From: Clostridiaceae bacterium
GTDB lineage: Bacteria; Bacillota; Clostridia; DUPQ01
NCBI GenBank assembly: GCA_012729955.1
Contig: JAAYBX010000006.1
Coordinates: 1 to 64,000, forward strand
Direction: 5' to 3'
Length of the DNA stretch: 64,000 nucleotides
This document shows positions 1 to 64,000 of this stretch, piece by piece. The notes under the pieces are model-generated. The model saw only the letters and a program-made list of their open reading frames with translations. It was not told the origin of the DNA and did not search any database. How positions within the stretch are numbered: the first letter of the stretch is position 1; the number at the start of each line of letters is the position of its first letter. The position numbers were made by a program, and so were the translations under genes.

Positions 1-2
1 AA

Positions 3-506
3 TCATCTGTTGGCACTAGCGACACTTCCATCTCTCACCAAATAGTTTCGACTATAGAGCAGATAGAATTGCTTGAAAAGCAGACCGCTTCGCTAGACAG
101 CCTAATTATATCACAAGTATCGGATTTGGATTCCGTCCTGTTATCCGTACCAGGCATGAGCTATATCATCTGCGCCATGATACTGGGAGAGATAGGTGAT
201 ATCAAAAGATTCTCTGAACCCTGCAAGCTTCTTGCCTTTGCCGGGCTGGACCCTTCCGTTAACCAGTCAGGAAAGTTCAAAGCCAAAAGCACAAGGATGT
301 CCAAACGGGGATCTTATCTCTTACGCTACGCATTGGTGTTCGCTGCATGGAATGTATGCCGTAACAACAATACGTTTAATGCGTATTACGAGCTTAAGAG
401 GTCCCAGGGCCATGGCCATTACTCGGCATTAGGGCATGTGGCTCATAAGCTGGTAAGAGTGATTTTTAAGATGCTGAAAGACAATGTTGCTTTTAGCTTA
501 GACTAA
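3..506 (+). CDS. IS110-family transposase, 3' part (5' end outside window)
   Basis: The reading frame is open from the first bases of the window, so this is the downstream part of a longer gene. The visible 167 residues carry the C-terminal transposase domain of IS110/IS116/IS902 elements (Transposase_20): a VPGM segment, then GEIGDI.RF, LLAFAGLDP, a basic SGK.....MSKRGS segment and a C-terminal helix region. The catalytic N-terminal DEDD part would lie upstream and cannot be judged. A TTG at 69 would start only a 145-residue fragment and is unlikely to be the true start. Known IS110 elements recombine through a bridge RNA made from the element's noncoding end. No second copy of this element is visible in the window. 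It sits directly upstream of oriC, where rpmH normally lies in Firmicutes. Whether it is intact is unknown. Confidence 0.85.
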   Translation, partial: SSVGTSDTSISHQIVSTIEQIELLEKQTASLDSLIISQVSDLDSVLLSVPGMSYIICAMILGEIGDIKRFSEPCKLLAFAGLDPSVNQSGKFKAKSTRMSKRGSYLLRYALVFAAWNVCRNNNTFNAYYELKRSQGHGHYSALGHVAHKLVRVIFKMLKDNVAFSLD

Positions 507-949
507 ACACTATTCACATTTCAAGGTCCATCGGGTTTTCTTTGTCATGCCCTTTTTTTCTTACTTCTATACTTTCTATGAATCATCAATATCCGTTATT
601 TTTCTGTTGACTTTTCATAGTTGGTCTCCTTAGTTCAATTATGTATTCTGTATAAATATATTATACTGCCAATCTTAATTTGTAAAGAGTATGTCAGAAT
701 AATTTTGACACTTATCCACAGATTTTCTGTGGATAACTCGTTTTCTGTGGATAACTTTAAATACTTATATAAAATTATATAAATTTCTTATTTTTTCCTC
801 TTGTACTGTGCTTATATCTTTGATATATTATACTTCCCTGTTGATAACATAGTTTTTATCCACAGGCTACAAAAGATAAATCTGCTAAAAGTGGAAAATT
901 AGAAAAAAGCGGCTTTATCTTTTTTAATAATTAGGGGAAACTAACATTT
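507..949. other. oriC: oriC, upstream half: intergenic region with DnaA-box cluster
   Basis: This 443-base noncoding stretch between the transposase and dnaA holds four exact DnaA boxes (consensus TTATCCACA): 712-720 on the plus strand, 728-736 and 746-754 on the minus strand, and 856-864 on the plus strand. A one-mismatch box (TGTTGATAA) lies at 839-847. The stretch 755-835 between the box groups is very AT-rich. The first part (507-700) contains no gene that I can see and may include the end of the IS110 element, whose boundary I cannot fix because such elements lack clear inverted repeats. Box clusters on both sides of dnaA are the bipartite oriC arrangement known from Bacillus subtilis. 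Confidence 0.88.
801..829 (+). promoter_or_regulatory. Probable dnaA promoter
   Basis: TTGTAC at 801-806 and TATATT at 824-829 are separated by 17 bases, a good sigma-A-type match. The element lies between DnaA boxes, with the 839-847 and 856-864 boxes just downstream of the expected start of transcription. That position would allow DnaA to repress its own gene. Confidence 0.5.
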
Positions 950-2272
950 ATGACCGTACAGGAAATTTGGAACGATGCATTAGTAAATATTGAAAGTGTA
1001 ATGGGTGAACTCAACTTTAAAACATGGATTCTTCCGTTAGAACCTTACACAATAGACGGTGACAATTTTGTATTAATAACACAATCAGACTTTTCTAGAA
1101 ACTATCTGGCCAACTACAAACTACTCTTAAAGAATGCTCTTTCTGATGCTGCAGCTAAAGATCTAAGCCCTCTTTTTAAATTGAAAAACGAAGTAAGGGA
1201 ATATGAGGATAAAGGAAAACCTGAAGTATTCAAATCTAATTTTTACGCTGATTCGCAATTACTTGATAAATATGTTTTTTCGAACTTTATCACTGGTTCG
1301 TCAAATCAATTTGCAAGAGCTGCGGCAGAAGCTGTTGTTGACAATCCAGGAACTACATATAATCCTTTGTTCCTATACGGAGAAAGCGGAATAGGAAAGA
1401 CCCATCTTATGCATGCGATAGGTAATGCAATTGCCGATGAACACCCAGATAAGAAAATTCTATATGTTCAAAGCGAAACTTTTACAAATGAGATGATTTC
1501 TGCAATAAAAACTGCAAAAAGCAAGGAATTCCGAGAAAAATATAGAAATTTAGATGTTCTTTTAATTGATGATATTCAGTTTATTACCGGAAAAGAGGGC
1601 ACACAGGAAGAATTTTTCTATACATTTGAAAAACTTTATTCTTCTAACAAGCAAATAGTAATAACTTCAGATGTACCTCCAGAAAAAATGACAAGGCTTG
1701 AGGAAAGGCTAAAAACAAGATTTCAGCAGGGACTTATGGCAGATATGCAGACGCCGGATTACGAGACCAGGGTAGCAATCCTCGAGCAGAACTCATTGAA
1801 ATCTGAATATAATATTTCTAAAGATGTAATTGAGTTTATTGCGAAGAATATATCTTCTAACGTAAGAAATCTACAGGGAGCGTTAAACAAAACAGTAGCT
1901 CATGCAAGGGTGTTTGGTGAAGATATAACTATTGAACTTGCAAAAAAAGCCTTAAAGGATATGATTGACGAAACAAGTATAAATGATATAACGATACCAA
2001 GCATAATAGATGCTGTTGCCAAGTACTATAACATAACAACAAGAGACATAATTTCTCCGACCAGGAAAAGTAATATAGCTTTTCCAAGACAGATAGCCAT
2101 GTACATATGCAGAATAAAAACTTCTTTTTCGCTTCCTGTAATAGGTAAGTATTTTGCAGACAGGGATCATACAACAGTTTTGTATGCCTGCGATAAAGTT
2201 GCAGAAAAGATACGCACAGATAAAGATATCGAAAGAGATGTTAATGAATTGATAAATAAACTGACTTATTAA
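950..2272 (+). CDS. dnaA: Chromosomal replication initiator DnaA
   Basis: DnaA binds DnaA boxes at oriC, forms an ATP-dependent filament, opens the duplex and loads the replicative helicase. The 440-residue product has all domains. Domain I covers about residues 1-80 and is followed by a short linker. The AAA+ domain has Walker A GESGIGKT at 144-151 and Walker B LLIDDIQF near 200. The C-terminal helix-turn-helix domain has the DnaA signature DRDHTTVLYACDKV beginning near 404. The ATG at 950 follows an AGGGGA ribosome-binding sequence. Length is close to the 446 residues of the B. subtilis protein, with a slightly short domain II. The gene lies between the two halves of oriC. Confidence 0.98.
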   Translation: MTVQEIWNDALVNIESVMGELNFKTWILPLEPYTIDGDNFVLITQSDFSRNYLANYKLLLKNALSDAAAKDLSPLFKLKNEVREYEDKGKPEVFKSNFYADSQLLDKYVFSNFITGSSNQFARAAAEAVVDNPGTTYNPLFLYGESGIGKTHLMHAIGNAIADEHPDKKILYVQSETFTNEMISAIKTAKSKEFREKYRNLDVLLIDDIQFITGKEGTQEEFFYTFEKLYSSNKQIVITSDVPPEKMTRLEERLKTRFQQGLMADMQTPDYETRVAILEQNSLKSEYNISKDVIEFIAKNISSNVRNLQGALNKTVAHARVFGEDITIELAKKALKDMIDETSINDITIPSIIDAVAKYYNITTRDIISPTRKSNIAFPRQIAMYICRIKTSFSLPVIGKYFADRDHTTVLYACDKVAEKIRTDKDIERDVNELINKLTY

Positions 2273-2346
2273 CAGTATCCTGTGGAAATGTTAATAACTT
2301 TCTGTGGAATAATGTATAATGTTAATATGAACGAGATTTTATATTT

Positions 2347-2440
2347 TTATTCACAAAAGTTATCAACAGCAAAAAGAACGGTAAACACGGCAGAATTTAC
2401 GATATAAACAATATCCACAAGACCTACTACTACTGCTGAT
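2347..2440. other. oriC: oriC, downstream half: DnaA boxes and candidate DnaA-trio
   Basis: Between dnaA and dnaN lie three DnaA-box-like sites in the same orientation: TTATTCACA (2347-2355), TTATCAACA (2360-2368) and ATATCCACA (2411-2419). Four bases after the last box comes CTACTACTACTGCTGATAG, starting at 2424: five trinucleotides, CTA CTA CTA CTG CTG. A box followed by a short spacer and a run of trinucleotides is the layout of the B. subtilis basal unwinding system, in which the DnaA-trio guides DnaA onto one strand and is followed by the unwinding region. The AT-rich stretch after 2440 would be the unwinding site. Functional assignment is inference from layout. Confidence 0.75.
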
Positions 2441-2470
2441 AGATAAGTAAATAAAGAAAAGAGGTAAAAA

Positions 2471-3571
2471 ATGAATTTCATATGTACAAGAAAAAAATTA
2501 CAGGAAGCTGTTAACAGCGTATCAAAAGCTATTTCAAATAATCCGATAATGCCTGTATTAGGGAATATATATATTAAAGTTAAAGATTCTCAGATAATTT
2601 TTAGGGGTTATGATCTTGAAATTGGAATAGAGCATGTTGAAGATGCAGAAGTAAAAGAAGAAGGGGAAGTATTAGTTAATTCAAGACTTTTTTCTGATAT
2701 AGTTAGAAGTCTTGGAGAAGAGGAAGTAGAAATATTCACAGAAGAAAATAAGCTGGTTATTATTTCTGGAAATGCAATATTTAATATCAGATGGCTGGAT
2801 ACAGCTGCCTTTCCAAAGTTACCTGATGTTGAAAAAGATAATAAGGTTACAATAAAAACCGAATATCTTAAAAATATGATAAGAAACACAATATTTTCCG
2901 TAAGTACAAATGAACAAAGATTAATTTTAACAGGAGCTCTGTTTGAAAGTGAAGAAAACTGTTTTAAGATGATTACACTAGACAGCTTTAGAATGAGTAT
3001 AAGAAAAGAGTATATTTTAGGTAATGAGGAATTGTTTAAATTCGTTATACCAGGTAAAACATTAAATGAACTGTTGAAATTAATAACAAACGATGATGAA
3101 GAAATACGAATTTATTATGAATCAACACAGGTTATGTTTGAATTTGGCAATTGTAAGTTTATTTCAAAATTATTACAAGGGGATTATTTTAATTATAAAG
3201 CTATTATTCCAAAAGAATTTATTACAAAAATTGAAGTAAATGTTAATGAATTCAGGGAGATTATTGAAAGAAACATGCTGGTATCAGACGATGGCAGAAA
3301 AGCTCCTTTGATATTGGAAATAAATGAAAATATATTGACAGCAAATACACAAGGAGAAGCAGGTAATGTAACAGAAACCCTCTATATTAAGAAAGAAGGA
3401 AAAGATATGAGGATTGGCTTTAATGCAAAATACCTGCTTGATGCGATAAAATCAATAAATGAAGAAAAAGTTAGAATATCCTTTATGGGAGAAACTAACG
3501 CATGTATTCTTACTCCTCAAAACAGTGACGAATTCCTTTATCTTATTCTTCCTGTACGTATAGCATCATGA
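2471..3571 (+). CDS. dnaN: DNA polymerase III sliding clamp, beta subunit
   Basis: The product is the ring-shaped processivity clamp that tethers DNA polymerase III and recruits mismatch-repair and Hda/YabA-type factors. The 366-residue protein shows the three-repeat clamp pattern, opening with MNFICTRKKLQEAVNSVSKA and ending with the conserved C-terminal YLILPVRI motif. Length fits the family (about 366-378). The ATG at 2471 follows a GAGGTAA ribosome-binding site. A TATAAT at 2315-2320 could be the -10 of a separate dnaN promoter, but its -35 is poor. recF begins seven bases after the stop. The small S4-domain gene (yaaA) usually found between dnaN and recF in Firmicutes is absent. Confidence 0.97.
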   Translation: MNFICTRKKLQEAVNSVSKAISNNPIMPVLGNIYIKVKDSQIIFRGYDLEIGIEHVEDAEVKEEGEVLVNSRLFSDIVRSLGEEEVEIFTEENKLVIISGNAIFNIRWLDTAAFPKLPDVEKDNKVTIKTEYLKNMIRNTIFSVSTNEQRLILTGALFESEENCFKMITLDSFRMSIRKEYILGNEELFKFVIPGKTLNELLKLITNDDEEIRIYYESTQVMFEFGNCKFISKLLQGDYFNYKAIIPKEFITKIEVNVNEFREIIERNMLVSDDGRKAPLILEINENILTANTQGEAGNVTETLYIKKEGKDMRIGFNAKYLLDAIKSINEEKVRISFMGETNACILTPQNSDEFLYLILPVRIAS

Positions 3572-3578
3572 TACATTA

Positions 3579-4685
3579 ATGTTAATTGAAAATATTATAC
3601 TTAAGAATTTTAGAAATTACGAGTATCAGGAAATATCCCCAAAAAAAGGGATTAATATAATTTATGGAAGAAATGCTCAGGGAAAGACAAATATCCTTGA
3701 GTCTATTTTTCTGTCTTCAACAGCAAGATCACATAGAACAAATAAGGATACTGACCTCATTAGAAATTTACAACAGGGCTATTTTATAAAAATAGAAGGA
3801 AAGAGAGATGAAGAGCCTTTTTCTATAGATATAAACTGTACAAAAATAACATCAAGGTCAAATAAACGAATTATAAAAGTAAATGATATCTCTCTAACCA
3901 GAACAGGGCAGCTTATGGGGGTACTTAACAGCGTTATGTTTTCACCAGAAGACCTTACAGTGATAAAGGAAGGACCAAGTGAAAGAAGAAGATTTCTTGA
4001 TATATTGATAAGTCAGATAAATCCTTCATATTTTTATGCTTTACAGGAATATTTTAAGATAATAAAGCAAAAAAATGCTCTTCTTAAAAGTGTATATGAG
4101 GGAGGAAAAAACAGGGATCTTATTGAAATATACAACTTAAAGCAGGCAAAAACAGGATCAAAGATAATAAAAGAAAGAAAAATCTTTATCGAACAGATAA
4201 ATATGAAATCAAAACAGAACCACTATGATATAACAAAAGGTATAGAAAATCTGGATATAAGATATGACTGTGATATACCTGATTATTCAGGAGATGAAAA
4301 TGATTTCTATAAAGCAATAGATAAAATAAAAGACAAAGAAATAAGGGTACAAAGTTCAATATTAGGACCTCATCGTGACGATATAGAGATATTATTAGAT
4401 GGAATGAATATAAGAGATTATGGATCCCAGGGCCAGCAAAGGACTGCGATATTGTCTTTGAAGTTTGCTGAAATGCAGATTATCAAAGAGAAAACAGGAA
4501 AAAAACCAGTTCTTCTGCTTGATGATGCATTAAGCGAACTTGATTTATTAAGGAAAAGGACTTTATTAGATAAAATTGATACAAATCAGACATTCATAAC
4601 ATGTACAGAAAAAAGAAAGTATATGACTTTGGATGATAATATAAGTTTTTACTTTGTAAATAAGGGCACAGTTAAAAGCATATAG
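3579..4685 (+). CDS. recF: DNA replication and repair protein RecF
   Basis: RecF is an SMC-like ATPase that helps load RecA at gapped DNA. The 368-residue protein has Walker A GRNAQGKTN near residue 30, the family signature LLLDDALSEL (Walker B and D-loop) near 312, and an SQGQQRT ABC-signature sequence just before it. No ribosome-binding site precedes the ATG at 3579, and the dnaN stop is only seven bases upstream, so translation is probably coupled to dnaN. Length is typical (about 360-375). The gene follows dnaN as in most Firmicutes. Confidence 0.96.
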   Translation: MLIENIILKNFRNYEYQEISPKKGINIIYGRNAQGKTNILESIFLSSTARSHRTNKDTDLIRNLQQGYFIKIEGKRDEEPFSIDINCTKITSRSNKRIIKVNDISLTRTGQLMGVLNSVMFSPEDLTVIKEGPSERRRFLDILISQINPSYFYALQEYFKIIKQKNALLKSVYEGGKNRDLIEIYNLKQAKTGSKIIKERKIFIEQINMKSKQNHYDITKGIENLDIRYDCDIPDYSGDENDFYKAIDKIKDKEIRVQSSILGPHRDDIEILLDGMNIRDYGSQGQQRTAILSLKFAEMQIIKEKTGKKPVLLLDDALSELDLLRKRTLLDKIDTNQTFITCTEKRKYMTLDDNISFYFVNKGTVKSI

Positions 4686-4737
4686 AAAAAATCCCGTAAA
4701 AATGCTATAATTAATAGAAGAGTAAAGAGAGGATTTT

Positions 4738-5007
4738 ATGTATTTACACATAGGAGATGATTTGGTTGTACGTGAAAAGGATATAATCGGAATATTTGAT
4801 TTCGAGACATCGACACTTTCTAAACATACAAAAAAATATCTTCAGGATAAAGAAAAAAAACATATGACGTTAGCCGTAAGCGACCAGCTGCCAAAAGCCT
4901 TCGTTGTTGTTCAAAAAAACAAAGAACATGGTTCTAAAGTGTTTTTTACATTAGTATCTTCTTTAACATTGAAAAAAAGAGCTGAGAATAATAAATTAAC
5001 GGAGTAA
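4738..5007 (+). CDS. remB: RemB-type regulator (DUF370)
   Basis: This 89-residue protein begins MYLHIGDDLVV and continues with IIGIFDFET, the hallmark of the DUF370/RemA-RemB family. B. subtilis YaaB/RemB sits at the same place between recF and gyrB. Relatives are DNA-binding regulators of extracellular-matrix genes, but the function of RemB itself is only partly known, so a regulatory role here is inferred. The ATG at 4738 follows GAGAGGA. gyrB starts four bases after the stop, so the two are probably co-transcribed. A link to the exopolysaccharide locus at 22-32 kb is possible but not shown by the sequence. Confidence 0.9.
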   Translation: MYLHIGDDLVVREKDIIGIFDFETSTLSKHTKKYLQDKEKKHMTLAVSDQLPKAFVVVQKNKEHGSKVFFTLVSSLTLKKRAENNKLTE

Positions 5008-6954
<1,947 letters not shown>

Positions 6955-6970
6955 TGTTTCACGTGAAACA
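6955..6970. other. parS: parS centromere site 1
   Basis: TGTTTCACGTGAAACA is a perfect 16-base palindrome identical to the consensus Spo0J/ParB-binding site. It starts at the base following the gyrB TAA. ParB nucleates here, spreads and recruits condensin, and the ParA ATPase next door acts on the complex. It lies 15 bases upstream of the parA start, so ParB could also influence parA expression. Confidence 0.97.
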
Positions 6971-6985
6971 TATGATGAGGTCGAT

Positions 6986-7759
6986 ATGGGAAAAGTAATG
7001 GCCATTGCCAATCAAAAGGGCGGAGTAGGCAAGACAACTACATCTATAAATTTAAGTGCAAGTCTTGCACATATTGGGAAAAAGACGCTTCTTATTGATA
7101 ATGATCCGCAGGGTAATGCGACAAGCGGACTTGGAGTAGATAAATGGACCGTGGAAAAATCTGTCTATGATACATTAATAAACGATATTGATATAAAAGA
7201 CACTATACTTCCTACAATGATGGATAACTTATTCATATGTCCTTCGAATATACAATTAGCAGGAGCAGAAATAGAACTGGTAAGCCAGATGATGCGCGAA
7301 AACAGATTAAAGAATGCTATTGAGACAATAAAAAAAGATTATGATTACATAGTAATAGACTGTCCTCCTTCATTGGGTCTGCTTACTCTGAACTCACTAA
7401 CTGCAGCAGATACAATCTTAGTTCCTATACAATGCGAATATTATGCTCTTGAGGGTTTAAAACAGCTAATGAAGACGGTTTCTTTGGTTCAAAAGCATTT
7501 AAATCCTTCATTAAAAGTTGAAGGCGTTGTTATGACTATGTATGACTCAAGAACAAATCTTTCATTTCAGGTAGTAGAGAGCGTAAGGGAACACTTTTCT
7601 GACAGGGTATATAGAACGATAATACCACGAAATGTAAGGCTCAGTGAGGCACCAAGCCATGGAGTTCCAATCATTCTATATGATAAGGACTCAAGAGGAG
7701 CGATAAGTTATTTAGAATTAGCAGAAGAAGTTATACAGTGCGGAGGAAGAAATGGCTAA
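6986..7759 (+). CDS. parA: Chromosome-partitioning ATPase ParA/Soj
   Basis: ParA/Soj is a Walker-type ATPase that dimerises on DNA and moves ParB-parS complexes; in B. subtilis Soj also regulates DnaA. The 257-residue protein has the deviant Walker A motif KGGVGKTTT at about residues 11-19, IDNDPQGNATSGLG and the switch motif VIDCPPSLG. The short N-terminus, with no extra helix-turn-helix domain, marks it as chromosomal Soj type rather than plasmid ParA. The ATG at 6986 follows GAGGT. The 3' end overlaps parB by eight bases, so the pair is translationally coupled. Confidence 0.96.
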   Translation: MGKVMAIANQKGGVGKTTTSINLSASLAHIGKKTLLIDNDPQGNATSGLGVDKWTVEKSVYDTLINDIDIKDTILPTMMDNLFICPSNIQLAGAEIELVSQMMRENRLKNAIETIKKDYDYIVIDCPPSLGLLTLNSLTAADTILVPIQCEYYALEGLKQLMKTVSLVQKHLNPSLKVEGVVMTMYDSRTNLSFQVVESVREHFSDRVYRTIIPRNVRLSEAPSHGVPIILYDKDSRGAISYLELAEEVIQCGGRNG

Positions 7760-8585
7760 ATATGGTTTAGGTAAGGGACTTGGCGCTCTTTTGAATATTG
7801 AGGAAGAAAACAATAAGAATCAGCTCATAGAGATGGATATAGACAAAATACAGAGAGATTCCAGGCAGCCACGTAAAGAATTTTCAAAAGAAGAATTGGA
7901 TGAACTTGCTGAATCAATACGTGAAAAGGGTATTATCCAGCCAATACTTGTTAGAAAAACAGGTGAAACATATACGATAGTTGCAGGAGAAAGAAGATTT
8001 CGAGCTGCAAAGCAAGAAAAATTCAAAACAGTTCCTGTAATTGTTAAGGAATTTACTGAAAAAGAAGTTTTAGAGATATCCTTAATTGAGAATATCCAAA
8101 GGAAAGATTTGAATCCCATTGAACAAGCCGAAGGATATAAGAGGCTATGTGACGAATTTGGAGCAACTCAGGAGCAGATTGCAAAAAGTCTTGGTAAAAG
8201 CCGTCCTGTTGTAACAAACAAATTAAGACTCTTAACTTTAGATGAAATAATACTAAGTTATTTAAGAAGGGGAAAGCTTTCTGAAGGTCATGCCAGGCTG
8301 TTGCTTTCTGTTCATGAAGATATAAGAGACGATTTGGCTCAGGAAGCAGCTGAAAAAGAACTAAGTGTAAGAGAACTTGAGAAGCTTATTAAAAAATCTG
8401 AGAAAATCCATAAAAAAGAAGAACAGATAGAAAATGACGAGGAGTTTACAAAAGTTGAGAATAAGCTTCAAAAGAAGCTCGCAACGAAGGTATCGATAAC
8501 AAGAAGTATTAAGAAAGGAAAAATAACGATTGAATATTATTCGCTTGAGGGATTAAACAGGATTATAGATATATTAAGCAAATAA
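7752..8585 (+). CDS. parB: Chromosome-partitioning protein ParB/Spo0J
   Basis: ParB/Spo0J is a CTP-dependent clamp that loads at parS. The 277-residue protein shows the N-terminal nuclease-like domain with the GERRFRAAK motif near residue 80. A helix-turn-helix follows (TQEQIAKSLGKSRPVVTNKL), and a C-terminal dimerisation domain ends the protein. The opening KYGLGKGLGALL is the usual ParA-interacting peptide of Spo0J. The ATG lies inside the end of parA. A perfect parS abuts the stop codon. Unlike many Firmicutes, parAB here directly follows gyrB instead of rsmG. Confidence 0.96.
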   Translation: MAKYGLGKGLGALLNIEEENNKNQLIEMDIDKIQRDSRQPRKEFSKEELDELAESIREKGIIQPILVRKTGETYTIVAGERRFRAAKQEKFKTVPVIVKEFTEKEVLEISLIENIQRKDLNPIEQAEGYKRLCDEFGATQEQIAKSLGKSRPVVTNKLRLLTLDEIILSYLRRGKLSEGHARLLLSVHEDIRDDLAQEAAEKELSVRELEKLIKKSEKIHKKEEQIENDEEFTKVENKLQKKLATKVSITRSIKKGKITIEYYSLEGLNRIIDILSK

Positions 8586-8601
8586 TGTTTCACGTGAAAC
8601 A
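8586..8601. other. parS: parS centromere site 2
   Basis: This is a second perfect copy of TGTTTCACGTGAAACA. It starts on the base after the parB TAA and ends five bases before the ATG of the next gene. It occupies the place where that gene's ribosome-binding site should be. Both parS sites in the window thus sit flush against stop codons and bracket parAB. Confidence 0.97.
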
Positions 8602-8606
8602 TACTA

Positions 8607-9095
8607 ATGGAATATGTATATTATGCTTTAATAAGCTTAGGAGTATCACTGGTAGTATCATCAGTTATGATTCTTGTTTTTCTTGGAAAAAAGAAAAAAA
8701 GAAGAGAATTGAAAAAGGAGATATCTATTGATGATATAAAGACATACGAAGATATGTTATATCAGATGAACAGGATACATAAGAATACGCAGGAAAATGA
8801 ACGAAAGATCAGATATTTAAGCAGTCATTGTGACAAATTAGACGATATTACTGCAGCTTCATTTAAGAATATAGGATTAGTAAGATATAAATATTCTGAT
8901 GACGCAGGCGGGAATCTAAGTTTTTCACTTGCTTTGATGGATGATAAGCAGAATGGTATAGTATTTACAAATATTTCATTAATAGATAGCAATTCTTTAT
9001 ATGTAAGAAGAATAACAAACGGAGTATCAGATGTTCTTCTTATGGAAGAAGAAAAAGAGGCTATAAAAAAAGCAAATGAAAATCTATTAAATTAA
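8607..9095 (+). CDS. DUF4446 family membrane protein
   Basis: This 162-residue protein has one N-terminal transmembrane segment (about residues 5-27), a lysine-rich stretch, a probable coiled coil with YLSSHCDKLDD, and a compact C-terminal domain with FSLALMDDKQNGIVFTNI. That is the pattern of DUF4446 proteins, which sit after parB in many Clostridia and Bacilli. The function is unknown; position suggests a link to origin segregation or envelope attachment (inference). The ATG at 8607 has no ribosome-binding site because parS occupies the space, so it probably depends on coupling to parB. I see no better start downstream. Confidence 0.85.
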   Translation: MEYVYYALISLGVSLVVSSVMILVFLGKKKKRRELKKEISIDDIKTYEDMLYQMNRIHKNTQENERKIRYLSSHCDKLDDITAASFKNIGLVRYKYSDDAGGNLSFSLALMDDKQNGIVFTNISLIDSNSLYVRRITNGVSDVLLMEEEKEAIKKANENLLN

Positions 9096-9100
9096 CAATA

Positions 9101-9150
9101 TGTGTCAAATAAAAAAGGCTATTGACACAATTATCTAACTTTGGTATATT
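9101..9150 (+). promoter_or_regulatory. Promoter of the serine tRNA pair, with inverted repeat over the -35
   Basis: TTGACA (9122-9127) and TATATT (9145-9150) are separated by 17 bases, a near-consensus promoter about 40 bases before the first tRNA. The -35 lies within the right arm of a perfect 8-base inverted repeat, TGTGTCAA (9101-9108) and TTGACACA (9122-9129). No T-run follows the repeat, so it does not look like a terminator for the preceding gene. Confidence 0.8.
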
Positions 9151-9191
9151 CATTAGGCGCGTTTATTGCGTGGACCTTGAATAATAAATAT

Positions 9192-9282
9192 GGAGAGATG
9201 GTCGAGTTGGTTTAAGGCACCGGTCTTGAAAACCGGCGTAGGGGCAACCCTACCTAGGGTTCGAATCCCTATCTCTCCGCCA
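9192..9282 (+). tRNA. tRNA-Ser (anticodon TGA)
   Basis: The sequence folds as a class II tRNA. The acceptor stem pairs GGAGAGA with TCTCTCC, the anticodon loop contains TTGAA giving anticodon TGA, there is a long variable arm (GTAGGGGCAACCCTAC), and the T loop has GGTTCGAATCC. The discriminator is G and the 3' CCA is encoded. It reads UCN serine codons. Confidence 0.97.
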
Positions 9283-9285
9283 AAT

Positions 9286-9377
9286 GGAGAAGTACCCAAG
9301 TAGGCTCAAGGGGGCGGTTTGCTAAATCGTTAGTAGGGGTAACTCTAGCATGGGTTCGAATCCCATCTTCTCCGCCA
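9286..9377 (+). tRNA. tRNA-Ser (anticodon GCT)
   Basis: A second class II serine tRNA begins three bases after the first ends. The acceptor stem pairs GGAGAAG with CTTCTCC, the anticodon loop reads TTGCTAA (anticodon GCT, for AGC/AGU codons), and a long variable arm and GGTTCGAATCC T loop follow. CCA is encoded. The two tRNAs share one promoter and one terminator. Confidence 0.97.
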
Positions 9378-9378
9378 G

Positions 9379-9405
9379 AAAACAGCTTGTATATGAGCTG
9401 TTTTT
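9379..9405 (+). terminator. Terminator of the tRNA-Ser pair
   Basis: A nine-base stem, AAAACAGCT at 9379-9387 with AGCTGTTTT at 9396-9404, closes an eight-base loop and runs straight into T residues. It begins two bases after the encoded CCA of the second tRNA. Confidence 0.9.
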
Positions 9406-9519
9406 CTATTATTGATTATTATATATAAAATATCATTTGTTAAAGATAGTCTTGATATGTTAACATTATTACATAAGCAGTATTTTGTACTAATAAAATT
9501 GATAAGAAGCGGGGTAATT

Positions 9520-11367
9520 ATGAAATATGATGTCCTTGTTATAGGTGGAGGGTTATCAGGACTTACCGCTGCAGCTTTACTGGCAAAAAGTGGTGTAAAA
9601 ACAGTGGTTATTGATAAAAACTATAATCCTGGAGGATCATGCGGAATATTCAGAAGAGAAGGCGTTACTTTCGATCAGGGTTCTGCAATGCTATTCGGAT
9701 TTGGTGAAAAGGGATTTAATGCGCATAGGTTTGTTTTCAACTGTCTTGAGCAGCCAATAGACATGATAAAGCATGAATTATTGTATGTAATGAATTTTAA
9801 TGGGCATAAAATCAGATTTTTTGCAGATTTAAATTTGTTTGTTGAAGAACTATCTACAGTATTTCCAGATCAGAAAGAAAATATAAAACGTTTCTATAAC
9901 GATATGAGTATAATGTATCATGATGTACTTGTGGAAAATCCCAGTTATACAACACCTGATGAGATTGATCCTATGGATGCAAAAGAAAGTTTTTTAAAGC
10001 ATCCCAAGTCATATATAAAATTTTTAAGTTATCTTAATTCTAGTTCAGAAAAAATACTAAGAAAATATTTCAATAATGATGAAATAATCAAGTTTTTTGA
10101 TAAGCTGACTTCTACATACTGTTATACTACAACAGCGGAATCCCCGGCCATACTGGCTTCTGTCATGTTTGTGGATAACCATATAGGCGGAAGTTACTAT
10201 CCTGCTGGATCAACTCTTTTTCTTCCAGGGCTTTTAGAAAAGTCAATTGAAGAAAATGGTGGAGATATGATTATGCAAAGAGAAGTAAGTAAAATTATAT
10301 TTTTAGACAAAAAACCTGTAGGGGTAATGCTTAATGACCAAGAAAAGCTGTATGCTGATAATATAATATTTTCCGGAACAGTATGGGATTTATATGGAAG
10401 ACTGATTGATGAAGAAGAAACAAGCAAAAAGAAAAGAAAATGGGCTGAAAAAATGGTTCCAACATATCCTTCTGTAGTTTTATACCTCCTCGTCAAAGAA
10501 AAATGTATACCTGAAGACACGCAACCAGTTGAAATGCTGGTAGGAAATATTAACCAGATTGATGAAAGTGAAGTAACAGCATATATTTTTAGCATTGACG
10601 ACAAGACATTATGTAAGGAAGAACACCATGTAATAGCTGCAATCGGTCCTACTTTCATAAAATGGAATCAGCTTAATGATTCAGATTATATTTCAAGAAA
10701 AGAAGAAGAGAAAGAGAGAATAGTAAAAGTGCTGGAGAGAAGATTTCCAGGTATAAGAGAAAACATAGTTTACAGCAATCTGGCTACTTCAAAAACGCTT
10801 GAGAGGTATCTTAATAAAAAAGATGGCGCAGTAGCAGGACCAAAACAGAAACTTGGGCAGCATATGTTTAAAAGACAGCACACTAAGACTTGCTGGGATA
10901 ATTTATTCTGTTGTGGAGAATCGACTGTAATGGGGACAGGAACTCCAACAGTTACTACATCTGGTATATCTGCTGCAAATGCTGTTCTTGGTAAACTAGG
11001 AAAGCAAAAGTATAAATACGTCAAGAATAGGAAAAATTATGTAAATATGGTTGAAAGACCTGTTACTAATGAGAGTATATACCTTAAATATGATGAAAAG
11101 ACTGCAGATATTGTTAAAAAAGCATTTGCATGCCAGTTCTGTGAAAATCCAACATGTACAAAGGAATTTGACATAAGGGGAATTATGAGAAGAGTATGTA
11201 TTGGTAATTTCTCAGGAGCGAAAAAGATTATAAGTAAAGATCCGATAAATTGTACAAAAGAAAAGCTTTTAAAATATGAAAAAACATGTATAGAAAAAAA
11301 ACGAATAGGAAAATCAGTTGATGTATTTAAAGTAGTGGAATTTTTAAAGGAAAACATAAATGAATAA
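9520..11367 (+). CDS. CrtI/CrtN-like FAD oxidoreductase with cysteine-rich C-terminal domain
   Basis: A 615-residue flavoprotein of the phytoene-desaturase superfamily. The Rossmann dinucleotide motif is GGGLSGLTAAALLAKSG (8-24), followed by PGGSCG and a C-terminal FAD-contact region (GTPTVTTSGISAANAVLG). From about residue 537 it has an extra 79-residue tail starting CQFCENPTC, with later cysteines near 560, 578 and 590. The tail resembles the GltD/dihydropyrimidine-dehydrogenase N-terminal Fe-S domain (CX2CX4CX3CP, then DI....I..GNF.GA..II...P), but phenylalanine replaces the fourth cysteine. I chose the ATG at 9520 because GGGG precedes it. A longer reading from a TTG at 9412 would start just beyond the tRNA terminator. 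Substrate unknown: the family desaturates or oxidises polyprenoid chains. It overlaps the next gene by eight bases. Confidence 0.8.
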   Translation: MKYDVLVIGGGLSGLTAAALLAKSGVKTVVIDKNYNPGGSCGIFRREGVTFDQGSAMLFGFGEKGFNAHRFVFNCLEQPIDMIKHELLYVMNFNGHKIRFFADLNLFVEELSTVFPDQKENIKRFYNDMSIMYHDVLVENPSYTTPDEIDPMDAKESFLKHPKSYIKFLSYLNSSSEKILRKYFNNDEIIKFFDKLTSTYCYTTTAESPAILASVMFVDNHIGGSYYPAGSTLFLPGLLEKSIEENGGDMIMQREVSKIIFLDKKPVGVMLNDQEKLYADNIIFSGTVWDLYGRLIDEEETSKKKRKWAEKMVPTYPSVVLYLLVKEKCIPEDTQPVEMLVGNINQIDESEVTAYIFSIDDKTLCKEEHHVIAAIGPTFIKWNQLNDSDYISRKEEEKERIVKVLERRFPGIRENIVYSNLATSKTLERYLNKKDGAVAGPKQKLGQHMFKRQHTKTCWDNLFCCGESTVMGTGTPTVTTSGISAANAVLGKLGKQKYKYVKNRKNYVNMVERPVTNESIYLKYDEKTADIVKKAFACQFCENPTCTKEFDIRGIMRRVCIGNFSGAKKIISKDPINCTKEKLLKYEKTCIEKKRIGKSVDVFKVVEFLKENINE

Positions 11368-12973
11368 AAATAAATATGAAGCAATAGTAGTGGGTGCTGG
11401 TATTGGCGGTTTGACAGCAGCAGCTTATCTTTCAAGAAATAATATAGAAACACTGCTTATAGATAAGAATATTAAGCCAGGAGGGTTGGTAAATACTTTT
11501 TCGCACAATGGATTTAAGTTTGATGGAGGAGCAAGAGCATTTGAAAATTCAGGAGTAATTTTTCCTATGCTAAAACAACTCGGAATTGATATCAAATTCG
11601 TTCATAATCTTGTAAGTGTGGGAATAGCAGATGAAATAGTTGACTTTGTATCACAAGAAAGTCTTGTTGAGTATCAACAACTGCTATGCAATACTTATCC
11701 GGATAATACAGAAGAGATATTTCTTATTATTAAAGAGATTAAAAAAGTAATAGAATATATGTCAGTTATTTATGGGATTGATAATCCTATGTTCTGTGAT
11801 AATTTCACTGATAAGGAATATGTTTTTAAAGAACTGTTTCCCTGGCTGATGAAGTATATTGTAAATATTAAGAAAGCACAAAAGCTAAATCAACCGGTTG
11901 AAGATTATTTACATAGATTTACAGATAATCAATCACTGATAGATGCTGTTATACAGCATTTCTTTAAGGGAACACCTACATTTTTTGCACTTAGTTATTT
12001 CGGGCAGTATCTGGATTATTCATATCCGATGGGAGGTACAGGCGTTCTTGCTGACAGTATGGCAGAATACATAATTAAAAAGAATAACGAAATACTCACA
12101 CAAACCGAAGTGCTATCTGTTGATGTTAAAGATAAAACTGTAACAATAAGTAATAACCGGAAAGTTTCGTATGACTATTTAATATGGGCTGCAGATTTAA
12201 GAGTGTTATACTCAAATATAAATACTTTTCATATGAAGAATAAAGACAGGAAGAAAGTTGAAAAGACTAAAAGCCGTATATTAACAAGTCATGGAAGCGA
12301 TTCTGTTCTTTCTGTTTTTATTGAAACAGAATTAAATATTGACTATTTTAAGGATAAAATAAAAGGCCATTGTTTTTATACTCCTGATAAAAGGGGATTA
12401 AGTATGTCTTTGTTGTCAAAAAGAGATGTATATTTAAAAGATAAGGCAGGAGATGATGAATACGAAGCTTTAAAAGAAATTATTCTCGAATATCTGGAGC
12501 TGACAACATATGAAATTTCTATACCTTCCTTAAGAGATGAAACCATGTCTCCATCAGGAAAGACAGGAGTAATAGTAAGCACATTGATGGAATATGATGT
12601 ATTTAAACAATCAATAGAAAAAGGCTGGTATGAAAATCTGAAAAGCTTTTGTGTAAACAGTATATTGAAAGTTCTTGATAGGAGTATTTTTCCAGGAATT
12701 TTAGAAAAAACAATTAATACCATATGCGCGACACCTGTAACAATAGAAAATGTTACAAAAGGACTCGAAGGTTCAATAACAGGATGGGCTTACAGTCTCA
12801 ACATGCCAGTTCAAAGCTCCATGACAAAAATAGCTTCATCCGTGGAAACTGATATAAAAGATGTCTTCAAAGCGGGCCAATGGGCTTTTTATCCATCTGG
12901 TCTTCCTACATGCATAATAACAGGAAAACTTGCAGCAGATAAAGTCATTAAAAAGATAGGTAAAAAGTCATGA
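11360..12973 (+). CDS. Second CrtI/CrtN/CrtP-like FAD oxidoreductase
   Basis: This 537-residue flavoprotein has the Rossmann motif GAGIGGLTAAAYLSR (12-26), DKNIKPGGL, and a C-terminal FAD-binding region ending GLPTCIITGKLAADKV. It belongs to the same superfamily as CrtI/CrtN desaturases and the retinol-saturase-like proteins. It is a paralogue of the upstream gene but lacks the cysteine-rich tail. Two desaturase-like genes in tandem followed by CrtQ- and CrtO-like genes recall staphyloxanthin loci (CrtN, CrtP, CrtQ, CrtO). CrtP is an oxygen-using enzyme, and oxygen use is unlikely if this organism is anaerobic. The gene overlaps both neighbours, so all are translated from one message. Confidence 0.8.
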   Translation: MNKNKYEAIVVGAGIGGLTAAAYLSRNNIETLLIDKNIKPGGLVNTFSHNGFKFDGGARAFENSGVIFPMLKQLGIDIKFVHNLVSVGIADEIVDFVSQESLVEYQQLLCNTYPDNTEEIFLIIKEIKKVIEYMSVIYGIDNPMFCDNFTDKEYVFKELFPWLMKYIVNIKKAQKLNQPVEDYLHRFTDNQSLIDAVIQHFFKGTPTFFALSYFGQYLDYSYPMGGTGVLADSMAEYIIKKNNEILTQTEVLSVDVKDKTVTISNNRKVSYDYLIWAADLRVLYSNINTFHMKNKDRKKVEKTKSRILTSHGSDSVLSVFIETELNIDYFKDKIKGHCFYTPDKRGLSMSLLSKRDVYLKDKAGDDEYEALKEIILEYLELTTYEISIPSLRDETMSPSGKTGVIVSTLMEYDVFKQSIEKGWYENLKSFCVNSILKVLDRSIFPGILEKTINTICATPVTIENVTKGLEGSITGWAYSLNMPVQSSMTKIASSVETDIKDVFKAGQWAFYPSGLPTCIITGKLAADKVIKKIGKKS

Positions 12974-14052
12974 TATACAATATTGTGCTTATATCAATAG
13001 GATTAATCTGCAGCATAATTCTTTTTTATAGGTTTCCTTTTTTAAAAAGAAAAGAAAAGAGCTCCAAATTACTGGTTTCTGTTGTTATACCAGCAAGAAA
13101 TGAAGCAAAAACGCTCCCCTTTCTTTTGTCAGATTTACAAAAATGCATAACGGATATACATGAAATTATCTGTGTCAATGACGGATCTACAGATAACACA
13201 AAAGAAGTAATAAACGAGTATGGATTCAGTCTTGTAGATGTTAAAGATAAACCCGAAAAATGGATGGGTAAATCATGGGCTTGCCAGAAAGGGGCATCTG
13301 TCGCTACAGGAGATATTATTTTGTTTCTTGATGCGGATGTTAGACTAAACAAACAAGGACTTAATAAGCTTGTATCTGAATATGAGGATAGTAAAAAAGC
13401 AATATCCGTGCAGCCGTATCATAAAATGGAAAAAGCATATGAGAAGCTATCATTCATTTTTAATATTGTGCAAGTCGGTGGAAATGGTACCTCATGTGCT
13501 ATAAAAAACGGAACAGCAGGATTGTTTGGTCCGGTAATTTTAATAAACCGTAAAGAATATATATCAATTGGCGGACACAGCGGAGCGAAGGATGTCATTC
13601 TTGAAGACCTTGCCATAGGCCAGGTTCTTAATGCAAGAGGTTTGGGATATGAGCTTTTTCTTGGAGGAGAAGACATATCATTTAGAATGTACAGTCAGGG
13701 AATAAAGCAGATTATTGAAGGATGGACAAAAAACTATGCTGCTGGTGCCGCAATGGCAAGAGCTGACATTTTTATAATGACTTTCCTTTGGATTTCCGCT
13801 CTTTGTTCAACAGCATTCAATTTTATTTCATCTTTGTTTTCAACAGATTTAATTAAATTAATAGTATTCTCTTCTTTTTATGTATTATGGGTGATTGAAT
13901 TAACAAGAATATCAAAAAAAGTGGGTAATTATAATATTCTGAATGCTGTTTTATATCCGGGTTATATGATTTTTTTTCTTACTATATTCTTCATTTCTGT
14001 GCTTAAAAAGCTACTAAAAATCAAAGTCTCATGGAAAGGCAGGAAAATATAA
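12970..14052 (+). CDS. CrtQ-like membrane glycosyltransferase (GT2)
   Basis: A 360-residue family 2 glycosyltransferase with an N-terminal membrane anchor (about 3-22). The GT-A nucleotide-binding segment begins SVVIPARNEAKTLPFLL near residue 37. The sugar-nucleotide motif is DADVRLN, the acceptor-site acidic motif LEDLAIGQ, and several C-terminal transmembrane segments follow from about residue 265. This is the layout of CrtQ, which glucosylates diaponeurosporenoate, and of related polyisoprenoid and hopanoid transferases. The lipid acceptor here is unknown. It shares ATGA with the preceding gene, and its TAA overlaps the ATG of the next. Confidence 0.82.
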   Translation: MIYNIVLISIGLICSIILFYRFPFLKRKEKSSKLLVSVVIPARNEAKTLPFLLSDLQKCITDIHEIICVNDGSTDNTKEVINEYGFSLVDVKDKPEKWMGKSWACQKGASVATGDIILFLDADVRLNKQGLNKLVSEYEDSKKAISVQPYHKMEKAYEKLSFIFNIVQVGGNGTSCAIKNGTAGLFGPVILINRKEYISIGGHSGAKDVILEDLAIGQVLNARGLGYELFLGGEDISFRMYSQGIKQIIEGWTKNYAAGAAMARADIFIMTFLWISALCSTAFNFISSLFSTDLIKLIVFSSFYVLWVIELTRISKKVGNYNILNAVLYPGYMIFFLTIFFISVLKKLLKIKVSWKGRKI

Positions 14053-14549
14053 TGCGCATACTTTTTCTACCCGATATCTGGACAATACTGCTTTGTATTC
14101 CTTTATGGTTTGTATTTCACATGCTTCCTGCCTTGATATGTTTAAAAATTCCAGATAAATACTATAATCCTAAAGGTATAATTTACAGAACCAGAAAATG
14201 GGAAAAAAAAGGAGAAATATATCAGAGTCTTTTTAAGGTAAAAAAATGGAAAAAATATCTTCCTGACGGAGGTGCTATGTTTAAGGAAGGTTACAAAAAA
14301 AGAAATCTCACAGAGTATACTTCACAATCTTTAGAAAAATTTGCAGTTGAAACATGCAGAGCGGAAATGACTCATATCCTTGCAATATTTCCATTCTGGA
14401 TATTCGGTTTTATTGCTCCTCCGGTAATTGTGCTTTACATGCTTATATATGCGCTTGCCGTTAATCTTCCATGCATAGTTACACAAAGATACAACAGACC
14501 GAGGATATTAGCTTTTAAAGATAAGATAGATAATGCAGTTATAGGATAA
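14052..14549 (+). CDS. CrtO-like acyltransferase (glycosyl-diaponeurosporenoate acyltransferase family)
   Basis: A 165-residue membrane protein with an N-terminal hydrophobic segment, the motif YRTRKWEKKGEIYQ, then VKKWKKYLPDGGAMF, a conserved AEMTHI segment and two C-terminal membrane segments. These features match the CrtO family, which esterifies a fatty acid to the sugar of staphyloxanthin. The family is also common in anaerobic Clostridia, where no carotenoid is known, so the name may overstate the chemistry. I chose the ATG at 14052 over one at 14031: AGGAAA at 14041 gives good spacing, and the start then overlaps the preceding stop as TAATG. Confidence 0.8.
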   Translation: MRILFLPDIWTILLCIPLWFVFHMLPALICLKIPDKYYNPKGIIYRTRKWEKKGEIYQSLFKVKKWKKYLPDGGAMFKEGYKKRNLTEYTSQSLEKFAVETCRAEMTHILAIFPFWIFGFIAPPVIVLYMLIYALAVNLPCIVTQRYNRPRILAFKDKIDNAVIG

Positions 14550-14592
14550 TATAGTATAATGAAAAACAAAGAAATCAATAAAGGCAGGCATA

Positions 14593-16041
14593 ATGAGCTT
14601 TAATTCATTACCATACATAATATTTATTATAGTCGTCTGTGTGCTTCACTATATTGTAAGGCCTAAATACAGGAATACGGTACTGCTTGCTGCGAGTTAT
14701 TTTTTCTATATATACATTGACCCAAGATATGTTTTCTTCTTAATATTTTCAACAGTATCGAGTTATTTTGTTTCGAGGATAATGGAAAGGGATGTAGAGA
14801 AGAGAAGAAAATTTTGGCTGATTTTAGGTATAGTCTTGAATATTGGTTTATTATTTACCTTTAAATATCTTAATTTTTTAGGTTCAAGCATTTCAGGCCT
14901 TTTATTGCAGCTTAATATGCCTATTCTTCCCAGGATTAATCTAATAATACCGATAGGAATATCATTTTACAGTTTTACAGTCACAGGGTATCTTATAGAT
15001 GTATACAGAAAGAAAAGTTCTCCTGAAAAAAACATCATTGACTATGCATTATTTGTATCTTTCTTTCCTCAGCTATTATCAGGGCCAATAGAAAGAGCAT
15101 CAAATATGCTTATTCAATATAAGAAAACAAGAAAATTCAATTTTATAAATTTAAAAACAGGAATGACGAGATTTTTATGGGGCTTATTCAAAAAAATGAT
15201 TATAGCTGACCAGCTCGCTATTATTGTTAATGGAACATATGGATCATTGTCTGACAAAACAGGTATAAATGTAATATTTGCGGTAATCGCATATTCATTA
15301 CAGATATATGTTGATTTTTCAGCATATTCAGACATGGCAATAGGATCGGCAAGGCTGTTAGGACTTAATATAATGGAAAATTTCGACAGTCCTTATTTGT
15401 CTTCATCAGTAAAAACATTCTGGAGAAGATGGCACATATCACTGACTTCCTGGTTCAGGGATTACCTCTATATACCTTTAGGAGGAAGCAGATGTTCAAA
15501 AATAAAGAATATATTCAATATACTTATTGTTTTTACGGTTAGCGGATTATGGCATGGTGCTTCAGTGACATTTATAATATGGGGAGCTGTTAATGGTCTT
15601 TATCTGGTAATAGGGAATATCATGTCTCCTTTATACAAAAAGATAAAAAATTTCTTAAATATTAAAGACAGCTGCAATATTATTAATTTAATTAAAGGTG
15701 TTGTTACCTTTATACTTATTTCCTTTACATGGATATTTTTCAGAGCGGATAATATGGAACACGCTTTTTCCATATTAAGTGCCGTATTTGGTAAAACAAC
15801 GGGGATATTTAGTGTTGAATCATTAGGAGTTGATGTTTATAGCCTTATAATACTGGGGATTTCCATTGCATTGTTATTAATTATCGACATACTTGCAAGA
15901 AAGATAGATATTTTGGATGTAATAAACAAAAATGTATGGTTAACATATATGGTATGTTTTCTGATGATAATAGCTATTTTGCTATTCGGATTATATGGTA
16001 CGGGATTTGACCCTCTTGATTTTGTGTATTTTAAATTCTAG
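14593..16041 (+). CDS. MBOAT-family membrane O-acyltransferase
   Basis: The 482-residue polytopic protein has the DltB/AlgI pattern: N-terminal membrane helices; [22 protein letters not shown] near residue 115; [45 protein letters not shown]-type core (around 265-290); and the catalytic-region histidine in SGLWHGAS near 320. MBOAT proteins move acyl or acetyl groups onto polysaccharides, teichoic acids or lipids. No DltA/DltC or SGNH-type partner (AlgJ/AlgX) is adjacent. It follows the CrtO-like gene by 43 bases in the same direction, so it may belong to the same lipid pathway, or may be an independent polysaccharide acylation gene. The specificity cannot be read from the sequence. Confidence 0.88.
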   Translation: [482 protein letters not shown]

Positions 16042-16042
16042 C

Positions 16043-16084
16043 CAGGTTGTTTTGTTATACACATCTAACAGTAGCCTGTTTTTA
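16043..16084 (+). terminator. Weak candidate terminator after the MBOAT gene
   Basis: CAGG (16043-16046) with CCTG (16075-16078), and TGTT (16048-16051) with AACA (16067-16070), can form an interrupted stem directly after the stop codon, followed by GTTTTTATC. The bulge and long loop make this a low-confidence call. The rest of the gap up to 16206 shows nothing else that I recognise. Confidence 0.4.
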
Positions 16085-16206
16085 TCTTACTAATCATATG
16101 AAAAGTCTAAATAAGAAAAACCTTGTGGTCTTACAGAAGTGATAACACAATATATAGTATAAAGAAAAAGTATATGCAAATTTATTGTGTGTTCAAATTA
16201 AAAAAC

Positions 16207-16236
16207 TTGACATTCCTTATTATAAATATATATAAT
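16207..16236 (+). promoter_or_regulatory. rpmH operon promoter
   Basis: Consensus TTGACA (16207-16212) and TATAAT (16231-16236) are separated by 18 bases, about 70 bases before the rpmH start. It should drive the eight-gene run rpmH to rsmG. Downstream of it, AGGAG precedes the rpmH ATG. Confidence 0.82.
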
Positions 16237-16305
16237 CTAATGCGCTATGCATGTTTATATGCAAAGACAAAAAAGAAAAATTTTATTTACATATAGGAGT
16301 TACTT

Positions 16306-16440
16306 ATGAAAAGAACGTATCAGCCAAAAACAAAACAGAGAAGCAAAGTCCACGGATTCAGACAGAGGATGAGTTCAGCAGCTGGAAGAAAAATTATTAA
16401 GAACAGAAGAGCCATTGGCAGAAAGAAATTGTCTGCATAG
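16306..16440 (+). CDS. rpmH: 50S ribosomal protein L34
   Basis: The 44-residue basic protein opens [20 protein letters not shown] and ends GRKKLSA, the highly conserved L34 sequence. It is the first gene of the rnpA-yidC block. In most bacteria rpmH lies next to dnaA and is read away from it. Here it is about 14 kb downstream of dnaA and reads in the same direction. Confidence 0.97.
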
Positions 16441-16477
16441 CATTCCTTTTGCCGTGTCTTTATACGAAAGGTTAAAT

Positions 16478-16837
16478 ATGGAGACGCTGAAAAAAAACTA
16501 TGAGTTTTCACGTGTATACAGAAAAGGAAGGTATTTCAGCGGAAGATATTTAGCCATAAATGTACTGGAGAATATATACGCGCGCAACAGGATAGGTATA
16601 TCTGTAAGCCGTAAGGCATTCAAAAGCAGCGTAAAGAGAAATTTATATCGTAGAAGAATAAAGGAAATATTAAGGACAGGGGACTTCAATCTGAAAAACG
16701 GGTATGATATGGTATTTGTAGTTAAGAAAACTGATAAAATACCTGAATACCATGAAATAGAAAAGGGAATAATCGATTTGCTTGAAAAGGCAAAATTGAT
16801 AATAAAGAATGAAGAAACTAATAATCAAGTTGATTAA
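16478..16837 (+). CDS. rnpA: Ribonuclease P protein component
   Basis: RnpA binds the P RNA and helps mature tRNA 5' ends. The 119-residue basic protein has the family motif [20 protein letters not shown] followed by RRRIKE (about residues 38-63). I chose the ATG at 16478, preceded by AAAGGT with proper spacing. An earlier ATG at 16415 lies inside rpmH and would add residues unlike any RnpA. The end overlaps yidD by 29 bases. Confidence 0.95.
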
Positions 16838-17018
16838 ATTTTACAGAATCAATATCTCTCCCAACAAATCACCCTGTTGCAGGTTTGTTCCTACCTGTTC
16901 TCAGTATGCTCTTGAAGCAGTGGAAAAATACGGAGCGTTTAAGGGATCTTTCATGTCAATATGGAGAATTCTAAGATGCAATCCGTTTTGTAAAGGCGGT
17001 TATGATCCTGTTAAATAG
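16809..17018 (+). CDS. yidD: Membrane protein insertion efficiency factor YidD
   Basis: The 69-residue protein has the YidD core: [31 protein letters not shown], and [13 protein letters not shown]. It assists YidC-dependent membrane protein insertion at the inner face of the membrane. It starts inside the end of rnpA and lies 14 bases before yidC, the usual order. Confidence 0.95.
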
Positions 17019-17032
17019 GGAAAGGAAAACCT

Positions 17033-18046
17033 ATGTTTGATTTTATTTACAACTTTTTCGGGAAGATTTTTGAATTGCTTTATACCGGTCTTTGCGGTCA
17101 GAATTTTGGGATAACTTTAATAGTATATACCCTTATATTAAAACTTCTTTTAATGCCGCTTTCTATCAAAGGACAAAAATCGACAATGAGGATGAGTGAG
17201 CTTACTCCAAAAGTTGATGCTATAAAGAGAAGATATAAGAATGACCAGCAGAAGCAGAATGAGGAAATTCAGAAGCTTTACAAACAGGAAAATGTGGGTT
17301 GCGCATCAGGATGCCTGCCTACTTTAATTCAATTTCCACTGCTAATAGCAATGTATAGGGTTCTTGCGCAACCTCTTACATACATTAAGGGAGTTTCCAA
17401 AGATGTAATCACTCAGATAATGGAACGTCTGGAGTATGCACCTACAGTTTTGCAGACTACCATCAATAATGATCTTATCTCTGATCCTGCAAAGTTTGAG
17501 CTTGTAAAAGATCTGATAACACCTGACAAACTAATTAATATGAAGTTTCTCGGCATGAATCTTGGTTTGGTTCCAAAAATTGACCCTTCCATATTATTCG
17601 GAGCAGAAACAATAGGCACATATCTGCCTATAATATTCCTTCCCCTTATTTCAGTGGCATTAGTAATACTTTCCCAGTATCTTACCGATAAAGCAATGAA
17701 GAAGAGAATGCCTGTAAAGAAAAAGAGCACAAATACCAATGAAGCTCCGGATATGTCTTCACAGATGAATAAGACTATGAAGTTCTTAATGCCTGCAATG
17801 ACATTATGGATAGGCTTCACATTACCGGTAAGCATGTCACTTTACTGGATATTCACATATATCGTTCAGATCGGCCAGCATTTCTTAATTGAGAAAATAA
17901 GGAAGGATTATGATGCAAAGAAAGAAGCAGAAGCAGTAAGAAGCGGTGCGGCATCTCAAGGCGAAGATAAAGTCATTGAAGCAACATATGAAGTTAAAGA
18001 GGAAAACAAGGAGAGTAAAGATAAAAATGAGCAAAGTAAGCATTGA
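17033..18046 (+). CDS. yidC: Membrane protein insertase YidC/OxaA/SpoIIIJ
   Basis: YidC inserts membrane proteins alone or with SecYEG. The 337-residue protein has the Gram-positive form without a large periplasmic domain. There is a first membrane segment near residue 25; a basic cytoplasmic hairpin (KVDAIKRRYKNDQQKQNEEIQKLY region); LPTLIQFPLLIAMYRVL near 105; and the conserved late segment with GFTLPVSMSLYWI near 262. No lipobox is evident at the N-terminus. The last 50 residues are highly charged (EEN KESKDKNEQSKH type), as is common for the ribosome-contacting tail. GGGAAAGG precedes the ATG. It overlaps jag by 20 bases. Confidence 0.95.
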   Translation: MFDFIYNFFGKIFELLYTGLCGQNFGITLIVYTLILKLLLMPLSIKGQKSTMRMSELTPKVDAIKRRYKNDQQKQNEEIQKLYKQENVGCASGCLPTLIQFPLLIAMYRVLAQPLTYIKGVSKDVITQIMERLEYAPTVLQTTINNDLISDPAKFELVKDLITPDKLINMKFLGMNLGLVPKIDPSILFGAETIGTYLPIIFLPLISVALVILSQYLTDKAMKKRMPVKKKSTNTNEAPDMSSQMNKTMKFLMPAMTLWIGFTLPVSMSLYWIFTYIVQIGQHFLIEKIRKDYDAKKEAEAVRSGAASQGEDKVIEATYEVKEENKESKDKNEQSKH

Positions 18047-18677
18047 AAAGACAGGAAAAACAGTTGATGAAGCGGTCCAGGCAGCGCTTTTGGAATTAGG
18101 GCTGGAGCTTGGAGATGTTGAAATAGAGATAGTAGAGGAAGAATCCAAGGGGCTTCTTGGAATAGGAAGAAAAGAAGCTAGGGTAAGAGTATTTTTCTCA
18201 ACAGAAGATGATCCTAAAGAAACAATAAAGTTTTTTTTAGAGGATGTGCTTTCTCAGATGGGACTTGCTCCGGATGTATTTGTCAGTGAAGAAGAGGGCT
18301 TCTATAAAGCGGACATAAACTGTAATGATTCCGGATTGATAATCGGAAGAAGAGGAGAAGTGCTCCAGTCATTGCAGTTTTTGACGTCACAAGTAGTCAG
18401 CAGGGCTTATGATACTCATGTAAGGGTTTTAATAGATACAGAAAATTATAGGGAAAGACACAAGGCTTACCTGGAAGATTTAGCAAAAAAGACTGCTGAA
18501 AAAGTCGTTAAAACAAAAAGAGATTTTATGCTTGACCCTATGTCTTCCTATGAAAGAAGGATAATACATACATTCCTTCAGAACAGGGATAATATTTCTA
18601 CATACAGCGTAGGAGACGAGCCAAACAGAAAAATAGTAATTTCTTTTGAAAGAAACGGAAAAAGAAGCAGCTATTAG
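18027..18677 (+). CDS. jag: Jag/KhpB RNA-binding protein
   Basis: The 216-residue protein has the N-terminal Jag domain (SVEKTGKTVDEAV-like start, EESKGLLGIGRKEARV), a KH domain with GLIIGRRGEVLQSLQFL near residue 110, and a C-terminal R3H domain (MSSYERRIIHTFLQ near 172). The family binds RNA with KhpA and affects cell-wall growth and sRNA function. I start at the ATG at 18027, preceded by AAGGAGAG. An upstream in-frame ATG at 17946 would only add a lysine-rich stretch read from yidC. It lies between yidC and mnmE as usual. Confidence 0.93.
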   Translation: MSKVSIEKTGKTVDEAVQAALLELGLELGDVEIEIVEEESKGLLGIGRKEARVRVFFSTEDDPKETIKFFLEDVLSQMGLAPDVFVSEEEGFYKADINCNDSGLIIGRRGEVLQSLQFLTSQVVSRAYDTHVRVLIDTENYRERHKAYLEDLAKKTAEKVVKTKRDFMLDPMSSYERRIIHTFLQNRDNISTYSVGDEPNRKIVISFERNGKRSSY

Positions 18678-18682
18678 AAAAG

Positions 18683-20053
18683 ATGGAACATACTATAGCA
18701 GCAATTTCCACACCTGTTGGGGTTGGAGGAATATCAGTAATCAGGATTAGCGGCAGTAACGCTTTTTCGGTTGCCAAAAGTATGTTTAAATCAAAGACTC
18801 CTTTTGAAAGTATAAAAAGCCACACAGTAACATATGGTACTGTACAAGATGAAAAAGGCAACACGCTTGATCACGTGCTGCTTCTTAAAATGCAAGCGCC
18901 AAAAACCTATACAGGAGAAGATACTGTGGAAATCCACTGTCATGGCGGTATATATGTGACTAAAAAAATACTTGCTATGGCTTATGCTAACGGAGCTCAT
19001 CCTGCACAACCAGGCGAATTCACAAAAAGAGCATTCGTAAACGGCCACATTGATCTTATGGAAGCTGAAGCAGTTATGGACCTTATTAACAGTGAAGCAG
19101 AAGATACATACAAAGAAGCACTGTCTCAAATGAAGGGCGAAAAGAGTTTACAGATTAAAGGTATAAGAAGCGAGCTAATCGATCTCATTTCACACATCAT
19201 GGTTATGATGGATTACCCAGAATATGATGTTGAGAAGATAACTGCAAAAGATACAAAGGAGAAAGCAGAAGAAATAGCAAAGAGACTTAGGATACTTATT
19301 GAGGACTTTGATAACAGAAGAATAATACGGGAAGGATTAAATGTTGCTGTTGTCGGGGATGTAAATGTCGGGAAATCCACATTTATAAATAGAGCATGCG
19401 GCCAGAATCGTGTTATTGTTACAGATATTGCCGGAACAACAAGGGATGTAGTAGAAGTAAAGATAGATATAAAAGGATTATGCGTTATATTAAAAGACAC
19501 CGCGGGCATTCGCAGTACAGATAATGAAATAGAAAAGATAGGCATAGAGAAATCCAAAGAGGCAATAGAGGAATCGGATGCAGTCATCTATATAGCAGAT
19601 ATAAACAGACCATACAAAGATGAGATATTCAATTATATAAAAGATATGAATAAGGCCATATGCGTACTAAACAAGACAGATCTTCTATTGGAAAATGAAA
19701 GGGATAAGCATATTAAATTTATGGAAAGAGACCTGAAAAAAATATTCAAAGATAGAATAATAGCTTGTTCTTTAGATAAAAAAGAAGGGATTAACGAAAT
19801 TTTTGATAAATTACTGGATATGGTTAATGCAGGGAGTATCCGACAGAAAGATTCTGTTATAACAAACGAAAGGCACAAAAAACATATAGCCGATGCTATT
19901 AAATATTTGGAAAACACAAAAGAAGGATCTTTTATAGATATGCTTAGTGTTGACTTAACCTGCGCTGCAGAGGAACTAGGCAAAATAACAGGAGAAACCG
20001 CAAGTGCAGATATTGTGGACAGGATTTTTGAAAAATTCTGCATAGGTAAATAG
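18683..20053 (+). CDS. mnmE: tRNA modification GTPase MnmE (TrmE)
   Basis: MnmE works with MnmG to add the carboxymethylaminomethyl group at wobble uridine 34. The 456-residue protein begins [21 protein letters not shown]. It has the formyl-THF-binding domain with the HGG motif, a G1 P-loop GDVNVGKST near 227, the G2 [14 protein letters not shown], the G4 NKTD, and the C-terminal FCIGK whose cysteine is catalytically important. Length and ending are complete. mnmG starts one base after the stop. Confidence 0.97.
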
Positions 20054-20054
20054 A

Positions 20055-21935
20055 ATGAAGGAATATGATGTTATTGTTGTCGGGGCAGGCCATGCAGGGT
20101 GTGAAGCTGCTCTTGCATCTGCAAGAATGGGATTGAAGACAGCTGTTTTTACTTTAAATCTTGACAGTATAGCCAACATGCCATGCAATCCAAGCATAGG
20201 CGGGACGGCTAAAGGGCACCTGGTAAGGGAAATTGATGCTTTAGGCGGTCAGATGGGAAAGTGTGCTGATGCGACCCTTATACAGTCAAAAATGCTTAAC
20301 AGGTCCAGTGGACCGGCAGTTTATTCTCTTAGAGCACAAATAGATAGAAGACAGTATCAGATTATGATGAAGCATACACTTGAAACACAGACTAATCTTG
20401 ATATTCGACAGTATGAAGTAACCGATGTTATTTTTAGTGATGAGAATAAAGTTATTGGAGTCATTACAAACACTAATGCGAAATTTTCTGCAAAAGCTGT
20501 AATAATAGCAACCGGAACATACCTTAAAGCCCGTATTATTATTGGGGATACATCATATGAAGGCGGACCTGACGGGTTATTCCCTGCTAATAAACTTTCA
20601 CTGAACCTTGAACAAAAAGGAATTAAATTAAGAAGATTTAAAACAGGAACACCTGCAAGGGTTCATAAGGACAGTATAGATTTTACGAAGATGTCTGCTC
20701 AGAACGGGGATGAACCTATTGTGCCTTTTTCATTTGAAACAGATAAAATTGTTATAGACCAGATACCTTGTTATCTGACATACACTAATAAGAATACCCA
20801 TGATATTATAAGAAGAAACCTGGACAGATCACCTTTGTACAGCGGAAAGATAAGCGGGACAGGGGTAAGATACTGCCCATCAATAGAGGACAAAATAGTT
20901 AAATTTGCAGACAAAGAAAGACATCAGGTCTTTATTGAACCAATGGGACTGATGACCGATGAGATGTATGTTCAGGGCATGTCCAGTTCAATGCCGGAAG
21001 ATGTGCAGGAAGAAATGTACAAATCAATAGAAGGTCTGGAGAATGTTGTTTTCATGAGAAGCGCTTATGCAATTGAATATGACTGTTTTGACCCTTTGCA
21101 GCTTTTACATACATTGGAATTTAAGAATTTCCATGGGCTTTACTCTGCAGGACAGAGCAATGGAAGCAGCGGTTATGAAGAAGCTGCTGCACAGGGAATA
21201 ATGGCAGGGATAAATGCTGCCTTAAAGATTAAAAATTCACATGCACTAGTACTAGACAGATCACAAGCATATATTGGAGTACTCATTGATGACCTTGTTA
21301 CAAAAGGAACTAATGAACCATACAGGATGATGACCAGCAGGTCTGAATACCGTCTTATACTAAGACAAGATAATGCAGATGAAAGGCTCACTCCAAAAGG
21401 TTATGAAATAGGCCTTATAAACCAGGAAAGATATACAAAGTTCCTGTTAAAAATGGATAATATAGAAAAGGAAATAGAGAGATTAAAAAGAAAAAATGTT
21501 TCTCCTAAAATAGCAAATCCGTTTTTTGAAAAAAGGAACCAGCAGACGATTAATTCCGGAATCACTGAAGCAGCTATTCTGAAGCGAGAAGGCATCAGTT
21601 ACAAAGACCTGTACGAAATTGATGACCAGATTCCTGATATAGCAATAGAGGAGAAAGAGGAAGCGGAGATAAAGATAAAATATGAAGGATATATAGAAAA
21701 ACAGCTCAAGCAGGTAGAGCAGTTTAAAAAGATGGAGAAGATTCTGCTTCCCGGATATATAGACTTCAAGAAAATTACAGGACTGAGAAATGAAGCTAAA
21801 CAGAAACTTGATAACATAAAACCAATTTCATTAGGCATGGCAGGAAGAATATCAGGAGTATCTCCAGCAGATATACAGGTGCTTTATGTTTATATCGAAC
21901 AGCAGAAGCGAAAGAAAAAGGAGATAGAGGAATGA
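20055..21935 (+). CDS. mnmG: tRNA uridine-5-carboxymethylaminomethyl modification enzyme MnmG (GidA)
   Basis: MnmG is the FAD-dependent partner of MnmE. The 626-residue protein begins with the FAD motif [18 protein letters not shown] and has the family signatures [27 protein letters not shown], and later [16 protein letters not shown]. The C-terminal GidA-associated helical domain is present and includes [18 protein letters not shown]. Length is normal (about 620-630). The end overlaps rsmG by four bases. Confidence 0.97.
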
Positions 21936-22630
21936 AGGAACTGCTTAAAGGCATTTATGATGAGCTGGAAATAAAATATGATGAGGAGCAATACGAAAAA
22001 TTCAATACATATGCGACTCTTCTTATTGAATGGAATAAGAAGTTTAATCTTACAGGAATAACGGATTTAAAGGATATTTACATAAAGCATTTTGGGGACA
22101 GCCTTATGCTTTTTAAAGGAACAGAAGGGACTAGATCACTAATTGATGTAGGAACTGGCGCAGGTTTTCCAGGTATACCTTTAAAGATTGCAGGATATAT
22201 TCATAAAATAGTTTTGCTTGAAGCAAATGGCAAAAAAGTTTCTTTTTTAGAGCATGTAATAAAATCACTGGATTTAGATCAGATATTTATATGTCAGGAC
22301 CGGGCGGAGATTGCAGGAAGAGAGGATATATACAGAGAAAGATTTGATATCGCAACAGCAAGGGCTGTTGCACCATTAAATGTTCTATTGGAATACTGTG
22401 TTCCTTTTATAAAAAAAGATGGTTATTTTATTGCCATGAAAACCGATAACTCCGAACTGGAATCAGCAAAAAATGCCATGAAACAGCTTTCTGTAGAGGT
22501 AAGTAAATCAGATATGCAGACTATTCCTTTTTCCGATATAAAAAGATGCAACATATTTTTTAGAAAGAAAAGAAATACTCTTGATAAATACCCCAGATCA
22601 GACGGTATGCCAAAAAAGAAACCTTTATAG
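21932..22630 (+). CDS. rsmG: 16S rRNA (guanine527-N7)-methyltransferase RsmG (GidB)
   Basis: The 232-residue SAM-dependent enzyme methylates G527 of 16S rRNA; its loss gives low-level streptomycin resistance in other bacteria. Features are [11 protein letters not shown], the SAM motif [15 protein letters not shown] near residue 70, a [17 protein letters not shown] motif near 135, and a terminal basic PKKKPL. It is the last gene of the rpmH block, followed by a strong terminator. parAB, which often follows rsmG, is instead after gyrB here. Confidence 0.95.
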
Positions 22631-22671
22631 TATTCACAAAGATTTAATCAATTATTCACAGAATATTCACA
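22630..22671 (+). other. Cluster of DnaA-box-like sequences after rsmG
   Basis: Three same-orientation sequences lie within 42 bases: GTATTCACA (22630-22638), TTATTCACA (22652-22660, an exact match to the relaxed box TTWTNCACA) and ATATTCACA (22663-22671). Local AT content makes chance matches plausible, and DnaA binding is not demonstrated. Confidence 0.35.
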
Positions 22672-22727
22672 TGTGTACTTTATTATGAAGATACAATAAA
22701 TTTCATAATTCATTCCTCATAAAAACA

Positions 22728-22752
22728 GAAAGACCTAGTCTTTCTTTTTTTT
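22728..22752. terminator. Bidirectional terminator between rsmG and the GT26 gene
   Basis: GAAAGAC (22728-22734) pairs with GTCTTTC (22738-22744) around a three-base loop, followed by eight T residues on the plus strand. A run of A residues upstream (22721-22725) provides a U tract on the minus strand. The stop codon of the convergent glycosyltransferase gene is exactly the loop triplet. Confidence 0.9.
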
Positions 22753-23463
22753 GAACAACATATGCTGTTTGCACTTTAAAAGGAATAAAGGGATGTTAAG
22801 CATTCTTCGAAACCTTTTAGGCTGCTTAATAAGCCTGTAGAACCATTCAAGCTTATATTTGCAGAAAAATTCCGGTGCTCTTTTCGCAAATCCTGAAATA
22901 ATATCAATAGTTCCGCCTGCTCCGATAGCGAGACCAGAGCGTATGTCCTTACTGTGTCTGTATATGAAAAGCTCCTGCTTCGGAGCACCTAAACCTATAA
23001 TAATAAGATCAGGTTTTTTTATATTAATATCATCAATTATTTCTTTTTCCTGATTTTCGCTAAAAAAACCATCGTGAAAACCAGATATGGATATATTAGG
23101 ATAATGAGATAGAATATTTTGAGCTGCAGTGCTGACAGAATCATAAGATGCACCAAGAAGATAAACAGAAAAGTTTTTACCTATACCTAAAAGATTTTGT
23201 ACAAACACGCATCCAGGTACCTTTTCTTTTAAAGGAGCCTTTAATATTTTAGAAGCAAGAACAACTCCTTCACCATCAGGAATATTCATAAAAGAGGAGT
23301 TTAATGCTTCCATAAGGTTATTGTTCTTAATAGCAGCCATACAAATTTCTGCATTGGGAGTAAAAATATACTTAAAAGATTTGTTATCACATAAAGCCGC
23401 ATATGCTTTTGATAATGCATTATCCATATCAATATCGTCAATTCTTATACCTAAAATATCCAT
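22735..23463 (-). CDS. WecG/TagA/CpsF family glycosyltransferase (GT26)
   Basis: The 242-residue protein matches GT26 enzymes such as TagA (UDP-ManNAc transferase to lipid-linked GlcNAc) and WecG. Motifs are TPNAEICMAA, PDGEGVV, VYLLGAS, DLIIIGLGAPKQE, GAGGTIDIISGFAKRAPE and LEWFYRLIKQPKRFRR. The basic C-terminus fits membrane association. I chose the ATG at 23463, which has GGAG just upstream. A start 48 bases earlier adds residues not typical of the family. It likely takes part in building the lipid-linked repeat of the neighbouring polysaccharide, or a wall polymer. The sugar donor is not certain. Confidence 0.9.
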   Translation of the reverse strand: MDILGIRIDDIDMDNALSKAYAALCDNKSFKYIFTPNAEICMAAIKNNNLMEALNSSFMNIPDGEGVVLASKILKAPLKEKVPGCVFVQNLLGIGKNFSVYLLGASYDSVSTAAQNILSHYPNISISGFHDGFFSENQEKEIIDDINIKKPDLIIIGLGAPKQELFIYRHSKDIRSGLAIGAGGTIDIISGFAKRAPEFFCKYKLEWFYRLIKQPKRFRRMLNIPLFLLKCKQHMLFKKKKD

Positions 23464-23519
23464 AGCGTCTCCAATACTTTGAAGTATAGGCAAAAACAAA
23501 TGGAAAATCAATAAAAAGG

Positions 23520-23548
23520 TTGATTATTGGTTAATTTACATTTAGAAT
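23520..23548 (+). promoter_or_regulatory. Promoter of the beta-helix lipoprotein gene
   Basis: TTGATT (23520-23525) and TAGAAT (23543-23548) lie 17 bases apart. The expected transcription start, near 23555, is only a few bases before the ATG at 23562, where no ribosome-binding site is visible. The message would therefore be almost leaderless unless another promoter is used. Confidence 0.5.
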
Positions 23549-23561
23549 AAAACTCGTAGAC

Positions 23562-24719
23562 ATGAGGAAAACCGGGGCTATAAAACTAATTATCATAATA
23601 TTATTAATGTCAGCAGTACTTGTTTCATGCACAGAAGAAGAGTACCGTGCTTCAAGGCTGTATAAATCTTTGACTTCATATGAGCAAAAAGGTGAAACAG
23701 TTGCATTAAAGAACAAAAAATACAATAAAATTGATTTATCCAAAAAAGCCATATTGGAAATTTCCAAAGGACAGATTTACAATGCTGACTTCAATGAAGC
23801 TGTCAATATTAAAGGCGCTTCAACTGCTTCTATTCTTAATTCAGAAATAATATCCAAAACACTTGCTGTAAGGGCAGCTGAAAAGGATACAGTTGTAAAT
23901 GTAATATCTACTAATATCGCATCATATGGCGATTATGTCATAAGTGTTACAGATAATGCCGTATTTACAGGTTCCAGTCTGAATGTTGCTAACTTAGGGG
24001 ATACCGGAGCAGCAATTCAAGTTACTTCAAGAGCATCTTTGGTATTAAACAATTCGAATGTGAATGCAAAAGGCGCTGGCGTGGAGTCAGATTCGTTAGT
24101 GAGTATAAGTTCAAGTGAGATGACAGTAGAAAGCTTGAAATTTTATGAAGGAGCAGCAGTTACTTTAGATGATTCAAGGTTCTATACCCTTCATGGGATA
24201 ATGCTTTTAGACAATTCGAATGAAAATCTTATTCATGTCTCGCTTAATCTTAAGAAAACAAAACTGACTGCTGATAATGGCGCATTAGTATCCATGATAG
24301 ATACAAAAGCTTCCATTAAGCTTGAAGATACAACAATAAGCCAGAATGAATATAATGTCATATCATTAAAGAATTCAGATGTAACAGTTACCTTATGTAA
24401 ATCCAATGTTGAAGGCAGTATAATTGCTGATGACAGTTCCTCCCTAAATATACTTATAAAAGACGGATCAACTTTTAAAGGATATATTAACAGGGATAAC
24501 AAAGCAAAAACAGTTACAGTCCAGATAGAAGAAAACAGCATATGGGAAGTTACATCAGACAGTTATGTCAGAGGTATAATCTTAAAAGACAGAGATTTAA
24601 GCGGAATAAAATCAAATGGATTTACAATTTTCTACGACACAAAATGTGTAACTAATTCATGGATGGAAAAGTCGACAATTAATCTGCCAGATGGAGGGAA
24701 GCTGGTTCCTTTAAAATAG
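23562..24719 (+). CDS. Secreted lipoprotein with predicted beta-helix body
   Basis: The 385-residue protein has a lipoprotein signal peptide with lipobox LVSC (Cys23), then a body rich in short repeats alternating beta-forming and Asn/Ser/Asp turn residues (NSNVNA, NSDVTV, DSSSLNI). This is typical of right-handed parallel beta-helix folds such as pectate-lyase-like and adhesin proteins. I recognise no catalytic signature and assign no enzyme activity. It lies inside the polysaccharide locus, convergent with the CpsB gene and divergent from the GT26 gene, so a surface or polysaccharide-binding role is possible (inference). The ATG lacks a clear ribosome-binding site. Confidence 0.75.
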   Translation: MRKTGAIKLIIIILLMSAVLVSCTEEEYRASRLYKSLTSYEQKGETVALKNKKYNKIDLSKKAILEISKGQIYNADFNEAVNIKGASTASILNSEIISKTLAVRAAEKDTVVNVISTNIASYGDYVISVTDNAVFTGSSLNVANLGDTGAAIQVTSRASLVLNNSNVNAKGAGVESDSLVSISSSEMTVESLKFYEGAAVTLDDSRFYTLHGIMLLDNSNENLIHVSLNLKKTKLTADNGALVSMIDTKASIKLEDTTISQNEYNVISLKNSDVTVTLCKSNVEGSIIADDSSSLNILIKDGSTFKGYINRDNKAKTVTVQIEENSIWEVTSDSYVRGIILKDRDLSGIKSNGFTIFYDTKCVTNSWMEKSTINLPDGGKLVPLK

Positions 24720-24727
24720 GGATTTAG

Positions 24728-25396
24728 TTATATTAATAGTTTTCCTGCATTATCCATAAACCTGTTAAAGTTAGAGCCAAGAATAAAATGGCTCTTTTTT
24801 AAAGCTCTGTAAGTAATCAGGTAATTATATATATGAGTATCACTCGCTATGAAAGTTACCATTGATTCTCTTATATATTTACGAATCCTCCATCCAAGAA
24901 CAGGAGCGAAAAGAGAATATGCATTAACCTGAGCGAGAACGTCGAGAGCCATAAGTTTTTGCACCTGTCTTGGATTGTATCTTTCCAAATGAGCGATTAT
25001 CACATTAAGGCCTAAAGACTGCAGATTTACGATCTCATTTAACAGCATATTACTCCAAACAGAAGAAGGCATTTCAATGAGTATGTAATTAGTATTTTCT
25101 ATTGCAAGCTTACGGATTTTTCTATGTCTGCTTAGTCCTGTTGTAAGCCGTACTTCTGCTCCCCTATAAAGTTTTACGCCAGTGTCATTTACATCAGATA
25201 ATTCGTAATAAGCTTTATCCCTTCTTGAAATGAATCGGTCTATGCTGTCATTGAAGGGATAAAAATGAGGAGTGCAGACTATAGAGGACACTCCAAATTT
25301 TTTTGCTGTTTTTAGTTGTTTCAAAGAATCTTCCAAACTGGAAGATCCATGATCTGCTCTTGGTAATATGTGGCAGTGTATATCAATCATTGTCAA
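24728..25396 (-). CDS. Tyrosine-protein phosphatase CpsB/YwqE/CapC (PHP fold)
   Basis: The 222-residue manganese-dependent PHP-type phosphatase has DIHCHILPRADHGS at the N-terminus, TPHFYP near 42, a GAEVR motif, IIAHLERY near 133 and a final ASDTH near 185. These are the metal-binding residues of the CpsB family. It removes phosphate from the tyrosine tail of the partner kinase encoded just upstream. The genes overlap by 14 bases, so translation is coupled. The protein is slightly shorter than the roughly 245-255 residues usual for CpsB, but no key motif is missing. Confidence 0.93.
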   Translation of the reverse strand: MTMIDIHCHILPRADHGSSSLEDSLKQLKTAKKFGVSSIVCTPHFYPFNDSIDRFISRRDKAYYELSDVNDTGVKLYRGAEVRLTTGLSRHRKIRKLAIENTNYILIEMPSSVWSNMLLNEIVNLQSLGLNVIIAHLERYNPRQVQKLMALDVLAQVNAYSLFAPVLGWRIRKYIRESMVTFIASDTHIYNYLITYRALKKSHFILGSNFNRFMDNAGKLLI

Positions 25397-26150
25397 GATT
25401 TACAGGTGATGTCTGTTTGACTGGTTTTTTATCATATCCTCCGTATCTTTCATACTTCGCATATTTATACCCGTTTTTCCCGTATCTGTATGGTTTGTTA
25501 TATGACATAGTTTCTATATCATAATCGTTGAATATGAACCCTAACAGTTTACCGTTTACGTTGTTCAGAGCATCGACTGCATCCTTTATTAGATTTGTAC
25601 GGGAGAAATTCTGTCTGACTGCTAGAACTGTGCCTGTTACCTTGTTTGATATGGCGATAGCGTCTGTGACAATCAGTACTGGAGGTGTATCAATAAAGAT
25701 ATAATCCAAGGTTTCACGTAATTCGTTTAGAAGTAAAGTCATTCTCTCGGAAGTCAGAAGTTCTGATGGATTTGGAGGAATAGTACCGCTGGGCAGCACA
25801 TGGAGATTCTTGTATTTTGTAGGATAAATGAAATTTTCCTTTACAAGACCACCAAGAATATCACTAAGGCCTGGAGAGGATTTAATTTTGAAATATTTAT
25901 TTATTGTAGGTTTACGCATATCAGCATCAATAATCAATGTCTTAAATCCTGCTTCAGCAAAAGCCAGAGCCATATTCGCACAAACAGTGGATTTTCCTTC
26001 GCCCATATGGGAACTAGTAAATGAAATAACTGGGCATTTGTCCTTCGCGGTCGTAAACATCAAGTTAGTTCTGGCAGCTTTAATCGCTTCTGCCACAGGA
26101 AACGAACTGTTATCAAAAAGAAGATACTCACGCTTTTGCAGGTCTGTCAT
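25383..26150 (-). CDS. Bacterial tyrosine kinase CpsD/CapB/YwqD
   Basis: The 255-residue BY-kinase has Walker A SHMGEGKST near residue 48, Walker A' LIIDADMRKP, Walker B YIFIDTPPV, and a C-terminal tyrosine cluster with about nine tyrosines in the last 40 residues (for example PYRYGKNGYKYAKYERY). The cluster is the autophosphorylation tail. It is activated by the membrane adaptor encoded upstream (Wzz domain) and dephosphorylated by CpsB. I chose the ATG at 26150, preceded by AGGAGGG, instead of one at 26225. It starts inside the 3' end of the adaptor gene, the usual Firmicutes split arrangement. Confidence 0.94.
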   Translation of the reverse strand: MTDLQKREYLLFDNSSFPVAEAIKAARTNLMFTTAKDKCPVISFTSSHMGEGKSTVCANMALAFAEAGFKTLIIDADMRKPTINKYFKIKSSPGLSDILGGLVKENFIYPTKYKNLHVLPSGTIPPNPSELLTSERMTLLLNELRETLDYIFIDTPPVLIVTDAIAISNKVTGTVLAVRQNFSRTNLIKDAVDALNNVNGKLLGFIFNDYDIETMSYNKPYRYGKNGYKYAKYERYGGYDKKPVKQTSPVNLDND

Positions 26151-26850
26151 ATGATTTTCCCTCCTTTTCATCATGCTGATATAGTTGAAGATCTGGAATG
26201 TACCCGATAATTGGTGCTTTGACAATTCTCAACAGGTTCTCTTCAGATCTTACTTTAGTATTAAATAACTCATATAGTATAACAAATGCGACTGCGGCGA
26301 TAAATCCCAGAACAGTACCAATAGCGACATTTTTAATCATGCTCGGAGAGGAAGGATTCGATGGTACAACAGCCCTGTCTAATATTTCTACAGCACCTGC
26401 TTTTATAACTCTCAGTATTTCATCAGGTGCTACATCTATGAATGCATTTGCAATAATCATAGCATCTACAGGATCTTCACTTGTAATGGTAATCCTCATA
26501 ACCTCAGTGTTATTAACTGAAGTCCCTGAAAACATCTTTCGGATTTGTATAGGCGTATAATCCAAATCTGTTGTTTCAATTACTTTGCTAATGACATTAT
26601 CGCTTTGCATTATAACTGAATAAGTAGCGATAAGCTTTTGAGATGTCGTAATATCTGTTGTGGAAATCGATGTGTCTGTTCTGTTTGAATCATTAAAAAC
26701 ATATAATGTTGCTGATGCTTCATACTGAGGCGTGATGAAAAAATATGTTATTGTCACAGATAGACTTGCTGCAACCAGCACGATGCAGACTATCAGCCAG
26801 AAATGCCGTCTCAGATAAGAGAATATTTGCCGTATATCAAGCTCCTCCAT
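26128..26850 (-). CDS. Wzz/CpsC-type chain-length regulator and kinase adaptor
   Basis: The 240-residue membrane protein has two transmembrane segments (about 17-38 and 170-192) flanking an extracytoplasmic Wzz domain, and ends in a short cytoplasmic tail (PIIGYIPDL region). The PSNPSSPS proline motif before the second membrane segment is typical of the family. It activates the BY-kinase and influences chain length of exported polysaccharide. It is the first gene of a three-gene minus-strand operon (adaptor, kinase, phosphatase). Confidence 0.93.
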   Translation of the reverse strand: MEELDIRQIFSYLRRHFWLIVCIVLVAASLSVTITYFFITPQYEASATLYVFNDSNRTDTSISTTDITTSQKLIATYSVIMQSDNVISKVIETTDLDYTPIQIRKMFSGTSVNNTEVMRITITSEDPVDAMIIANAFIDVAPDEILRVIKAGAVEILDRAVVPSNPSSPSMIKNVAIGTVLGFIAAVAFVILYELFNTKVRSEENLLRIVKAPIIGYIPDLQLYQHDEKEGKSYDRPAKA

Positions 26851-26894
26851 AAAAACCTCTCTTTTTATATATTACTTATTGATACATTATCACA

Positions 26895-26923
26895 ATAATA
26901 AGGTATCATATTTTACTTGTCAA
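26895..26923 (-). promoter_or_regulatory. Promoter of the Wzz-kinase-phosphatase operon
   Basis: On the minus strand, consensus TTGACA (complement of 26918-26923) and TATTAT (complement of 26895-26900) are 17 bases apart, about 45 bases upstream of the adaptor gene. The operon thus has its own promoter and need not depend on the gene further upstream. Confidence 0.8.
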
Positions 26924-26959
26924 GAAAAAGCAAATCATTAATATGTGTAAGGCATAAAC

Positions 26960-28147
26960 CTATTCGACAACAATAGCGCCATATACAGCGATATTATTGT
27001 TTTTACATATTTCTAAAAGCTTTTCTATTTTTCTGATCTGCGACAACTTGTATTTTTCCACAAGTATAATACCTTTACAATCAAGAAGGGATTTTGCAAT
27101 ATCAGCAGAATCAAAAATATTACTTAACTGCCTTAAGTCATAATCTGTATTTTCCTTAAGGTATTTACTGACTGTGTTTAAAGATTCAAGATTTTCGGAG
27201 CTAGTTATTCCAATGGGGCCTATTGTTTTTCCACATGCATATATGACAGGCACTAATGCTTCTTGGGAAATCCTATTAATATCAGTTCCGCTCGAAAAAA
27301 GATTCAGTTTAGGCAGCTGCTCAATACCTATCAGTTTACGGCTTAGATAAAATCTTCCAAGAATGAGCACATATGCAAGAAATACTCCTAATATAAGCCC
27401 AAGTACCGAATACTGAATAGCTTCTTTGTTAAAAGGCTCATATGTGACTTTGTCTATTAGAGATTGCTTCTCCGTTATCTGTTTATCAATTTCACTAATA
27501 GATTTTTCCAGGGCTGCATATTCCGTGTTATATGCTTTCTGCATATTGGTTAAAGAGGTATTTGCAGACAGAGATTCTCTTTCGGATATTAGCATTATAA
27601 TGCTGGAACCTAAAGTGGAACTTACGGTGTTCTTTGCTCTCTCAAAGCATTTTTCTGCTATACTCTTTAATACACTCAGATTATCTTTATCTTGCCCATA
27701 TACATGTAATGTTAAAGTCCGGTATTCTGTGCTTGCAGTGAAATCAATAAAAATGTCAACTATATCAAGAGGAAGGGATAAATTATTCTCTTCATGTATA
27801 TCCGCAAGAAGGTTTATATCATTTATTACAGTATTATATAAAGCCACATTTTTTTCTATATAATATACAGCTGTGTATTTCTGTAGAGAAGCAGAATCGA
27901 TACCTTTTATGTAAATATACTTTTTGTCACCATCAAAATCAGACTTTTCTGTTAAAAAATTATTCTTTTGCGAATTCAGAGAATCTATCTCTGACTGTAA
28001 AGCCTCAATATTCGTCTTTTCTTCATTGTATTTTGTATAATCAGTAAGGATTTTAACAGCTCCTGCTAAAACTGCGCAACATAAAACAACAACAATAATT
28101 AATTTGATGTTCTTTCGTGAATATTTTATAAGCGTGGATAAGTCCAT
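26960..28147 (-). CDS. Second Wzz-domain protein with long coiled coil and degenerate kinase-like domain
   Basis: The 395-residue protein has two membrane segments (about 16-37 and 245-266) flanking a long charged helical region rich in heptad patterns, the layout of large Wzz/PCP and GumC-type proteins. The final 130 residues resemble a BY-kinase fold. A strand IGITSSENLESLN stands where SS..GEGKST is expected. A loop with NIFDSADIAKSLLDCKGIILVEKYKLS follows, then IAVYGAIVVE. Walker A, Walker A' and the tyrosine tail are missing, so it should be inactive as a kinase. I chose the ATG at 28147 because GGAGGAG precedes it; an ATG at 28171 has none. A regulatory or scaffold role is inferred. Confidence 0.78.
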   Translation of the reverse strand: MDLSTLIKYSRKNIKLIIVVVLCCAVLAGAVKILTDYTKYNEEKTNIEALQSEIDSLNSQKNNFLTEKSDFDGDKKYIYIKGIDSASLQKYTAVYYIEKNVALYNTVINDINLLADIHEENNLSLPLDIVDIFIDFTASTEYRTLTLHVYGQDKDNLSVLKSIAEKCFERAKNTVSSTLGSSIIMLISERESLSANTSLTNMQKAYNTEYAALEKSISEIDKQITEKQSLIDKVTYEPFNKEAIQYSVLGLILGVFLAYVLILGRFYLSRKLIGIEQLPKLNLFSSGTDINRISQEALVPVIYACGKTIGPIGITSSENLESLNTVSKYLKENTDYDLRQLSNIFDSADIAKSLLDCKGIILVEKYKLSQIRKIEKLLEICKNNNIAVYGAIVVE

Positions 28148-28332
28148 ATCTCCTCCCAGAAGAAAATACATAATGTTTTATATCAGCAGAAAAATTATAT
28201 CACTATTAATTGAGTAAAGCCAGTAAAACTGAAGTTTTATCTTAACCATATATATAATGTATCGAGCCTGGTCCGAAAACAGGACACCTTGAAAAGTGGA
28301 AAAGGGTTTAAGCATGTTGGCATCATATATGA

Positions 28333-28361
28333 TTGAAAAATGTAAAGGGTTAATATATAAT
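28333..28361 (+). promoter_or_regulatory. Promoter of the O-antigen ligase/polymerase gene
   Basis: TTGAAA (28333-28338) and consensus TATAAT (28356-28361) are 17 bases apart, about 30 bases before the gene start. The remaining part of the gap back to 28147 holds a second TATAAT (28253-28258) without a good -35. Confidence 0.78.
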
Positions 28362-28390
28362 TCAAGTGTTAATAAATAAGGGAAGTATAT

Positions 28391-29998
28391 ATGAGCAATA
28401 AGAAAACGAAGAAAAACGTTGAAGAACCGAAGTCAAAGAAAAATCTTATAAAGGATTTTTTCTATCTGGAGCAGGATAAGAAAAAGTTATCATATTTTGA
28501 AATTGTCACAACAGCATTCCTCTATGTGTTCTTATCCAGCTTCGCGCTGATAGTAAGCGGTAATGTGTATGGGGATATGACAGAAACAAAACTATATACA
28601 TTAATAGCAATGTTTGGAATATGGTTAGTTTTAATGTGTTTTGGCTTATTCGAAAAGATACGTGTAAAAAAGGCAGATGCAGTATATTTCAAACAAACTC
28701 TTAAGAATCTCTCAGTTACAGATATAGCTCTTATTTCGTACATGCTTATTGCCTTTATATCTGCAATACTTTCTGAATACAGGCATACTGCGTTTATGGG
28801 TGTTGAAGCAAGAAATGAAGGATTCTTCATGCAGATGATGTATGTTTCCATATTCTTTATGATATCCAGGACATATGTGCATAAGCTGGAACTGAAGATA
28901 TTCGCACTAGCAAGCATACCGGTTGCTTTATTGGGGATTCTTCAGATTAATGGTTATTATGTCGGAAGACTAACATACAATATATTAACGCAGGGAAAGA
29001 GTTTCCTGACTACATTGGGTAATATCGATGTTGTTTCAACATATCTTGTTACACCCATAATGATATTCACTGTTTTGTATTGCCAGTCAAAAGAGAAATT
29101 TTTCAGGCTGCTATATCTGGCAGCAGCAGGAATCTGTTTCTATTTTTCTATACTGATTGGTGTAGACAGCGGATATGTCGGAATGGCTGCGGCATTAGTC
29201 TTTATGTTCCCGTTTATTGCTAAGGACAGATTGTCGGCAGCAAGAATGTTCCAAATGATTTCGCTTTTTCTGTTTTTGGTATACCTTGAAGACCAGGTTT
29301 CCAGAATTGGCACAAGGAACTTCATATTTTTTGAAAAACCATTTAGTGATATAATTTTCTTAGGGGTAATAGTCGCTCTTGGTATTTCAGCTGTTATATA
29401 TTTTGCAGGTAAGTTTATAAAAATTGAAAAGAAATTTATATGGCCTGCCGCTTACTATCTTGTTGCTGCTATAGCTGCATATATTGTCATAAAGAAAATA
29501 CTTGTGATGGCAGAACCTTCTGATTCATCAGTAAAACTTGTACTTTACCAGTTCGGTCAGATATTAAAAGGTAATCTGCAGGACGAATTCGGTTCTAACA
29601 GAATCTATTCATGGAGAGTTGTATATGGGTTTTTTAAGGAAAAACCGATTATAGGTCATGGTCCGGATACCGTTTTTGATTTATGGATGAGAAAAGAGCA
29701 TATATACAGTATGGCAAAATACAATACATATTTCGACAAAGCGCATAATGACTATCTCCAGGTGCTGGTTACGACAGGAATACTCGGTCTGATTTCCTAT
29801 CTTACTTTCCAGTTTTCTCTGCTGATACGGTCTTTTAAAAAATTCGACCAGCCTTTGGTTATAGCTCTGGTGACAGCAAGCATATGCTTCTGTGCGCAGG
29901 CATTCTTTAATATAGGGGTTCCTATCGTATCACCATATGGCTGGATAATATTCGGTATGCTTGCATCAGTGTTAAGGAAAAAAGAAGAAAATGCCTGA
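28391..29998 (+). CDS. O-antigen ligase/polymerase family membrane protein (Wzy/WaaL)
   Basis: A 535-residue polytopic protein with about twelve membrane segments after a basic cytoplasmic N-terminus. The large loop near residues 420-465 carries the Wzy_C signature: GHGPDTVFDLW, then FDKAHNDYLQVLVTTGILGLISY. Such proteins polymerise or ligate undecaprenyl-linked glycans. In this Gram-positive setting polymerase, or ligase to a wall or lipid acceptor, are both possible. GGGAAG precedes the ATG. The following dehydratase gene lies 27 bases downstream and is probably co-transcribed. No flippase (Wzx) is in the window. Confidence 0.87.
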   Translation: MSNKKTKKNVEEPKSKKNLIKDFFYLEQDKKKLSYFEIVTTAFLYVFLSSFALIVSGNVYGDMTETKLYTLIAMFGIWLVLMCFGLFEKIRVKKADAVYFKQTLKNLSVTDIALISYMLIAFISAILSEYRHTAFMGVEARNEGFFMQMMYVSIFFMISRTYVHKLELKIFALASIPVALLGILQINGYYVGRLTYNILTQGKSFLTTLGNIDVVSTYLVTPIMIFTVLYCQSKEKFFRLLYLAAAGICFYFSILIGVDSGYVGMAAALVFMFPFIAKDRLSAARMFQMISLFLFLVYLEDQVSRIGTRNFIFFEKPFSDIIFLGVIVALGISAVIYFAGKFIKIEKKFIWPAAYYLVAAIAAYIVIKKILVMAEPSDSSVKLVLYQFGQILKGNLQDEFGSNRIYSWRVVYGFFKEKPIIGHGPDTVFDLWMRKEHIYSMAKYNTYFDKAHNDYLQVLVTTGILGLISYLTFQFSLLIRSFKKFDQPLVIALVTASICFCAQAFFNIGVPIVSPYGWIIFGMLASVLRKKEENA

Positions 29999-30025
29999 TT
30001 TAAGGCATTCGGGGGAGATAAATCT

Positions 30026-31951
30026 GTGGTAAAAACAGTAAAAGACAATAGTTTATTAATAAAGAAAATATTGCTCGTAATTATTGATACAGTAGCGATA
30101 AATGCAGCTACATTTCTGGCTCTGTTTTTCAGGTATGAACTGAGTTTTTCAAAAATAGAAGTTCAATATATTGAGTATGCTCAGCAGTACTTGTGGGCGG
30201 ACACGATTTTTACCCTCATAATTTTCGCAATATTCGGCTTATATAGAGGATTGTGGAAATATGCTTCGATAAAGGAACTGTTTAATATAATAATCGCATG
30301 TGCTATATCATATGGATTTAAATTTTTGGTAACATCTTTGATTGGAATAAGCCAACCGCGCAGCACAGTTTTCTTCGGAGGTATTTTACTTATAATAATG
30401 GTTTTCGTGACCAGATTCAGTTACAGGTTCCTAAGATATGTCATTAATGAAAGCATAAGAGGGAAAGGCATAAAGAGAGTAATGGTCATAGGTGCAGGTG
30501 ATGCCGGCAATATGATTATCAGGGAGATTAAATCCAGCGGTAATCTGAAATCTAAAGTAGTTTGTGTAATTGATGATAATAGAAATGTTCATGGACTGTA
30601 CATTCAAGGCGTTAAAATAATCGGAGGCCGTGATCAGATACTTGCCTCAGCAAAGAAGCTAAAAGTAGATGAGATAATAATCGCTATACCATCTGTTTCT
30701 TCACAGGAAAGAAAGAAAATATTAGATATATGTAAGGAAACACAATGCACGCTTCGTACGATTCCTGGTATGTATCAGATTATTAATAATGAAGTAAAAT
30801 TGTCTGATCTTCGGGAAGTACAGATAGAAGATTTATTAGGAAGAGATGCTATTGATATAAATGTTCAAGAAATACTCGATTATGTAAGCGGAAAGGTAAT
30901 ACTGATTACAGGAGCGGGCGGTTCCATAGGAAGCGAGCTCTGCAGACAGATAGCAAGCCATAATCCTGCCAAGCTTGTAATGCTGGATATTTATGAGAAC
31001 AGCATATATGATATACAACTTGAAATTACCAGAAAATATCCCAAAATGGATATTGAAGTTCTCATCGCAAGCATCAGAGATGAAAAAAGAATAAAAAGCA
31101 TAATGAGTAAATATACTCCTTCAATAATATTCCATGCAGCAGCACATAAACATGTTCCTTTAATGGAGGCAAGCCCTAACGAAGCTGTAAAGAATAATGT
31201 CTTCGGAACACTTACATTGGTTAAAGCAGCGGATGAAAGCTCTGTTGATAAGTTTATAATGATATCCACAGATAAAGCAGTAAGGCCTACTAATATCATG
31301 GGAGCAACCAAAAGAATATGCGAAATGATTATTCAGGCATATGATAAAAAATCAAAAACAGATTTTGTGGCAGTCAGATTCGGTAATGTCTTAGGTTCTA
31401 ACGGTTCGGTTATTCCCATTTTTAAGAAACAGATTGAAGAAGGCGGACCTGTGACAGTCACACATAAGGAAATCACAAGATATTTCATGACCATACCTGA
31501 AGCAGTATCTCTCGTCCTACAGGCTGGATACTATGCGAAAGGCGGGGAAATATTCATACTTGACATGGGGGAACCAGTAAAGATATATGACCTGGCCAAA
31601 AATATGATAAAGTTATCCGGTCGTACTCCTGATGTAGATATAAAAATAGAAGTAACCGGATTAAGGCCAGGAGAGAAGTTATATGAAGAGCTTCTTATGG
31701 ACGAAGAAGGAATAGAAAAAACACAAAACGACTTGATATACATAGGTCATCCGATAAAGTTTGACGAAAAAATATTTTTTGAAAATTTAAAACAGCTTAA
31801 GAAAATGACTGAAGACGAAGTAACCTGTATGAAACTTCTCATAGCTAAAATGATTCCGACATATATCCCTGAAGGGACAGATATAACAGATGATAAAGAA
31901 GTTAAAGAATGCATGACACAGCTTTTTGCTCAGGATAATCAGGTTAAGTAG
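30026..31951 (+). CDS. Membrane UDP-sugar 4,6-dehydratase (CapD/FlaA1/PglF type)
   Basis: The 641-residue protein has four N-terminal membrane segments (about 10-130), a first Rossmann domain with VIGAGDAGNMIIREI near 152, then a short-chain dehydrogenase domain with TGAGGSIGSELCRQI near 295 and STDKAVRPTNIMGATKR near 412. This is the long, membrane-anchored form of UDP-GlcNAc 4,6-dehydratase, which makes the 4-keto-6-deoxy intermediate for amino-deoxy sugars such as bacillosamine or QuiNAc derivatives. Translation starts at GTG 30026 after GGGGGAG. The aminotransferase and acetyltransferase that would complete a sugar are not adjacent. Confidence 0.9.
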   Translation: MVKTVKDNSLLIKKILLVIIDTVAINAATFLALFFRYELSFSKIEVQYIEYAQQYLWADTIFTLIIFAIFGLYRGLWKYASIKELFNIIIACAISYGFKFLVTSLIGISQPRSTVFFGGILLIIMVFVTRFSYRFLRYVINESIRGKGIKRVMVIGAGDAGNMIIREIKSSGNLKSKVVCVIDDNRNVHGLYIQGVKIIGGRDQILASAKKLKVDEIIIAIPSVSSQERKKILDICKETQCTLRTIPGMYQIINNEVKLSDLREVQIEDLLGRDAIDINVQEILDYVSGKVILITGAGGSIGSELCRQIASHNPAKLVMLDIYENSIYDIQLEITRKYPKMDIEVLIASIRDEKRIKSIMSKYTPSIIFHAAAHKHVPLMEASPNEAVKNNVFGTLTLVKAADESSVDKFIMISTDKAVRPTNIMGATKRICEMIIQAYDKKSKTDFVAVRFGNVLGSNGSVIPIFKKQIEEGGPVTVTHKEITRYFMTIPEAVSLVLQAGYYAKGGEIFILDMGEPVKIYDLAKNMIKLSGRTPDVDIKIEVTGLRPGEKLYEELLMDEEGIEKTQNDLIYIGHPIKFDEKIFFENLKQLKKMTEDEVTCMKLLIAKMIPTYIPEGTDITDDKEVKECMTQLFAQDNQVK

Positions 31952-32002
31952 TTATACAAAGCTATAACTGAATATATAGAAAAGCAAACGGAGGTAAGTT
32001 TC

Positions 32003-34264
32003 ATGAAGACAGACGACAAGATCCAAAAACTCGTCGATAGCTACGGGTCGTGGTTTAGCGAGGACAGCGGATTTAGCGCTGCAAAGATGACGAACAGGCA
32101 TGCTCCCTATCCGCTGTTATTTTCACCCATAAAAATTAACAAGCTTACAATAAAGAACAGGCTTGTTATGGCACCAATGGGTAATATCAATATGGCGGAA
32201 GAAACAGGGCGGCCAAATGAAAAAATGATTGAATATTTCAGGGAACGGGCAAAAGGAGGAGTCGGACTTATAACCACAGGACTTATTCCGATAAGCTTTG
32301 GAGTGGATCATTCATTGATAGAACTGGATAAGCTCACATACTTTCCCAGGATAGACCGTTCAAGAACGGTGTATATGGGCTGGAGGAATTTAGCACATGC
32401 AGTTCATTCATATGGAGCACGGATATTTGTTCAACTGACACCTGGATTAGGAAGAGTAGGGAATCCCCAGTGCCTGACAAACCAGTTTAAATTTCCTGTA
32501 TCAGCATCTTTTAATCCAAACTGGTATATGTCTGAAGTTCCTTGTATGCCGCTTACTGATGCAGCGTGCAGAAAGATAATTAAGAATGCCGGACAAGCCG
32601 CTGCTGATGCAAAGGCGTTCGGCCTTGACGGAGTGTATCTTCATGGCCATGAAGGTTATCTGCTTGAACAGATGACAAATCCTGCATTTAACAGAAGAAA
32701 ACTTGGAAGATATGCCGACTGGCAGGCTTTCGGACTGGATATGATTCAAGAAATAAGAAGAAGAACAGATAATTCTTTTCCTATTATGTACAGGATAGAT
32801 CTTTCCCTTGCTCTTAATGAGACATATGGGGATAAAATGGATATAAATGCACTCAGAAAATTTAAAAATGGCAGGACAGTTGAAATGACCCTGGACTACA
32901 TGAAGAATCTGATATCCAAAGGCGTGGATATGTTTGATGTGGATTTAGGCTGTTATGATAACTGGTGGCTGCCACATCCGCCGGAAGGAATGCCTCCAGC
33001 ATGCTTTGCTGATGTAGCAAAAATAGTAAAACAGTATTTTAATGAGAATAACATACTCTCAAATGCAGGTATTAAAGTTCCCGTGGTGGCTGTCGGTAAA
33101 CTGGGATATCCTGATGTAGCTGAAGAAGTACTTATGCAGGACAAAGCTGATATGATTATGCTTGGCAGGCCATTGCTCGCAGATCCGTACTGGCCTAATA
33201 AAGCTAGAGCTGGAAAAACAGATGAAATAATTCCATGTATAGGATGTCAGGAAGGATGTATAAATGAGTTTGTAGAAGGCGGACATCCACAGTGTGCTGT
33301 CAATCCGAGAACGGCATTTGAGCATATGTATCCGAAAGAACCACAACCTGCACAAAAGGAAAAGAAAATAGCTGTAATAGGTTCAGGACCGGCAGGAGTA
33401 ATGGCAGCAGTAACTGCAGCAAAAAGAGGGCATGATGTAACTATATATGAGAAACAGGCAGTTATTGGTGGAAGGCTTAATGCCGGAGGAAAGCCGAAAA
33501 TTAAATTCGATATACAGAACTATCATGAATATCTTAAAAAGTTAATAGATGCAACCTCAAAAGAATACAAACTTAAGGTTTTTCTTAACACAGAAGCAAC
33601 TGCAGAAATAATAAAAAAGCAGGGATTTGATACTGTAATTTATGCCGCAGGGACAAAGGATGTAGAACTGAAACTTCCCGGTTATGAGAAAGCAAATAAA
33701 ATACAGGCAGTTGATGTGCTGGAGAAACCTGAACTCGTAGAGAAAAGCAGGAAAATTGTTGTTATAGGCGGAGGAGTTGTCGGATGTGAAACCGCATTCT
33801 ATCTAAACAAGGAGCTTGGCAAGGAAGTGACAGTAATAGAGATGGAACCATATTTTATGAATCATGTATGTACTGCTAACAGAGCATACCTGATACACTA
33901 TATGGAAAAAGCAGGAGTAAAGCTTCTTAACTGCACTAAACTTGTAAGTTATGAAATCGGAGGAATAAAGGTGTCTAGAAATATCTCCAAAACTGTTCCA
34001 GATCCTTACAAGACATGGAACCCTATACTGCCTCCAAATGTAGAAAATCCTCTTGCAAAGAAAATAAAAGAAGAGTATGAAGAGCAGTTTATTGAAGCGG
34101 ATATGGTTGTGCAGGCTGCAGGCGGAAGATGCGATGAAGCAGGATATTATGCTTTGCAGAAAGAACTTCCAGCATGTGAAATGTACAACATTGGCGATTC
34201 ATTTAAAGGCGGCAAGGTATTTGAAGCTACAAAAGCCGGTTATGCGTTAGGGCTTACAGTGTAA
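32003..34264 (+). CDS. Old Yellow Enzyme-type NADH:flavin oxidoreductase (enoate reductase-like)
   Basis: The 753-residue protein has an N-terminal FMN-binding TIM barrel (LTIKNRLVMAPMGNINMAEE near 52). A [4Fe-4S] motif CX2CX3CX11C follows at about residues 411-431, then a FAD domain with VIGSGPAGVMAAVTAAKRGH near 456 and an inserted NAD-binding motif VVIGGGVVGCETAFYL near 588. This matches 2,4-dienoyl-CoA reductase, trimethylamine dehydrogenase, BaiCD/BaiH and 2-enoate reductases, but is 80 or so residues longer, mainly an N-terminal extension of about 35 residues and a barrel insert. The usual reaction is NADH-dependent reduction of an activated C=C bond. The true substrate is unknown. GGAGG precedes the ATG. 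The aconitase X genes follow after 16 bases. Confidence 0.87.
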   Translation: MKTDDKIQKLVDSYGSWFSEDSGFSAAKMTNRHAPYPLLFSPIKINKLTIKNRLVMAPMGNINMAEETGRPNEKMIEYFRERAKGGVGLITTGLIPISFGVDHSLIELDKLTYFPRIDRSRTVYMGWRNLAHAVHSYGARIFVQLTPGLGRVGNPQCLTNQFKFPVSASFNPNWYMSEVPCMPLTDAACRKIIKNAGQAAADAKAFGLDGVYLHGHEGYLLEQMTNPAFNRRKLGRYADWQAFGLDMIQEIRRRTDNSFPIMYRIDLSLALNETYGDKMDINALRKFKNGRTVEMTLDYMKNLISKGVDMFDVDLGCYDNWWLPHPPEGMPPACFADVAKIVKQYFNENNILSNAGIKVPVVAVGKLGYPDVAEEVLMQDKADMIMLGRPLLADPYWPNKARAGKTDEIIPCIGCQEGCINEFVEGGHPQCAVNPRTAFEHMYPKEPQPAQKEKKIAVIGSGPAGVMAAVTAAKRGHDVTIYEKQAVIGGRLNAGGKPKIKFDIQNYHEYLKKLIDATSKEYKLKVFLNTEATAEIIKKQGFDTVIYAAGTKDVELKLPGYEKANKIQAVDVLEKPELVEKSRKIVVIGGGVVGCETAFYLNKELGKEVTVIEMEPYFMNHVCTANRAYLIHYMEKAGVKLLNCTKLVSYEIGGIKVSRNISKTVPDPYKTWNPILPPNVENPLAKKIKEEYEEQFIEADMVVQAAGGRCDEAGYYALQKELPACEMYNIGDSFKGGKVFEATKAGYALGLTV

Positions 34265-34280
34265 GGATAAGGAGGAGGAA

Positions 34281-35573
34281 ATGGAGTATAAAATGTTTCT
34301 TACTGATGAAGAAAAAGCTATCCTAAATGGCGCAAAGGGAGAAGTAATGGCTAAGGTCATGAAATCTCTGGTTATGTATGGGGAAGTTTTTAATGCAAAA
34401 AAAATGGTAAAGATAAGCGCTCCAGCTCATTTTGTAACTAGTTTCGGAATCTCCATAATGAAAGCTGTTTTCGACATAATGGATGAGATAAACAACGCAG
34501 GAATTACCACAATAGATAAATTTACTGTAGATCCAAGGCCTTTAGATTATGAGAATGTCAAATGTAATCCTTTGGAAAAACTGGTTTTTGGCATAATGTA
34601 TGGGAAGCAGGAGGATTATGAGGAGCAGCTAAGAAAAGCCGGACTAAAAGATTCGAATGCTTTCAGCTGCACCTGTTACATGAAAGAAGTTGGAAATATA
34701 CCTAAAAAAGGAGATATTCTTTCATGGGCGGAATCATCAGCAGTCGTGTATGCTAATTCTGTTATAGGAGCAAGATGTAACAGGAACTCTGCATTAATTG
34801 AAATGTTCGGTGCGATACTGGGTAAAGTTCCGGAATTTGATCTTCTGACGAACGAAGGTCGTTTAGCTACATGGATTATTGAAGTTAGGACAAGCAAGAA
34901 ACCTGAAGCTCAGGTACTGGGAAGCGCTATTGGCATGAAGGTTATGAGTGAAGTACCATACATTAAAGGGCTTGATAAATTCATAGGTAAAGAGCTTAAT
35001 GAGCAAGCAAAGGACTATCTAAAAGATATGGGAGCTGCAACCGCTTCTAACGGGGCAGTTGGCCTTTATCATGTGGAGAACCTTACTCCAGAGGCTGTTG
35101 AACAGAAAGAAGAATTAATTAGGGAAAAGGCAAAAGTGTATGTAATAGACGACACAGAACTGGAAAAAGTCAAAAAGAGTTATCCTGTTATATGGAAAAA
35201 GCCAGATGCAAAACCTTCCAGATGTTTTATTGGATGTCCTCACCTGTCATATAACCAGCTGATAGAATGGACAGATAGGATAGGAAAAGAATTAGAAAAA
35301 CAGGGCAGAAAAAAAGTGTCTTTAGAAACAGTATTTACATCTGCTCCTGATGTAGTAGAAAACTTCAAAAAGAACAAAGAGTATTATGACAGGTTAACAG
35401 GTTATGGCATAAAGATTTCATCTATATGCCCTCTTATGTATATGAATAATCCTATCTGTGCAAAAAGAGCCGTAGTAACAAACTCCAATAAACTAAGGAC
35501 ATACACAACAGCAAGATACTACACGGATGAGGAAATAACCAGTATTGCAGTGAGGGGGGATATTTCGAGATGA
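34281..35573 (+). CDS. Aconitase X, large (catalytic) subunit
   Basis: The 430-residue protein is the AcnX catalytic component (DUF521). Features are LTDEEKAILNGAKGEVMAK at the start, the ANSVIGARCNRNSA segment near 156, and FIGCPHLS near 315. Cysteines in SCTCYMKE, GARCN and in the C-terminal SSICPLMYMNNPIC are candidates for Fe-S ligands. Characterised bacterial AcnX enzymes are cis-3-hydroxy-L-proline dehydratases; archaeal relatives dehydrate phosphomevalonate. Which substrate is used here is not clear. The usual G.TP..G motif is replaced by GKVPEFDLLTNEGR, so specificity may differ. AAGGAGGAGG gives a very strong ribosome-binding site. It overlaps the small subunit by four bases (ATGA). 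Confidence 0.88.
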   Translation: MEYKMFLTDEEKAILNGAKGEVMAKVMKSLVMYGEVFNAKKMVKISAPAHFVTSFGISIMKAVFDIMDEINNAGITTIDKFTVDPRPLDYENVKCNPLEKLVFGIMYGKQEDYEEQLRKAGLKDSNAFSCTCYMKEVGNIPKKGDILSWAESSAVVYANSVIGARCNRNSALIEMFGAILGKVPEFDLLTNEGRLATWIIEVRTSKKPEAQVLGSAIGMKVMSEVPYIKGLDKFIGKELNEQAKDYLKDMGAATASNGAVGLYHVENLTPEAVEQKEELIREKAKVYVIDDTELEKVKKSYPVIWKKPDAKPSRCFIGCPHLSYNQLIEWTDRIGKELEKQGRKKVSLETVFTSAPDVVENFKKNKEYYDRLTGYGIKISSICPLMYMNNPICAKRAVVTNSNKLRTYTTARYYTDEEITSIAVRGDISR

Positions 35574-36016
35574 AAAGAGAATTTAAAGGGAGAACTGTTG
35601 TAGCAGGTTCGGTTCAAGCAAGTGCTGTGGTATCAAATAACGGAATGAATACTCTAGCGACATTCCAAAAAAGCATATTAGCAAGGAAAAAAACAGTTGT
35701 AGGGAGCGACCAGAATAATGCAGACTTATTCAAAAAAGAGATTACAGGAAAAGCATTATGCCTGCCAAGGACAATAGGTTCAACAACAGGAGGAATGGTC
35801 CTTCAAAGCGCAGCTGCTCTGGGACTGGCTCCAAAAGCTATGCTGTTCAGCGAGAGTATTGATTCAATAGGCGCAGCGGGAGTAATACTTGCTGACGTCT
35901 GGACTGTTAATAGAATTGTAACTGTTGACTGCCTTGGACAAGAATTTTTAGATTATGTTAAAGATGGTATGACTATTACGGTAAAGGAAGACGGAACAGT
36001 TCTTGTAGAGCAATAA
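35570..36016 (+). CDS. Aconitase X, small (swivelling-domain) subunit
   Basis: The 148-residue protein is the DUF126 swivelling domain that completes aconitase X. Motifs are FKGRTVVAGSVQASAVVSN at the start, LCLPRTIGSTTGG near 63, and SIDSIGAAGVILADVW near 100, in which the serine-rich loop likely contacts substrate. In some species it is fused to the large subunit; here it is a separate coupled gene, last in the operon before a terminator. Confidence 0.9.
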   Translation: MKREFKGRTVVAGSVQASAVVSNNGMNTLATFQKSILARKKTVVGSDQNNADLFKKEITGKALCLPRTIGSTTGGMVLQSAAALGLAPKAMLFSESIDSIGAAGVILADVWTVNRIVTVDCLGQEFLDYVKDGMTITVKEDGTVLVEQ

Positions 36017-36054
36017 AACAAGGATAATTAAGAAAAGTATTAAGAAGAACTATT

Positions 36055-36090
36055 ACAGAAGGGGTATGCTAACGCATAACCCTTCTGTTT
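36055..36090 (+). terminator. Terminator of the reductase-aconitase X operon
   Basis: A long stem of about 14 pairs, ACAGAAGGGG.TATGC with GCATA.CCCTTCTGT around a TAAC loop, is followed by a short T run. It lies between the convergent aconitase X and GH4 genes. Confidence 0.75.
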
Positions 36091-36129
36091 AATAACTTAA
36101 TATAATTTGTGATGATAAAATCCGTTTCC

Positions 36130-37452
36130 CTATTTCTTATAGAACTGAGGAAGGTAATCCTTATTTATCTCCATCATCTCATCAACCATTTCCTTAATCT
36201 GGTCGAGTGTCAGTACTGCAGCTGTAAGAGGATCAAATGCGACTGCATGGAATACCTTTCTTGCATCTCCCTCAAGCGCTGCATCAACAGCCATTACTTC
36301 ACAGCGGGCTGTCGTGTTTATAAGGGTTGCAAGCTGATCAGGCAGTTTTCCTATATGTATTGGCTCCAGAGAATTTTTTGATGCAAGAACAGGAACTTCA
36401 ACACAGCAGTCATATGGCAGGTTATCTATAATACCGTAATTCATGACATTTCCATTAAATTTAAACAGGGTATTGTCTCCAAATACTGCATTAAAAATAT
36501 ATGTAGCGTACTCATGCCCGCGTTCCAGATTAATGTCTTCTTTTGCCAGCCATTCCTTAATAGAATCACGCCAGTTATCTTTTCGCTGCAGATAAGTATC
36601 AAGAATATAAGCATAATGGCCAGGATTCCAGTTTGTGCCGTCCATACAGTATTTTGCCAGTGCTTCTGGATTTTTCCTGTACCATGCAACATATTCACTG
36701 TTGTGGCCTGAGGATTCGGTTACATAATAATCCAGATGCTCGTACATATTATTTCTGACCAGTTCCTTTTTGTAAATTTCCGGATTCTTAAGCGCTTGTT
36801 TTATCAGAGGATAAGCATCGTTTCCATTCCATTTGTATTCAAGATAGAAAGCCTGATGATTAACTCCCGCGCACTTGTAGGTTACTTCATCAATGGGAGC
36901 GCCTATCCAGTTTGCAAGCATTTCAGCTGTACCTTGAACACTGTGACATAATCCGGTTATCATAAGATTAGGGAATTTTTTCTGCATAGCCCTGCATAAC
37001 ATGGCCATTGGGTTTGTGTAATTTAAGAATACCGCCTTCGGACAGTGTTTTTCGATGTCTCTGCAAATATCCAGCATTACTGGTATTGTTCTAAGTGCAC
37101 GGAAAATGCCAGCTGGGCCTCTTGTATCACCAACATTAATGTCTACTCCATATTTTTTAGGAATAAGTATGTCATGTTTCCATACATCAACATCACCGGC
37201 AAGTATAGTACATAATACGCCATCGGCTCCTTTGAGGGCTTTGACCCTGTCTGTTGTTGCAGTAACTTTAGCCGGATATTTTCCTGCTTTAATAATCTTT
37301 TTGACAGCCTGATGAATATAATCCAGTCTTTCCGGATCTATATCCATAAGAACGATATGAGCATCACGAAACGCAGGGAAAGTAAGAAGGTCCTTAACCA
37401 GGTTACGTGTAAACCCGAAGCTGCCACCACCTATAAATGCAAATTTCTTCAT
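36130..37452 (-). CDS. Family 4 glycoside hydrolase (MelA/LplD-like)
   Basis: The 440-residue protein is a GH4 enzyme, which uses NAD+ and a divalent metal in an oxidation-elimination mechanism. It has the Rossmann start [29 protein letters not shown] near 39, [14 protein letters not shown] near 150 and the metal-site motif [11 protein letters not shown] near 173, followed by CAGVNHQAF. The CHSVQ form is typical of the alpha-galactosidase/alpha-glucosidase/alpha-galacturonidase (MelA, AglA, LplD) branch rather than the phospho-beta-glucosidase branch. I chose the ATG at 37452, preceded by GGAGAT; an upstream in-frame ATG at 37575 adds 41 unlike residues. No transporter is adjacent, so the substrate cannot be inferred from context. 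Confidence 0.9.
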
Positions 37453-37575
37453 GGGCGATCTCCTTAATTCAAATAATATTAATATTGTACCACTTTCAAG
37501 CCCATATGGCATAAAATATACTTTTCTTTTTAATATATAGGTGTATAATGAATTGAAAACTTTTGAGGTAAGCAA

Positions 37576-39399
37576 ATGATAAGGGAAGACTTAAGAAATA
37601 TAGCGATAATAGCACATGTAGACCACGGCAAAACCACATTGGTTGATGCCATGCTTAAGCAGTCTGGTGTATTCAGGAAGAACCAGATTGTGGCAGAAAG
37701 AATAATGGATTCTAATGATCTTGAAAGAGAAAAGGGTATAACTATTCTTGCTAAAAATGCATCAGTGAGATATAAAAATACAAAGATTAATATAATCGAT
37801 ACACCTGGTCATGCAGACTTTTCCGGAGAGGTAGAGCGAGTGCTTAAGATGGTCGACGGGGTGCTTTTATTAGTTGATGCATTTGAAGGACCAATGCCGC
37901 AGACGAGGTTCGTTCTTTCGAAAGCTCTGGAACTTAATCATAAAGTTATTATTGTAGTAAACAAAGTAGACAGGGAAGGTGCAGATATTGAGAAAACAGA
38001 AAATGATGTTCTGGAGCTTCTTATGGAATTGCAGGCTAATGATACGCAGCTGGATAGCCCATATGTTTTCTGTTCTGCAAAAGAAGGAATAGCTTCACTT
38101 AATTCAGGATTAAAAGGAACAGATTTATCTCCTTTGTTCGATACGATACTTAAGCATATAAATCCTCCAAAAGGAGATGATGACAAACCTTTACAGGTAT
38201 TGATTTCATCTATTGACTATAATGACTATGTCGGGAGAATAGCGATTGGCAGAATAGAGAGAGGCCGTATTAAAGCTAATAGCGATGTAGCTGTAGTTAA
38301 CTTTCATAATCCAAAGGAGCCATACAAAGCAAAAGTTACAAATATGTATGGATTTGAAGGAGTAAAAAGAGAGCCCATTGAAGACGCATATGTAGGAGAT
38401 ATAATTTCCTTTTCCGGAATACCGGATATATCAATTGGAGACACAATATGTGATTCTGAATTTATTGAAGCAATAGAATTTGCAAAAATTTCCTTACCTA
38501 CAATAGAAATGACGTTCTCAGTTAATGACAGTCCTTTTGCAGGAAGAGAAGGAAAATTTGTAACATCAAGACATTTGAGAGAACGATTATTTAGAGAAAC
38601 ACTGAAGGATGTTTCATTAAAGGTAAAGGAAACGGAATTAGCAGAGGCTTTTATTGTTATGGGACGAGGTGAGATGCACCTTTCTATTCTGGTTGAGACA
38701 ATGAAAAGAGAAGGATACGAATTTCAATTAAGCACCCCCAGAGTATTATACAGAGTAATAGAGGGAGTAAGACAGGAGCCCATAGAGCATGTATATATCG
38801 ATGTACCTTCTGACTGCGTAGGTTCAGTATGCGAAAAAATGGGAAGAAGAAAAGGAGAGATGATTTGCATGAATCTCTCTGGTATAAGAATGAAAATGGA
38901 GTTTTTAGTTCCGGCACGTGGATTGTTCGGGTATAGAAACGAATTTCTAACAGATACTGCAGGGGAAGGCATAATGAATACCCTTTATGAAGGATATGCT
39001 CCTTATAAAGGTGAAATAGAGTACAGGAGCAATGGTTCTTTAATAGCTTTTGAAACAGGTACTGCAGTTACTTACGGGCTTTATAATGCACAGGAGAGAG
39101 GAGTTCTGTTTATAAATCCCGGAGAGGAAGTGTATGCCGGGATGGTTGTCGGAGAGACGCCTAAAGATGAAGACATCACAGTAAATATATGCAAAAAGAA
39201 GCATGTTACAAATATGAGGGCATCTGGAAGTGATGAAGCTCTCAGATTATCCCCTCCGAAAAAGATGAGCCTTGAGCAGGCAATGGAATATATTAAAGAT
39301 GATGAGCTGTTGGAAATTACTCCTGTCAGCATGCGTATAAGGAAAAAGATACTGGATCCTGTAATACGTATGAGATCAAGGCTTAAAGATAAGCAGTAG
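37576..39399 (+). CDS. typA: Ribosome-associated GTPase TypA/BipA
   Basis: The 607-residue translational GTPase begins [24 protein letters not shown] (G1 at about 14-21). It has [10 protein letters not shown] (G2), [16 protein letters not shown] (G3), NKVD (G4), and the elongation-factor-G-like C-terminal domains. It ends with the BipA-specific region, which includes [12 protein letters not shown]. BipA helps 50S assembly at low temperature and under stress. A TATAAT at 37544-37549 is a likely -10 about 25 bases upstream. Its stop is one base from the stop of the convergent capA-like gene, so there is no room for a separate terminator. Confidence 0.96.
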
Positions 39400-39400
39400 G

Positions 39401-40708
39401 TTAATCTGTTCTTTTTATATAGTAGTAATCATAATCGCGGCCAAGAATATCATGACAAATCTTCAAGGATGCCTGTAAATCCTGGAAGATTTTTTCATTT
39501 ATAATCGAACTTGAGCCAAATTCATATTCATTTAAAGCATCATGTGTTGGAAGTACATAAAATCTTGAGCCTCCCCATTCTGGGGTAAGCATGTATAAAG
39601 GAACATAATCATATCCCTTAATTGTGGTTATATTAGTTTCAAGATCCTTTTCGATATACAGATTTAAGATTACTGAAGTCAGCGTATAGTGAGTCCTCGT
39701 TATGTTCGACATGAAATTGCCCAATGCATAACATACAAAAACCTCTTTTTCTTCACCTTCTAAGGTCTGTATTGTCTGCATACCCATAGGCTGTATGACA
39801 TGAGCGTGATTCCCAATCAATATATCCACACCGTTTTCAAAAAGGAACTGTGCAGCTTCTCTCTGTTTTTCATTTTCTGATGTTACATACTCAGTTCCCC
39901 AGTGTATTAATGCTATTATCAGGTCAGTATTCAGCGACCTTGCATATCCCAGGTCAGAGGATATCTGTTCTTTATTCAAAACTGAATAAGGACCTAGATA
40001 ATCTTCATAAAGAAGATTGACACTGAATTCCTTTCCAGCTGGTATCCTTATTACATTAGTTCCATATGAGTAATTTACGATTGCCATGCTTATACCATTA
40101 ACTTCTTTTACAAGGACTCCATTAGAAGCATCACGTTCTTCCTGTGTAGCATATGTACCGACTTGTTCCAACCCTGCAGCCTTTACGTGCTCTATAGTGG
40201 AAACAAGTCCTTTGAATCCTTTATCCAGACAGTGATTGTTAGCAGTGCTGACAATGTCTACTCCGATATCCTTAAGGTTTTTCGCCAGAGCAGGAGGCGT
40301 ATTGAAAACAGGGTATCCAGTATATTCACCTTCAGCCATTGAAGTTTCAAGATTAGCTATAAGAAGATCATTAGTTTTAGTAAAATTCTTTACACGGCTT
40401 AATGAGTTGGAATAGTCATATTCACCAGTTTCTGCATTGTAGGCATCCAGAATCTGCGTGTAGTGACTCATTACGTCACCGATAGCTGTCAGCTTCATTG
40501 TAGCGATTTTTGCAGGTTCATTAACTGGTGAGGGTTCACTTGATTGAGATGGTTCAGTAGTAGATGTTACAGTTTCAGTTTCCAAAGGAGAAGCTGACTC
40601 GATGGCGGAATGTGCAGGTTCCAAAGATGGTGTTGCTATTGGAGCACATGAAGACAGAATAATTGCAATAAACATTACTGATATAGTTAAAAGTATATTC
40701 TTTTTCAA
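39401..40708 (-). CDS. CapA-family lipoprotein (poly-gamma-glutamate synthesis protein-like)
   Basis: The 435-residue lipoprotein has lipobox LSSC (Cys21), a 50-residue Ser/Thr/Glu/Pro linker and a metallophosphatase-like CapA domain. Motifs are AIGDVMSHYTQI near 75, NLETSMAEG, STANNHCLDKG near 155, ALIHWGTEY near 267 and IGNHAHVIQPM near 297. CapA takes part in poly-gamma-glutamate capsule formation in Bacillus, but many CapA-domain proteins occur without capB/capC, as here, and may act as surface phosphodiesterases. A specific capsule role is not supported by context. It follows the subtilase-RCC1-SLH gene on the minus strand after 41 bases. Confidence 0.88.
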   Translation of the reverse strand: MKKNILLTISVMFIAIILSSCAPIATPSLEPAHSAIESASPLETETVTSTTEPSQSSEPSPVNEPAKIATMKLTAIGDVMSHYTQILDAYNAETGEYDYSNSLSRVKNFTKTNDLLIANLETSMAEGEYTGYPVFNTPPALAKNLKDIGVDIVSTANNHCLDKGFKGLVSTIEHVKAAGLEQVGTYATQEERDASNGVLVKEVNGISMAIVNYSYGTNVIRIPAGKEFSVNLLYEDYLGPYSVLNKEQISSDLGYARSLNTDLIIALIHWGTEYVTSENEKQREAAQFLFENGVDILIGNHAHVIQPMGMQTIQTLEGEEKEVFVCYALGNFMSNITRTHYTLTSVILNLYIEKDLETNITTIKGYDYVPLYMLTPEWGGSRFYVLPTHDALNEYEFGSSSIINEKIFQDLQASLKICHDILGRDYDYYYIKRTD

Positions 40709-40749
40709 TATTACACCTCGTCTTCCATCACATTGTATGCTTAATCAAC

Positions 40750-43176
40750 CTAATCGGCATAGTTAAAAGTATAATTGTTTAGCACATAACTGTAAAGCCT
40801 GCAAATAATTGCTGCTGCTTCTGAACGGTATAAATTTTCATTTGGTGCAATCGTGTTGTCAGGATAACCGTTAAGCACCTTCATGTGCGAAAAGTAAGAT
40901 ATTGCATCATATGCCCAGAAAGGAACTGTATCACTATCAACATATTCCATATCAGGGCTTTGTGATAAACCGAAAGCACGGCTCATTATGACAGCTGCTT
41001 CTGCTCTTGAAATAGGGTCGGCAGGTTTTATATATAGTTTTCCTTCACTGTCGATATTTCCAGTTAGGTATCCGTAATAGTATGCGGTTTTAATATATGG
41101 AAGGCTCCATGAAGCAACATCCTGATAATCTTCGAAAACTTCAAGATCCACTTCTATGTTTGTCGGAATACCCATTGTCTCTAAGATAATTTTAAAAAAC
41201 TCCTGTCTTGTCATATGCACATAAGGGATATATATGTATCCAATCCCGCTATACACCCCATTGATAATACCAAGCCTGGATACGATATGTATATATGGTG
41301 CAGCCCAGTAATCTTGTGAAATATCGTCAAATCTAAAGACATAAGTCTTATTTGTCGTCCTTTCCTGAGCGTTAGTATTTCCAATTATAATGATTTCATC
41401 TTCGTTTGTTTTAAGAATCATCATGTCTCTGTTGCAGGAAAGAGTTTTAATATTACTAAGTTCATGGATTACTGAAGACATTTTTGTTGCTAAACCTGTA
41501 TATACAAGTGTACCGTCTGCCTTTAGACCTATAGAGTAATTGTACCCTGCAAAGACTTCTATAATATTATTCCATGATGTGATATCTATTTGTTTGAAGC
41601 AGTTATTACCAGTCGCAACTACTGTGCCATCAGATTTCAATCCCAGCGTGAAACCGTTTCCCGCAGCAATTGAAACTATATCGCTCCAACCTGAAGTATT
41701 GCATTCACCAAAAGAGTTTGCACCAACACTTCTTACCGTCCCATTAGACCTTAAGCAAACAGTGTGCATTGAGCCACATTCAACTTTGGATACTCCTGCT
41801 ATAATTCCAGTATTGCATTGTCCAGCGCTATTGCTTCCTGTTGCAAGAACAGTACCTGCGGTTGTTACTCCTACAGTATGGAAAGCTCCAGCTGAAACCT
41901 GTTTTAGTGATGCCCAATGAGCTACATTCAGAGCATAAGAACCGGAGAAGCCGGTATATTGCAATGTACCTTCGGCCTTTAATCCTAAAGAAAATGAATC
42001 TCCTGTAGCAACAGATATAATGTCCGACCACAGAGCAACATCGGTTTTTCCAAAGGATGAATCTCCAGTACTCATGACTTTATTATCTTTATCAAGCCAT
42101 AAGCCATAAGAAAGACCGCATGATAATGTATCTTTATAGTTCATATAAGTAAATGAAAAAGGAGGAACATCTTCTGCAGGTTCATGAGTTTCTGACTGGA
42201 ATATCAATGAATCAATATCCAGCATCAATGCAGAGAACAGATTAAGCTTACCATATCCATAATAATTATTTCTTCCCTCATCAGTAAGCCTGTCTGCGCT
42301 TGAACACAGAATGGTTTCTATTTCCAAAGGTGTCAGATCTTTGTTCACTGCTTTGAGCACTGCCACAGCGCCTGTTACTATTGCACACGAAAAAGAAGAG
42401 CCGCTTAAAAATTTATATGTACCATTCAATCCTATTGTAAAAATATCTTCTCCATGGGCACTTAAGTCTATCCGGTCGTTATATGAAGAAAAAGGAGAGG
42501 ATAAAAAGTAATCATTATTGTATAGAGAAAGAGCTGATACGGATATGACACCGTAGCATGAGGATGGATATGAGTAGTATTCATTGCCTTTATTGCCTGC
42601 AGAGGCTATTATGGGTATTGATTTGTCATACGCAGCTAAGCAGGCTATCTGCAGGCCCTCGTCGTAATGAGGTATATCAATACTTATATTAATGACATCA
42701 ACATTCATTTCAATTGCATAATAAATAGCATCTATTATGTATTGTATCTGTAATGCGCCAGTTAGATCGCTATATACTTTTAAAGGCATTATTTTTACAT
42801 CAACATTTCCACAAACTCCGTAATAATTAGTCTCTTGTGTAGGAACAGCAGCAATAATACCAGCAACCGCAGTTCCATGTCCTTCTTTATCATTAATATT
42901 GCTGGAAGGAGAAGAAGGGACAAAATTGCGTCCTCGAAAATCTATTCTGTCCTGTAGATGAGGATTATCTAATTCAATTCCCGTGTCTATTACCGCAACA
43001 GTAACCGGTGCTGTTTGCATATCAGCAAGAAGCTTCCAGGCAGAAGGTATAGCAGAGGAATATAACCAGTAATATCTGGTGTCAAAAGATTCTACCTGTG
43101 CTCCGGCAGATAAAAAGGAAAAGCATAAAGTAATTATGAGCAGCCATATGGCTATATTCTTTACTGATTTCTTCAT
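40750..43176 (-). CDS. Secreted S8 subtilase fused to RCC1 repeats and SLH domains
   Basis: The 808-residue protein has a signal peptide (1-27, ending SAGAQ) and a subtilisin domain with the full triad: Asp64 in VIDTG, His100 in GHGTAVAG and Ser261 in SGSSFSCA. From about 345 to 600 are at least five RCC1-type beta-propeller repeats of the form W..I..VAAG..FTLGLKSDGTVVATGNN. From about 625 to the end lie two to three S-layer homology domains (YIPYVHMTRQEFFKIIL; PISRAEAAVIMSRAFGL; YRSEAAAIICRLYSY) that would anchor it to wall polymers. The expected role is a cell-surface protease, with the propeller binding a partner or substrate. No ribosome-binding site is clear at either candidate start (43194 or 43176). 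Confidence 0.9.
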   Translation of the reverse strand: MKKSVKNIAIWLLIITLCFSFLSAGAQVESFDTRYYWLYSSAIPSAWKLLADMQTAPVTVAVIDTGIELDNPHLQDRIDFRGRNFVPSSPSSNINDKEGHGTAVAGIIAAVPTQETNYYGVCGNVDVKIMPLKVYSDLTGALQIQYIIDAIYYAIEMNVDVINISIDIPHYDEGLQIACLAAYDKSIPIIASAGNKGNEYYSYPSSCYGVISVSALSLYNNDYFLSSPFSSYNDRIDLSAHGEDIFTIGLNGTYKFLSGSSFSCAIVTGAVAVLKAVNKDLTPLEIETILCSSADRLTDEGRNNYYGYGKLNLFSALMLDIDSLIFQSETHEPAEDVPPFSFTYMNYKDTLSCGLSYGLWLDKDNKVMSTGDSSFGKTDVALWSDIISVATGDSFSLGLKAEGTLQYTGFSGSYALNVAHWASLKQVSAGAFHTVGVTTAGTVLATGSNSAGQCNTGIIAGVSKVECGSMHTVCLRSNGTVRSVGANSFGECNTSGWSDIVSIAAGNGFTLGLKSDGTVVATGNNCFKQIDITSWNNIIEVFAGYNYSIGLKADGTLVYTGLATKMSSVIHELSNIKTLSCNRDMMILKTNEDEIIIIGNTNAQERTTNKTYVFRFDDISQDYWAAPYIHIVSRLGIINGVYSGIGYIYIPYVHMTRQEFFKIILETMGIPTNIEVDLEVFEDYQDVASWSLPYIKTAYYYGYLTGNIDSEGKLYIKPADPISRAEAAVIMSRAFGLSQSPDMEYVDSDTVPFWAYDAISYFSHMKVLNGYPDNTIAPNENLYRSEAAAIICRLYSYVLNNYTFNYAD

Positions 43177-43224
43177 GCTAATATAATAATACATTATTCT
43201 AAATAAGTCAGCATATTTGAAGGA

Positions 43225-44202
43225 TTATCTTAGAATGCGACTTTTTCCGGACAGTGTATCTAGAAGATAATACAGATTGTCATCCTGATTCAGATAAACA
43301 ATATAGTCTTTTATTATGTTTATATAAGCGCAGTCGTCATTTGATATGTTCATCTGGTTTAATGTAGTAAGATGGACCTTTTTAAGAGAACCGGTAACTG
43401 ATTTGAAGTAAAGAAAATCTGAATCAGCCGATGAATTTGAAAGAAACCAACCCTTAACACCCTCTAATCTCTTGTTTTCTGAACCATCAAGATTCATGCT
43501 GTATATATATGATTCATTGTTTGTGTTAGTGTAATAAATCCTGTCATTCTTTATAGTGTAGAAGATTGTGTGCTGCTTAAGAACAGCAGATACTTCCTTT
43601 GTGGTAATATTCAGGCGGTATATGCCGTTATTATCCATATAGTTTATAAAGTATATGTATCCGTCATTAACTAAAATAGATGCAGCATTTACATCTGCCA
43701 GTTTTTCTACAGAAAAGTTATACATACTCATTCTATGAATAGAATTATTCTCTTTATTATCAATATAGTAAATCCAGTCCTTTGTAACATAAAGATGAGA
43801 GCATATGCTGTCTTTCAGTAAAATCTCATCAGCCCCTGAAATTGTTATCTTTTTAATGTTTCCATTACTTCCATCAATGTAGTAAATATGTCCAGACAGA
43901 ACATTCAAGTATTTTGCATTTGCAGTGTATATGGCTTTTTCATTTCCGCTTTTTATGTCTAGCCTGAATATTTTAAAACCTGCATCGAATTTGGTATAGT
44001 AAAGACTGCCGTCTTCATATGCTACAAGACCGTTATTTACGATGTTAGAAGGAGAGTTCCCTTCATAATCATTGTATGACTTATTGAACAGGTTAAAAAG
44101 AATTATTGCAGAAATGACAAGAATAATAGCCAGGCTTATGGATATTACTGCAATTCTATGCTGTCGGTTTCTTAAATTTATTTTAAACTTGCTTTTTACC
44201 AT
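43225..44202 (-). CDS. DUF5050-type membrane-anchored beta-propeller protein
   Basis: The 325-residue protein has a basic cytoplasmic N-terminus, one membrane anchor (about 17-39) and an extracellular body of repeated units of the form YIYYIDGSNG.IKKI..SG, DWIYYIDNKENNSIHRM, DRIYYTNTNNESYIYSMNL. This is the DUF5050 pattern, related to low-density-lipoprotein-receptor-like propellers. Function is unknown. It lies 48 bases upstream of the subtilase-RCC1-SLH gene on the same strand, so two secreted propeller proteins are encoded side by side and may work together (inference). Confidence 0.82.
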   Translation of the reverse strand: MVKSKFKINLRNRQHRIAVISISLAIILVISAIILFNLFNKSYNDYEGNSPSNIVNNGLVAYEDGSLYYTKFDAGFKIFRLDIKSGNEKAIYTANAKYLNVLSGHIYYIDGSNGNIKKITISGADEILLKDSICSHLYVTKDWIYYIDNKENNSIHRMSMYNFSVEKLADVNAASILVNDGYIYFINYMDNNGIYRLNITTKEVSAVLKQHTIFYTIKNDRIYYTNTNNESYIYSMNLDGSENKRLEGVKGWFLSNSSADSDFLYFKSVTGSLKKVHLTTLNQMNISNDDCAYINIIKDYIVYLNQDDNLYYLLDTLSGKSRILR

Positions 44203-44235
44203 ACTTATATAACTCCAATGTTCAATATTATACTA

Positions 44236-45537
44236 TCATTTCACTAATTGGTATATAAGTTTTTGCGAAGGTGGCGCTTTTTTTGAAAAGGTCAAAGCAC
44301 TCAGATACTCTTTCTCAGCTTCGGATATAATGTGTTTTCTGTTGGTGTATAATGTAGCTAGAACCTGTTCTTTTTTTATTTTATCACCGGTTTTAGCATG
44401 TATATATATACCCGCTTCATAATCAATAGTGTCTTCCTTCTTCTCACGGCCTGCACCAAGCATCAAAGAGACTTCACCTATAGCTGCAGTGTTCATTGAA
44501 TGGATAAAACCAGAATATGTAGATTTTATATCGTATGAATACATAGCCTTCTTAAACATATCTGTATTATCAATATATGCAGTATCACCGCCCTGAGCTG
44601 ATACAAGCTCTCTGAATTTTCTGAAAGCAGACCCGTCTGTAAGGCTTCTAATCACTTTATTCTTGCAATTTTCATAAGATTCATCAGTGCAAAGCCATAA
44701 CATGTATGAAGATAGTTCCACACACACTTCCCTAAGATCAGAAGGACCATGATTTTTGAGTATCTCGCAGGCTTCTGTTATTTCCATGCTGTTGCCGATT
44801 GCCTTTCCCAAGGGTACATCCATATTGGTTATTAGTGCGGCTATATTTCTTCCAGCAAGCCTTCCGACATCCACCATTTTTTGGGCCAGAGTAACAGCAT
44901 CCTCAAGTTTAGGAGTAAATGAGCCTGTTCCGACTTTAACATCCAGGAGGATGTTTTCTGACCCTGCCGCTATTTTCTTGCTCATTATACTTGATACTAT
45001 AAGCGGAAGGCATCCTACTGTTGCTGTCACATCACGTAATGCATAGATTTTTTTGTCAGCAGGAGCAAGATTACCACTCTGCCCAACTAATGCTATTCCT
45101 ATCCTGTTTACATTCTCAATAAATTCATTTCTATCTAGAGAAGTCCTGTAACCAGGTATTGATTCCAGTTTATCTACAGTCCCTCCGGTATGCCCTAATC
45201 CTCTTCCGCTCATTTTTGCTACTTTAAACCCCAAAGAAGCAACACATGGAGCTATAATCAGGGAAGTTTTGTCTCCTACTCCCCCGGTACTATGCTTATC
45301 CACTGTAATTCCGTTAACTGATGACAAATCAATCATATCCCCGGATTCTGCCATAGCTATAGTCAGGGTAGTAGCTTCACGATCATTCATTCCATTAAAA
45401 TAGATTGCCATTAATAAAGCCGCAGCTTGATAATCGGGTATTGAACCATCAGTATATCCTTTCACAAAATATCTGATTTGCTCATCCGTCAGCTCATGGT
45501 TATCTCGTTTGCTTTGTATGATGTCATACATCCTCAT
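44236..45537 (-). CDS. pdp: Pyrimidine-nucleoside phosphorylase
   Basis: The 433-residue enzyme cleaves uridine, thymidine or deoxyuridine with phosphate, releasing the base and (deoxy)ribose-1-phosphate. It has the family signature KHSTGGVGDKTSLI, preceded by TDGSIPDYQAAALLMAIY, then SGRGLGHTGGTVDKLESIPG, and a C-terminal pyrimidine phosphorylase domain with AGIYIHAKTGD. The length equals B. subtilis Pdp (433). I chose the ATG at 45537, two bases after the stop of the permease gene, rather than a start that would add 75 unlike residues. It is the last gene of the deoC-nup-pdp operon; the liberated deoxyribose phosphate can feed DeoC. Confidence 0.95.
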   Translation of the reverse strand: MRMYDIIQSKRDNHELTDEQIRYFVKGYTDGSIPDYQAAALLMAIYFNGMNDREATTLTIAMAESGDMIDLSSVNGITVDKHSTGGVGDKTSLIIAPCVASLGFKVAKMSGRGLGHTGGTVDKLESIPGYRTSLDRNEFIENVNRIGIALVGQSGNLAPADKKIYALRDVTATVGCLPLIVSSIMSKKIAAGSENILLDVKVGTGSFTPKLEDAVTLAQKMVDVGRLAGRNIAALITNMDVPLGKAIGNSMEITEACEILKNHGPSDLREVCVELSSYMLWLCTDESYENCKNKVIRSLTDGSAFRKFRELVSAQGGDTAYIDNTDMFKKAMYSYDIKSTYSGFIHSMNTAAIGEVSLMLGAGREKKEDTIDYEAGIYIHAKTGDKIKKEQVLATLYTNRKHIISEAEKEYLSALTFSKKAPPSQKLIYQLVK

Positions 45538-45539
45538 GA

Positions 45540-46499
45540 CTATCTTGCCCCCTGGTCGTAAGGCTGGCCGACAGCCTTTGGAGCTTTGCTGGATTTTGAA
45601 GAGAACGCTAACACAATAAGTGTAGCTATATATGGGGTCATTTTGAAAAATTCTGACGGTATGTTCAGATTCAGAAGAAAAGGAATTGCAGAATAAGCCG
45701 CAGATATTGTCTGCATAAACCCGAAGAAGAGGGAAGCCCATAATATCCTCATCGGTTTCCATTGCCCGAAAATAAGAACTGCCAATGCCAAAAAGCCGTA
45801 ACCGTTAACAGCTCCCTTGAATTCTGTAGATATTGGAATGGTCAGTACAAGACCGCCAAGTCCGGCAAGAGCTCCAGATATCATGACACCTATGTATCTC
45901 ATCTTATAAACATTGATACCAACAGAATCAGCTGCCTGAGGATGTTCTCCGCATGCCCTAAGGCGCATTCCGAAACGTGTCTTATATAACACGACTGCAG
46001 AGACTATAAGTATGAAAAACCCCACGAATGTAGTTATATATGTATTCTTAAAGAATATGTCACCAATTACCGGTATATCTCCAAGGACAGGGACTTTTGA
46101 TATGAGGAAGGTATTTTTAAAGGATACATTGGCTATTCCAGATGGCTGTATCATTCTTGCAAGATAAATAACAAAGGCAGGAGCAAACATATTAAGAGCA
46201 GTTCCAGATATTACCTGATCTGCCTTTAGATTAATTGACGCATATCCATGAAGAAGAGAGAAAATAACACCACCCGCAACAGCAATTACTATGGCCAAAA
46301 GCAGAAGCAGCTGCCCGCTCATTCCTGATTGTAACTGGTTTATGAAATATATGCCTGCAAATCCTCCCATTACCATTATTCCTTCAAGTGCGATGTTGGT
46401 TACGCCGCTTCTTTCTGAGAACATGCCTCCTAGAGCTACAATGAGTAATGGAATGGAAAAGAACATAGTCTGTCTGAGCAAAAGATAAAGCATTTCCAT
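45540..46499 (-). CDS. nupQ: Nucleoside ABC transporter permease (NupQ-like)
   Basis: A 319-residue BPD_transp_2 permease with about nine membrane segments. The family motifs are ERSGVTNIALEGIMVMGGFAG near residue 29 and RACGEHPQAADSVGINVYKMRY near 182, followed by ISGALAGLGG. It forms the transmembrane pore with the other permease. Its ATG overlaps the NupP stop by one base, and its stop lies two bases before pdp. Confidence 0.93.
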   Translation of the reverse strand: MEMLYLLLRQTMFFSIPLLIVALGGMFSERSGVTNIALEGIMVMGGFAGIYFINQLQSGMSGQLLLLLAIVIAVAGGVIFSLLHGYASINLKADQVISGTALNMFAPAFVIYLARMIQPSGIANVSFKNTFLISKVPVLGDIPVIGDIFFKNTYITTFVGFFILIVSAVVLYKTRFGMRLRACGEHPQAADSVGINVYKMRYIGVMISGALAGLGGLVLTIPISTEFKGAVNGYGFLALAVLIFGQWKPMRILWASLFFGFMQTISAAYSAIPFLLNLNIPSEFFKMTPYIATLIVLAFSSKSSKAPKAVGQPYDQGAR

Positions 46500-47668
46500 C
46501 AGTTCTTACCTCCTTCTTTTTTTCCATTTACAATATCTGCGGTATCGCTCTGAGCTATGTTAGAAAGTTTTTCATCTTTCTTAAGCTGTTTCAATTCCAT
46601 GTAATTCCGTATAAGCAGAGAAGCTGCAGAACAGTAAATAATAATTGCAGTAATAATCTGTATGAATTCAGGTACAAAACTGTATCTTTGCATATAGAAA
46701 CCGCCAATTTGCAACCACGCAATAAATATACCTGAGAATAAGATGCCAATAGGATTACTCATACCGAGCAGTGAAACCGATATTCCTGTAAATCCCTGAG
46801 CCGCCATAACATCAACAACTTCAATATAAACTCCTGCACCGGAAAGATAGAATAAAGCTCCACCGACTCCTGCAAGCATACCTGCTATTGCCATGGAAAG
46901 AACAATGCTTCTAGTTTCATTTATGCCTGCATATTTGGCTGCGAACCTGTTATGCCCGCAGGCTTTCAGCTCATATCCAAAAGTTGTTTTTTCAAGAATT
47001 ATATACATTAAAATCACAAATAGTATTGCTATTAACAATCCTCCATTAATACTGGAACCGGGAAATATGGTTGTAAGACCCATCTTGGGGATATTTGCAG
47101 TTACTGCTACAGGAAGTGATCTGTTTGTGTATACATTAAGTACTGTCTGTTTTATGAGGTAGTTTACCATGAACATACCTATGTAGTTCATCATAATTGA
47201 CGCAATAACTTCGTGAACATTTAGAAAAGCTTTTAATAACCCTGGTATAGCTCCCCATATCGCGCCTGCAATCATTGCAGCAAATATACCTACTACCCAT
47301 TGGAAACCACCAAGCACAGGAAGTTTTACGCCAATTAATACAGCTACATATGCTCCTACAATGAACTGTCCGCTTGCACCGATATTGAATAAGCCTGTTT
47401 TAAATGCGAATCCGACGGCTAACCCGGTCATAATTATTGGAGTAGCAATGTAAAAAACATTACCGAAACTCCTTGTACCGTCATTAAAACCTCCGCTTAG
47501 CATTGTGAAGAAACCAGCTATAGATTCCTCAGGGTTTGTAATTAACAGGATTATTAGGCCAATGACAAGTCCTATTCCTATAGCAGTAAGAGAGGAAATA
47601 AGGCTTGCTGTCCCTTTTTTTCTGCTTAATCTGTCAAGAAACTGATTTATGGGATTCTGGTTGTTCAT
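46499..47668 (-). CDS. nupP: Nucleoside ABC transporter permease (NupP-like)
   Basis: A 389-residue permease of the same BPD_transp_2 family, with a long cytoplasmic N-terminus and about nine membrane segments. Motifs are KTGLFNIGASGQFIVGAYVA near 90 and LKACGHNRFAAKYAGINETRS near 235. It pairs with NupQ. A charged C-terminal tail ends in a GKKEGGKN sequence. It overlaps the ATPase gene by four bases. Confidence 0.93.
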   Translation of the reverse strand: MNNQNPINQFLDRLSRKKGTASLISSLTAIGIGLVIGLIILLITNPEESIAGFFTMLSGGFNDGTRSFGNVFYIATPIIMTGLAVGFAFKTGLFNIGASGQFIVGAYVAVLIGVKLPVLGGFQWVVGIFAAMIAGAIWGAIPGLLKAFLNVHEVIASIMMNYIGMFMVNYLIKQTVLNVYTNRSLPVAVTANIPKMGLTTIFPGSSINGGLLIAILFVILMYIILEKTTFGYELKACGHNRFAAKYAGINETRSIVLSMAIAGMLAGVGGALFYLSGAGVYIEVVDVMAAQGFTGISVSLLGMSNPIGILFSGIFIAWLQIGGFYMQRYSFVPEFIQIITAIIIYCSAASLLIRNYMELKQLKKDEKLSNIAQSDTADIVNGKKEGGKN

Positions 47669-49194
47669 GCCTTCACCTCATCTCTCTTTGCTCCTGCCAT
47701 ATACAAACCGAGTTCCTGGATAGTGACCTTCTTAGGATCAAGTTCACCTACCAGTTCTCCCTCGTATATAACAAGTATCCTGTCACTTAAATTCATGACT
47801 TCTTCAAGTTCAAGCGAAATAAGCAATACACCTTTTCCTGCATCTCTCTGGGCAACAAGTTGTTTGTGTATAAATTCAGTAGCACCGACATCAAGACCTC
47901 TTGCTGGTTGGACAGCAATCATTATAGAAGGATTTTTATCTATTTCTCTAGCAAGAATAACCTTCTGCTGATTTCCTCCTGACATTGATCTTGTAACTGT
48001 CTGAGAACCTTGTCCGCTTCGTATATCAAATTTCCCTATAAGGCTATCGGAATATGAATAAATGTTTTTCTTTTTTAGAAAGCTATATTTTTGGAATCTT
48101 TCCATGAAGTATGACTGGAGTATAAGGTTATATGCCATGCTATACTCTAATACAAGACCGTATTTATGCCTGTCTTCAGGTATATGGCTCATCCCATGGG
48201 AATTTCTGTATCTTATGCTTTTTTTAGTCCAGTCCTCTCCATTAACAAGTATATGTCCTTCATCGAAATGTTTTAAACCGGTTAACGCATACACAAGTTC
48301 ACTCTGTCCGTTCCCGTCTATTCCTGCTATACATACGATTTCATTTTTTCTTACTTTAAATGATATATTGTTAAGCGCATTACGAGTTGTACCTTTTGTT
48401 TTCATGGAAAGGTTTTTTACTTCAAAAATAACTTCCTTAGGAGGAATATCCTTTTTATCAACAGTAAATTGGACCTTTCTGCCAACCATCATCTCGCTTA
48501 GAAATTCCTTCGTTACATCCTTTACATTATAGGTCCCAATACCTTTTCCTCTTCGTAAAACAGTAACCCTGTCTGCTACTTTTTTTATCTCCTCCAGTTT
48601 ATGAGTTATAAAGATTAATGACTTTCCTTCTTTGGATAACTCTCTCATTATACCCATTAATTCATCAATCTCCTGAGGGGTAAGTACTGCTGTAGGTTCA
48701 TCAAAAATGAGTATTTCATTATCCCTATAAAGCATTTTAAGTATTTCAACTCGTTGCTGCATACCTACTGTAATACTGGATACTTTTGCATCAGGATCTA
48801 TGTACAGCTTATATCGATTACTCAGGGCCATGACTTTTTTTCTTGCTTCATCCATTTTAAGAAAGCCGTTTTTAACTGTTTCTGCTCCTAATGTAATATT
48901 TTCCAATACAGTGAAATCCTCAACAAGCTTGAAATGCTGATGCACCATTCCTATTCCAAGACGGCTTGCTGTCTTAGGATCCGAAATATTTACTTCCTTG
49001 CCTCTTAACTTTATACTGCCTGCCTCGGGTTTGTATAAACCGAAAAGCACGCTCATTAAAGTACTTTTACCTGCTCCGTTTTCACCTAAGAGAGCATGTA
49101 TTTCTGTCTTTCTGATCTGGAGGGTGATATCATCATTAGCGACAATTCCGGGAAATTCCTTCCTGATATTCAACATCTCGATGATGTAATCCAT
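47665..49194 (-). CDS. nupO: Nucleoside ABC transporter ATPase (NupO-like)
   Basis: A 509-residue double ATP-binding protein of the sugar/nucleoside class. The first half has Walker A GENGAGKST near 37, a signature-like VGMQQRVEI sequence and FDEPTAVLTPQE. The second half has GIDGNGQSE in place of a standard Walker A, then SGGNQQKVILAREI and QPARGLDVGA. Degeneration of the second site is normal for this class. It energises uptake by the two permeases downstream. It lies after a hairpin that separates it from the binding-protein gene. Confidence 0.94.
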   Translation of the reverse strand: MDYIIEMLNIRKEFPGIVANDDITLQIRKTEIHALLGENGAGKSTLMSVLFGLYKPEAGSIKLRGKEVNISDPKTASRLGIGMVHQHFKLVEDFTVLENITLGAETVKNGFLKMDEARKKVMALSNRYKLYIDPDAKVSSITVGMQQRVEILKMLYRDNEILIFDEPTAVLTPQEIDELMGIMRELSKEGKSLIFITHKLEEIKKVADRVTVLRRGKGIGTYNVKDVTKEFLSEMMVGRKVQFTVDKKDIPPKEVIFEVKNLSMKTKGTTRNALNNISFKVRKNEIVCIAGIDGNGQSELVYALTGLKHFDEGHILVNGEDWTKKSIRYRNSHGMSHIPEDRHKYGLVLEYSMAYNLILQSYFMERFQKYSFLKKKNIYSYSDSLIGKFDIRSGQGSQTVTRSMSGGNQQKVILAREIDKNPSIMIAVQPARGLDVGATEFIHKQLVAQRDAGKGVLLISLELEEVMNLSDRILVIYEGELVGELDPKKVTIQELGLYMAGAKRDEVKA

Positions 49195-49286
49195 GAATTC
49201 ACTCCTTGGCTTTTAATATTGTATAACTTATATAATTATATATTATTCAGGTGAAATAATAAATATATAGATTGGTTAAGACTTAG

Positions 49287-49315
49287 GTAAAAAAACTGCC
49301 GCTGTGTGCGGCAGT
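49287..49315 (-). terminator. Intra-operon terminator between binding protein and ABC genes
   Basis: A perfect 8-base stem (ACTGCCGC 49295-49302 with GCGGCAGT 49308-49315) with a five-base loop is followed on the minus strand by seven T residues. It lies between nupN and nupO, where partial termination would give more binding protein than transporter. A T run also follows on the plus strand, but no plus-strand gene is there. Confidence 0.85.
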
Positions 49316-49345
49316 CTTTTTATTCTAATTCTAATTGTTATACTT

Positions 49346-50422
49346 TTACTCAACAAATGTCAATGTAATGTATTGAGGATTAAGTAATGTAGGATCTGTT
49401 CTTCCTTCATCTTTTTGTGGAACGATTGTAGCATCTGCTAATTTTGCAAATAATGAATCATAGTCAGCCTGTGAGAATGTTTTCCATTTTGCAGTTGAGA
49501 AAGGGGAAAGGCTTACTGCATTGGATTCAGCACCTGCTATGACTGCTACTCCTCCTGGGAATGTGCCAGCATAGTATTCTTTTAAGCCGAATTGAACCAT
49601 ATATGCCAAACCCTTCATTGCAGAAGCGATAACTGTAGCTGATTCAGCAGACTGGTCTACGTCAACGCCGATAACTGCTTTATTAGCTGTTTCTGCAGCT
49701 GACATAACTGAGTTTCCTACTTTTCCGCCTGCAGCGAATATTACTTCAGTACCTGCTTGATACCAGCCTGCAGCTCTTGTCTGTGAAGCTGGAGTATCTG
49801 CGAAGTCTCCGGAATAGTTATACATTAATTTAACAGTGCCTTTTGCAAGTCCTAATTCCTTAGCTGCGTCATCAGCGCCCTGAACAAATCCGAAACCGTA
49901 TCTGCAAACTGCAGGAACTGCCATTCCGCCCTGATAACCTAAGTTTCTGTATCCATCCATTACTGCAGCATAACCTGCAAGGTAACCAACTTGTTCTTCA
50001 GCGTATACAACTGCGTAAACATTAGGACCTGTTTTAAAGTTTTCCCAAGCTGCATCATGTGGAGTCCCATCAAGAAGTATAAACATAACTTCCGGATACT
50101 TGTCCTGTGCGATAAATACTGCTTCTTCAAATAAAAATCCTGGTGTTACGATAACTTTAGCTCCAGATGATACTGCAAGGTCGATAGCTGCGACATATGC
50201 ATCGGTTGAAGCTTCTGTTGGTTTGTAATACTTATGCGTAATCTTGTTAGCTTCCGCATATTCCTTTATTCCTTCCCATGTTCCCTGGTTGAATGATTTG
50301 TCATCGATGTCTCCAACGTCGGTGATCATTGCTAACTCATAGGTTTTAGCTTGGCAGCCTGCTAATGACAGCATTGAGACCAAAAGCACTACTACCAACA
50401 CGATACTAAATAGTTTTTTCAT
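49346..50422 (-). CDS. nupN: BMP-family nucleoside-binding lipoprotein (NupN/BmpA-like)
   Basis: The 358-residue lipoprotein has lipobox LAGC (Cys23) and the BMP (basic membrane protein) fold: ELAMITDVGDIDDKSFNQGTWEGI near 28, then AEEQVGYLAGYAA, AGWYQAGTEVIFAAGG and GVDVDQS. It binds nucleosides outside the cell and delivers them to NupOPQ. The ATG at 50422 follows GGAG; an ATG at 50491 adds residues without signal-peptide character. It stands between deoC and nupO on the minus strand. Confidence 0.94.
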   Translation of the reverse strand: MKKLFSIVLVVVLLVSMLSLAGCQAKTYELAMITDVGDIDDKSFNQGTWEGIKEYAEANKITHKYYKPTEASTDAYVAAIDLAVSSGAKVIVTPGFLFEEAVFIAQDKYPEVMFILLDGTPHDAAWENFKTGPNVYAVVYAEEQVGYLAGYAAVMDGYRNLGYQGGMAVPAVCRYGFGFVQGADDAAKELGLAKGTVKLMYNYSGDFADTPASQTRAAGWYQAGTEVIFAAGGKVGNSVMSAAETANKAVIGVDVDQSAESATVIASAMKGLAYMVQFGLKEYYAGTFPGGVAVIAGAESNAVSLSPFSTAKWKTFSQADYDSLFAKLADATIVPQKDEGRTDPTLLNPQYITLTFVE

Positions 50423-50528
50423 AATTACACTCCTTCTTTCATATAATGAAATCTGCACATCAATTTTAACAGATTTATTGAGTATAAACAAGGGTCAAAG
50501 AGTAAAAAGTTCACATTCTTTTCACAAT

Positions 50529-51194
50529 TTAATAGCCAGTAACCTGTTCATCTTTTATTATCTTTACTATGCTGGACGTACCCAGACGTGATGCTCCGAG
50601 ATTTATGAATTCCTCTGCGTCATTTAGGGATTTTATTCCTCCTGCGGCTTTTATAAGCTTGCCGTTCTTAATATGTTCCTTAAACAATATGATATCTTCT
50701 TTTGTAGCACCGGAGGTAGAAAAGCCTGTAGAAGTCTTGATGTAATCGGCATCGCTTTTTGAAATTATCTCGCACATCCTTATTTTCTCTTCTTCAGTCA
50801 GAAGACATGTCTCGATAATAACCTTAAGTAGCTTTCCCGAGCATGCTTTTTTTACTTGGTTTATCTCATCAAGTATGTCATCATATAGACGGTCCTTAAG
50901 CATATTTATATTCAGGACCATATCAATTTCATCAGCTCCGTCACTTACTGCCTGTGCAGCTTCAAAGCATTTCGTTTTTGTGGTGCTGTACCCGTTAGGG
51001 AATCCTATTACAGTACATATCGTCAGTTTGCCTTTAAAATAATTCTTAACCGTCTTTACAAAAAACGGCGGGATGCAGGCTGATGCGCATCCGTATTTAA
51101 CAGCGTCTTCACATACAAGTTTAATATCTTCCCATTTGGCTGTCTGTTTGAGAAGAGTGTGATCTACCTTAGATAATATGGTTTTAATATTCAT
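50529..51194 (-). CDS. deoC: Deoxyribose-phosphate aldolase
   Basis: DeoC splits 2-deoxyribose-5-phosphate into acetaldehyde and glyceraldehyde-3-phosphate. The 221-residue protein has DHTLLKQTAKWEDIKLVCEDA near 11, CTVIGFPNGYSTTKTK, GADEIDMVLN near 86, KVIIETCLLTEEEK, and the Schiff-base lysine in YIKTSTGFSTSGAT near 154. The ATG at 51194 follows AAAGGA; an earlier ATG at 51212 would coincide with the expected transcription start. It is the first gene of the operon with nupN, nupO, nupP, nupQ and pdp. Confidence 0.95.
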   Translation of the reverse strand: MNIKTILSKVDHTLLKQTAKWEDIKLVCEDAVKYGCASACIPPFFVKTVKNYFKGKLTICTVIGFPNGYSTTKTKCFEAAQAVSDGADEIDMVLNINMLKDRLYDDILDEINQVKKACSGKLLKVIIETCLLTEEEKIRMCEIISKSDADYIKTSTGFSTSGATKEDIILFKEHIKNGKLIKAAGGIKSLNDAEEFINLGASRLGTSSIVKIIKDEQVTGY

Positions 51195-51218
51195 CTTATC
51201 CGTTCCTTTCATGAGTAA

Positions 51219-51247
51219 AGTATATATAAACTAATAGGGTAATGCAA
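51219..51247 (-). promoter_or_regulatory. Promoter of the deoC-nup-pdp operon
   Basis: On the minus strand TTGCAT (complement of 51242-51247) and TATACT (complement of 51219-51224) are separated by 17 bases. Transcription would start near 51212, giving an 18-base leader with AAAGGA before the deoC ATG. Confidence 0.65.
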
Positions 51248-51255
51248 CTAATCGC

Positions 51256-51317
51256 TTGACGGGAGAGGCAGAAAAAAAGTATTATATATATTACAGACAA
51301 ACAGGCATTTAGCCTGT
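51256..51317 (+). promoter_or_regulatory. Promoter and leader hairpin of the decarboxylase beta-subunit gene
   Basis: TTGACG (51256-51261) and TATTAT (51280-51285), 18 bases apart, form a plausible promoter diverging from that of deoC. The leader then contains a six-base hairpin, ACAGGC (51301-51306) with GCCTGT (51312-51317), about 25 bases before the ATG. Its function is unknown. Confidence 0.5.
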
Positions 51318-51341
51318 AAATTTTATAGAAAGAGATGAAAA

Positions 51342-52472
51342 ATGGCTGATATTTTTTCAAATGTACTGGAAATCAGATGGGAGATGGTCCTTATGTGGAT
51401 CATCGGGGGGATATTAATCTGGCTTGCTATATCCAAAGATATGGAACCTACCCTGCTTCTGCCAATGGGGTTCGGCGCGATTCTTGCGAATCTACCGACA
51501 TCCGGAGCTGTAACACAGATTATTAACGGTAATACAGAAGAAGGCGTACTGGATGTTCTTTTTAATGCAGGAATAGCTAATGAGCTGTTTCCGCTGCTTT
51601 TATTCATTGGAATAGGAGCAATGATTGATTTCGGACCGCTTTTGTCCAATCCTAAAATGCTGCTATTTGGTGCTGCTGCGCAGTTCGGTATATTCTTCAC
51701 ATTTGCTTTGGCAGCTTTACTGGGATTTGACTTAAAGGATGCTGCATCAATAGGTATAATCGGAGCTGCAGACGGGCCGACATCCATATTTGTTGCCAAC
51801 TACTTCAACAGCAATTACATAGGAGCGATTATTGTAGCAGCCTACTCATATATGGCTCTGGTTCCTATAATACAGCCTCCTGTTATCCGCCTTATTACGA
51901 CTAAAAAGGAAAGGCTCATAAAAATGCCTTACGAGCAGAAGAATGTATCTACAGCGGTAAGGATACTTTTCCCTATAGTAACTACTGCTATAGTTGGAAT
52001 ATTAGCTCCAAGATCCGTAGCATTAGTCGGATTCTTAATGTTTGGTAATCTTTTGAGGGAATGCAAGGTTCTGAGGATATTGTCTGATTCTGCTCAAAAA
52101 GAACTTGCAAATCTAATAACCATTCTTTTAGGAATAACAATAGCATCCAAGATGAGATTCGATCTTTTTGTAAAAGTAGATACCCTCATAATCATTCTGT
52201 TAGGACTTGTAGCTTTCGTGTTTGATACAATCGGTGGCGTACTGTTTGCTAAATTCCTTAACCTGTTCAGTAAAAAGAAAATAAATCCTATGGTAGGAGC
52301 AGCAGGAATATCTGCATTTCCGATGTCATCCAGAGTAATACATAAAATGGGTCTGAAGGAAGATCCGACCAATTTCTTATTAATGCATGCGGCTGGTGCC
52401 AATGTGGCTGGTCAGATCGCATCAGTAGTTGCCGGTGGTGTAATGATAGCCCTGGTCGAAAAACTCATATAG
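51342..52472 (+). CDS. Na+-translocating decarboxylase beta subunit (OadB/GcdB/MmdB family)
   Basis: The 376-residue polytopic protein has the family signatures: LLPMGFGAILANLP near 40; FIGIGAMIDFGPLLSNPKMLLFGAAAQFGIF near 88; the sodium-site region GIIGAADGPTSIFVANYF near 144; PVIRLITTKKER; and a late AAGISAFPMSSRVIHKMG. The subunit couples decarboxylation of carboxybiotin to Na+ export. The carboxyltransferase alpha subunit and the biotin carrier are not in the neighbourhood, so it either works with distant genes or has another job. A small membrane protein resembling the gamma subunit follows after 12 bases. Confidence 0.9.
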   Translation: MADIFSNVLEIRWEMVLMWIIGGILIWLAISKDMEPTLLLPMGFGAILANLPTSGAVTQIINGNTEEGVLDVLFNAGIANELFPLLLFIGIGAMIDFGPLLSNPKMLLFGAAAQFGIFFTFALAALLGFDLKDAASIGIIGAADGPTSIFVANYFNSNYIGAIIVAAYSYMALVPIIQPPVIRLITTKKERLIKMPYEQKNVSTAVRILFPIVTTAIVGILAPRSVALVGFLMFGNLLRECKVLRILSDSAQKELANLITILLGITIASKMRFDLFVKVDTLIIILLGLVAFVFDTIGGVLFAKFLNLFSKKKINPMVGAAGISAFPMSSRVIHKMGLKEDPTNFLLMHAAGANVAGQIASVVAGGVMIALVEKLI

Positions 52473-52484
52473 CGGAGGCATGAA

Positions 52485-52652
52485 ATGAAGATACATATAG
52501 ATATAGATAATTTTTTACAGACGCCTCAGGTGGTTCTTTTCGGTATGCTTGGAGTATTCGTTGCGCTTTTGGTAATATACGGATCAATACTGATTTTATC
52601 AAGAGCATTCAGGAAAAACGGCAAAAAGAACTCAGATGTGACCAAAGATTAA
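52485..52652 (+). CDS. Small single-pass membrane protein, possible decarboxylase gamma subunit
   Basis: A 55-residue protein beginning MKIHIDIDNF, with one membrane segment (about 16-38) and a basic tail (RAFRKNGKKNSDVTKD). GCGGAGG precedes the ATG at 52485; an ATG five bases earlier is followed at once by a stop. Position directly after the beta-subunit gene, size and single membrane segment fit the OadG-type gamma subunit that stabilises the complex, but sequence similarity is too weak for me to be sure. The last 21 bases overlap the convergent membrane-protein gene. Confidence 0.65.
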   Translation: MKIHIDIDNFLQTPQVVLFGMLGVFVALLVIYGSILILSRAFRKNGKKNSDVTKD

Positions 52653-52964
52653 TAATCCCAAAGAATAGGAAAGTAAATTTGCAAGGAAAGTGCTTAAGAA
52701 AAGCCTGAAGGACTTTCCTTCTTTTTTTGTATAGAAGAAGTATTCAATAAATATGACAGAAACCTCTAGTATATAGAGAAGAATAATCAGAGCGGTATAT
52801 GATAAGAAGAAAGATGATGATAAAAGTATAAGGTTTATTGAAAGGTTTGTCAGAACATTGACAAGAAAAAACAAAATCCAGAAATCCTTGTTCTTGAATC
52901 TAAAAAGCAGGAAAACCAGTCCTTCAAATATGAGGGTTAGCAAGAGAGCATAAAATATCTCCAT
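52632..52964 (-). CDS. Unknown 110-residue membrane protein
   Basis: I do not recognise this family. The 110-residue protein is almost entirely hydrophobic, with about four membrane segments (roughly 2-20, 28-48, 53-76 and 88-108) and a short charged loop YTKKEGKSFR. Its ATG overlaps the TAA of the preceding 54-residue gene (TAATG), so it is translated by coupling. It is the last gene of the XpaC-TelA-LemA-TPM-MFS operon. Its 3' end overlaps the convergent small gene by 21 bases, and a plus-strand terminator lies within its coding region. Confidence 0.7.
   Translation of the reverse strand: MEIFYALLLTLIFEGLVFLLFRFKNKDFWILFFLVNVLTNLSINLILLSSSFFLSYTALIILLYILEVSVIFIEYFFYTKKEGKSFRLFLSTFLANLLSYSLGLLIFGHI
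52683..52728 (+). terminator. Plus-strand terminator inside the antisense membrane-protein gene
   Basis: AAGGAAAGT (52683-52691) pairs with ACTTTCCTT (52712-52720), with an inner GCTT/AAGC hairpin in the loop, followed by C and seven T residues. It would end transcription of the decarboxylase beta/gamma-like genes. It lies entirely inside the coding sequence of the convergent 110-residue protein. Confidence 0.78.
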
Positions 52965-53128
52965 TATCGGTTATTTGTATTATCGGTATCTTTCTTTTTT
53001 CTTTTTTTCAAATACCTGTATAACAGAATTGCTACTGCTACAAGAACCAGCCCTGCTAGAATATAAGGCAGAAACAGTATCGGGTAAACATAAAAAGGAG
53101 TTACTACATCACAGATTATCATGTTCAT
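52964..53128 (-). CDS. Unknown 54-residue single-pass membrane protein
   Basis: The protein begins MNMIICDVVTPFYVYPILFL and has one strong membrane segment (about 15-38), then a very basic cytoplasmic stretch (RYLKKRKKKD) and an Asn/Thr/Asp-rich end. I do not recognise a family. The evidence that it is a real gene is its tight packing: its ATG overlaps the MFS gene stop (ATGA), AAAGGA lies just upstream, and its TAA overlaps the ATG of the next gene. It is probably made together with the MFS and 110-residue proteins. Confidence 0.68.
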   Translation of the reverse strand: MNMIICDVVTPFYVYPILFLPYILAGLVLVAVAILLYRYLKKRKKKDTDNTNNR

Positions 53129-54114
53129 ATTGTTATATTTCCTTTCTTCATTATTTTAACTGCTATATACATAAATACTGCATTGAGCACAAAGACTAGA
53201 AGTATAAGAAAGCCTGTCAGATTAACTCCAAGACCGATAAGCATCCCGGGAAACAAAAAAGATGCGGCAAGCCCGAAAGCAAACCCCGGATAATCAGGGA
53301 TCATCCGATAAAGCATATACAGGGTAAGAGGCATAGAGCAGTTGATTAGAAACAGCCCTATAAGCGAAGGTGCGGCATAAGATGATAAGAAAGCTATCAT
53401 AGGACCGGGAATCAGTATGGCTGCAATAACTACAGGTATGGATTTGAACTTATCCAGAAGGAATCCTCCTGCAGCCTTTCCTGCCATAATCATAATACCA
53501 GTAATAATTGACAAAAGTAATGTATCCTTCCATGGAAAGGACATAGAATATGAAGCCATGGAACGGACGGCAATGGACACCAGAATGATTATTATAATAA
53601 CAAAAGCCATTATCTTTTTATCATGTTTAAATATTGGTATAGACTCAGATGCTTCTTTAACTTTGTATTCCTTTAACCATATAAGGCTTAAAGATATTAA
53701 AGTTAAAGCAACTGCTGCGTAAATTGCTATAGAAGGAAAAAGTGTTCCAAATAATAGCCCCATGCTTCCTGGTGCGACGAATATACCTAAAGGAGCTGCC
53801 TTTGATGATGAGCCTTTCAGTACAGCTGCTCCTCCACCTACATGAAACAGGCTGTTGCCTATACCGAGCATGCATATCCTTATTGGGACCGGAAGAAAGA
53901 AAAGGGCTCCTAAAGATGTTAGTAACCCTCCGCCTATTGCAATATATCTATATTTTTGTATTGTATCTGCCATAATACCAGTAATAGGCTGAGTAGAAAA
54001 GGCAAGAAGATCATACATAAGAATATATGGTATCATGTCAGGATTGGAAAAAATAAGTCCTGCACAGACCGCATCTGTTAAAAAATGAGCTATGGAGTAG
54101 GCAACTAGGGTCAT
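53125..54114 (-). CDS. MFS-type transporter, small form
   Basis: The 329-residue protein has about ten membrane segments and the MFS-like motifs YDLLAFSTQPITGIMADTIQKYR near 34 and GNSLFHVGGGAAVLKGSSSKAAPLGIFVAPGSMGLLFG near 86. The latter resembles the fosmidomycin-resistance branch, where a GNa.FH.GGG segment is typical. It is shorter than the usual 390-420 residues and may lack one or two helices. The substrate is unknown. It overlaps the TPM-domain gene upstream and the 54-residue gene downstream by four bases each. Confidence 0.78.
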   Translation of the reverse strand: MTLVAYSIAHFLTDAVCAGLIFSNPDMIPYILMYDLLAFSTQPITGIMADTIQKYRYIAIGGGLLTSLGALFFLPVPIRICMLGIGNSLFHVGGGAAVLKGSSSKAAPLGIFVAPGSMGLLFGTLFPSIAIYAAVALTLISLSLIWLKEYKVKEASESIPIFKHDKKIMAFVIIIIILVSIAVRSMASYSMSFPWKDTLLLSIITGIMIMAGKAAGGFLLDKFKSIPVVIAAILIPGPMIAFLSSYAAPSLIGLFLINCSMPLTLYMLYRMIPDYPGFAFGLAASFLFPGMLIGLGVNLTGFLILLVFVLNAVFMYIAVKIMKKGNITI

Positions 54115-55079
54115 CTGCCGCCCCTTCCAGCTCCTCCTCCTCTTGACATCCCGCCTCCACCGCTATGAAAACCGCCTGACCTTCCTCCGAATGAGGAACC
54201 GCCTCCGAAAGAAGAGCTTCCACGAAAGCTTGAACTACTTCTGTTAATGGTGTTATGGTTATTATTGAATGAAGTCGTATTACTTCTGACTGAGTTGCTG
54301 ATATTCTTACCCATATTCATAAGATTTATTGCGCCGATTATAGGCCATATGCTGCTTGTATTTGATCTGGTATATGAAGAAGAGCTTCTGGTACTTTTCC
54401 TTGCTCCGAATATGGATGAAAGCACGGCTATAATTACTACAATGATGAAAAATGTCCTGAACACATCGAAAATCGTAATTGTCGGTTCCGGATTATAGTA
54501 ATATTCCTCAGGATAGTAGTATTCATATTCATCAGGAATCGGTTCTTCATAATCTATTGTAGTATCATATATTGCCAGCATCTCGTCATAAAAAGCATTG
54601 AAAACGCTTAAGACTCCAGCATCATATTCCTGTTGAGCAAAGTATGGTTCAAGATATTCATATAAAAGGTAGGAAAGCGTGCCGCTTGACAAAGTTCTTT
54701 CCAGACCTGAACCCTGAAGAGCATAATAATCGTCGTCACCAATAGAAAGAAGAAGTAATAACCCGTTATTTTTTCCGCTTGAACCTATACCGTATTCATT
54801 AAAAAGCTCATATGCATAATCAGCGATTGATGCAGTATCAGTATACTCCACAGTCACAACTACTATCTGGGCTCCGGTTTTTTCATAGAGAGCAGCATTT
54901 TTATCGATTATAATCTTTTCTGTCTGTTCAGAAATTACATTAGCAGTATCATTCACATAAAAAGCAGAAGAAGGTGCAGGGATATCTGCAGCATATACTG
55001 CATTGCAGACTAAAAGTAATATTAAGGTAATAAATGCCACAATCTTTTTCATCATATCAATTAAACGGGAAAACAGCAT
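54111..55079 (-). CDS. TPM-domain membrane protein (YgcG/DUF477 family) with Gly/Ser-rich tail
   Basis: The 322-residue protein has a signal peptide, a TPM domain (VNDTANVISEQTEKII near 43, QIVVVTVEYTD near 70, NNGLLLLLSIGDDDYY near 103), an acidic tyrosine-rich spacer (EYEYYYPEEYYYNPEP), one membrane segment near 210-230, and a Ser/Gly/Phe/Arg-rich end (GGGSSFGGRSGGFHSGGGG). It is normal for this family to sit beside LemA. The function is thought to concern envelope or photosystem-type membrane assembly and remains unclear in Firmicutes. The start may be the ATG at 55079 or one of two at 55055/55052; none has a ribosome-binding site. Confidence 0.85.
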   Translation of the reverse strand: MLFSRLIDMMKKIVAFITLILLLVCNAVYAADIPAPSSAFYVNDTANVISEQTEKIIIDKNAALYEKTGAQIVVVTVEYTDTASIADYAYELFNEYGIGSSGKNNGLLLLLSIGDDDYYALQGSGLERTLSSGTLSYLLYEYLEPYFAQQEYDAGVLSVFNAFYDEMLAIYDTTIDYEEPIPDEYEYYYPEEYYYNPEPTITIFDVFRTFFIIVVIIAVLSSIFGARKSTRSSSSYTRSNTSSIWPIIGAINLMNMGKNISNSVRSNTTSFNNNHNTINRSSSSFRGSSSFGGGSSFGGRSGGFHSGGGGMSRGGGAGRGGR

Positions 55080-55085
55080 ATAAGT

Positions 55086-55613
55086 TCATCGGAAATACTC
55101 CGCTTCGTTAATGCCGGTTATTGATGCTATAACATTAGCTGGAAAAATGTTTAACTCATTATTGAATTTCTCAGCATCCTTATTGAAAGAGGTTCTTTTC
55201 AGAATATCATCTATGGCGACTATGTCAGCATAATTGCTTCGTCTCAGTCTTTCATCAGTCTCATTGAGACTCATAGTTCCTAACACATCATAAAGAGCCG
55301 CTGCAGCATTGGTTATGCTTACAGACGCAAGGTATTTTTCCCTAGGTGTCTTGGCATTTAAGAGCATATCCCTGGCTTCTTCCATGCTAACAATATATTC
55401 GCTGTTGCGGTCAATATATCTTGAAGCTACTCCGGAAAGATTATCAGCATATGATGATTTTGTGTTCAGGTCAGCATCCATGGTGTCGTAGAAAGAGTTC
55501 ATGATGTTTCTTCTCTGTGAAGAAAGAGACACATGCCCGCTTATAAGCACCGAAGCGATTATTGCGATTACAGCCAATATCCATGCAAGTGGTCTGTTTT
55601 CCTTAAATTTCAT
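55086..55613 (-). CDS. LemA family protein
   Basis: The 175-residue protein has an N-terminal membrane anchor (about 9-27) and an extracellular helical LemA-type domain with LNTKSSYADNLSGVASRYID near 50, TNAAAALYDVLGTM and a conserved C-terminal EKFNNELNIFPANVIASITG (near 145). LemA proteins often pair with TPM-domain proteins; the molecular role is unknown. Its ATG overlaps the telA stop (TGATG on the coding strand). Confidence 0.88.
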   Translation of the reverse strand: MKFKENRPLAWILAVIAIIASVLISGHVSLSSQRRNIMNSFYDTMDADLNTKSSYADNLSGVASRYIDRNSEYIVSMEEARDMLLNAKTPREKYLASVSITNAAAALYDVLGTMSLNETDERLRRSNYADIVAIDDILKRTSFNKDAEKFNNELNIFPANVIASITGINEAEYFR

Positions 55614-56647
55614 CAGTTCTTAAACTCAAGCAGCTTGTTCTTGAGCTGTTCCTCTATCCTGTTAAGTTCTGTTTCTGCCTCTTTCCTCTTGGCTTTTCCT
55701 TCTTCTTGGATTCGAAGTATCTCATCAAGAGTGTTTATGAGACTCTCATTGGTTGTTCTCAGTGTCTCAATGTCTACTATGCCTCTTTCAGATTCCTTGG
55801 CTATGTCAATGCTGCCTTGTTTCAGGCTTTCTGCATTCTTAAGAAGCAGTTCATTTGTCATGTCAGTTACGGCACGCTGAGCTTTCATAGCATTCTGGGA
55901 GTGTGTGATGCTTAATGAAAGCACCATCTGGTTCTTCCAAAGAGGGATTGTGTTTATAAGGGTGGTCTGAATCTTTTCTGTCAGAAGATTGTTATTGTTC
56001 TGTATGAGCCTTATCTGAGGTGCCATCTGGACTGCGATATTTCTTGTTATCTCCAGGTCATATATCTTTTTTTCGACTCTGTCCAGCATATTAGCAAAAT
56101 CATTTGCTGCCTGGGCATCTTCAGGAAGTTTTGATTCTTTAGCCTTGTCTCTTAATTCCACAAGTTTCGTTTCTTTAAGCTCATTAAGTTTAGCTCTGCC
56201 ACCTTCTATATACAATGCAAGATCCTTAATGTAATCAAGGTTCATCTCATACATTTTGTCCAGCATTGTTATATCTTTGAGCAGCACAACCTGGTGATCT
56301 TCCAGTACTGCTACAATCTTATTTACATTTGCTTCAGCTTTGGCATAACGTGCTTTTAAAACATCTATATACCTTTTTGTTTTTTTAAACAGCCTTTCTA
56401 ACAAGTTGCCGGTTTCCTGGTCAGCAGTGAAGTCTTTCAGCTGTGCCATGAGATTGCCGATCATATCCCCAATTTCTCCAAGTTCCCTGGAACGGACTTT
56501 CTCTAAAGTAGCATCCGAGAAGCTTGTTATCTTTCTTTGCGCATCTGCGCCATATTGCAGAATAGAAGCACTGCTTTTTATATCCAGCTTCTGTCCATAT
56601 GAAGTTGCAAGTTCCCTATCTTTCTCTGTTAATGTTATTTCGCTCAT
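55613..56647 (-). CDS. telA: TelA/KlaA toxic-anion resistance protein
   Basis: The 344-residue, largely helical protein matches TelA (toxic anion resistance). Key segments are LGEIGDMIGNLMAQLKDFTA near 51, an ALYIEGG motif, IQNNNNLLTEKIQTTLINTIPLWKNQMVLSLSI near 213, and NAESLKQGSIDIAKESERGIVDIETL near 273. Relatives confer tellurite resistance or affect envelope-active antibiotic sensitivity. The protein lacks a membrane segment and probably acts on the inner face. It lies between xpaC-like and lemA genes, a common Firmicutes grouping. Confidence 0.92.
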   Translation of the reverse strand: MSEITLTEKDRELATSYGQKLDIKSSASILQYGADAQRKITSFSDATLEKVRSRELGEIGDMIGNLMAQLKDFTADQETGNLLERLFKKTKRYIDVLKARYAKAEANVNKIVAVLEDHQVVLLKDITMLDKMYEMNLDYIKDLALYIEGGRAKLNELKETKLVELRDKAKESKLPEDAQAANDFANMLDRVEKKIYDLEITRNIAVQMAPQIRLIQNNNNLLTEKIQTTLINTIPLWKNQMVLSLSITHSQNAMKAQRAVTDMTNELLLKNAESLKQGSIDIAKESERGIVDIETLRTTNESLINTLDEILRIQEEGKAKRKEAETELNRIEEQLKNKLLEFKN

Positions 56648-56664
56648 TGCATTTATCCTTTCAG

Positions 56665-57282
56665 TTATTTTAAATTTTCTGCTTTCAACATGCTGTCAAA
56701 GACAGTTATTTCAGCATCTATATCCATAGCTTCATCAGCGTACAGATTATCAAGGTACTTCTGGAAGGAACCTATAATCCCGTCCATTGCACCCTCAATA
56801 TCATTCTTTATCTGTCTAATATTCTCTCCATCATTGTCCTGGGCTTCAGCTCTTGCATATGAGTTTAAAAGTTTGATTGTTGTGGGAAGGAAATATGTAA
56901 TGAGTCTGCGTATATCCTTAAGTTTTTCAGGTTTTTCGGATATATATGCGAATATCTTTTTTGTGACATCACCAAGCTTGTCTATTTTTTCTGAGATAAC
57001 GGTGTTTTGTATAATGTCATTGGCTTTCTTCATCTGCTCAAGATATCTGTTTCCCTCAGATATTGCCTGGTCTACATCTTTTGCACCGGTATATTTTATT
57101 GGATCTTCCACTATTTCAATCCTGTCAGGGAAGAATTTTCTGCTTAAAAGAAAAACAGCAACGAATAATATAGCGGCGATTATAACATGCGTAAGTTTAT
57201 ACATTGGGAAAATCAGACTGTACAGTATCCATACTGCACCACCTAGATATATCGGTATAGCGGATTTATGTCTGACTTCCAT
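56665..57282 (-). CDS. XpaC-like protein (5-bromo-4-chloroindolyl phosphate hydrolysis family)
   Basis: The 205-residue protein has two closely spaced N-terminal membrane segments (about 12-45) and a helical cytoplasmic domain ending in AEITVFDSMLKAENLK. This is the XpaC/YceN-like family that precedes telA in Bacillus (xpaC-yaaN). Despite the family name, no phosphatase motif is visible and hydrolase activity is doubtful. I chose the ATG at 57282, which follows AAGGAAA. It is the first gene of the seven-gene minus-strand operon and diverges from nrdJ. Confidence 0.87.
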   Translation of the reverse strand: MEVRHKSAIPIYLGGAVWILYSLIFPMYKLTHVIIAAILFVAVFLLSRKFFPDRIEIVEDPIKYTGAKDVDQAISEGNRYLEQMKKANDIIQNTVISEKIDKLGDVTKKIFAYISEKPEKLKDIRRLITYFLPTTIKLLNSYARAEAQDNDGENIRQIKNDIEGAMDGIIGSFQKYLDNLYADEAMDIDAEITVFDSMLKAENLK

Positions 57283-57393
57283 TGCATTTCCTTCTTTCAA
57301 TTTGTAAATAAATTATATCATAGAAAAAATAAATTACTATAATTATACAAAATCCGCACATAAAAATTTTATTTGAGAATTTAGTCAAATCCG

Positions 57394-57462
57394 TTGACAG
57401 AGATTCTCACAGTGATACAATATCTAGTACATCATATGTATTAGTGATACAAAATATAGTTT
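57394..57462 (+). promoter_or_regulatory. nrdJ promoter with two NrdR boxes
   Basis: TTGACA (57394-57399) and TACAAT (57416-57421), 16 bases apart, form the promoter. Two sequences match the NrdR box ACACWATATATWGTGT: ATACAATATCTAGTAC (57415-57430, 12 of 16) and ATACAAAATATAGTTT (57447-57462, 13 of 16). They are exactly 32 bases apart, about three helical turns, as is usual for paired NrdR boxes. The first overlaps the -10, so NrdR binding would block transcription. Confidence 0.82.
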
Positions 57463-57477
57463 TATGGGGGAGTAGTT

Positions 57478-59733
57478 ATGCTTACAGAAAATTCAAAAAA
57501 AGTACTGGAGAGAAGGTACCTTAAAAGGGACTCAGAGGGCAATATCATAGAATCTTGTGATGATATGTTCAAAAGAGTCGCAAAGACAATAGCATCTGCT
57601 GACTCTGAATTTCTAGGCAAGGAAGATATAGAGAAAACAGAAAAGGATTTCTATGACATGATGGTGAATCTGGAATTCCTGCCGAATTCCCCCACATTGA
57701 TGAATGCAGGGAGGTCTCTAGGCCAGCTGGCAGCTTGTTTTGTGCTGCCTATCGATGACTCGATGGAAGCTATTTTCGAGACAGTGAAGAATGCAGCTCT
57801 GATACATAAAAGCGGTGGTGGCACAGGCTTCAGTTTTTCCAGAATAAGACAGAAGGGAGCTGCAGTCAGTTCCACAGGAGGAATAGCATCAGGGCCAATC
57901 AGCTTTATGAAGGTTTTCAATACTGCGACAGAAGCAGTAAAACAGGGAGGAACCAGAAGAGGAGCCAATATGGGCATACTCAGAGTGGACCATCCTGATA
58001 TAAAAGATTTCATAACATGCAAAGAGAACAGTACAGAACTTAATAATTTTAATATAAGCGTAGGCCTGACTGAACAATTCATGGAAGCAGTGGAACATGA
58101 CAACACATACGAGCTCATTGACCCTTCCACAAAAAAAGCAGTAGGAATTGAAAGCGCGAAAAACGTTTTTGACATGATTGTGCAGCACGCATGGCTGAAT
58201 GGGGAACCAGGAATAGTTTTTCTTGACAGGATAAATAAAGAAAACACTGTGCCCGGATTAGGTGAAATCGAAAGCACTAATCCTTGTGGCGAACAGCCTC
58301 TGCTTCCGTACGAATCATGTAATTTAGGTTCTATTAACCTGTACACAATGCTCAAAGCTGATAAGAGCGGATTTGATTATGACAAACTTGGAAGATGTGT
58401 CGTAAAAGCCGTTCATTTTCTGGATAATGTAATTGATGTAAATACTTATCCGAATGAGAAAATAGCAAAAAACTCAAAAGCCACCAGAAAGATAGGACTA
58501 GGGGTCATGGGATGGGCAGACAGCCTATATGCAATGGGGATTCCATACAACAGTGAGGAAGCTCTGGATCTTGGATATGAGGTAATGAAATTCATAAATG
58601 AGGAATCTAAAAAAGCCTCAATGAGCCTTGCTGAAATTAAAGGAGTATTTCCAGCATATGACAAAAGCATATATCCTGCAAAAGATATAAAAGTGAGAAA
58701 TGCCACAACGACTACAATAGCCCCTACTGGTACTCTTAGCATAATAGCAGGCGTGTCGAGCGGAATCGAACCTGCTTTTGCAATATCATATATACGTAAT
58801 GTAATGGATAATACCGAAATGACTGAAGTAAATCCTGTATTTGAAGCTATAGCAAGGGAAAGAGGATTCTTTAGCGATGAACTTATGAGGGATATAGCAA
58901 AAAAAGGCACCATAAGCCATATGACAGTTATACCTGAGGATGTTAAGGAAGTTTTTGTTACCAGCCATGATATAGATCCTTCATGGCATGTGCGTATGCA
59001 GGCTGTTTTTCAGGAACATGTTGACAATGCCGTTTCAAAAACAGTAAATCTGAGAAATGAAGCCACATTGGATGATGTAAAAGCAGTATTCATGCAGGCA
59101 TATGCTATGGGATGCAAAGGTGTTACCCTGTACAGGGACGGCAGCAGGGACTTACAGGTACTGAGCATTCCGAAGCAACAGGTTAAAGGTCCTTCTCCAT
59201 TAGCTTCTGCGGTGATACCAAAACCAAGACCGAGAATTACGACAGGACTGACAGAAAAATTCAAGACAGGCTGTGGGAATCTGTATATAACTGTTAATTA
59301 TGATGAAAACGGCGAAATATGCGAAATATTCACGAATACCGGCAGAGCAGGAGGATGCCCTTCGCAGTCAGAAGCGACAGCAAGGCTGGTATCTATTGCA
59401 CTAAGGTCTGGTATTGACACAAAGGAAATAATAGACCAGCTGAAAGGTATAAGGTGCCCCTCAACTATCAGGCATAAGGATTTAGGTATATTATCCTGCC
59501 CGGATGCAATCGGCAGAATGATTGAAAAAGTCGCCAAAATGAATGGAGAACTCAAAGAGGAAGTCAAGAAAACTATTCCTTATCTGCACTACGGTGAACC
59601 GTCAGCAAAAACACCTGTAAAAAAAGAAGAGAAAAATTCTGAGAGCAGGCCTTGCCCTGAATGCGGCGCTATGCTGGAAAGTGATGGCGGATGTGTGATT
59701 TGCAGGTCATGCGGGTACTCAAAATGCAACTAA
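57478..59733 (+). CDS. nrdJ: Adenosylcobalamin-dependent (class II) ribonucleotide reductase
   Basis: NrdJ reduces ribonucleotides to deoxyribonucleotides using coenzyme B12 and needs no oxygen. The 751-residue protein has LEFLPNSPTLMNAGR near 70, GGGTGFSFSRIR near 112, NPCGEQPLLPYESCNLGSIN with the active-site cysteine and glutamate near 272, and a PTGTLSIIAGVSSGIEPAF loop near 417. After a linker comes a TSCPD-type domain (GCGNLYITVNYDENG near 598), and a C-terminal zinc-ribbon with CPECG and CRSCGYSKC whose cysteines may act in active-site re-reduction. GGGGGAG precedes the ATG. Length is in the normal range (about 740-850). Confidence 0.95.
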   Translation: MLTENSKKVLERRYLKRDSEGNIIESCDDMFKRVAKTIASADSEFLGKEDIEKTEKDFYDMMVNLEFLPNSPTLMNAGRSLGQLAACFVLPIDDSMEAIFETVKNAALIHKSGGGTGFSFSRIRQKGAAVSSTGGIASGPISFMKVFNTATEAVKQGGTRRGANMGILRVDHPDIKDFITCKENSTELNNFNISVGLTEQFMEAVEHDNTYELIDPSTKKAVGIESAKNVFDMIVQHAWLNGEPGIVFLDRINKENTVPGLGEIESTNPCGEQPLLPYESCNLGSINLYTMLKADKSGFDYDKLGRCVVKAVHFLDNVIDVNTYPNEKIAKNSKATRKIGLGVMGWADSLYAMGIPYNSEEALDLGYEVMKFINEESKKASMSLAEIKGVFPAYDKSIYPAKDIKVRNATTTTIAPTGTLSIIAGVSSGIEPAFAISYIRNVMDNTEMTEVNPVFEAIARERGFFSDELMRDIAKKGTISHMTVIPEDVKEVFVTSHDIDPSWHVRMQAVFQEHVDNAVSKTVNLRNEATLDDVKAVFMQAYAMGCKGVTLYRDGSRDLQVLSIPKQQVKGPSPLASAVIPKPRPRITTGLTEKFKTGCGNLYITVNYDENGEICEIFTNTGRAGGCPSQSEATARLVSIALRSGIDTKEIIDQLKGIRCPSTIRHKDLGILSCPDAIGRMIEKVAKMNGELKEEVKKTIPYLHYGEPSAKTPVKKEEKNSESRPCPECGAMLESDGGCVICRSCGYSKCN

Positions 59734-59782
59734 CTGTATAAATCATACAAATAGAGGTACTAAAATTTATGGAATATTTTTA

Positions 59783-59811
59783 TAGACATAATTGACCAAA
59801 GTAGATATAAT
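59783..59811 (+). promoter_or_regulatory. Promoter of the 111-residue unknown gene
   Basis: TAGACA (59783-59788) and consensus TATAAT (59806-59811) are 17 bases apart, about 35 bases upstream of the ATG. Confidence 0.7.
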
Positions 59812-59845
59812 TAACTAAGGTTAACACGAACAGGAGGATCTATAC

Positions 59846-60181
59846 ATGGCAAACAAAAAAGAGCATTATGTATTGGCGGTAAAGAATTTAGATAAAACAT
59901 TAGCTGATATAGCTGCAGGCAAGGTTAAGATGCCCGTTGAAAATTCCAAATACGCAGAAATTTTTGCTACAATAGTAAGAAGATGCGACAAGCTGGATGA
60001 TTTAAAGAAATTTATCAGACAGAACAAGATGAAGAAGAACGAATGCATCCACTGGTGGGAAGGCGTTCTTGAAGACGGATATGAGCTTATAACGGTTCAG
60101 TACAATGCTCCAGACGAAAACTTCGTTGAATTAGCAGGAAGCGAAAACCTTATTAAGTATATTACATCCGTAAAAGGTTAA
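59846..60181 (+). CDS. Unknown 111-residue soluble protein
   Basis: I do not recognise this protein. It has no signal peptide or membrane segment, a lysine-rich, helical first half (AVKNLDKTLADIAAGKVKMP; RRCDKLDDLKKFIRQNKMKK) and a C-terminal half with strands and an aromatic CIHWWEGVLEDGYELITVQY patch. It has its own promoter, a strong AGGAGGA ribosome-binding site and its own terminator, so it is a well-expressed single gene. The sequence gives no catalytic motif. Confidence 0.8.
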   Translation: MANKKEHYVLAVKNLDKTLADIAAGKVKMPVENSKYAEIFATIVRRCDKLDDLKKFIRQNKMKKNECIHWWEGVLEDGYELITVQYNAPDENFVELAGSENLIKYITSVKG

Positions 60182-60200
60182 GAATATCTATAAAAAAAAG

Positions 60201-60234
60201 AAAGCATCGTATTACAGTCTGATGCTTTTTTTGT
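60201..60234. terminator. Bidirectional terminator between the unknown gene and the PrsW-like gene
   Basis: AAAGCATC (60201-60208) pairs with GATGCTTT (60221-60228), followed by a T run on the plus strand. A preceding A run gives a U tract on the minus strand. It serves the convergent genes on both sides. Confidence 0.88.
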
Positions 60235-60251
60235 TATGTAAAAATAAGTTA

Positions 60252-60977
60252 TCAATTTCTGTTGTTATAATTATTACTGTCATACAGATTCTTGTAATAG
60301 CGGCTTTCCTTTGAGAATGTCCTTAATTTCTTTATATTAAATACCCACAAGAAGATTACAAAAGGAACAAAAGCGAAAAGCCAGTGGATATTCAAAGAAA
60401 GTATAAAGTTAAATGTGCCATGGAGAAGAACGGGATACAGTAAAGACTTGATCTTGTAGCTTCTCATGAGAGCAAAAGTAGGAGCGAATTTGGATAATGA
60501 TATGTAATATCCCATAGTTACTGCAAAGAGCATATGACCTGGTACAGAGAAAATCCCTCTATAAAGTGCTATTGAAGGATTTTCAGCTTCAAAGTTTATT
60601 ATATACATTATATTTTCTACTGCTGCAAAACCAAGAGATGTGAAAGCGCAGTATATAATTCCATCCAGTTTCTCATTGTAGGCAGGCTTGTGATAGGAAA
60701 CGATGTATACAGATGCTCTTTTTAAAGATTCCTCTGTAAGTCCGGCAACTATGAATGAAGTATATGCTATACCAATAATAGTTCCAGAAAATATATTGAA
60801 ACGTTCCAGAAGACCCTCAATGAATATTGCCGGAATACTAATAAGACACCCAGCAATAAACTGAAAGATGAGGAGCTTTGCAGGCTCCTTGTCGTGTCTG
60901 TCAATTACCAGTAGCAGTATAATGAGTGCTGCAACAGGTGAAAGAGCTGAAAAGATAATTCTAAAAATGTCAGTCAT
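60252..60977 (-). CDS. PrsW-family intramembrane metalloprotease
   Basis: The 241-residue membrane protein has about seven membrane segments and the PrsW motifs: RHDKEPAKLL near 27, the paired glutamates in AGLTEESLKR near 80, DGIIYCAFTSLGFAAVENIMYI near 105, the histidine in VPGHMLFA near 143 and LLHGTFNF near 182. B. subtilis PrsW cleaves anti-sigma factor RsiW; other members have different targets. No sigma/anti-sigma pair is adjacent, so the target is unknown. I chose the ATG at 60977, preceded by AAGGGGGG. An upstream in-frame start at 61082 lies within the chromate-transporter gene and adds residues not typical of PrsW. Confidence 0.85.
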   Translation of the reverse strand: MTDIFRIIFSALSPVAALIILLLVIDRHDKEPAKLLIFQFIAGCLISIPAIFIEGLLERFNIFSGTIIGIAYTSFIVAGLTEESLKRASVYIVSYHKPAYNEKLDGIIYCAFTSLGFAAVENIMYIINFEAENPSIALYRGIFSVPGHMLFAVTMGYYISLSKFAPTFALMRSYKIKSLLYPVLLHGTFNFILSLNIHWLFAFVPFVIFLWVFNIKKLRTFSKESRYYKNLYDSNNYNNRN

Positions 60978-60988
60978 GAAGCCCCCCT

Positions 60989-61555
60989 TTAAAACTTGAA
61001 TATTATCCCAACTACCCCTGCAAAGACTATAAATAATATCGGATGAATTCTTTTGAAGAAAATTCTTATAACCAGAAGACAAACGAACAATACAAAAGCC
61101 TTTAAATCAATTATATCAAGAATATTGCCTGATTCAATAAATGTATCATATGTTATTACAGAAACATTAAGAACAGCAAAAGCTGCAGCAGTTATAAGGC
61201 CGAGAGAAGCAGGCCTTAATCCGTACATTGCATTCAACACTCTCTTATCCTGGCTGAAGGAGGAAAGAAGCCTGGATATCACAAGAACTATGATTACAGA
61301 AGGAAGAATTATTGCTAAAGATGCGATCAATGCTCCGGGAAGTTTTGCAGCCATGTAGCCGGTGTAAGTCGCCATATTGATTCCTATCGGCCCTGGGGTG
61401 GATTCTGATACAGCAATCATATCTGGGATTATTGATGTGTCCAGCCAGTCGTATCTCTTGCCAATATCATAAAGAAAAGGAATTGTCGCCAGACCTCCTC
61501 CTATGGAGAAAAGGCCTGTCTTAAAAAATTCCCAGAATAGCTCGAGATATATCAT
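60989..61555 (-). CDS. Chromate transporter family protein, half 2
   Basis: The 188-residue protein is one CHR domain: LFWEFFKTGLFSIGGGLATIPFLYD at the N-terminus, then AVSESTPGPIGINMATYTGYM near 52 and about five to six membrane segments. In Firmicutes, short CHR proteins are encoded as adjacent pairs that together equal one long ChrA. Transport of chromate is the name-giving activity, but the natural substrate is often unknown. The ATG at 61555 overlaps the stop of the other half (ATGA). Confidence 0.9.
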   Translation of the reverse strand: MIYLELFWEFFKTGLFSIGGGLATIPFLYDIGKRYDWLDTSIIPDMIAVSESTPGPIGINMATYTGYMAAKLPGALIASLAIILPSVIIVLVISRLLSSFSQDKRVLNAMYGLRPASLGLITAAAFAVLNVSVITYDTFIESGNILDIIDLKAFVLFVCLLVIRIFFKRIHPILFIVFAGVVGIIFKF

Positions 61556-62106
61556 TTTTTCCTCTCTTTTCTTTCCTGCATCCTGGTTCCGAGAACAAGC
61601 CCTGTTATAGCGGAGCCTAAAACTATGAAAACAGGTGAAATGGAAGTAAGTACAGATAGAATAAATGATGCAATGTATAGAATAATGCAAAGCCAGTCAA
61701 TGACGGATTTTTTATACATATCAAGTATTGTTACTATGACAAGAGCTGCAACAGCTACCCTTATTCCTGCAAAGGCATGTCCAACGGCTTCTATATGTAA
61801 AAAATTAGTCAGAATAGTTGCAATTATAGAAATAATGATAATTGAAGGGGTTATTACCCCAAGTGCGCTGAATATTCCTCCAAGATAACTTTTCTTTTTG
61901 AAGCCTATGTATGTGGAGACATTGACAGCAATTATACCTGGAGTGCACTGGCTCAAAGTATAGTAGTCGATTATATTTTCCGTATCAAGCCACTTCTTTT
62001 TCTCCACAAATTCCTTTTGAAGAATAGGCAGCATAGTATAGCCTCCTCCAAAAGTGAAAAGGCCGACCTTGAAAAATATCCAGTATAGTTCAAAAAGGGT
62101 CTTCAT
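61552..62106 (-). CDS. Chromate transporter family protein, half 1
   Basis: The 184-residue protein is the partner CHR domain: LYWIFFKVGLFTFGGGYTMLPILQKE at the start and LSQCTPGIIAVNVSTYIGFK near 54. It is the first gene of the pair, preceded by AGGAGG before the ATG at 62106. Both halves share the FGGG/IGGG and TPG motifs that line the transport path in this family. Confidence 0.9.
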   Translation of the reverse strand: MKTLFELYWIFFKVGLFTFGGGYTMLPILQKEFVEKKKWLDTENIIDYYTLSQCTPGIIAVNVSTYIGFKKKSYLGGIFSALGVITPSIIIISIIATILTNFLHIEAVGHAFAGIRVAVAALVIVTILDMYKKSVIDWLCIILYIASFILSVLTSISPVFIVLGSAITGLVLGTRMQERKERKK

Positions 62107-62157
62107 AAAACCTCCTGTTTTCATTATAGCCTTTTTCAGGTTAAATATTAAGAGAAA

Positions 62158-62227
62158 CCTGGTCCATAAGTAGACAAATGTCTTTAATGGTAAGCATATT
62201 TACCAGGCTGCAGTTTTTATGTATAAT
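62158..62227 (+). promoter_or_regulatory. dapF promoter region with overlapping inverted repeats
   Basis: TATAAT at 62222-62227 with TTTACC 17 bases upstream (62199-62204) is a plausible promoter 20 bases before dapF. The -35 lies in the right arm of TGGTAA-GCATAT-TTACCA (62188-62205). A longer pair, CCTGGT (62158-62163) with ACCAGG (62202-62207), encloses this dyad and a small AGACA/TGTCT hairpin. This arrangement could be an operator or the end of an upstream transcript. I cannot match it to a known riboswitch. Confidence 0.5.
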
Positions 62228-62247
62228 AAACCAAAGAAAGGCATATT

Positions 62248-63129
62248 ATGAAATTTACTAAAATGCACGGAGCTGGAAATGACTATATATATGTGAATTG
62301 TATGGATTGTAATATTGAGGATCCGTCTTCGCTGGCAGTAAAACTAAGCGACAGACATATTGGAATAGGATCAGACGGGCTGGTTCTTATACAGCCTTCA
62401 AAAAATGCAGACTTTTATATGAGGATGTTTAACGCAGACGGCTCAGAAGGCTCAATGTGCGGAAATGCTATCAGATGTGTTGCAAAATATGTATATGATA
62501 ATAAGCTTACAGATAAGTTAAATCTGGATATAGAGACAAAAAGCGGTATTAAACATCTGAAACTCTTTCTTGATAAAGAAGGACTGGTGGATTCTGCAGA
62601 AGTGGATATGGGTATTGCTTATCTGAAACGTTGTGAAATACCCATGGCTTATGATGATTCCAGTAAAGAAGAAATGTATATAAACAAGCCTCTTTATGTA
62701 TCGGGTAAGAGATATAATGTGACCTGTGTATCCATGGGAAACCCTCACTGTGTCATATTTATGACTGATAAAGTTAATAAGACGAATCTTGATAAATCTC
62801 TGGACCTGCTGGATCTGGATAAAATAGGTCCGGATTTTGAAAAGCATCCCATATTTCCAGACAGGATAAATACTGAGTTTGTAGAAGTGATAGATAAAAA
62901 CACTTTGAAAATGAGGGTATACGAAAGAGGTTCAGGAGAGACAATGGCATGCGGGACAGGAGCATGTGCAGTTGTTGTAGCAGCAGTACTAAATGGTATC
63001 AGTGATATCAATCAAAAAGTATCTGTAATCTTAAGAGGAGGAGTTCTTGAAATTACTTATCTTGATGATGGCAGAGTTATTATGAAAGGCGAAGCTGTCC
63101 ATGTCTTTGATACTGAGATTAATATATAA
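62248..63129 (+). CDS. dapF: Diaminopimelate epimerase
   Basis: DapF converts LL- to meso-diaminopimelate for peptidoglycan and lysine. The 293-residue protein has the two catalytic cysteines in the expected motifs: MCGNAIRC near 70 and ACGTGACAVV near 235. It begins KFTKMHGAGNDYIYV as usual and has the GNPHCVIF motif near 167. AAAGGC precedes the ATG. dapL follows after 21 bases, giving a two-gene DAP operon. Confidence 0.96.
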   Translation: MKFTKMHGAGNDYIYVNCMDCNIEDPSSLAVKLSDRHIGIGSDGLVLIQPSKNADFYMRMFNADGSEGSMCGNAIRCVAKYVYDNKLTDKLNLDIETKSGIKHLKLFLDKEGLVDSAEVDMGIAYLKRCEIPMAYDDSSKEEMYINKPLYVSGKRYNVTCVSMGNPHCVIFMTDKVNKTNLDKSLDLLDLDKIGPDFEKHPIFPDRINTEFVEVIDKNTLKMRVYERGSGETMACGTGACAVVVAAVLNGISDINQKVSVILRGGVLEITYLDDGRVIMKGEAVHVFDTEINI

Positions 63130-63150
63130 CTGAAGAAGAAGGAGAATCAT

Positions 63151-64000
63151 ATGGCAAGAGTAAATGAGAATTACAGTAATCTTAAACAGAGTTATCTTTT
63201 TAAGGATATAGCGACAAAAGTTGCAGCATACAAAAAAGCAAATCCGGATAAGAAAGTCATAAGCCTCGGAATAGGCGATGTGACACTGCCATTGCCAGAA
63301 AAGGTTGTGGAAGCATTAAAGGAAGCATCTGATGAAATGGGAAAAGCGGACACCTTCAGAGGATATGCTCCAGACCAGGGTTATGATTTTTTAAGAGAAA
63401 AGATTTCTGAACATTACAGAAAGAGAAATGTGAATGTTGATATAAGTGAGATATTCGTATCAGACGGAGCAAAAAGCGATGTCGGCAATATCACTGAAAT
63501 TTTCTCGAGAGATAACATGGTAATGATACCTGATCCTGTATATCCTGTATATATGGATACAAATGTAATGGATGGAAGGAAAATTATTTTTGCAGACGCA
63601 AACAAAGAAAACAATTTCCTCGCTATGCCTGACGGAAGACACGCAGATATGATATATCTTTGTTCCCCAAATAATCCCTGTGGAAGCGTGTATTCAAAAG
63701 AGCAGCTTAGAAAATGGGTAGATTATGCTTTGGATAATAAGGCTGTAATACTTTTTGATGCGGCATATGAAGCATTTATAACCAATGATACGCTTCCAAG
63801 AAGCATTTTTGAAATTGAAGGAGCAGAAAAATGCGCCATAGAGTTCTGCAGCTTCTCCAAGCTTGCAGGATTTACCGGCACAAGATGCGCTTACACTGTT
63901 ATAAAGAAGGACCTGATGCTTGAAAGGTTTTCTTTACATGATATGTGGGTAAGAAGACAGAGTACCAAACTTAACGGGGTATCTTATGTTATACAAAGAG
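63151..64000 (+). CDS. dapL: LL-diaminopimelate aminotransferase (3' end outside window)
   Basis: The 283 visible residues match the PLP-dependent DapL enzyme, which makes LL-diaminopimelate from tetrahydrodipicolinate in one step. Motifs are NYSNLKQSYLFKDIATKV at the start, SLGIGDVTLPLP near 38, GYAPDQGYDFLRE near 72, DGAKSD near 109, YLCSPNNPCGS near 170 and the PLP lysine in FCSFSKLAGFTGTR near 235. The frame is still open at base 64000, and about 110-130 more residues are expected. AAGGAGA precedes the ATG at 63151. Presence of DapL indicates the aminotransferase route to meso-DAP; products of dapF and dapL act consecutively. Confidence 0.95.
   Translation, partial: MARVNENYSNLKQSYLFKDIATKVAAYKKANPDKKVISLGIGDVTLPLPEKVVEALKEASDEMGKADTFRGYAPDQGYDFLREKISEHYRKRNVNVDISEIFVSDGAKSDVGNITEIFSRDNMVMIPDPVYPVYMDTNVMDGRKIIFADANKENNFLAMPDGRHADMIYLCSPNNPCGSVYSKEQLRKWVDYALDNKAVILFDAAYEAFITNDTLPRSIFEIEGAEKCAIEFCSFSKLAGFTGTRCAYTVIKKDLMLERFSLHDMWVRRQSTKLNGVSYVIQR

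Follow-up and report, generated by a model that had tools for sequence, protein, structure and literature searches.

A four-gene operon in the window analysed here, a 64,000-nucleotide stretch of a Clostridiaceae bacterium genome (GCA_012729955.1, contig JAAYBX010000006.1), joins the two tailoring families of staphyloxanthin biosynthesis to two flavoenzymes of other descent, and it recurs across phyla, mostly in genomes that lack a squalene/phytoene synthase. We give an even chance to the proposal that this operon builds, without the use of oxygen, an acylated glycosyl polyene, a carotenoid-like membrane pigment used under exposure to light or oxygen. The features concerned are as follows.

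9520..11367, + strand: FE1, CrtISO-like FAD oxidoreductase with a C-terminal Fe-S-type domain, 615 aa
11107..11358, + strand: FE1 residues 530–613, NfnL/GltD-N-type domain with conserved Cys538, 541, 546 and 590
11360..12973, + strand: FE2, CrtI-superfamily FAD oxidoreductase in a clade of its own, 537 aa
12970..14052, + strand: GT, CrtQ-family GT2 glycosyltransferase, 360 aa
14052..14549, + strand: CrtO-family acyltransferase, 165 aa, its ATG at 14052 within TAATG
14593..16041, + strand: MBOAT O-acyltransferase, 482 aa, 44 bases downstream of the CrtO-like gene

An earlier note on this DNA described 9520–14549 as a single overlapping unit, and the overlaps of 8, 4 and 1 bases bear this out. 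The grouping is beyond chance: another 25 retrieved loci, belonging to Bacillota, Chloroflexota, Lentisphaerota and other phyla, hold all four genes as a group, and in 23 the gene order is unchanged. The MBOAT gene (PF03062, 6.9e-31) is retained in the sister genome G003 (75%) and was seen beside the module in none of the other module loci examined; it is possible that it supplies a genus-specific extra acylation step.

Sequence comparison indicates that the glycosyltransferase and the acyltransferase really do belong to the CrtQ and CrtO families of staphyloxanthin. With the crtOPQMN locus of Staphylococcus equorum plasmid pC2014-2 as reference, GT is 33.6% identical to CrtQ over 357 aa (E 4.5e-64) and the CrtO-like protein 33.8% identical to CrtO over 142 aa (E 4e-28). 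GT matches Glycos_transf_2 (3.9e-27) and keeps D121-A-D123 in the alignment with its relatives, while the acyltransferase matches PF18927 (CrtO) at 2e-33 and 115.8 bits against a cut-off of 27.3. Because CrtO-family genes stand alone in many Clostridia, CrtO by itself is no proof of a carotenoid-like product.

The flavoenzymes are a different matter. Both match the Amino_oxidase/NAD_binding_8 families of Pfam, and their earlier description as CrtI/CrtN-like is apt in the superfamily sense only; scores and tree alike place them apart from CrtN and CrtP. The top-scoring family for FE1 is the carotenoid isomerase family TIGR02730 (carot_isom; 291.2 bits over the full length, about half the curated cut-off of 586.9). 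The CrtI-type phytoene/diapophytoene desaturase family, TIGR02734, gives 120.8 bits for FE1 and 80.1 for FE2, both below its cut-off of 238.1. In the tree FE1 and FE2 form separate clades outside the CrtI/CrtN/CrtP clade (100/100), each also outside all CrtM/CrtB-linked desaturases tested, and comparison with the S. equorum locus shows only 20–25% identity to CrtN and CrtP. Tree, family scores and identity together rule out orthology with these two enzymes. The AF2 model of FE1 (pLDDT 90.8) has a predicted carotenoid desaturase fold, its closest match being the γ-carotenoid desaturase 4rep (TMt 0.81). To our knowledge, the chemistry of neither FE1 nor FE2 has been established.

An unusual feature of FE1 is its C-terminal domain. 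Residues 530–613 match NfnL (4ylf_B, E 3.9e-9) in a profile search, and the four cysteines are invariant among 35 aligned relatives and present in at least 95% of 77; this domain probably binds an Fe-S cluster. On the single sequence the Pfam family Fer4_20 scores 16.1 (E 0.0098), below its cut-off of 25.8, and a fuller cysteine set, as judged by eye, is found only in relatives such as those at loci L098, L099 and L105–L107. A flavodoxin gene adjoins FE1 in six loci (L087, L090–L093 and L113), and a flavodoxin–ferredoxin fusion lies at the FE1 locus L104.

CrtM, which the earlier note had found missing from the window, is absent from the whole genome as well. The genome-wide search for a squalene/phytoene synthase (PF00494) that the note proposed gave no match at E ≤ 10 in this MAG (96% complete, 202 contigs), and none was found in the sister genomes G001–G003. 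With no PF00494 in the genome and flavoenzymes outside CrtI, CrtN and CrtP, both observations on which the note might have foundered came out in its favor. The module is also conserved in other anaerobe lineages without the synthase: 18 of the 25 full modules lie in genomes lacking PF00494, three of these being isolates, and the other seven genomes contain it. Parasporobacterium paucivorans DSM 15970 and Acetobacterium paludosum DSM 8237 have the module and no PF00494. Among FE1 carriers generally, PF00494 is commoner than in Clostridia (18 of 79 against 5 of 391, a comparison that ignores kinship and includes carriers from phyla outside the background sample), and a link between the operon and carotenoid chemistry is therefore likely. 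PF00494 content does not differ significantly between FE1-only loci and those with FE2 or GT (Fisher p 0.16).

The surroundings of the module point to light or oxygen stress. A UvdE UV endonuclease gene adjoins it in 13 loci and a heliorhodopsin gene in five, and heliorhodopsin occurs in 20 of 52 FE1 genomes, this organism included, against 9 of 391 Clostridia, with kinship ignored and other phyla among the carriers. Neither gene stands beside the cluster in the window; the heliorhodopsin gene of this genome is on another contig. No Blh above the cut-off was found in 26 genomes carrying heliorhodopsin, and the heliorhodopsins found without it include ones that have the retinal lysine. Synthesis of the heliorhodopsin chromophore as the main function was reduced to a minor reading, because 32 of the 52 carriers gave no heliorhodopsin match and the protein occurs too in Clostridia without FE1. 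A neighboring membrane protein of about 267 aa, considered as TspO/CrtK, scores only 3.7 bits to TspO, which leaves that assignment unsupported; it matched no Pfam family or PDB profile, and a fold search found nothing although its model has a pLDDT of 91.6.

Because PF00494 is commoner in carriers and the neighbors suggest light stress, the operon more probably serves a polyene or carotenoid function than the making of an unrelated lipid, and both observations weigh against the earlier guess that the product is not a carotenoid. In the scheme that we infer, FE2 would dehydrogenate a long unsaturated chain, or otherwise alter its saturation, and FE1 would isomerise or reduce the polyene. Electrons could pass to or from the FAD of FE1 through the fused NfnL/GltD-type domain, which flavodoxin or ferredoxin, instead of O2, would feed. 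As in staphyloxanthin, the CrtQ-type enzyme would then attach a sugar and the CrtO-type enzyme would esterify it with a fatty acid, giving a product that could be new and might be photoprotective. The polyene would be either scavenged, as a carotenoid or retinoid, or derived from an endogenous linear prenyl chain. A more specific version, which we consider unlikely, dispenses with both squalene/phytoene synthase and O2: FE2 would act directly on a linear prenyl chain, either C15 farnesyl or the poly-cis C55 undecaprenyl, and dehydrogenate it, FE1 would isomerise the poly-cis polyene with flavodoxin electrons, and CrtQ and CrtO would cap it as an acyl-glycoside, yielding a carotenoid-like pigment or a retinal-like chromophore. 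An intermediate could then serve as chromophore in heliorhodopsin carriers.

It is possible, though somewhat doubtful, that the operon acts on carotenoids, apocarotenoids or retinoids from outside, such as plant or algal debris or other bacteria, with FE1 and FE2 isomerising or reducing them and GT and CrtO anchoring them as acyl-glycosides, perhaps for heliorhodopsin too. Salvage would account for the absence of PF00494 from 61 of 79 carriers; the retinal-lysine heliorhodopsins without Blh also speak for it, and the carotenoid isomerase of Brachyspira and Spironucleus, which lack carotenoid synthesis, has been interpreted likewise (PMC6397501). Yet no uptake gene is linked to the operon, the record titles of many carriers name dark digesters or groundwater as their source, and a cross-phylum, biosynthetic-looking operon of four genes is much for salvage.

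Two further explanations were considered. It seems improbable that the operon yields an unpigmented membrane glycolipid, its flavoenzymes adding or removing double bonds in a fatty-acyl or undecaprenyl chain before the chain is converted to the lipid. A single E-prenyl synthase is encoded in the genome, by ispA next to dxs, and PF00494 is absent, so that C15 and C55 prenyl chains are at hand, and the closest plasmid relative of FE2 lies in a KS/ACP acyl-chain cluster; the light and UV genes nearby, the closeness of GT to CrtQ and the enrichment of PF00494 in carriers argue against it. Very improbable is an ordinary C30 carotenoid pathway with a CrtM that the assembly failed to capture or that has diverged beyond detection. 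The incomplete, fragmented MAG and the seven full-module genomes with PF00494 would permit it, but the search here yielded not a single candidate, all four genomes of the genus and three full-module isolates lack the family, FE1 and FE2 are not CrtN or CrtP, and the PF00494 gene of Acetobacterium is on a separate contig beside its own CrtI. A missed CrtM was rejected for this genome and several isolates.

Should the polyene of the preferred scheme be made in the cell, it would represent a second origin of carotenoid-like pigments. How heliorhodopsin organisms without known retinal genes obtain their chromophore is an open question (PMC7734400), on which the association with such heliorhodopsins bears.

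FE1 most resembles the CrtISO/CrtH isomerases of TIGR02730, whose reduced-FAD chemistry offers a plausible analogy; it differs in scoring half the curated cut-off, in its added domain and in that most carriers make no carotenoid backbone. Another related system is the bacterial-type "carotenoid isomerase" of Brachyspira and Spironucleus, likewise a CrtISO-like flavoenzyme of anaerobes without carotenoid synthesis. It adjoins flavodoxin in Brachyspira and is induced by oxygen in Spironucleus, and GT and CrtO partners are not reported for it (PMC6397501). The carotenoid glycoside ester cluster of Thermus brockianus also combines a GT2, an acyltransferase and a CrtI-type flavoenzyme, and includes a photolyase gene. 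It differs in having phytoene synthase, lycopene cyclase and a P450, and an acyltransferase of another family; GT matches the Thermus enzyme less well than CrtQ (109 versus 198 bits).

The staphyloxanthin locus crtOPQMN shares the adjacency of CrtQ- and CrtO-family genes to flavoenzyme genes, and the earlier note had equated the present combination with its CrtN/CrtP/CrtQ/CrtO part. The equation fails on the flavoenzymes, which belong to different clades, FE1 bearing an extra Fe-S-type domain; moreover, the operon has no CrtM, and its carriers are mostly of anaerobe lineages. Literature searches (CrtISO with iron-sulfur or flavodoxin; Acetobacterium and Sphaerochaeta carotenoids; anaerobe homologues of staphyloxanthin genes) did not bring up an account of it. 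The operon thus appears to be a previously undescribed cross-phylum arrangement in which staphyloxanthin-type tailoring is detached from the enzyme that makes the backbone and joined instead to flavoenzymes suited to anoxic life.

The window corresponds to contig C49 of a 2.28-Mb genome that is 96% complete (G000), and its four-gene operon lies in a region that gene content places near the replication origin. The gene order is recF, gyrB, parA, parB, a DUF4446 gene, two serine tRNAs, the operon, an MBOAT gene, rnpA, yidC, jag and mnmE; names of the flanking genes were assigned by reading their sequences.

9192-9282 and 9286-9377: tandem serine tRNAs (anticodons TGA, GCT), directly before the operon
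9520-11367, forward strand: FE1, first flavoenzyme
11360-12973, forward strand: FE2, second flavoenzyme
12970-14052, forward strand: GT, CrtQ-family glycosyltransferase
14052-14549, forward strand: CrtO-like acyltransferase

The successive overlaps of 8, 4 and 1 bases are consistent with translational coupling. Mobile islands commonly insert at tRNA genes of this sort, and the tandem at 9192-9377 may be such a site.

The earlier note had found CrtM missing from the window, and a whole-genome profile search extends that absence: the squalene/phytoene synthase family (PF00494) was not found in G000 even at E 10, nor in the sister genomes G001-G003. The one E-prenyl synthase detected in G000 adjoins xseA, xseB and dxs, as read from sequence. 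Relatives of FE1 were collected with two short peptide patterns, so that the sample is skewed toward conserved FE1; carriers are mostly MAGs, and some names, such as Micrarchaeota (L054), look like binning errors. PF00494 is absent from 61 of the 79 FE1-carrying genomes, and 18 of 25 other loci with all four genes lie in genomes that lack it, the isolates among them being HV4-5-B5C, P. paucivorans DSM 15970 and A. paludosum DSM 8237. Genomes with FE1 have this family at a higher rate (18/79) than the Clostridia sample (5/391); FE1 and carotenoid metabolism are therefore not independent. In Acetobacterium, where examined, PF00494 and its own CrtI stand together on a contig other than that of FE1. 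By eye, CrtI-CrtB of A. dehalogenans (L034 7812-11734) is followed by two membrane proteins reading as a VTE5-like phytol kinase and a DUF92/VTE6-like protein; these two may add prenol salvage to a carotenoid cluster.

The best family for FE1 is carotenoid isomerase TIGR02730 (291 bits, under the cut-off of 586.9), and FE2 matches crtI_fam weakly (80 bits, under the cut-off of 238). In a maximum-likelihood tree, the references (Staphylococcus CrtN and CrtP, Pantoea and Thermus CrtI, and five CrtB-linked desaturases from Acetobacterium, Proteiniclasticum and a spirochaete, with no CrtISO) formed one clade (100/100), FE1 a second (100/99) and FE2 a third (100/100); the deep branching order is uncertain because the branches are long. 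This topology places FE1 and FE2 outside the true carotenoid desaturases, membership of which the earlier note had named as evidence against its non-carotenoid proposal. The AlphaFold2 model of FE1 (pLDDT 90.8) best matches, among solved structures, the gamma-carotenoid desaturase 4rep (TM 0.81 on the target).

In the isolate A. dehalogenans DSM 11527 (L083 11876-13600) FE2 occupies two reading frames, from a frameshift or an assembly error. The only plasmid match of FE2, a CrtI-like flavoenzyme of Pseudalkalibacillus hwajinpoensis (L163 7977-9482), sits inside a KS/ACP/HAD-IIIC/KAS III gene cluster with similarity to those for tetronate or acyl-chain biosynthesis. G000 also encodes a third CrtI-like flavoenzyme, only distantly related (L014 1498-3003, contig C133), which adjoins an apparent MFS transporter.

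FE1 extends about 110 residues past the flavoenzyme fold. Among 35 aligned relatives, Cys538, Cys541, Cys546 and Cys590 never vary, and they are kept in at least 95% of 77. The FE1-family profile aligns with NfnL (4ylf_B) in its N-terminal Fe-S region, over FE1 residues 530-613 (E 3.9e-9); the match of Pfam Fer4_20 to the window's FE1 is under the Pfam cut-off. Just upstream of FE1 lies a flavodoxin gene at L087, L090-L093 and L113, and a flavodoxin-ferredoxin fusion at L104. We infer that the electron partner of FE1 is flavodoxin or ferredoxin, not O2. The window organism is probably anaerobic, as suggested by its relatives and by a gene close to its heliorhodopsin that, by eye, reads as pyruvate formate-lyase-type. 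VanA-like Rieske oxygenases directly upstream of FE1 at four loci (L049, L059, L062, L075) would need O2, and would conflict with a strictly oxygen-free pathway there. A divergent FE1 branch (L098, L099, L105-L107; Clostridium, Niameybacter), with a fuller cysteine set in the Fe-S-type domain when the alignment is judged by eye, adjoins an ABC transporter (ATPase and two permeases), not FE2, GT and CrtO.

The UV endonuclease UvdE recurs beside FE1 at 13 loci, and a multi-helix membrane protein of about 267 residues (A5 family) at 16:

L043 1956-2762
L047 6024-6827
L076 9155-9961
and 13 other loci

The A5 protein (model pLDDT 91.6) gave no Pfam family, PDB sequence relative or fold match; it may act in the pathway as a so far unrecognised enzyme or carrier. 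Heliorhodopsin adjoins FE1 at five loci, far above chance by a rough Poisson estimate, although three of the five are from Anaerolineaceae and are not independent. Of the 52 FE1 genomes searched for it, 20 encode heliorhodopsin, G000 and its sister G003 among them, against 9 of 391 Clostridia (Fisher p ~3e-14, uncorrected for phylogeny and with other phyla represented among the FE1 carriers). The G000 gene (L146 6217-6999; contig C70, 6241-6990) lies away from the operon and carries the retinal lysine motif, kept in 16/16 heliorhodopsins aligned. Blh was not found above cut-off in 26 heliorhodopsin genomes, PF00494 is absent from 18 of the 20 with FE1, and G000 lacks both. Retinal is made, by an unknown route, in a rhodopsin-bearing bacterium that has no known genes for retinal cleavage (PMC7734400). 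The light-stress neighbourhood is partly known, since Bulzu et al. described carotenoid genes and UvdE/photolyases as flanking genes of zinc-finger-type heliorhodopsins (PMC8612252).

Most likely, judging each catalytic step by family, FE2 would act on a long chain to alter its saturation, FE1 would isomerise or reduce that chain using Fe-S/flavodoxin electrons, GT would add a sugar and the CrtO-like enzyme would acylate, giving an acyl-glycosyl polyene in membranes exposed to light or oxygen. The substrate may be a scavenged carotenoid or retinoid; an endogenous linear prenyl chain, which would be new biochemistry, seems unlikely.

For the last two genes the reference was the crtO-crtP-crtQ-crtM-crtN locus annotated on an S. 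equorum plasmid. GT is 33.6% identical to its CrtQ (357 aa, E 4.5e-64) and the CrtO-like protein 33.8% to its CrtO (142 aa, E 4e-28); both proteins are genuinely related to staphyloxanthin tailoring enzymes. A GT-CrtO pair without FE1 (43-48% identical) occurs at L017 2463-4093 in G022, which also encodes heliorhodopsin; a 572-aa frame at L019 6448-8166 (G051) includes a CrtO-family domain and is possibly a fusion protein. The earlier equation of the operon with the CrtN/CrtP/CrtQ/CrtO part of the staphyloxanthin locus thus holds for CrtQ and CrtO and fails for CrtN and CrtP: crtOPQMN and the operon have CrtQ and CrtO relatives in common but differ in their flavoenzymes.

Follow-up and report, generated by a model that had tools for sequence, protein, structure and literature searches.

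Co-polymerases fused to a kinase-dead domain are already known in proteobacteria. As described in PMC4182512, PssP2 of Rhizobium leguminosarum is a Wzz-type co-polymerase fused to a kinase-like domain reported to lack Walker A, A', and B motifs and the tyrosine cluster (Y-cluster), yet it affects EPS chain length and makes two-hybrid contact with the polymerase PssT. Further fused kinase-dead examples named in PMC12004946 are SMc01795, BCETI_6000729, Mlr8439, and VV1_2305. According to the same source, co-polymerase rings whose BY-kinases are active are thought to cycle through phosphorylation-driven disassembly, and EcpK is proposed to be a scaffold for EpsV in Myxococcus xanthus. In EcpK/EpsV and in HfsB/HfsA of Caulobacter, a BY-kinase fold without catalytic motifs is proposed there to serve the co-polymerase free of phosphorylation (PMC12004946). 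What we add to the proteobacterial examples is a clostridial family.

The clostridial protein resembles PssP2, as that protein is described, both in its fused architecture with a motif-less kinase-like domain and in having a second co-polymerase in the same cell (PssP in R. leguminosarum). It differs in that PssP2 is proteobacterial and has an AAA domain that Pfam can still detect (residues 409–557), whereas no library sees the domain here; PssP2 is also described as encoded apart from the main EPS cluster (PMC4182512), whereas the clostridial gene adjoins an adaptor-kinase-phosphatase module. The EcpK and HfsB pseudokinases are presented as separate proteins (PMC12004946), whereas the clostridial domain is fused. 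With CapA-CapB of Staphylococcus aureus (PDB 2ved, 3bfv, 4jlv, 4jmp) and Wzc of E. coli/Klebsiella-type capsule systems it shares the fold and the order of elements, including the CapA tail. These proteins possess a nucleotide pocket and a tyrosine tail, whereas the clostridial domain is shorter by roughly 80 residues and lacks the motifs.

The window, that is, the whole stretch of DNA analysed, comprises 64,000 nucleotides from a Clostridiaceae bacterium (contig JAAYBX010000006.1). The features of its polysaccharide locus are as follows.

26960–28147, minus strand: Wzz-like co-polymerase with a degenerate BY-kinase domain, as judged from the ORF list and homologues (395 aa)
28040–28108, minus strand: predicted first membrane helix, about residues 14–36 (hydrophobic stretch inside predicted helix H14–73)
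27350–27421, minus strand: predicted second membrane helix, about residues 243–266 (hydrophobic stretch inside predicted helix H240–272)
26963–27340, minus strand: degenerate BY-kinase domain with CapA-like tail, about residues 270–395, as judged from profiles, fold, and motif absence
28194–28202, minus strand: TGATATAAT, extended -10-like site upstream of the gene (same nine bases in 5/5 genus copies)
26895–26923, minus strand: TTGACA-17-TATTAT, promoter-like, between the gene and the adaptor (11/12 consensus; hexamers and spacing kept in 5/5 genus copies)
26128–26850, minus strand: CapA/CpsC-type adaptor, an ordinary PCP-2b (TIGR01006 E 6.8e-45, at 153 bits under the model cut-off of 296; Pfam Wzz E 4.9e-18)
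25383–26225, minus strand: CpsD-type BY-kinase whose P-loop and tyrosine tail are intact (TIGR01007 E 1.9e-55, above the model cut-off; start uncertain, either TTG at 26225 or an inner ATG at 26150)
24728–25396, minus strand: CpsB/CapC-type PHP phosphatase (PF19567 E 2e-34)
22735–23511, minus strand: WecG/TagA/CpsF-type glycosyltransferase (PF03808 E 2.8e-52)
28391–29998, plus strand: divergent Wzy/O-antigen-ligase-type gene, likely the pathway polymerase or ligase (PF04932 E 8.5e-17)
30026–31951, plus strand: CapD-like sugar dehydratase/epimerase (PF02719 E 5e-125)

The gene for the 395-residue protein ends with a stop codon at 26960–26962, and an alternative start at an upstream ATG (28171) would give 403 aa. 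The segments quoted in the initial annotation are all present in this ORF: ITSS (residues 314–317), CKGIILVEKYKLS (357–369), and VYGAIVVE (388–395). The adaptor, kinase, and phosphatase lie directly downstream on the same strand, and the complete split adaptor-kinase pair said to adjoin the gene was borne out by its TIGR01006 and TIGR01007 matches, with the CpsB/CapC-type phosphatase in addition. Overall, the promoter scan gave no excess (14 promoter-like sites against 17.2 in shuffles), so the two sites listed rest on their conservation and place; on this sequence evidence, the gene and the kinase module each have their own conserved promoter-like site in the genus.

Other genes in the window were also inspected. 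A lipoprotein-like gene in the polysaccharide locus (23562–24719, plus strand), with a signal and a lipobox-like VSC recognised by eye, is kept in the genus copies and had no Pfam match above cut-off. The genes at 18683–22630 (plus strand), before the locus, read like what we take to be mnmE, mnmG, and rsmG; the locus thus seems to lie beside the usual origin-side tRNA-modification cluster, and the same gene order with the locus was seen at three other loci (L008–L010). The sole other window match to the BY-kinase profile is at 6986–7756 (plus strand; E 4e-18, motif GVGKT), presumably a ParA/Soj-like ATPase.

When the single 395-residue protein was used as query, Pfam, NCBIfam, and PHROGs returned no match above cut-off, and phmmer against PDB sequences gave E-values of only 0.8 and 1.1. 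The Pfam Wzz match (E 0.057) scored 14.2 bits, below the curated cut-off of 25.5, and the label 'Wzz' is weak for this sequence taken singly; across the family, Pfam Wzz matched 18 of 56 members at E <= 0.1 (best 5.2e-6). The predicted structure has the PCP topology, with two membrane helices flanking a large extracellular alpha-helical domain and a short cytoplasmic N-terminus. Residues 11–260 were modelled by AlphaFold mostly at pLDDT of about 73–95. The window adaptor matches the family profile at 7e-11, which indicates that the two co-polymerases of the window are relatives. Foldseek with the extracellular half of the first model gave KpsE as the best match, at a low TM of 0.24. KpsE is a PCP-3, from ABC-transporter capsule systems, and PCP-2a proteins carry the co-polymerase part and the kinase part in one chain; KpsE rather than Wzc as the top fold counts against a PCP-2a-like reading.

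Relatives were collected by iterated profile searches. Within the window's genus, five copies of the gene were found in four genomes, counting the window's own; relative to the window protein, the remaining four copies show 53–94% identity. Among named genomes, the nearest is the MAG Firmicutes bacterium ADurb.Bin146. One MAG (G003) has two copies of the whole locus (L008 and L009; protein identity 94% and 78%), which may represent two binned strains, as its listed contamination is 6%. The profile of the genus copies led to longer relatives in other clostridial families, and iteration gave a full-length alignment of 56 rows (A5) and a domain-only alignment of 51 rows (A6). A5 omits two loci (L095, L096) contained in an alignment of 36 rows (A3), A6 omits five divergent rows of A5 (L120, L121, L123, L124, L126), and three fetched loci (L099, L101, L129) were unused. 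With a profile of 11 rows, 57 of the 200 genomes in one family (f27, perhaps Lachnospiraceae) had a match at E <= 1e-5, part of these matches being short, in ORFs of about 260 aa that are probably ordinary adaptors. In the order of f27, 45 of 392 genomes had an A3 match at 1e-10; in the class, 16 of 371 had an A5 match at 1e-20, and the window's genus accounts for four of these. In the window's own family, the seven remaining genomes had no A5 match at 1e-20, and profile A1 gave one match (E 0.085 over 37 residues). At three loci (L155, L156, L164), two family members lie close together, one of them in an ORF of 931 aa (L156, 10662–13454). By sequence, the protein belongs to an unannotated clostridial family spanning several taxonomic families. 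Open PMC papers yielded no account of this family, no relevant clostridial or Lachnospiraceae case, and nothing on such a gene paired with a complete split kinase module.

The C-terminal domain was compared with BY-kinases by profile and by fold. Searched against PDB sequences, A6 ranked four CapA-CapB chimeras highest (E 1.8e-6 to 1.7e-5), ahead of PslE (0.0048 and 0.011) and then, from 0.055 on, unrelated chains; A5 placed PslE at the top (1.4e-5), CapA-CapB second, and Wzc third. Profile-profile comparison with 24 clostridial BY-kinases gave 91.5% (E 8.4e-7, over the last 46 columns) for the domain and 74.4% (E 2.7e-5) for the whole of A3. The C-terminal part of A3 scored 42.4 against the BY-kinases, whereas none of 30 column-shuffled controls exceeded 23.2 and the reversed profile reached 17.2, so the likeness exceeds chance.

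A first AlphaFold job with five genus sequences left the C-terminal domain unmodelled (pLDDT 27–52), whereas the deeper A6 alignment resolved residues 262–395 with a pLDDT of 76 and a pTM of 0.70. With this predicted domain, ranks 1–26 in Foldseek were all Wzc chains (best E 2.1e-4, query TM 0.38–0.73), and ranks 1–18 in VIA-align were all BY-kinases (Z 12.4–8.6), the best other fold being hypoxanthine-guanine phosphoribosyltransferase (Z 7.4). Identity to BY-kinases in the structural matches was about 10–17%, and PslE was absent among the listed fold-search rows of both programs. Sequence and predicted fold agree on the likeness of the C-terminal domain to BY-kinases, and the model has their fold. 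The proposal that the last 130 residues are BY-kinase-like has thus held up, for the last ~125 residues, by profile and in the structure prediction suggested with it, the unrelated fold that would have spoken against it not having appeared.

PslE of Pseudomonas aeruginosa, a solved structure (PDB 9v6l, 9v75) that we compared by sequence only, matched the whole-family profile over residues 383–640 (E 1.4e-5). Like the clostridial domain, its C-terminal part is short, with GEGVT where BY-kinases read GEGKS/T; unlike that domain, it retains a DAP-type remnant in between, and its match to the domain-only profile was weak (E 0.0048). Because its C-terminus aligns to the family and reads GEGVT, PslE looks like another reduced BY-kinase domain, one with a solved structure. 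No paper on that structure was found in open PMC papers.

The nucleotide pocket is missing from the clostridial domain. When the profile is aligned by HMMER to 2ved, a CapA-CapB chimera, positions 5–112 fall on 2ved residues 13–118, to about the Walker A' strand, and a second stretch pairs positions 128–163 with residues 216–251. The gap between them spans 97 residues of 2ved and 15 of the profile, a loss of ~80 residues that includes Walker A' and Walker B and that is an estimate, as the second stretch is not significant alone (3–5 bits). The structural match agrees with a deletion, since 134 residues of the model are spread across Wzc 445–697.

Motifs were counted in 47 family ORFs, defined as matches to the domain profile without a BY-kinase profile match at 1e-10; this rule excluded the stand-alone CpsD kinases of the window and of L008 and no other ORF. 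In the last 190 residues, EGK[ST] (Walker A), a Walker A'-like motif, and D-x-[PA]-P (Walker B) were each found in 0/47, the window protein included, whereas 24 control BY-kinases (alignment A4: the window kinase and 23 of 30 fetched kinase loci) had them in 24/24, 22/24, and 23/24, respectively. The P-loop pattern is gone from the loop behind strand 1. A tripeptide GK[ST] occurs somewhere in the last 190 residues of 10/47 family ORFs. In the window protein, CGKT at residues 305–308 (27224–27235, minus strand; GKT 306–308) precedes strand 1, outside the P-loop position, and is the same in 5/5 genus copies. The family ORFs have 0–2 tyrosines in the last 25 residues, compared with 6–11 in the last 35 residues of six CpsD-type kinases listed, and the 395-residue protein stops at its last predicted strand. 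The initial annotation had described this domain as lacking Walker A, Walker A', and a tyrosine tail, and the counts agree. On sequence and predicted structure, the domain is a BY-kinase fold without catalytic motifs or tyrosine tail, as in the BY pseudokinases (EcpK, HfsB, fused PssP2-type), and the earlier observation of a Wzz-like protein with a kinase-like domain lacking ATP motifs is confirmed at that level.

It had also been proposed that the protein docks with, or competes for, the active kinase CpsD. In such a model the dead domain would act on CpsD or the adaptor, as part of a mixed ring, as a decoy, or as an allosteric subunit, and would damp the phosphorylation cycle or set its threshold. 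A proposal related in PMC3795738 for CapB1 and PtkB is that an inactive BY-kinase interferes with an active one, and the full adaptor-kinase-phosphatase module lies beside all five copies in the window's genus. To see how far this linkage extends, 40 stretches of 13–19.9 kb around relatives outside the genus were fetched, of which 39, in 39 genomes, hold the gene; the fetched coordinates of the remaining one (L143) miss it and it was left out. These genomes were chosen from the stronger profile matches and not at random, and four loci (L131, L150, L157, L164) have less than 6 kb on one side of the gene. A BY-kinase (E <= 1e-10) together with an adaptor and a CpsB homologue was found near the gene at only one of the 39 loci (L161, genome G673), and the other 38 have no linked kinase. 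Homologues of phosphoglycosyltransferase, CapD, TagA, or Wzy (E <= 1e-5) were present at 29 of the 39, with some of the CapD matches being general sugar epimerases; the other ten had no polysaccharide-synthesis marker with the queries used, which counts against the explanation favoured below.

Genome-wide, TIGR01007 matched at E <= 1e-20 in 22 of the 39 genomes, a rate no higher than that in a sample of the class (72/118), and the 17 genomes without a match are all at least 91% complete. These counts indicate that the family is independent of a linked kinase and often of any kinase that TIGR01007 finds. The ring-contact motif E..[RK]..R was found in 22/24 BY-kinases and 0/47 family ORFs, although different stretches were searched in the two sets, and the separate promoter-like sites of gene and kinase module also speak against docking. 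Docking with CpsD, or competition for it, was not upheld as a role of the family in general; the rarity of linkage outside the genus weakened that model, which we consider unlikely. Independence may not hold in the genus and in G673, where the gene lies beside a full kinase module; given the 5/5 pairing, a partnership with CpsD inside the window's genus is possible. There, dead and adaptor-CpsD co-polymerases might share one mixed ring on the same polymerase, and the unphosphorylatable subunits, expressed from their own promoter, might set the threshold of CpsD phosphorylation for disassembly, as a stoichiometric brake; we regard this specific scheme as doubtful.

The separate promoter-like sites, together with the occurrence of relatives at loci without a kinase, could also mean that the two systems are mere neighbours, each with a polymer of its own: one for the 395-residue co-polymerase and one for the adaptor-CpsD module. 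This seems very unlikely to us, as the stretch examined has a single Wzy/ligase-type gene and the whole arrangement is kept in 5/5 genus copies.

The domain has also been conserved. In comparisons of the window gene with the four other genus copies, dN/dS of residues 262–395 and of residues 1–261 was 0.176/0.257, 0.051/0.141, 0.152/0.181, and 0.098/0.282, that is, lower in the domain in 4/4, with dS unsaturated in the first pair only. Residues E364, S369, and G390 (window numbering) are hallmarks of the family, conserved in 46, 40, and 50 of the 51 rows, respectively. These sequence comparisons indicate that the domain is under purifying selection. We therefore hold it highly improbable that the domain is a decaying, functionless leftover or that its likeness to BY-kinases is that of a generic Rossmann-like fold: the low identity and the lack of a library match above cut-off would suit either, but the selection and the hallmarks argue against a remnant, and BY-kinases stood clear of other folds in VIA-align and of unrelated sequences in the PDB profile search.

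A recent duplication of the neighbouring CpsD was set aside as the origin of the gene, which groups inside the family in a FastTree tree; that verdict is weak, as the tree had midpoint rooting, no printed support values, and no CpsD row.

The explanation that we favour, and consider reasonably likely, is a PCP-2a-like co-polymerase whose BY-kinase domain, devoid of nucleotide pocket and tyrosine tail, persists as a small folded platform that would act independently of phosphorylation. It brings together, from sequence and prediction, the Wzz-like topology, the BY-kinase fold, the absence of motifs, the purifying selection, and the rarity of a kinase nearby. By analogy, this membrane protein probably helps to control the chain length of a surface sugar polymer, and the Wzy-type, CapD-type, and TagA-type genes nearby in the window support a polysaccharide role. 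Without a nucleotide site and a tyrosine tail, the domain cannot drive phosphorylation-driven disassembly, and the protein would act without tyrosine phosphorylation. The part of a structural platform is suggested by the scaffold proposal for EcpK/EpsV and the chain-length effect of PssP2: the dead domain, with the CapA-like tail strand in its own sheet, would cap the pair of membrane helices and may hold or tune the co-polymerase oligomer around a Wzy-type polymerase. In the window's genus, the switchable adaptor-CpsD-CpsB module would have this protein next to it as a second co-polymerase that does not depend on phosphorylation.

This family would extend kinase-dead fused co-polymerases from the proteobacterial examples to Clostridia, where it mostly occupies polysaccharide loci that have no kinase linked to them. 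It illustrates the extent to which a BY-kinase domain can shrink and yet stay under selection. Loci in which such a protein does or does not have an active kinase beside it are natural test cases for what the phosphorylation cycle contributes to the control of chain length.
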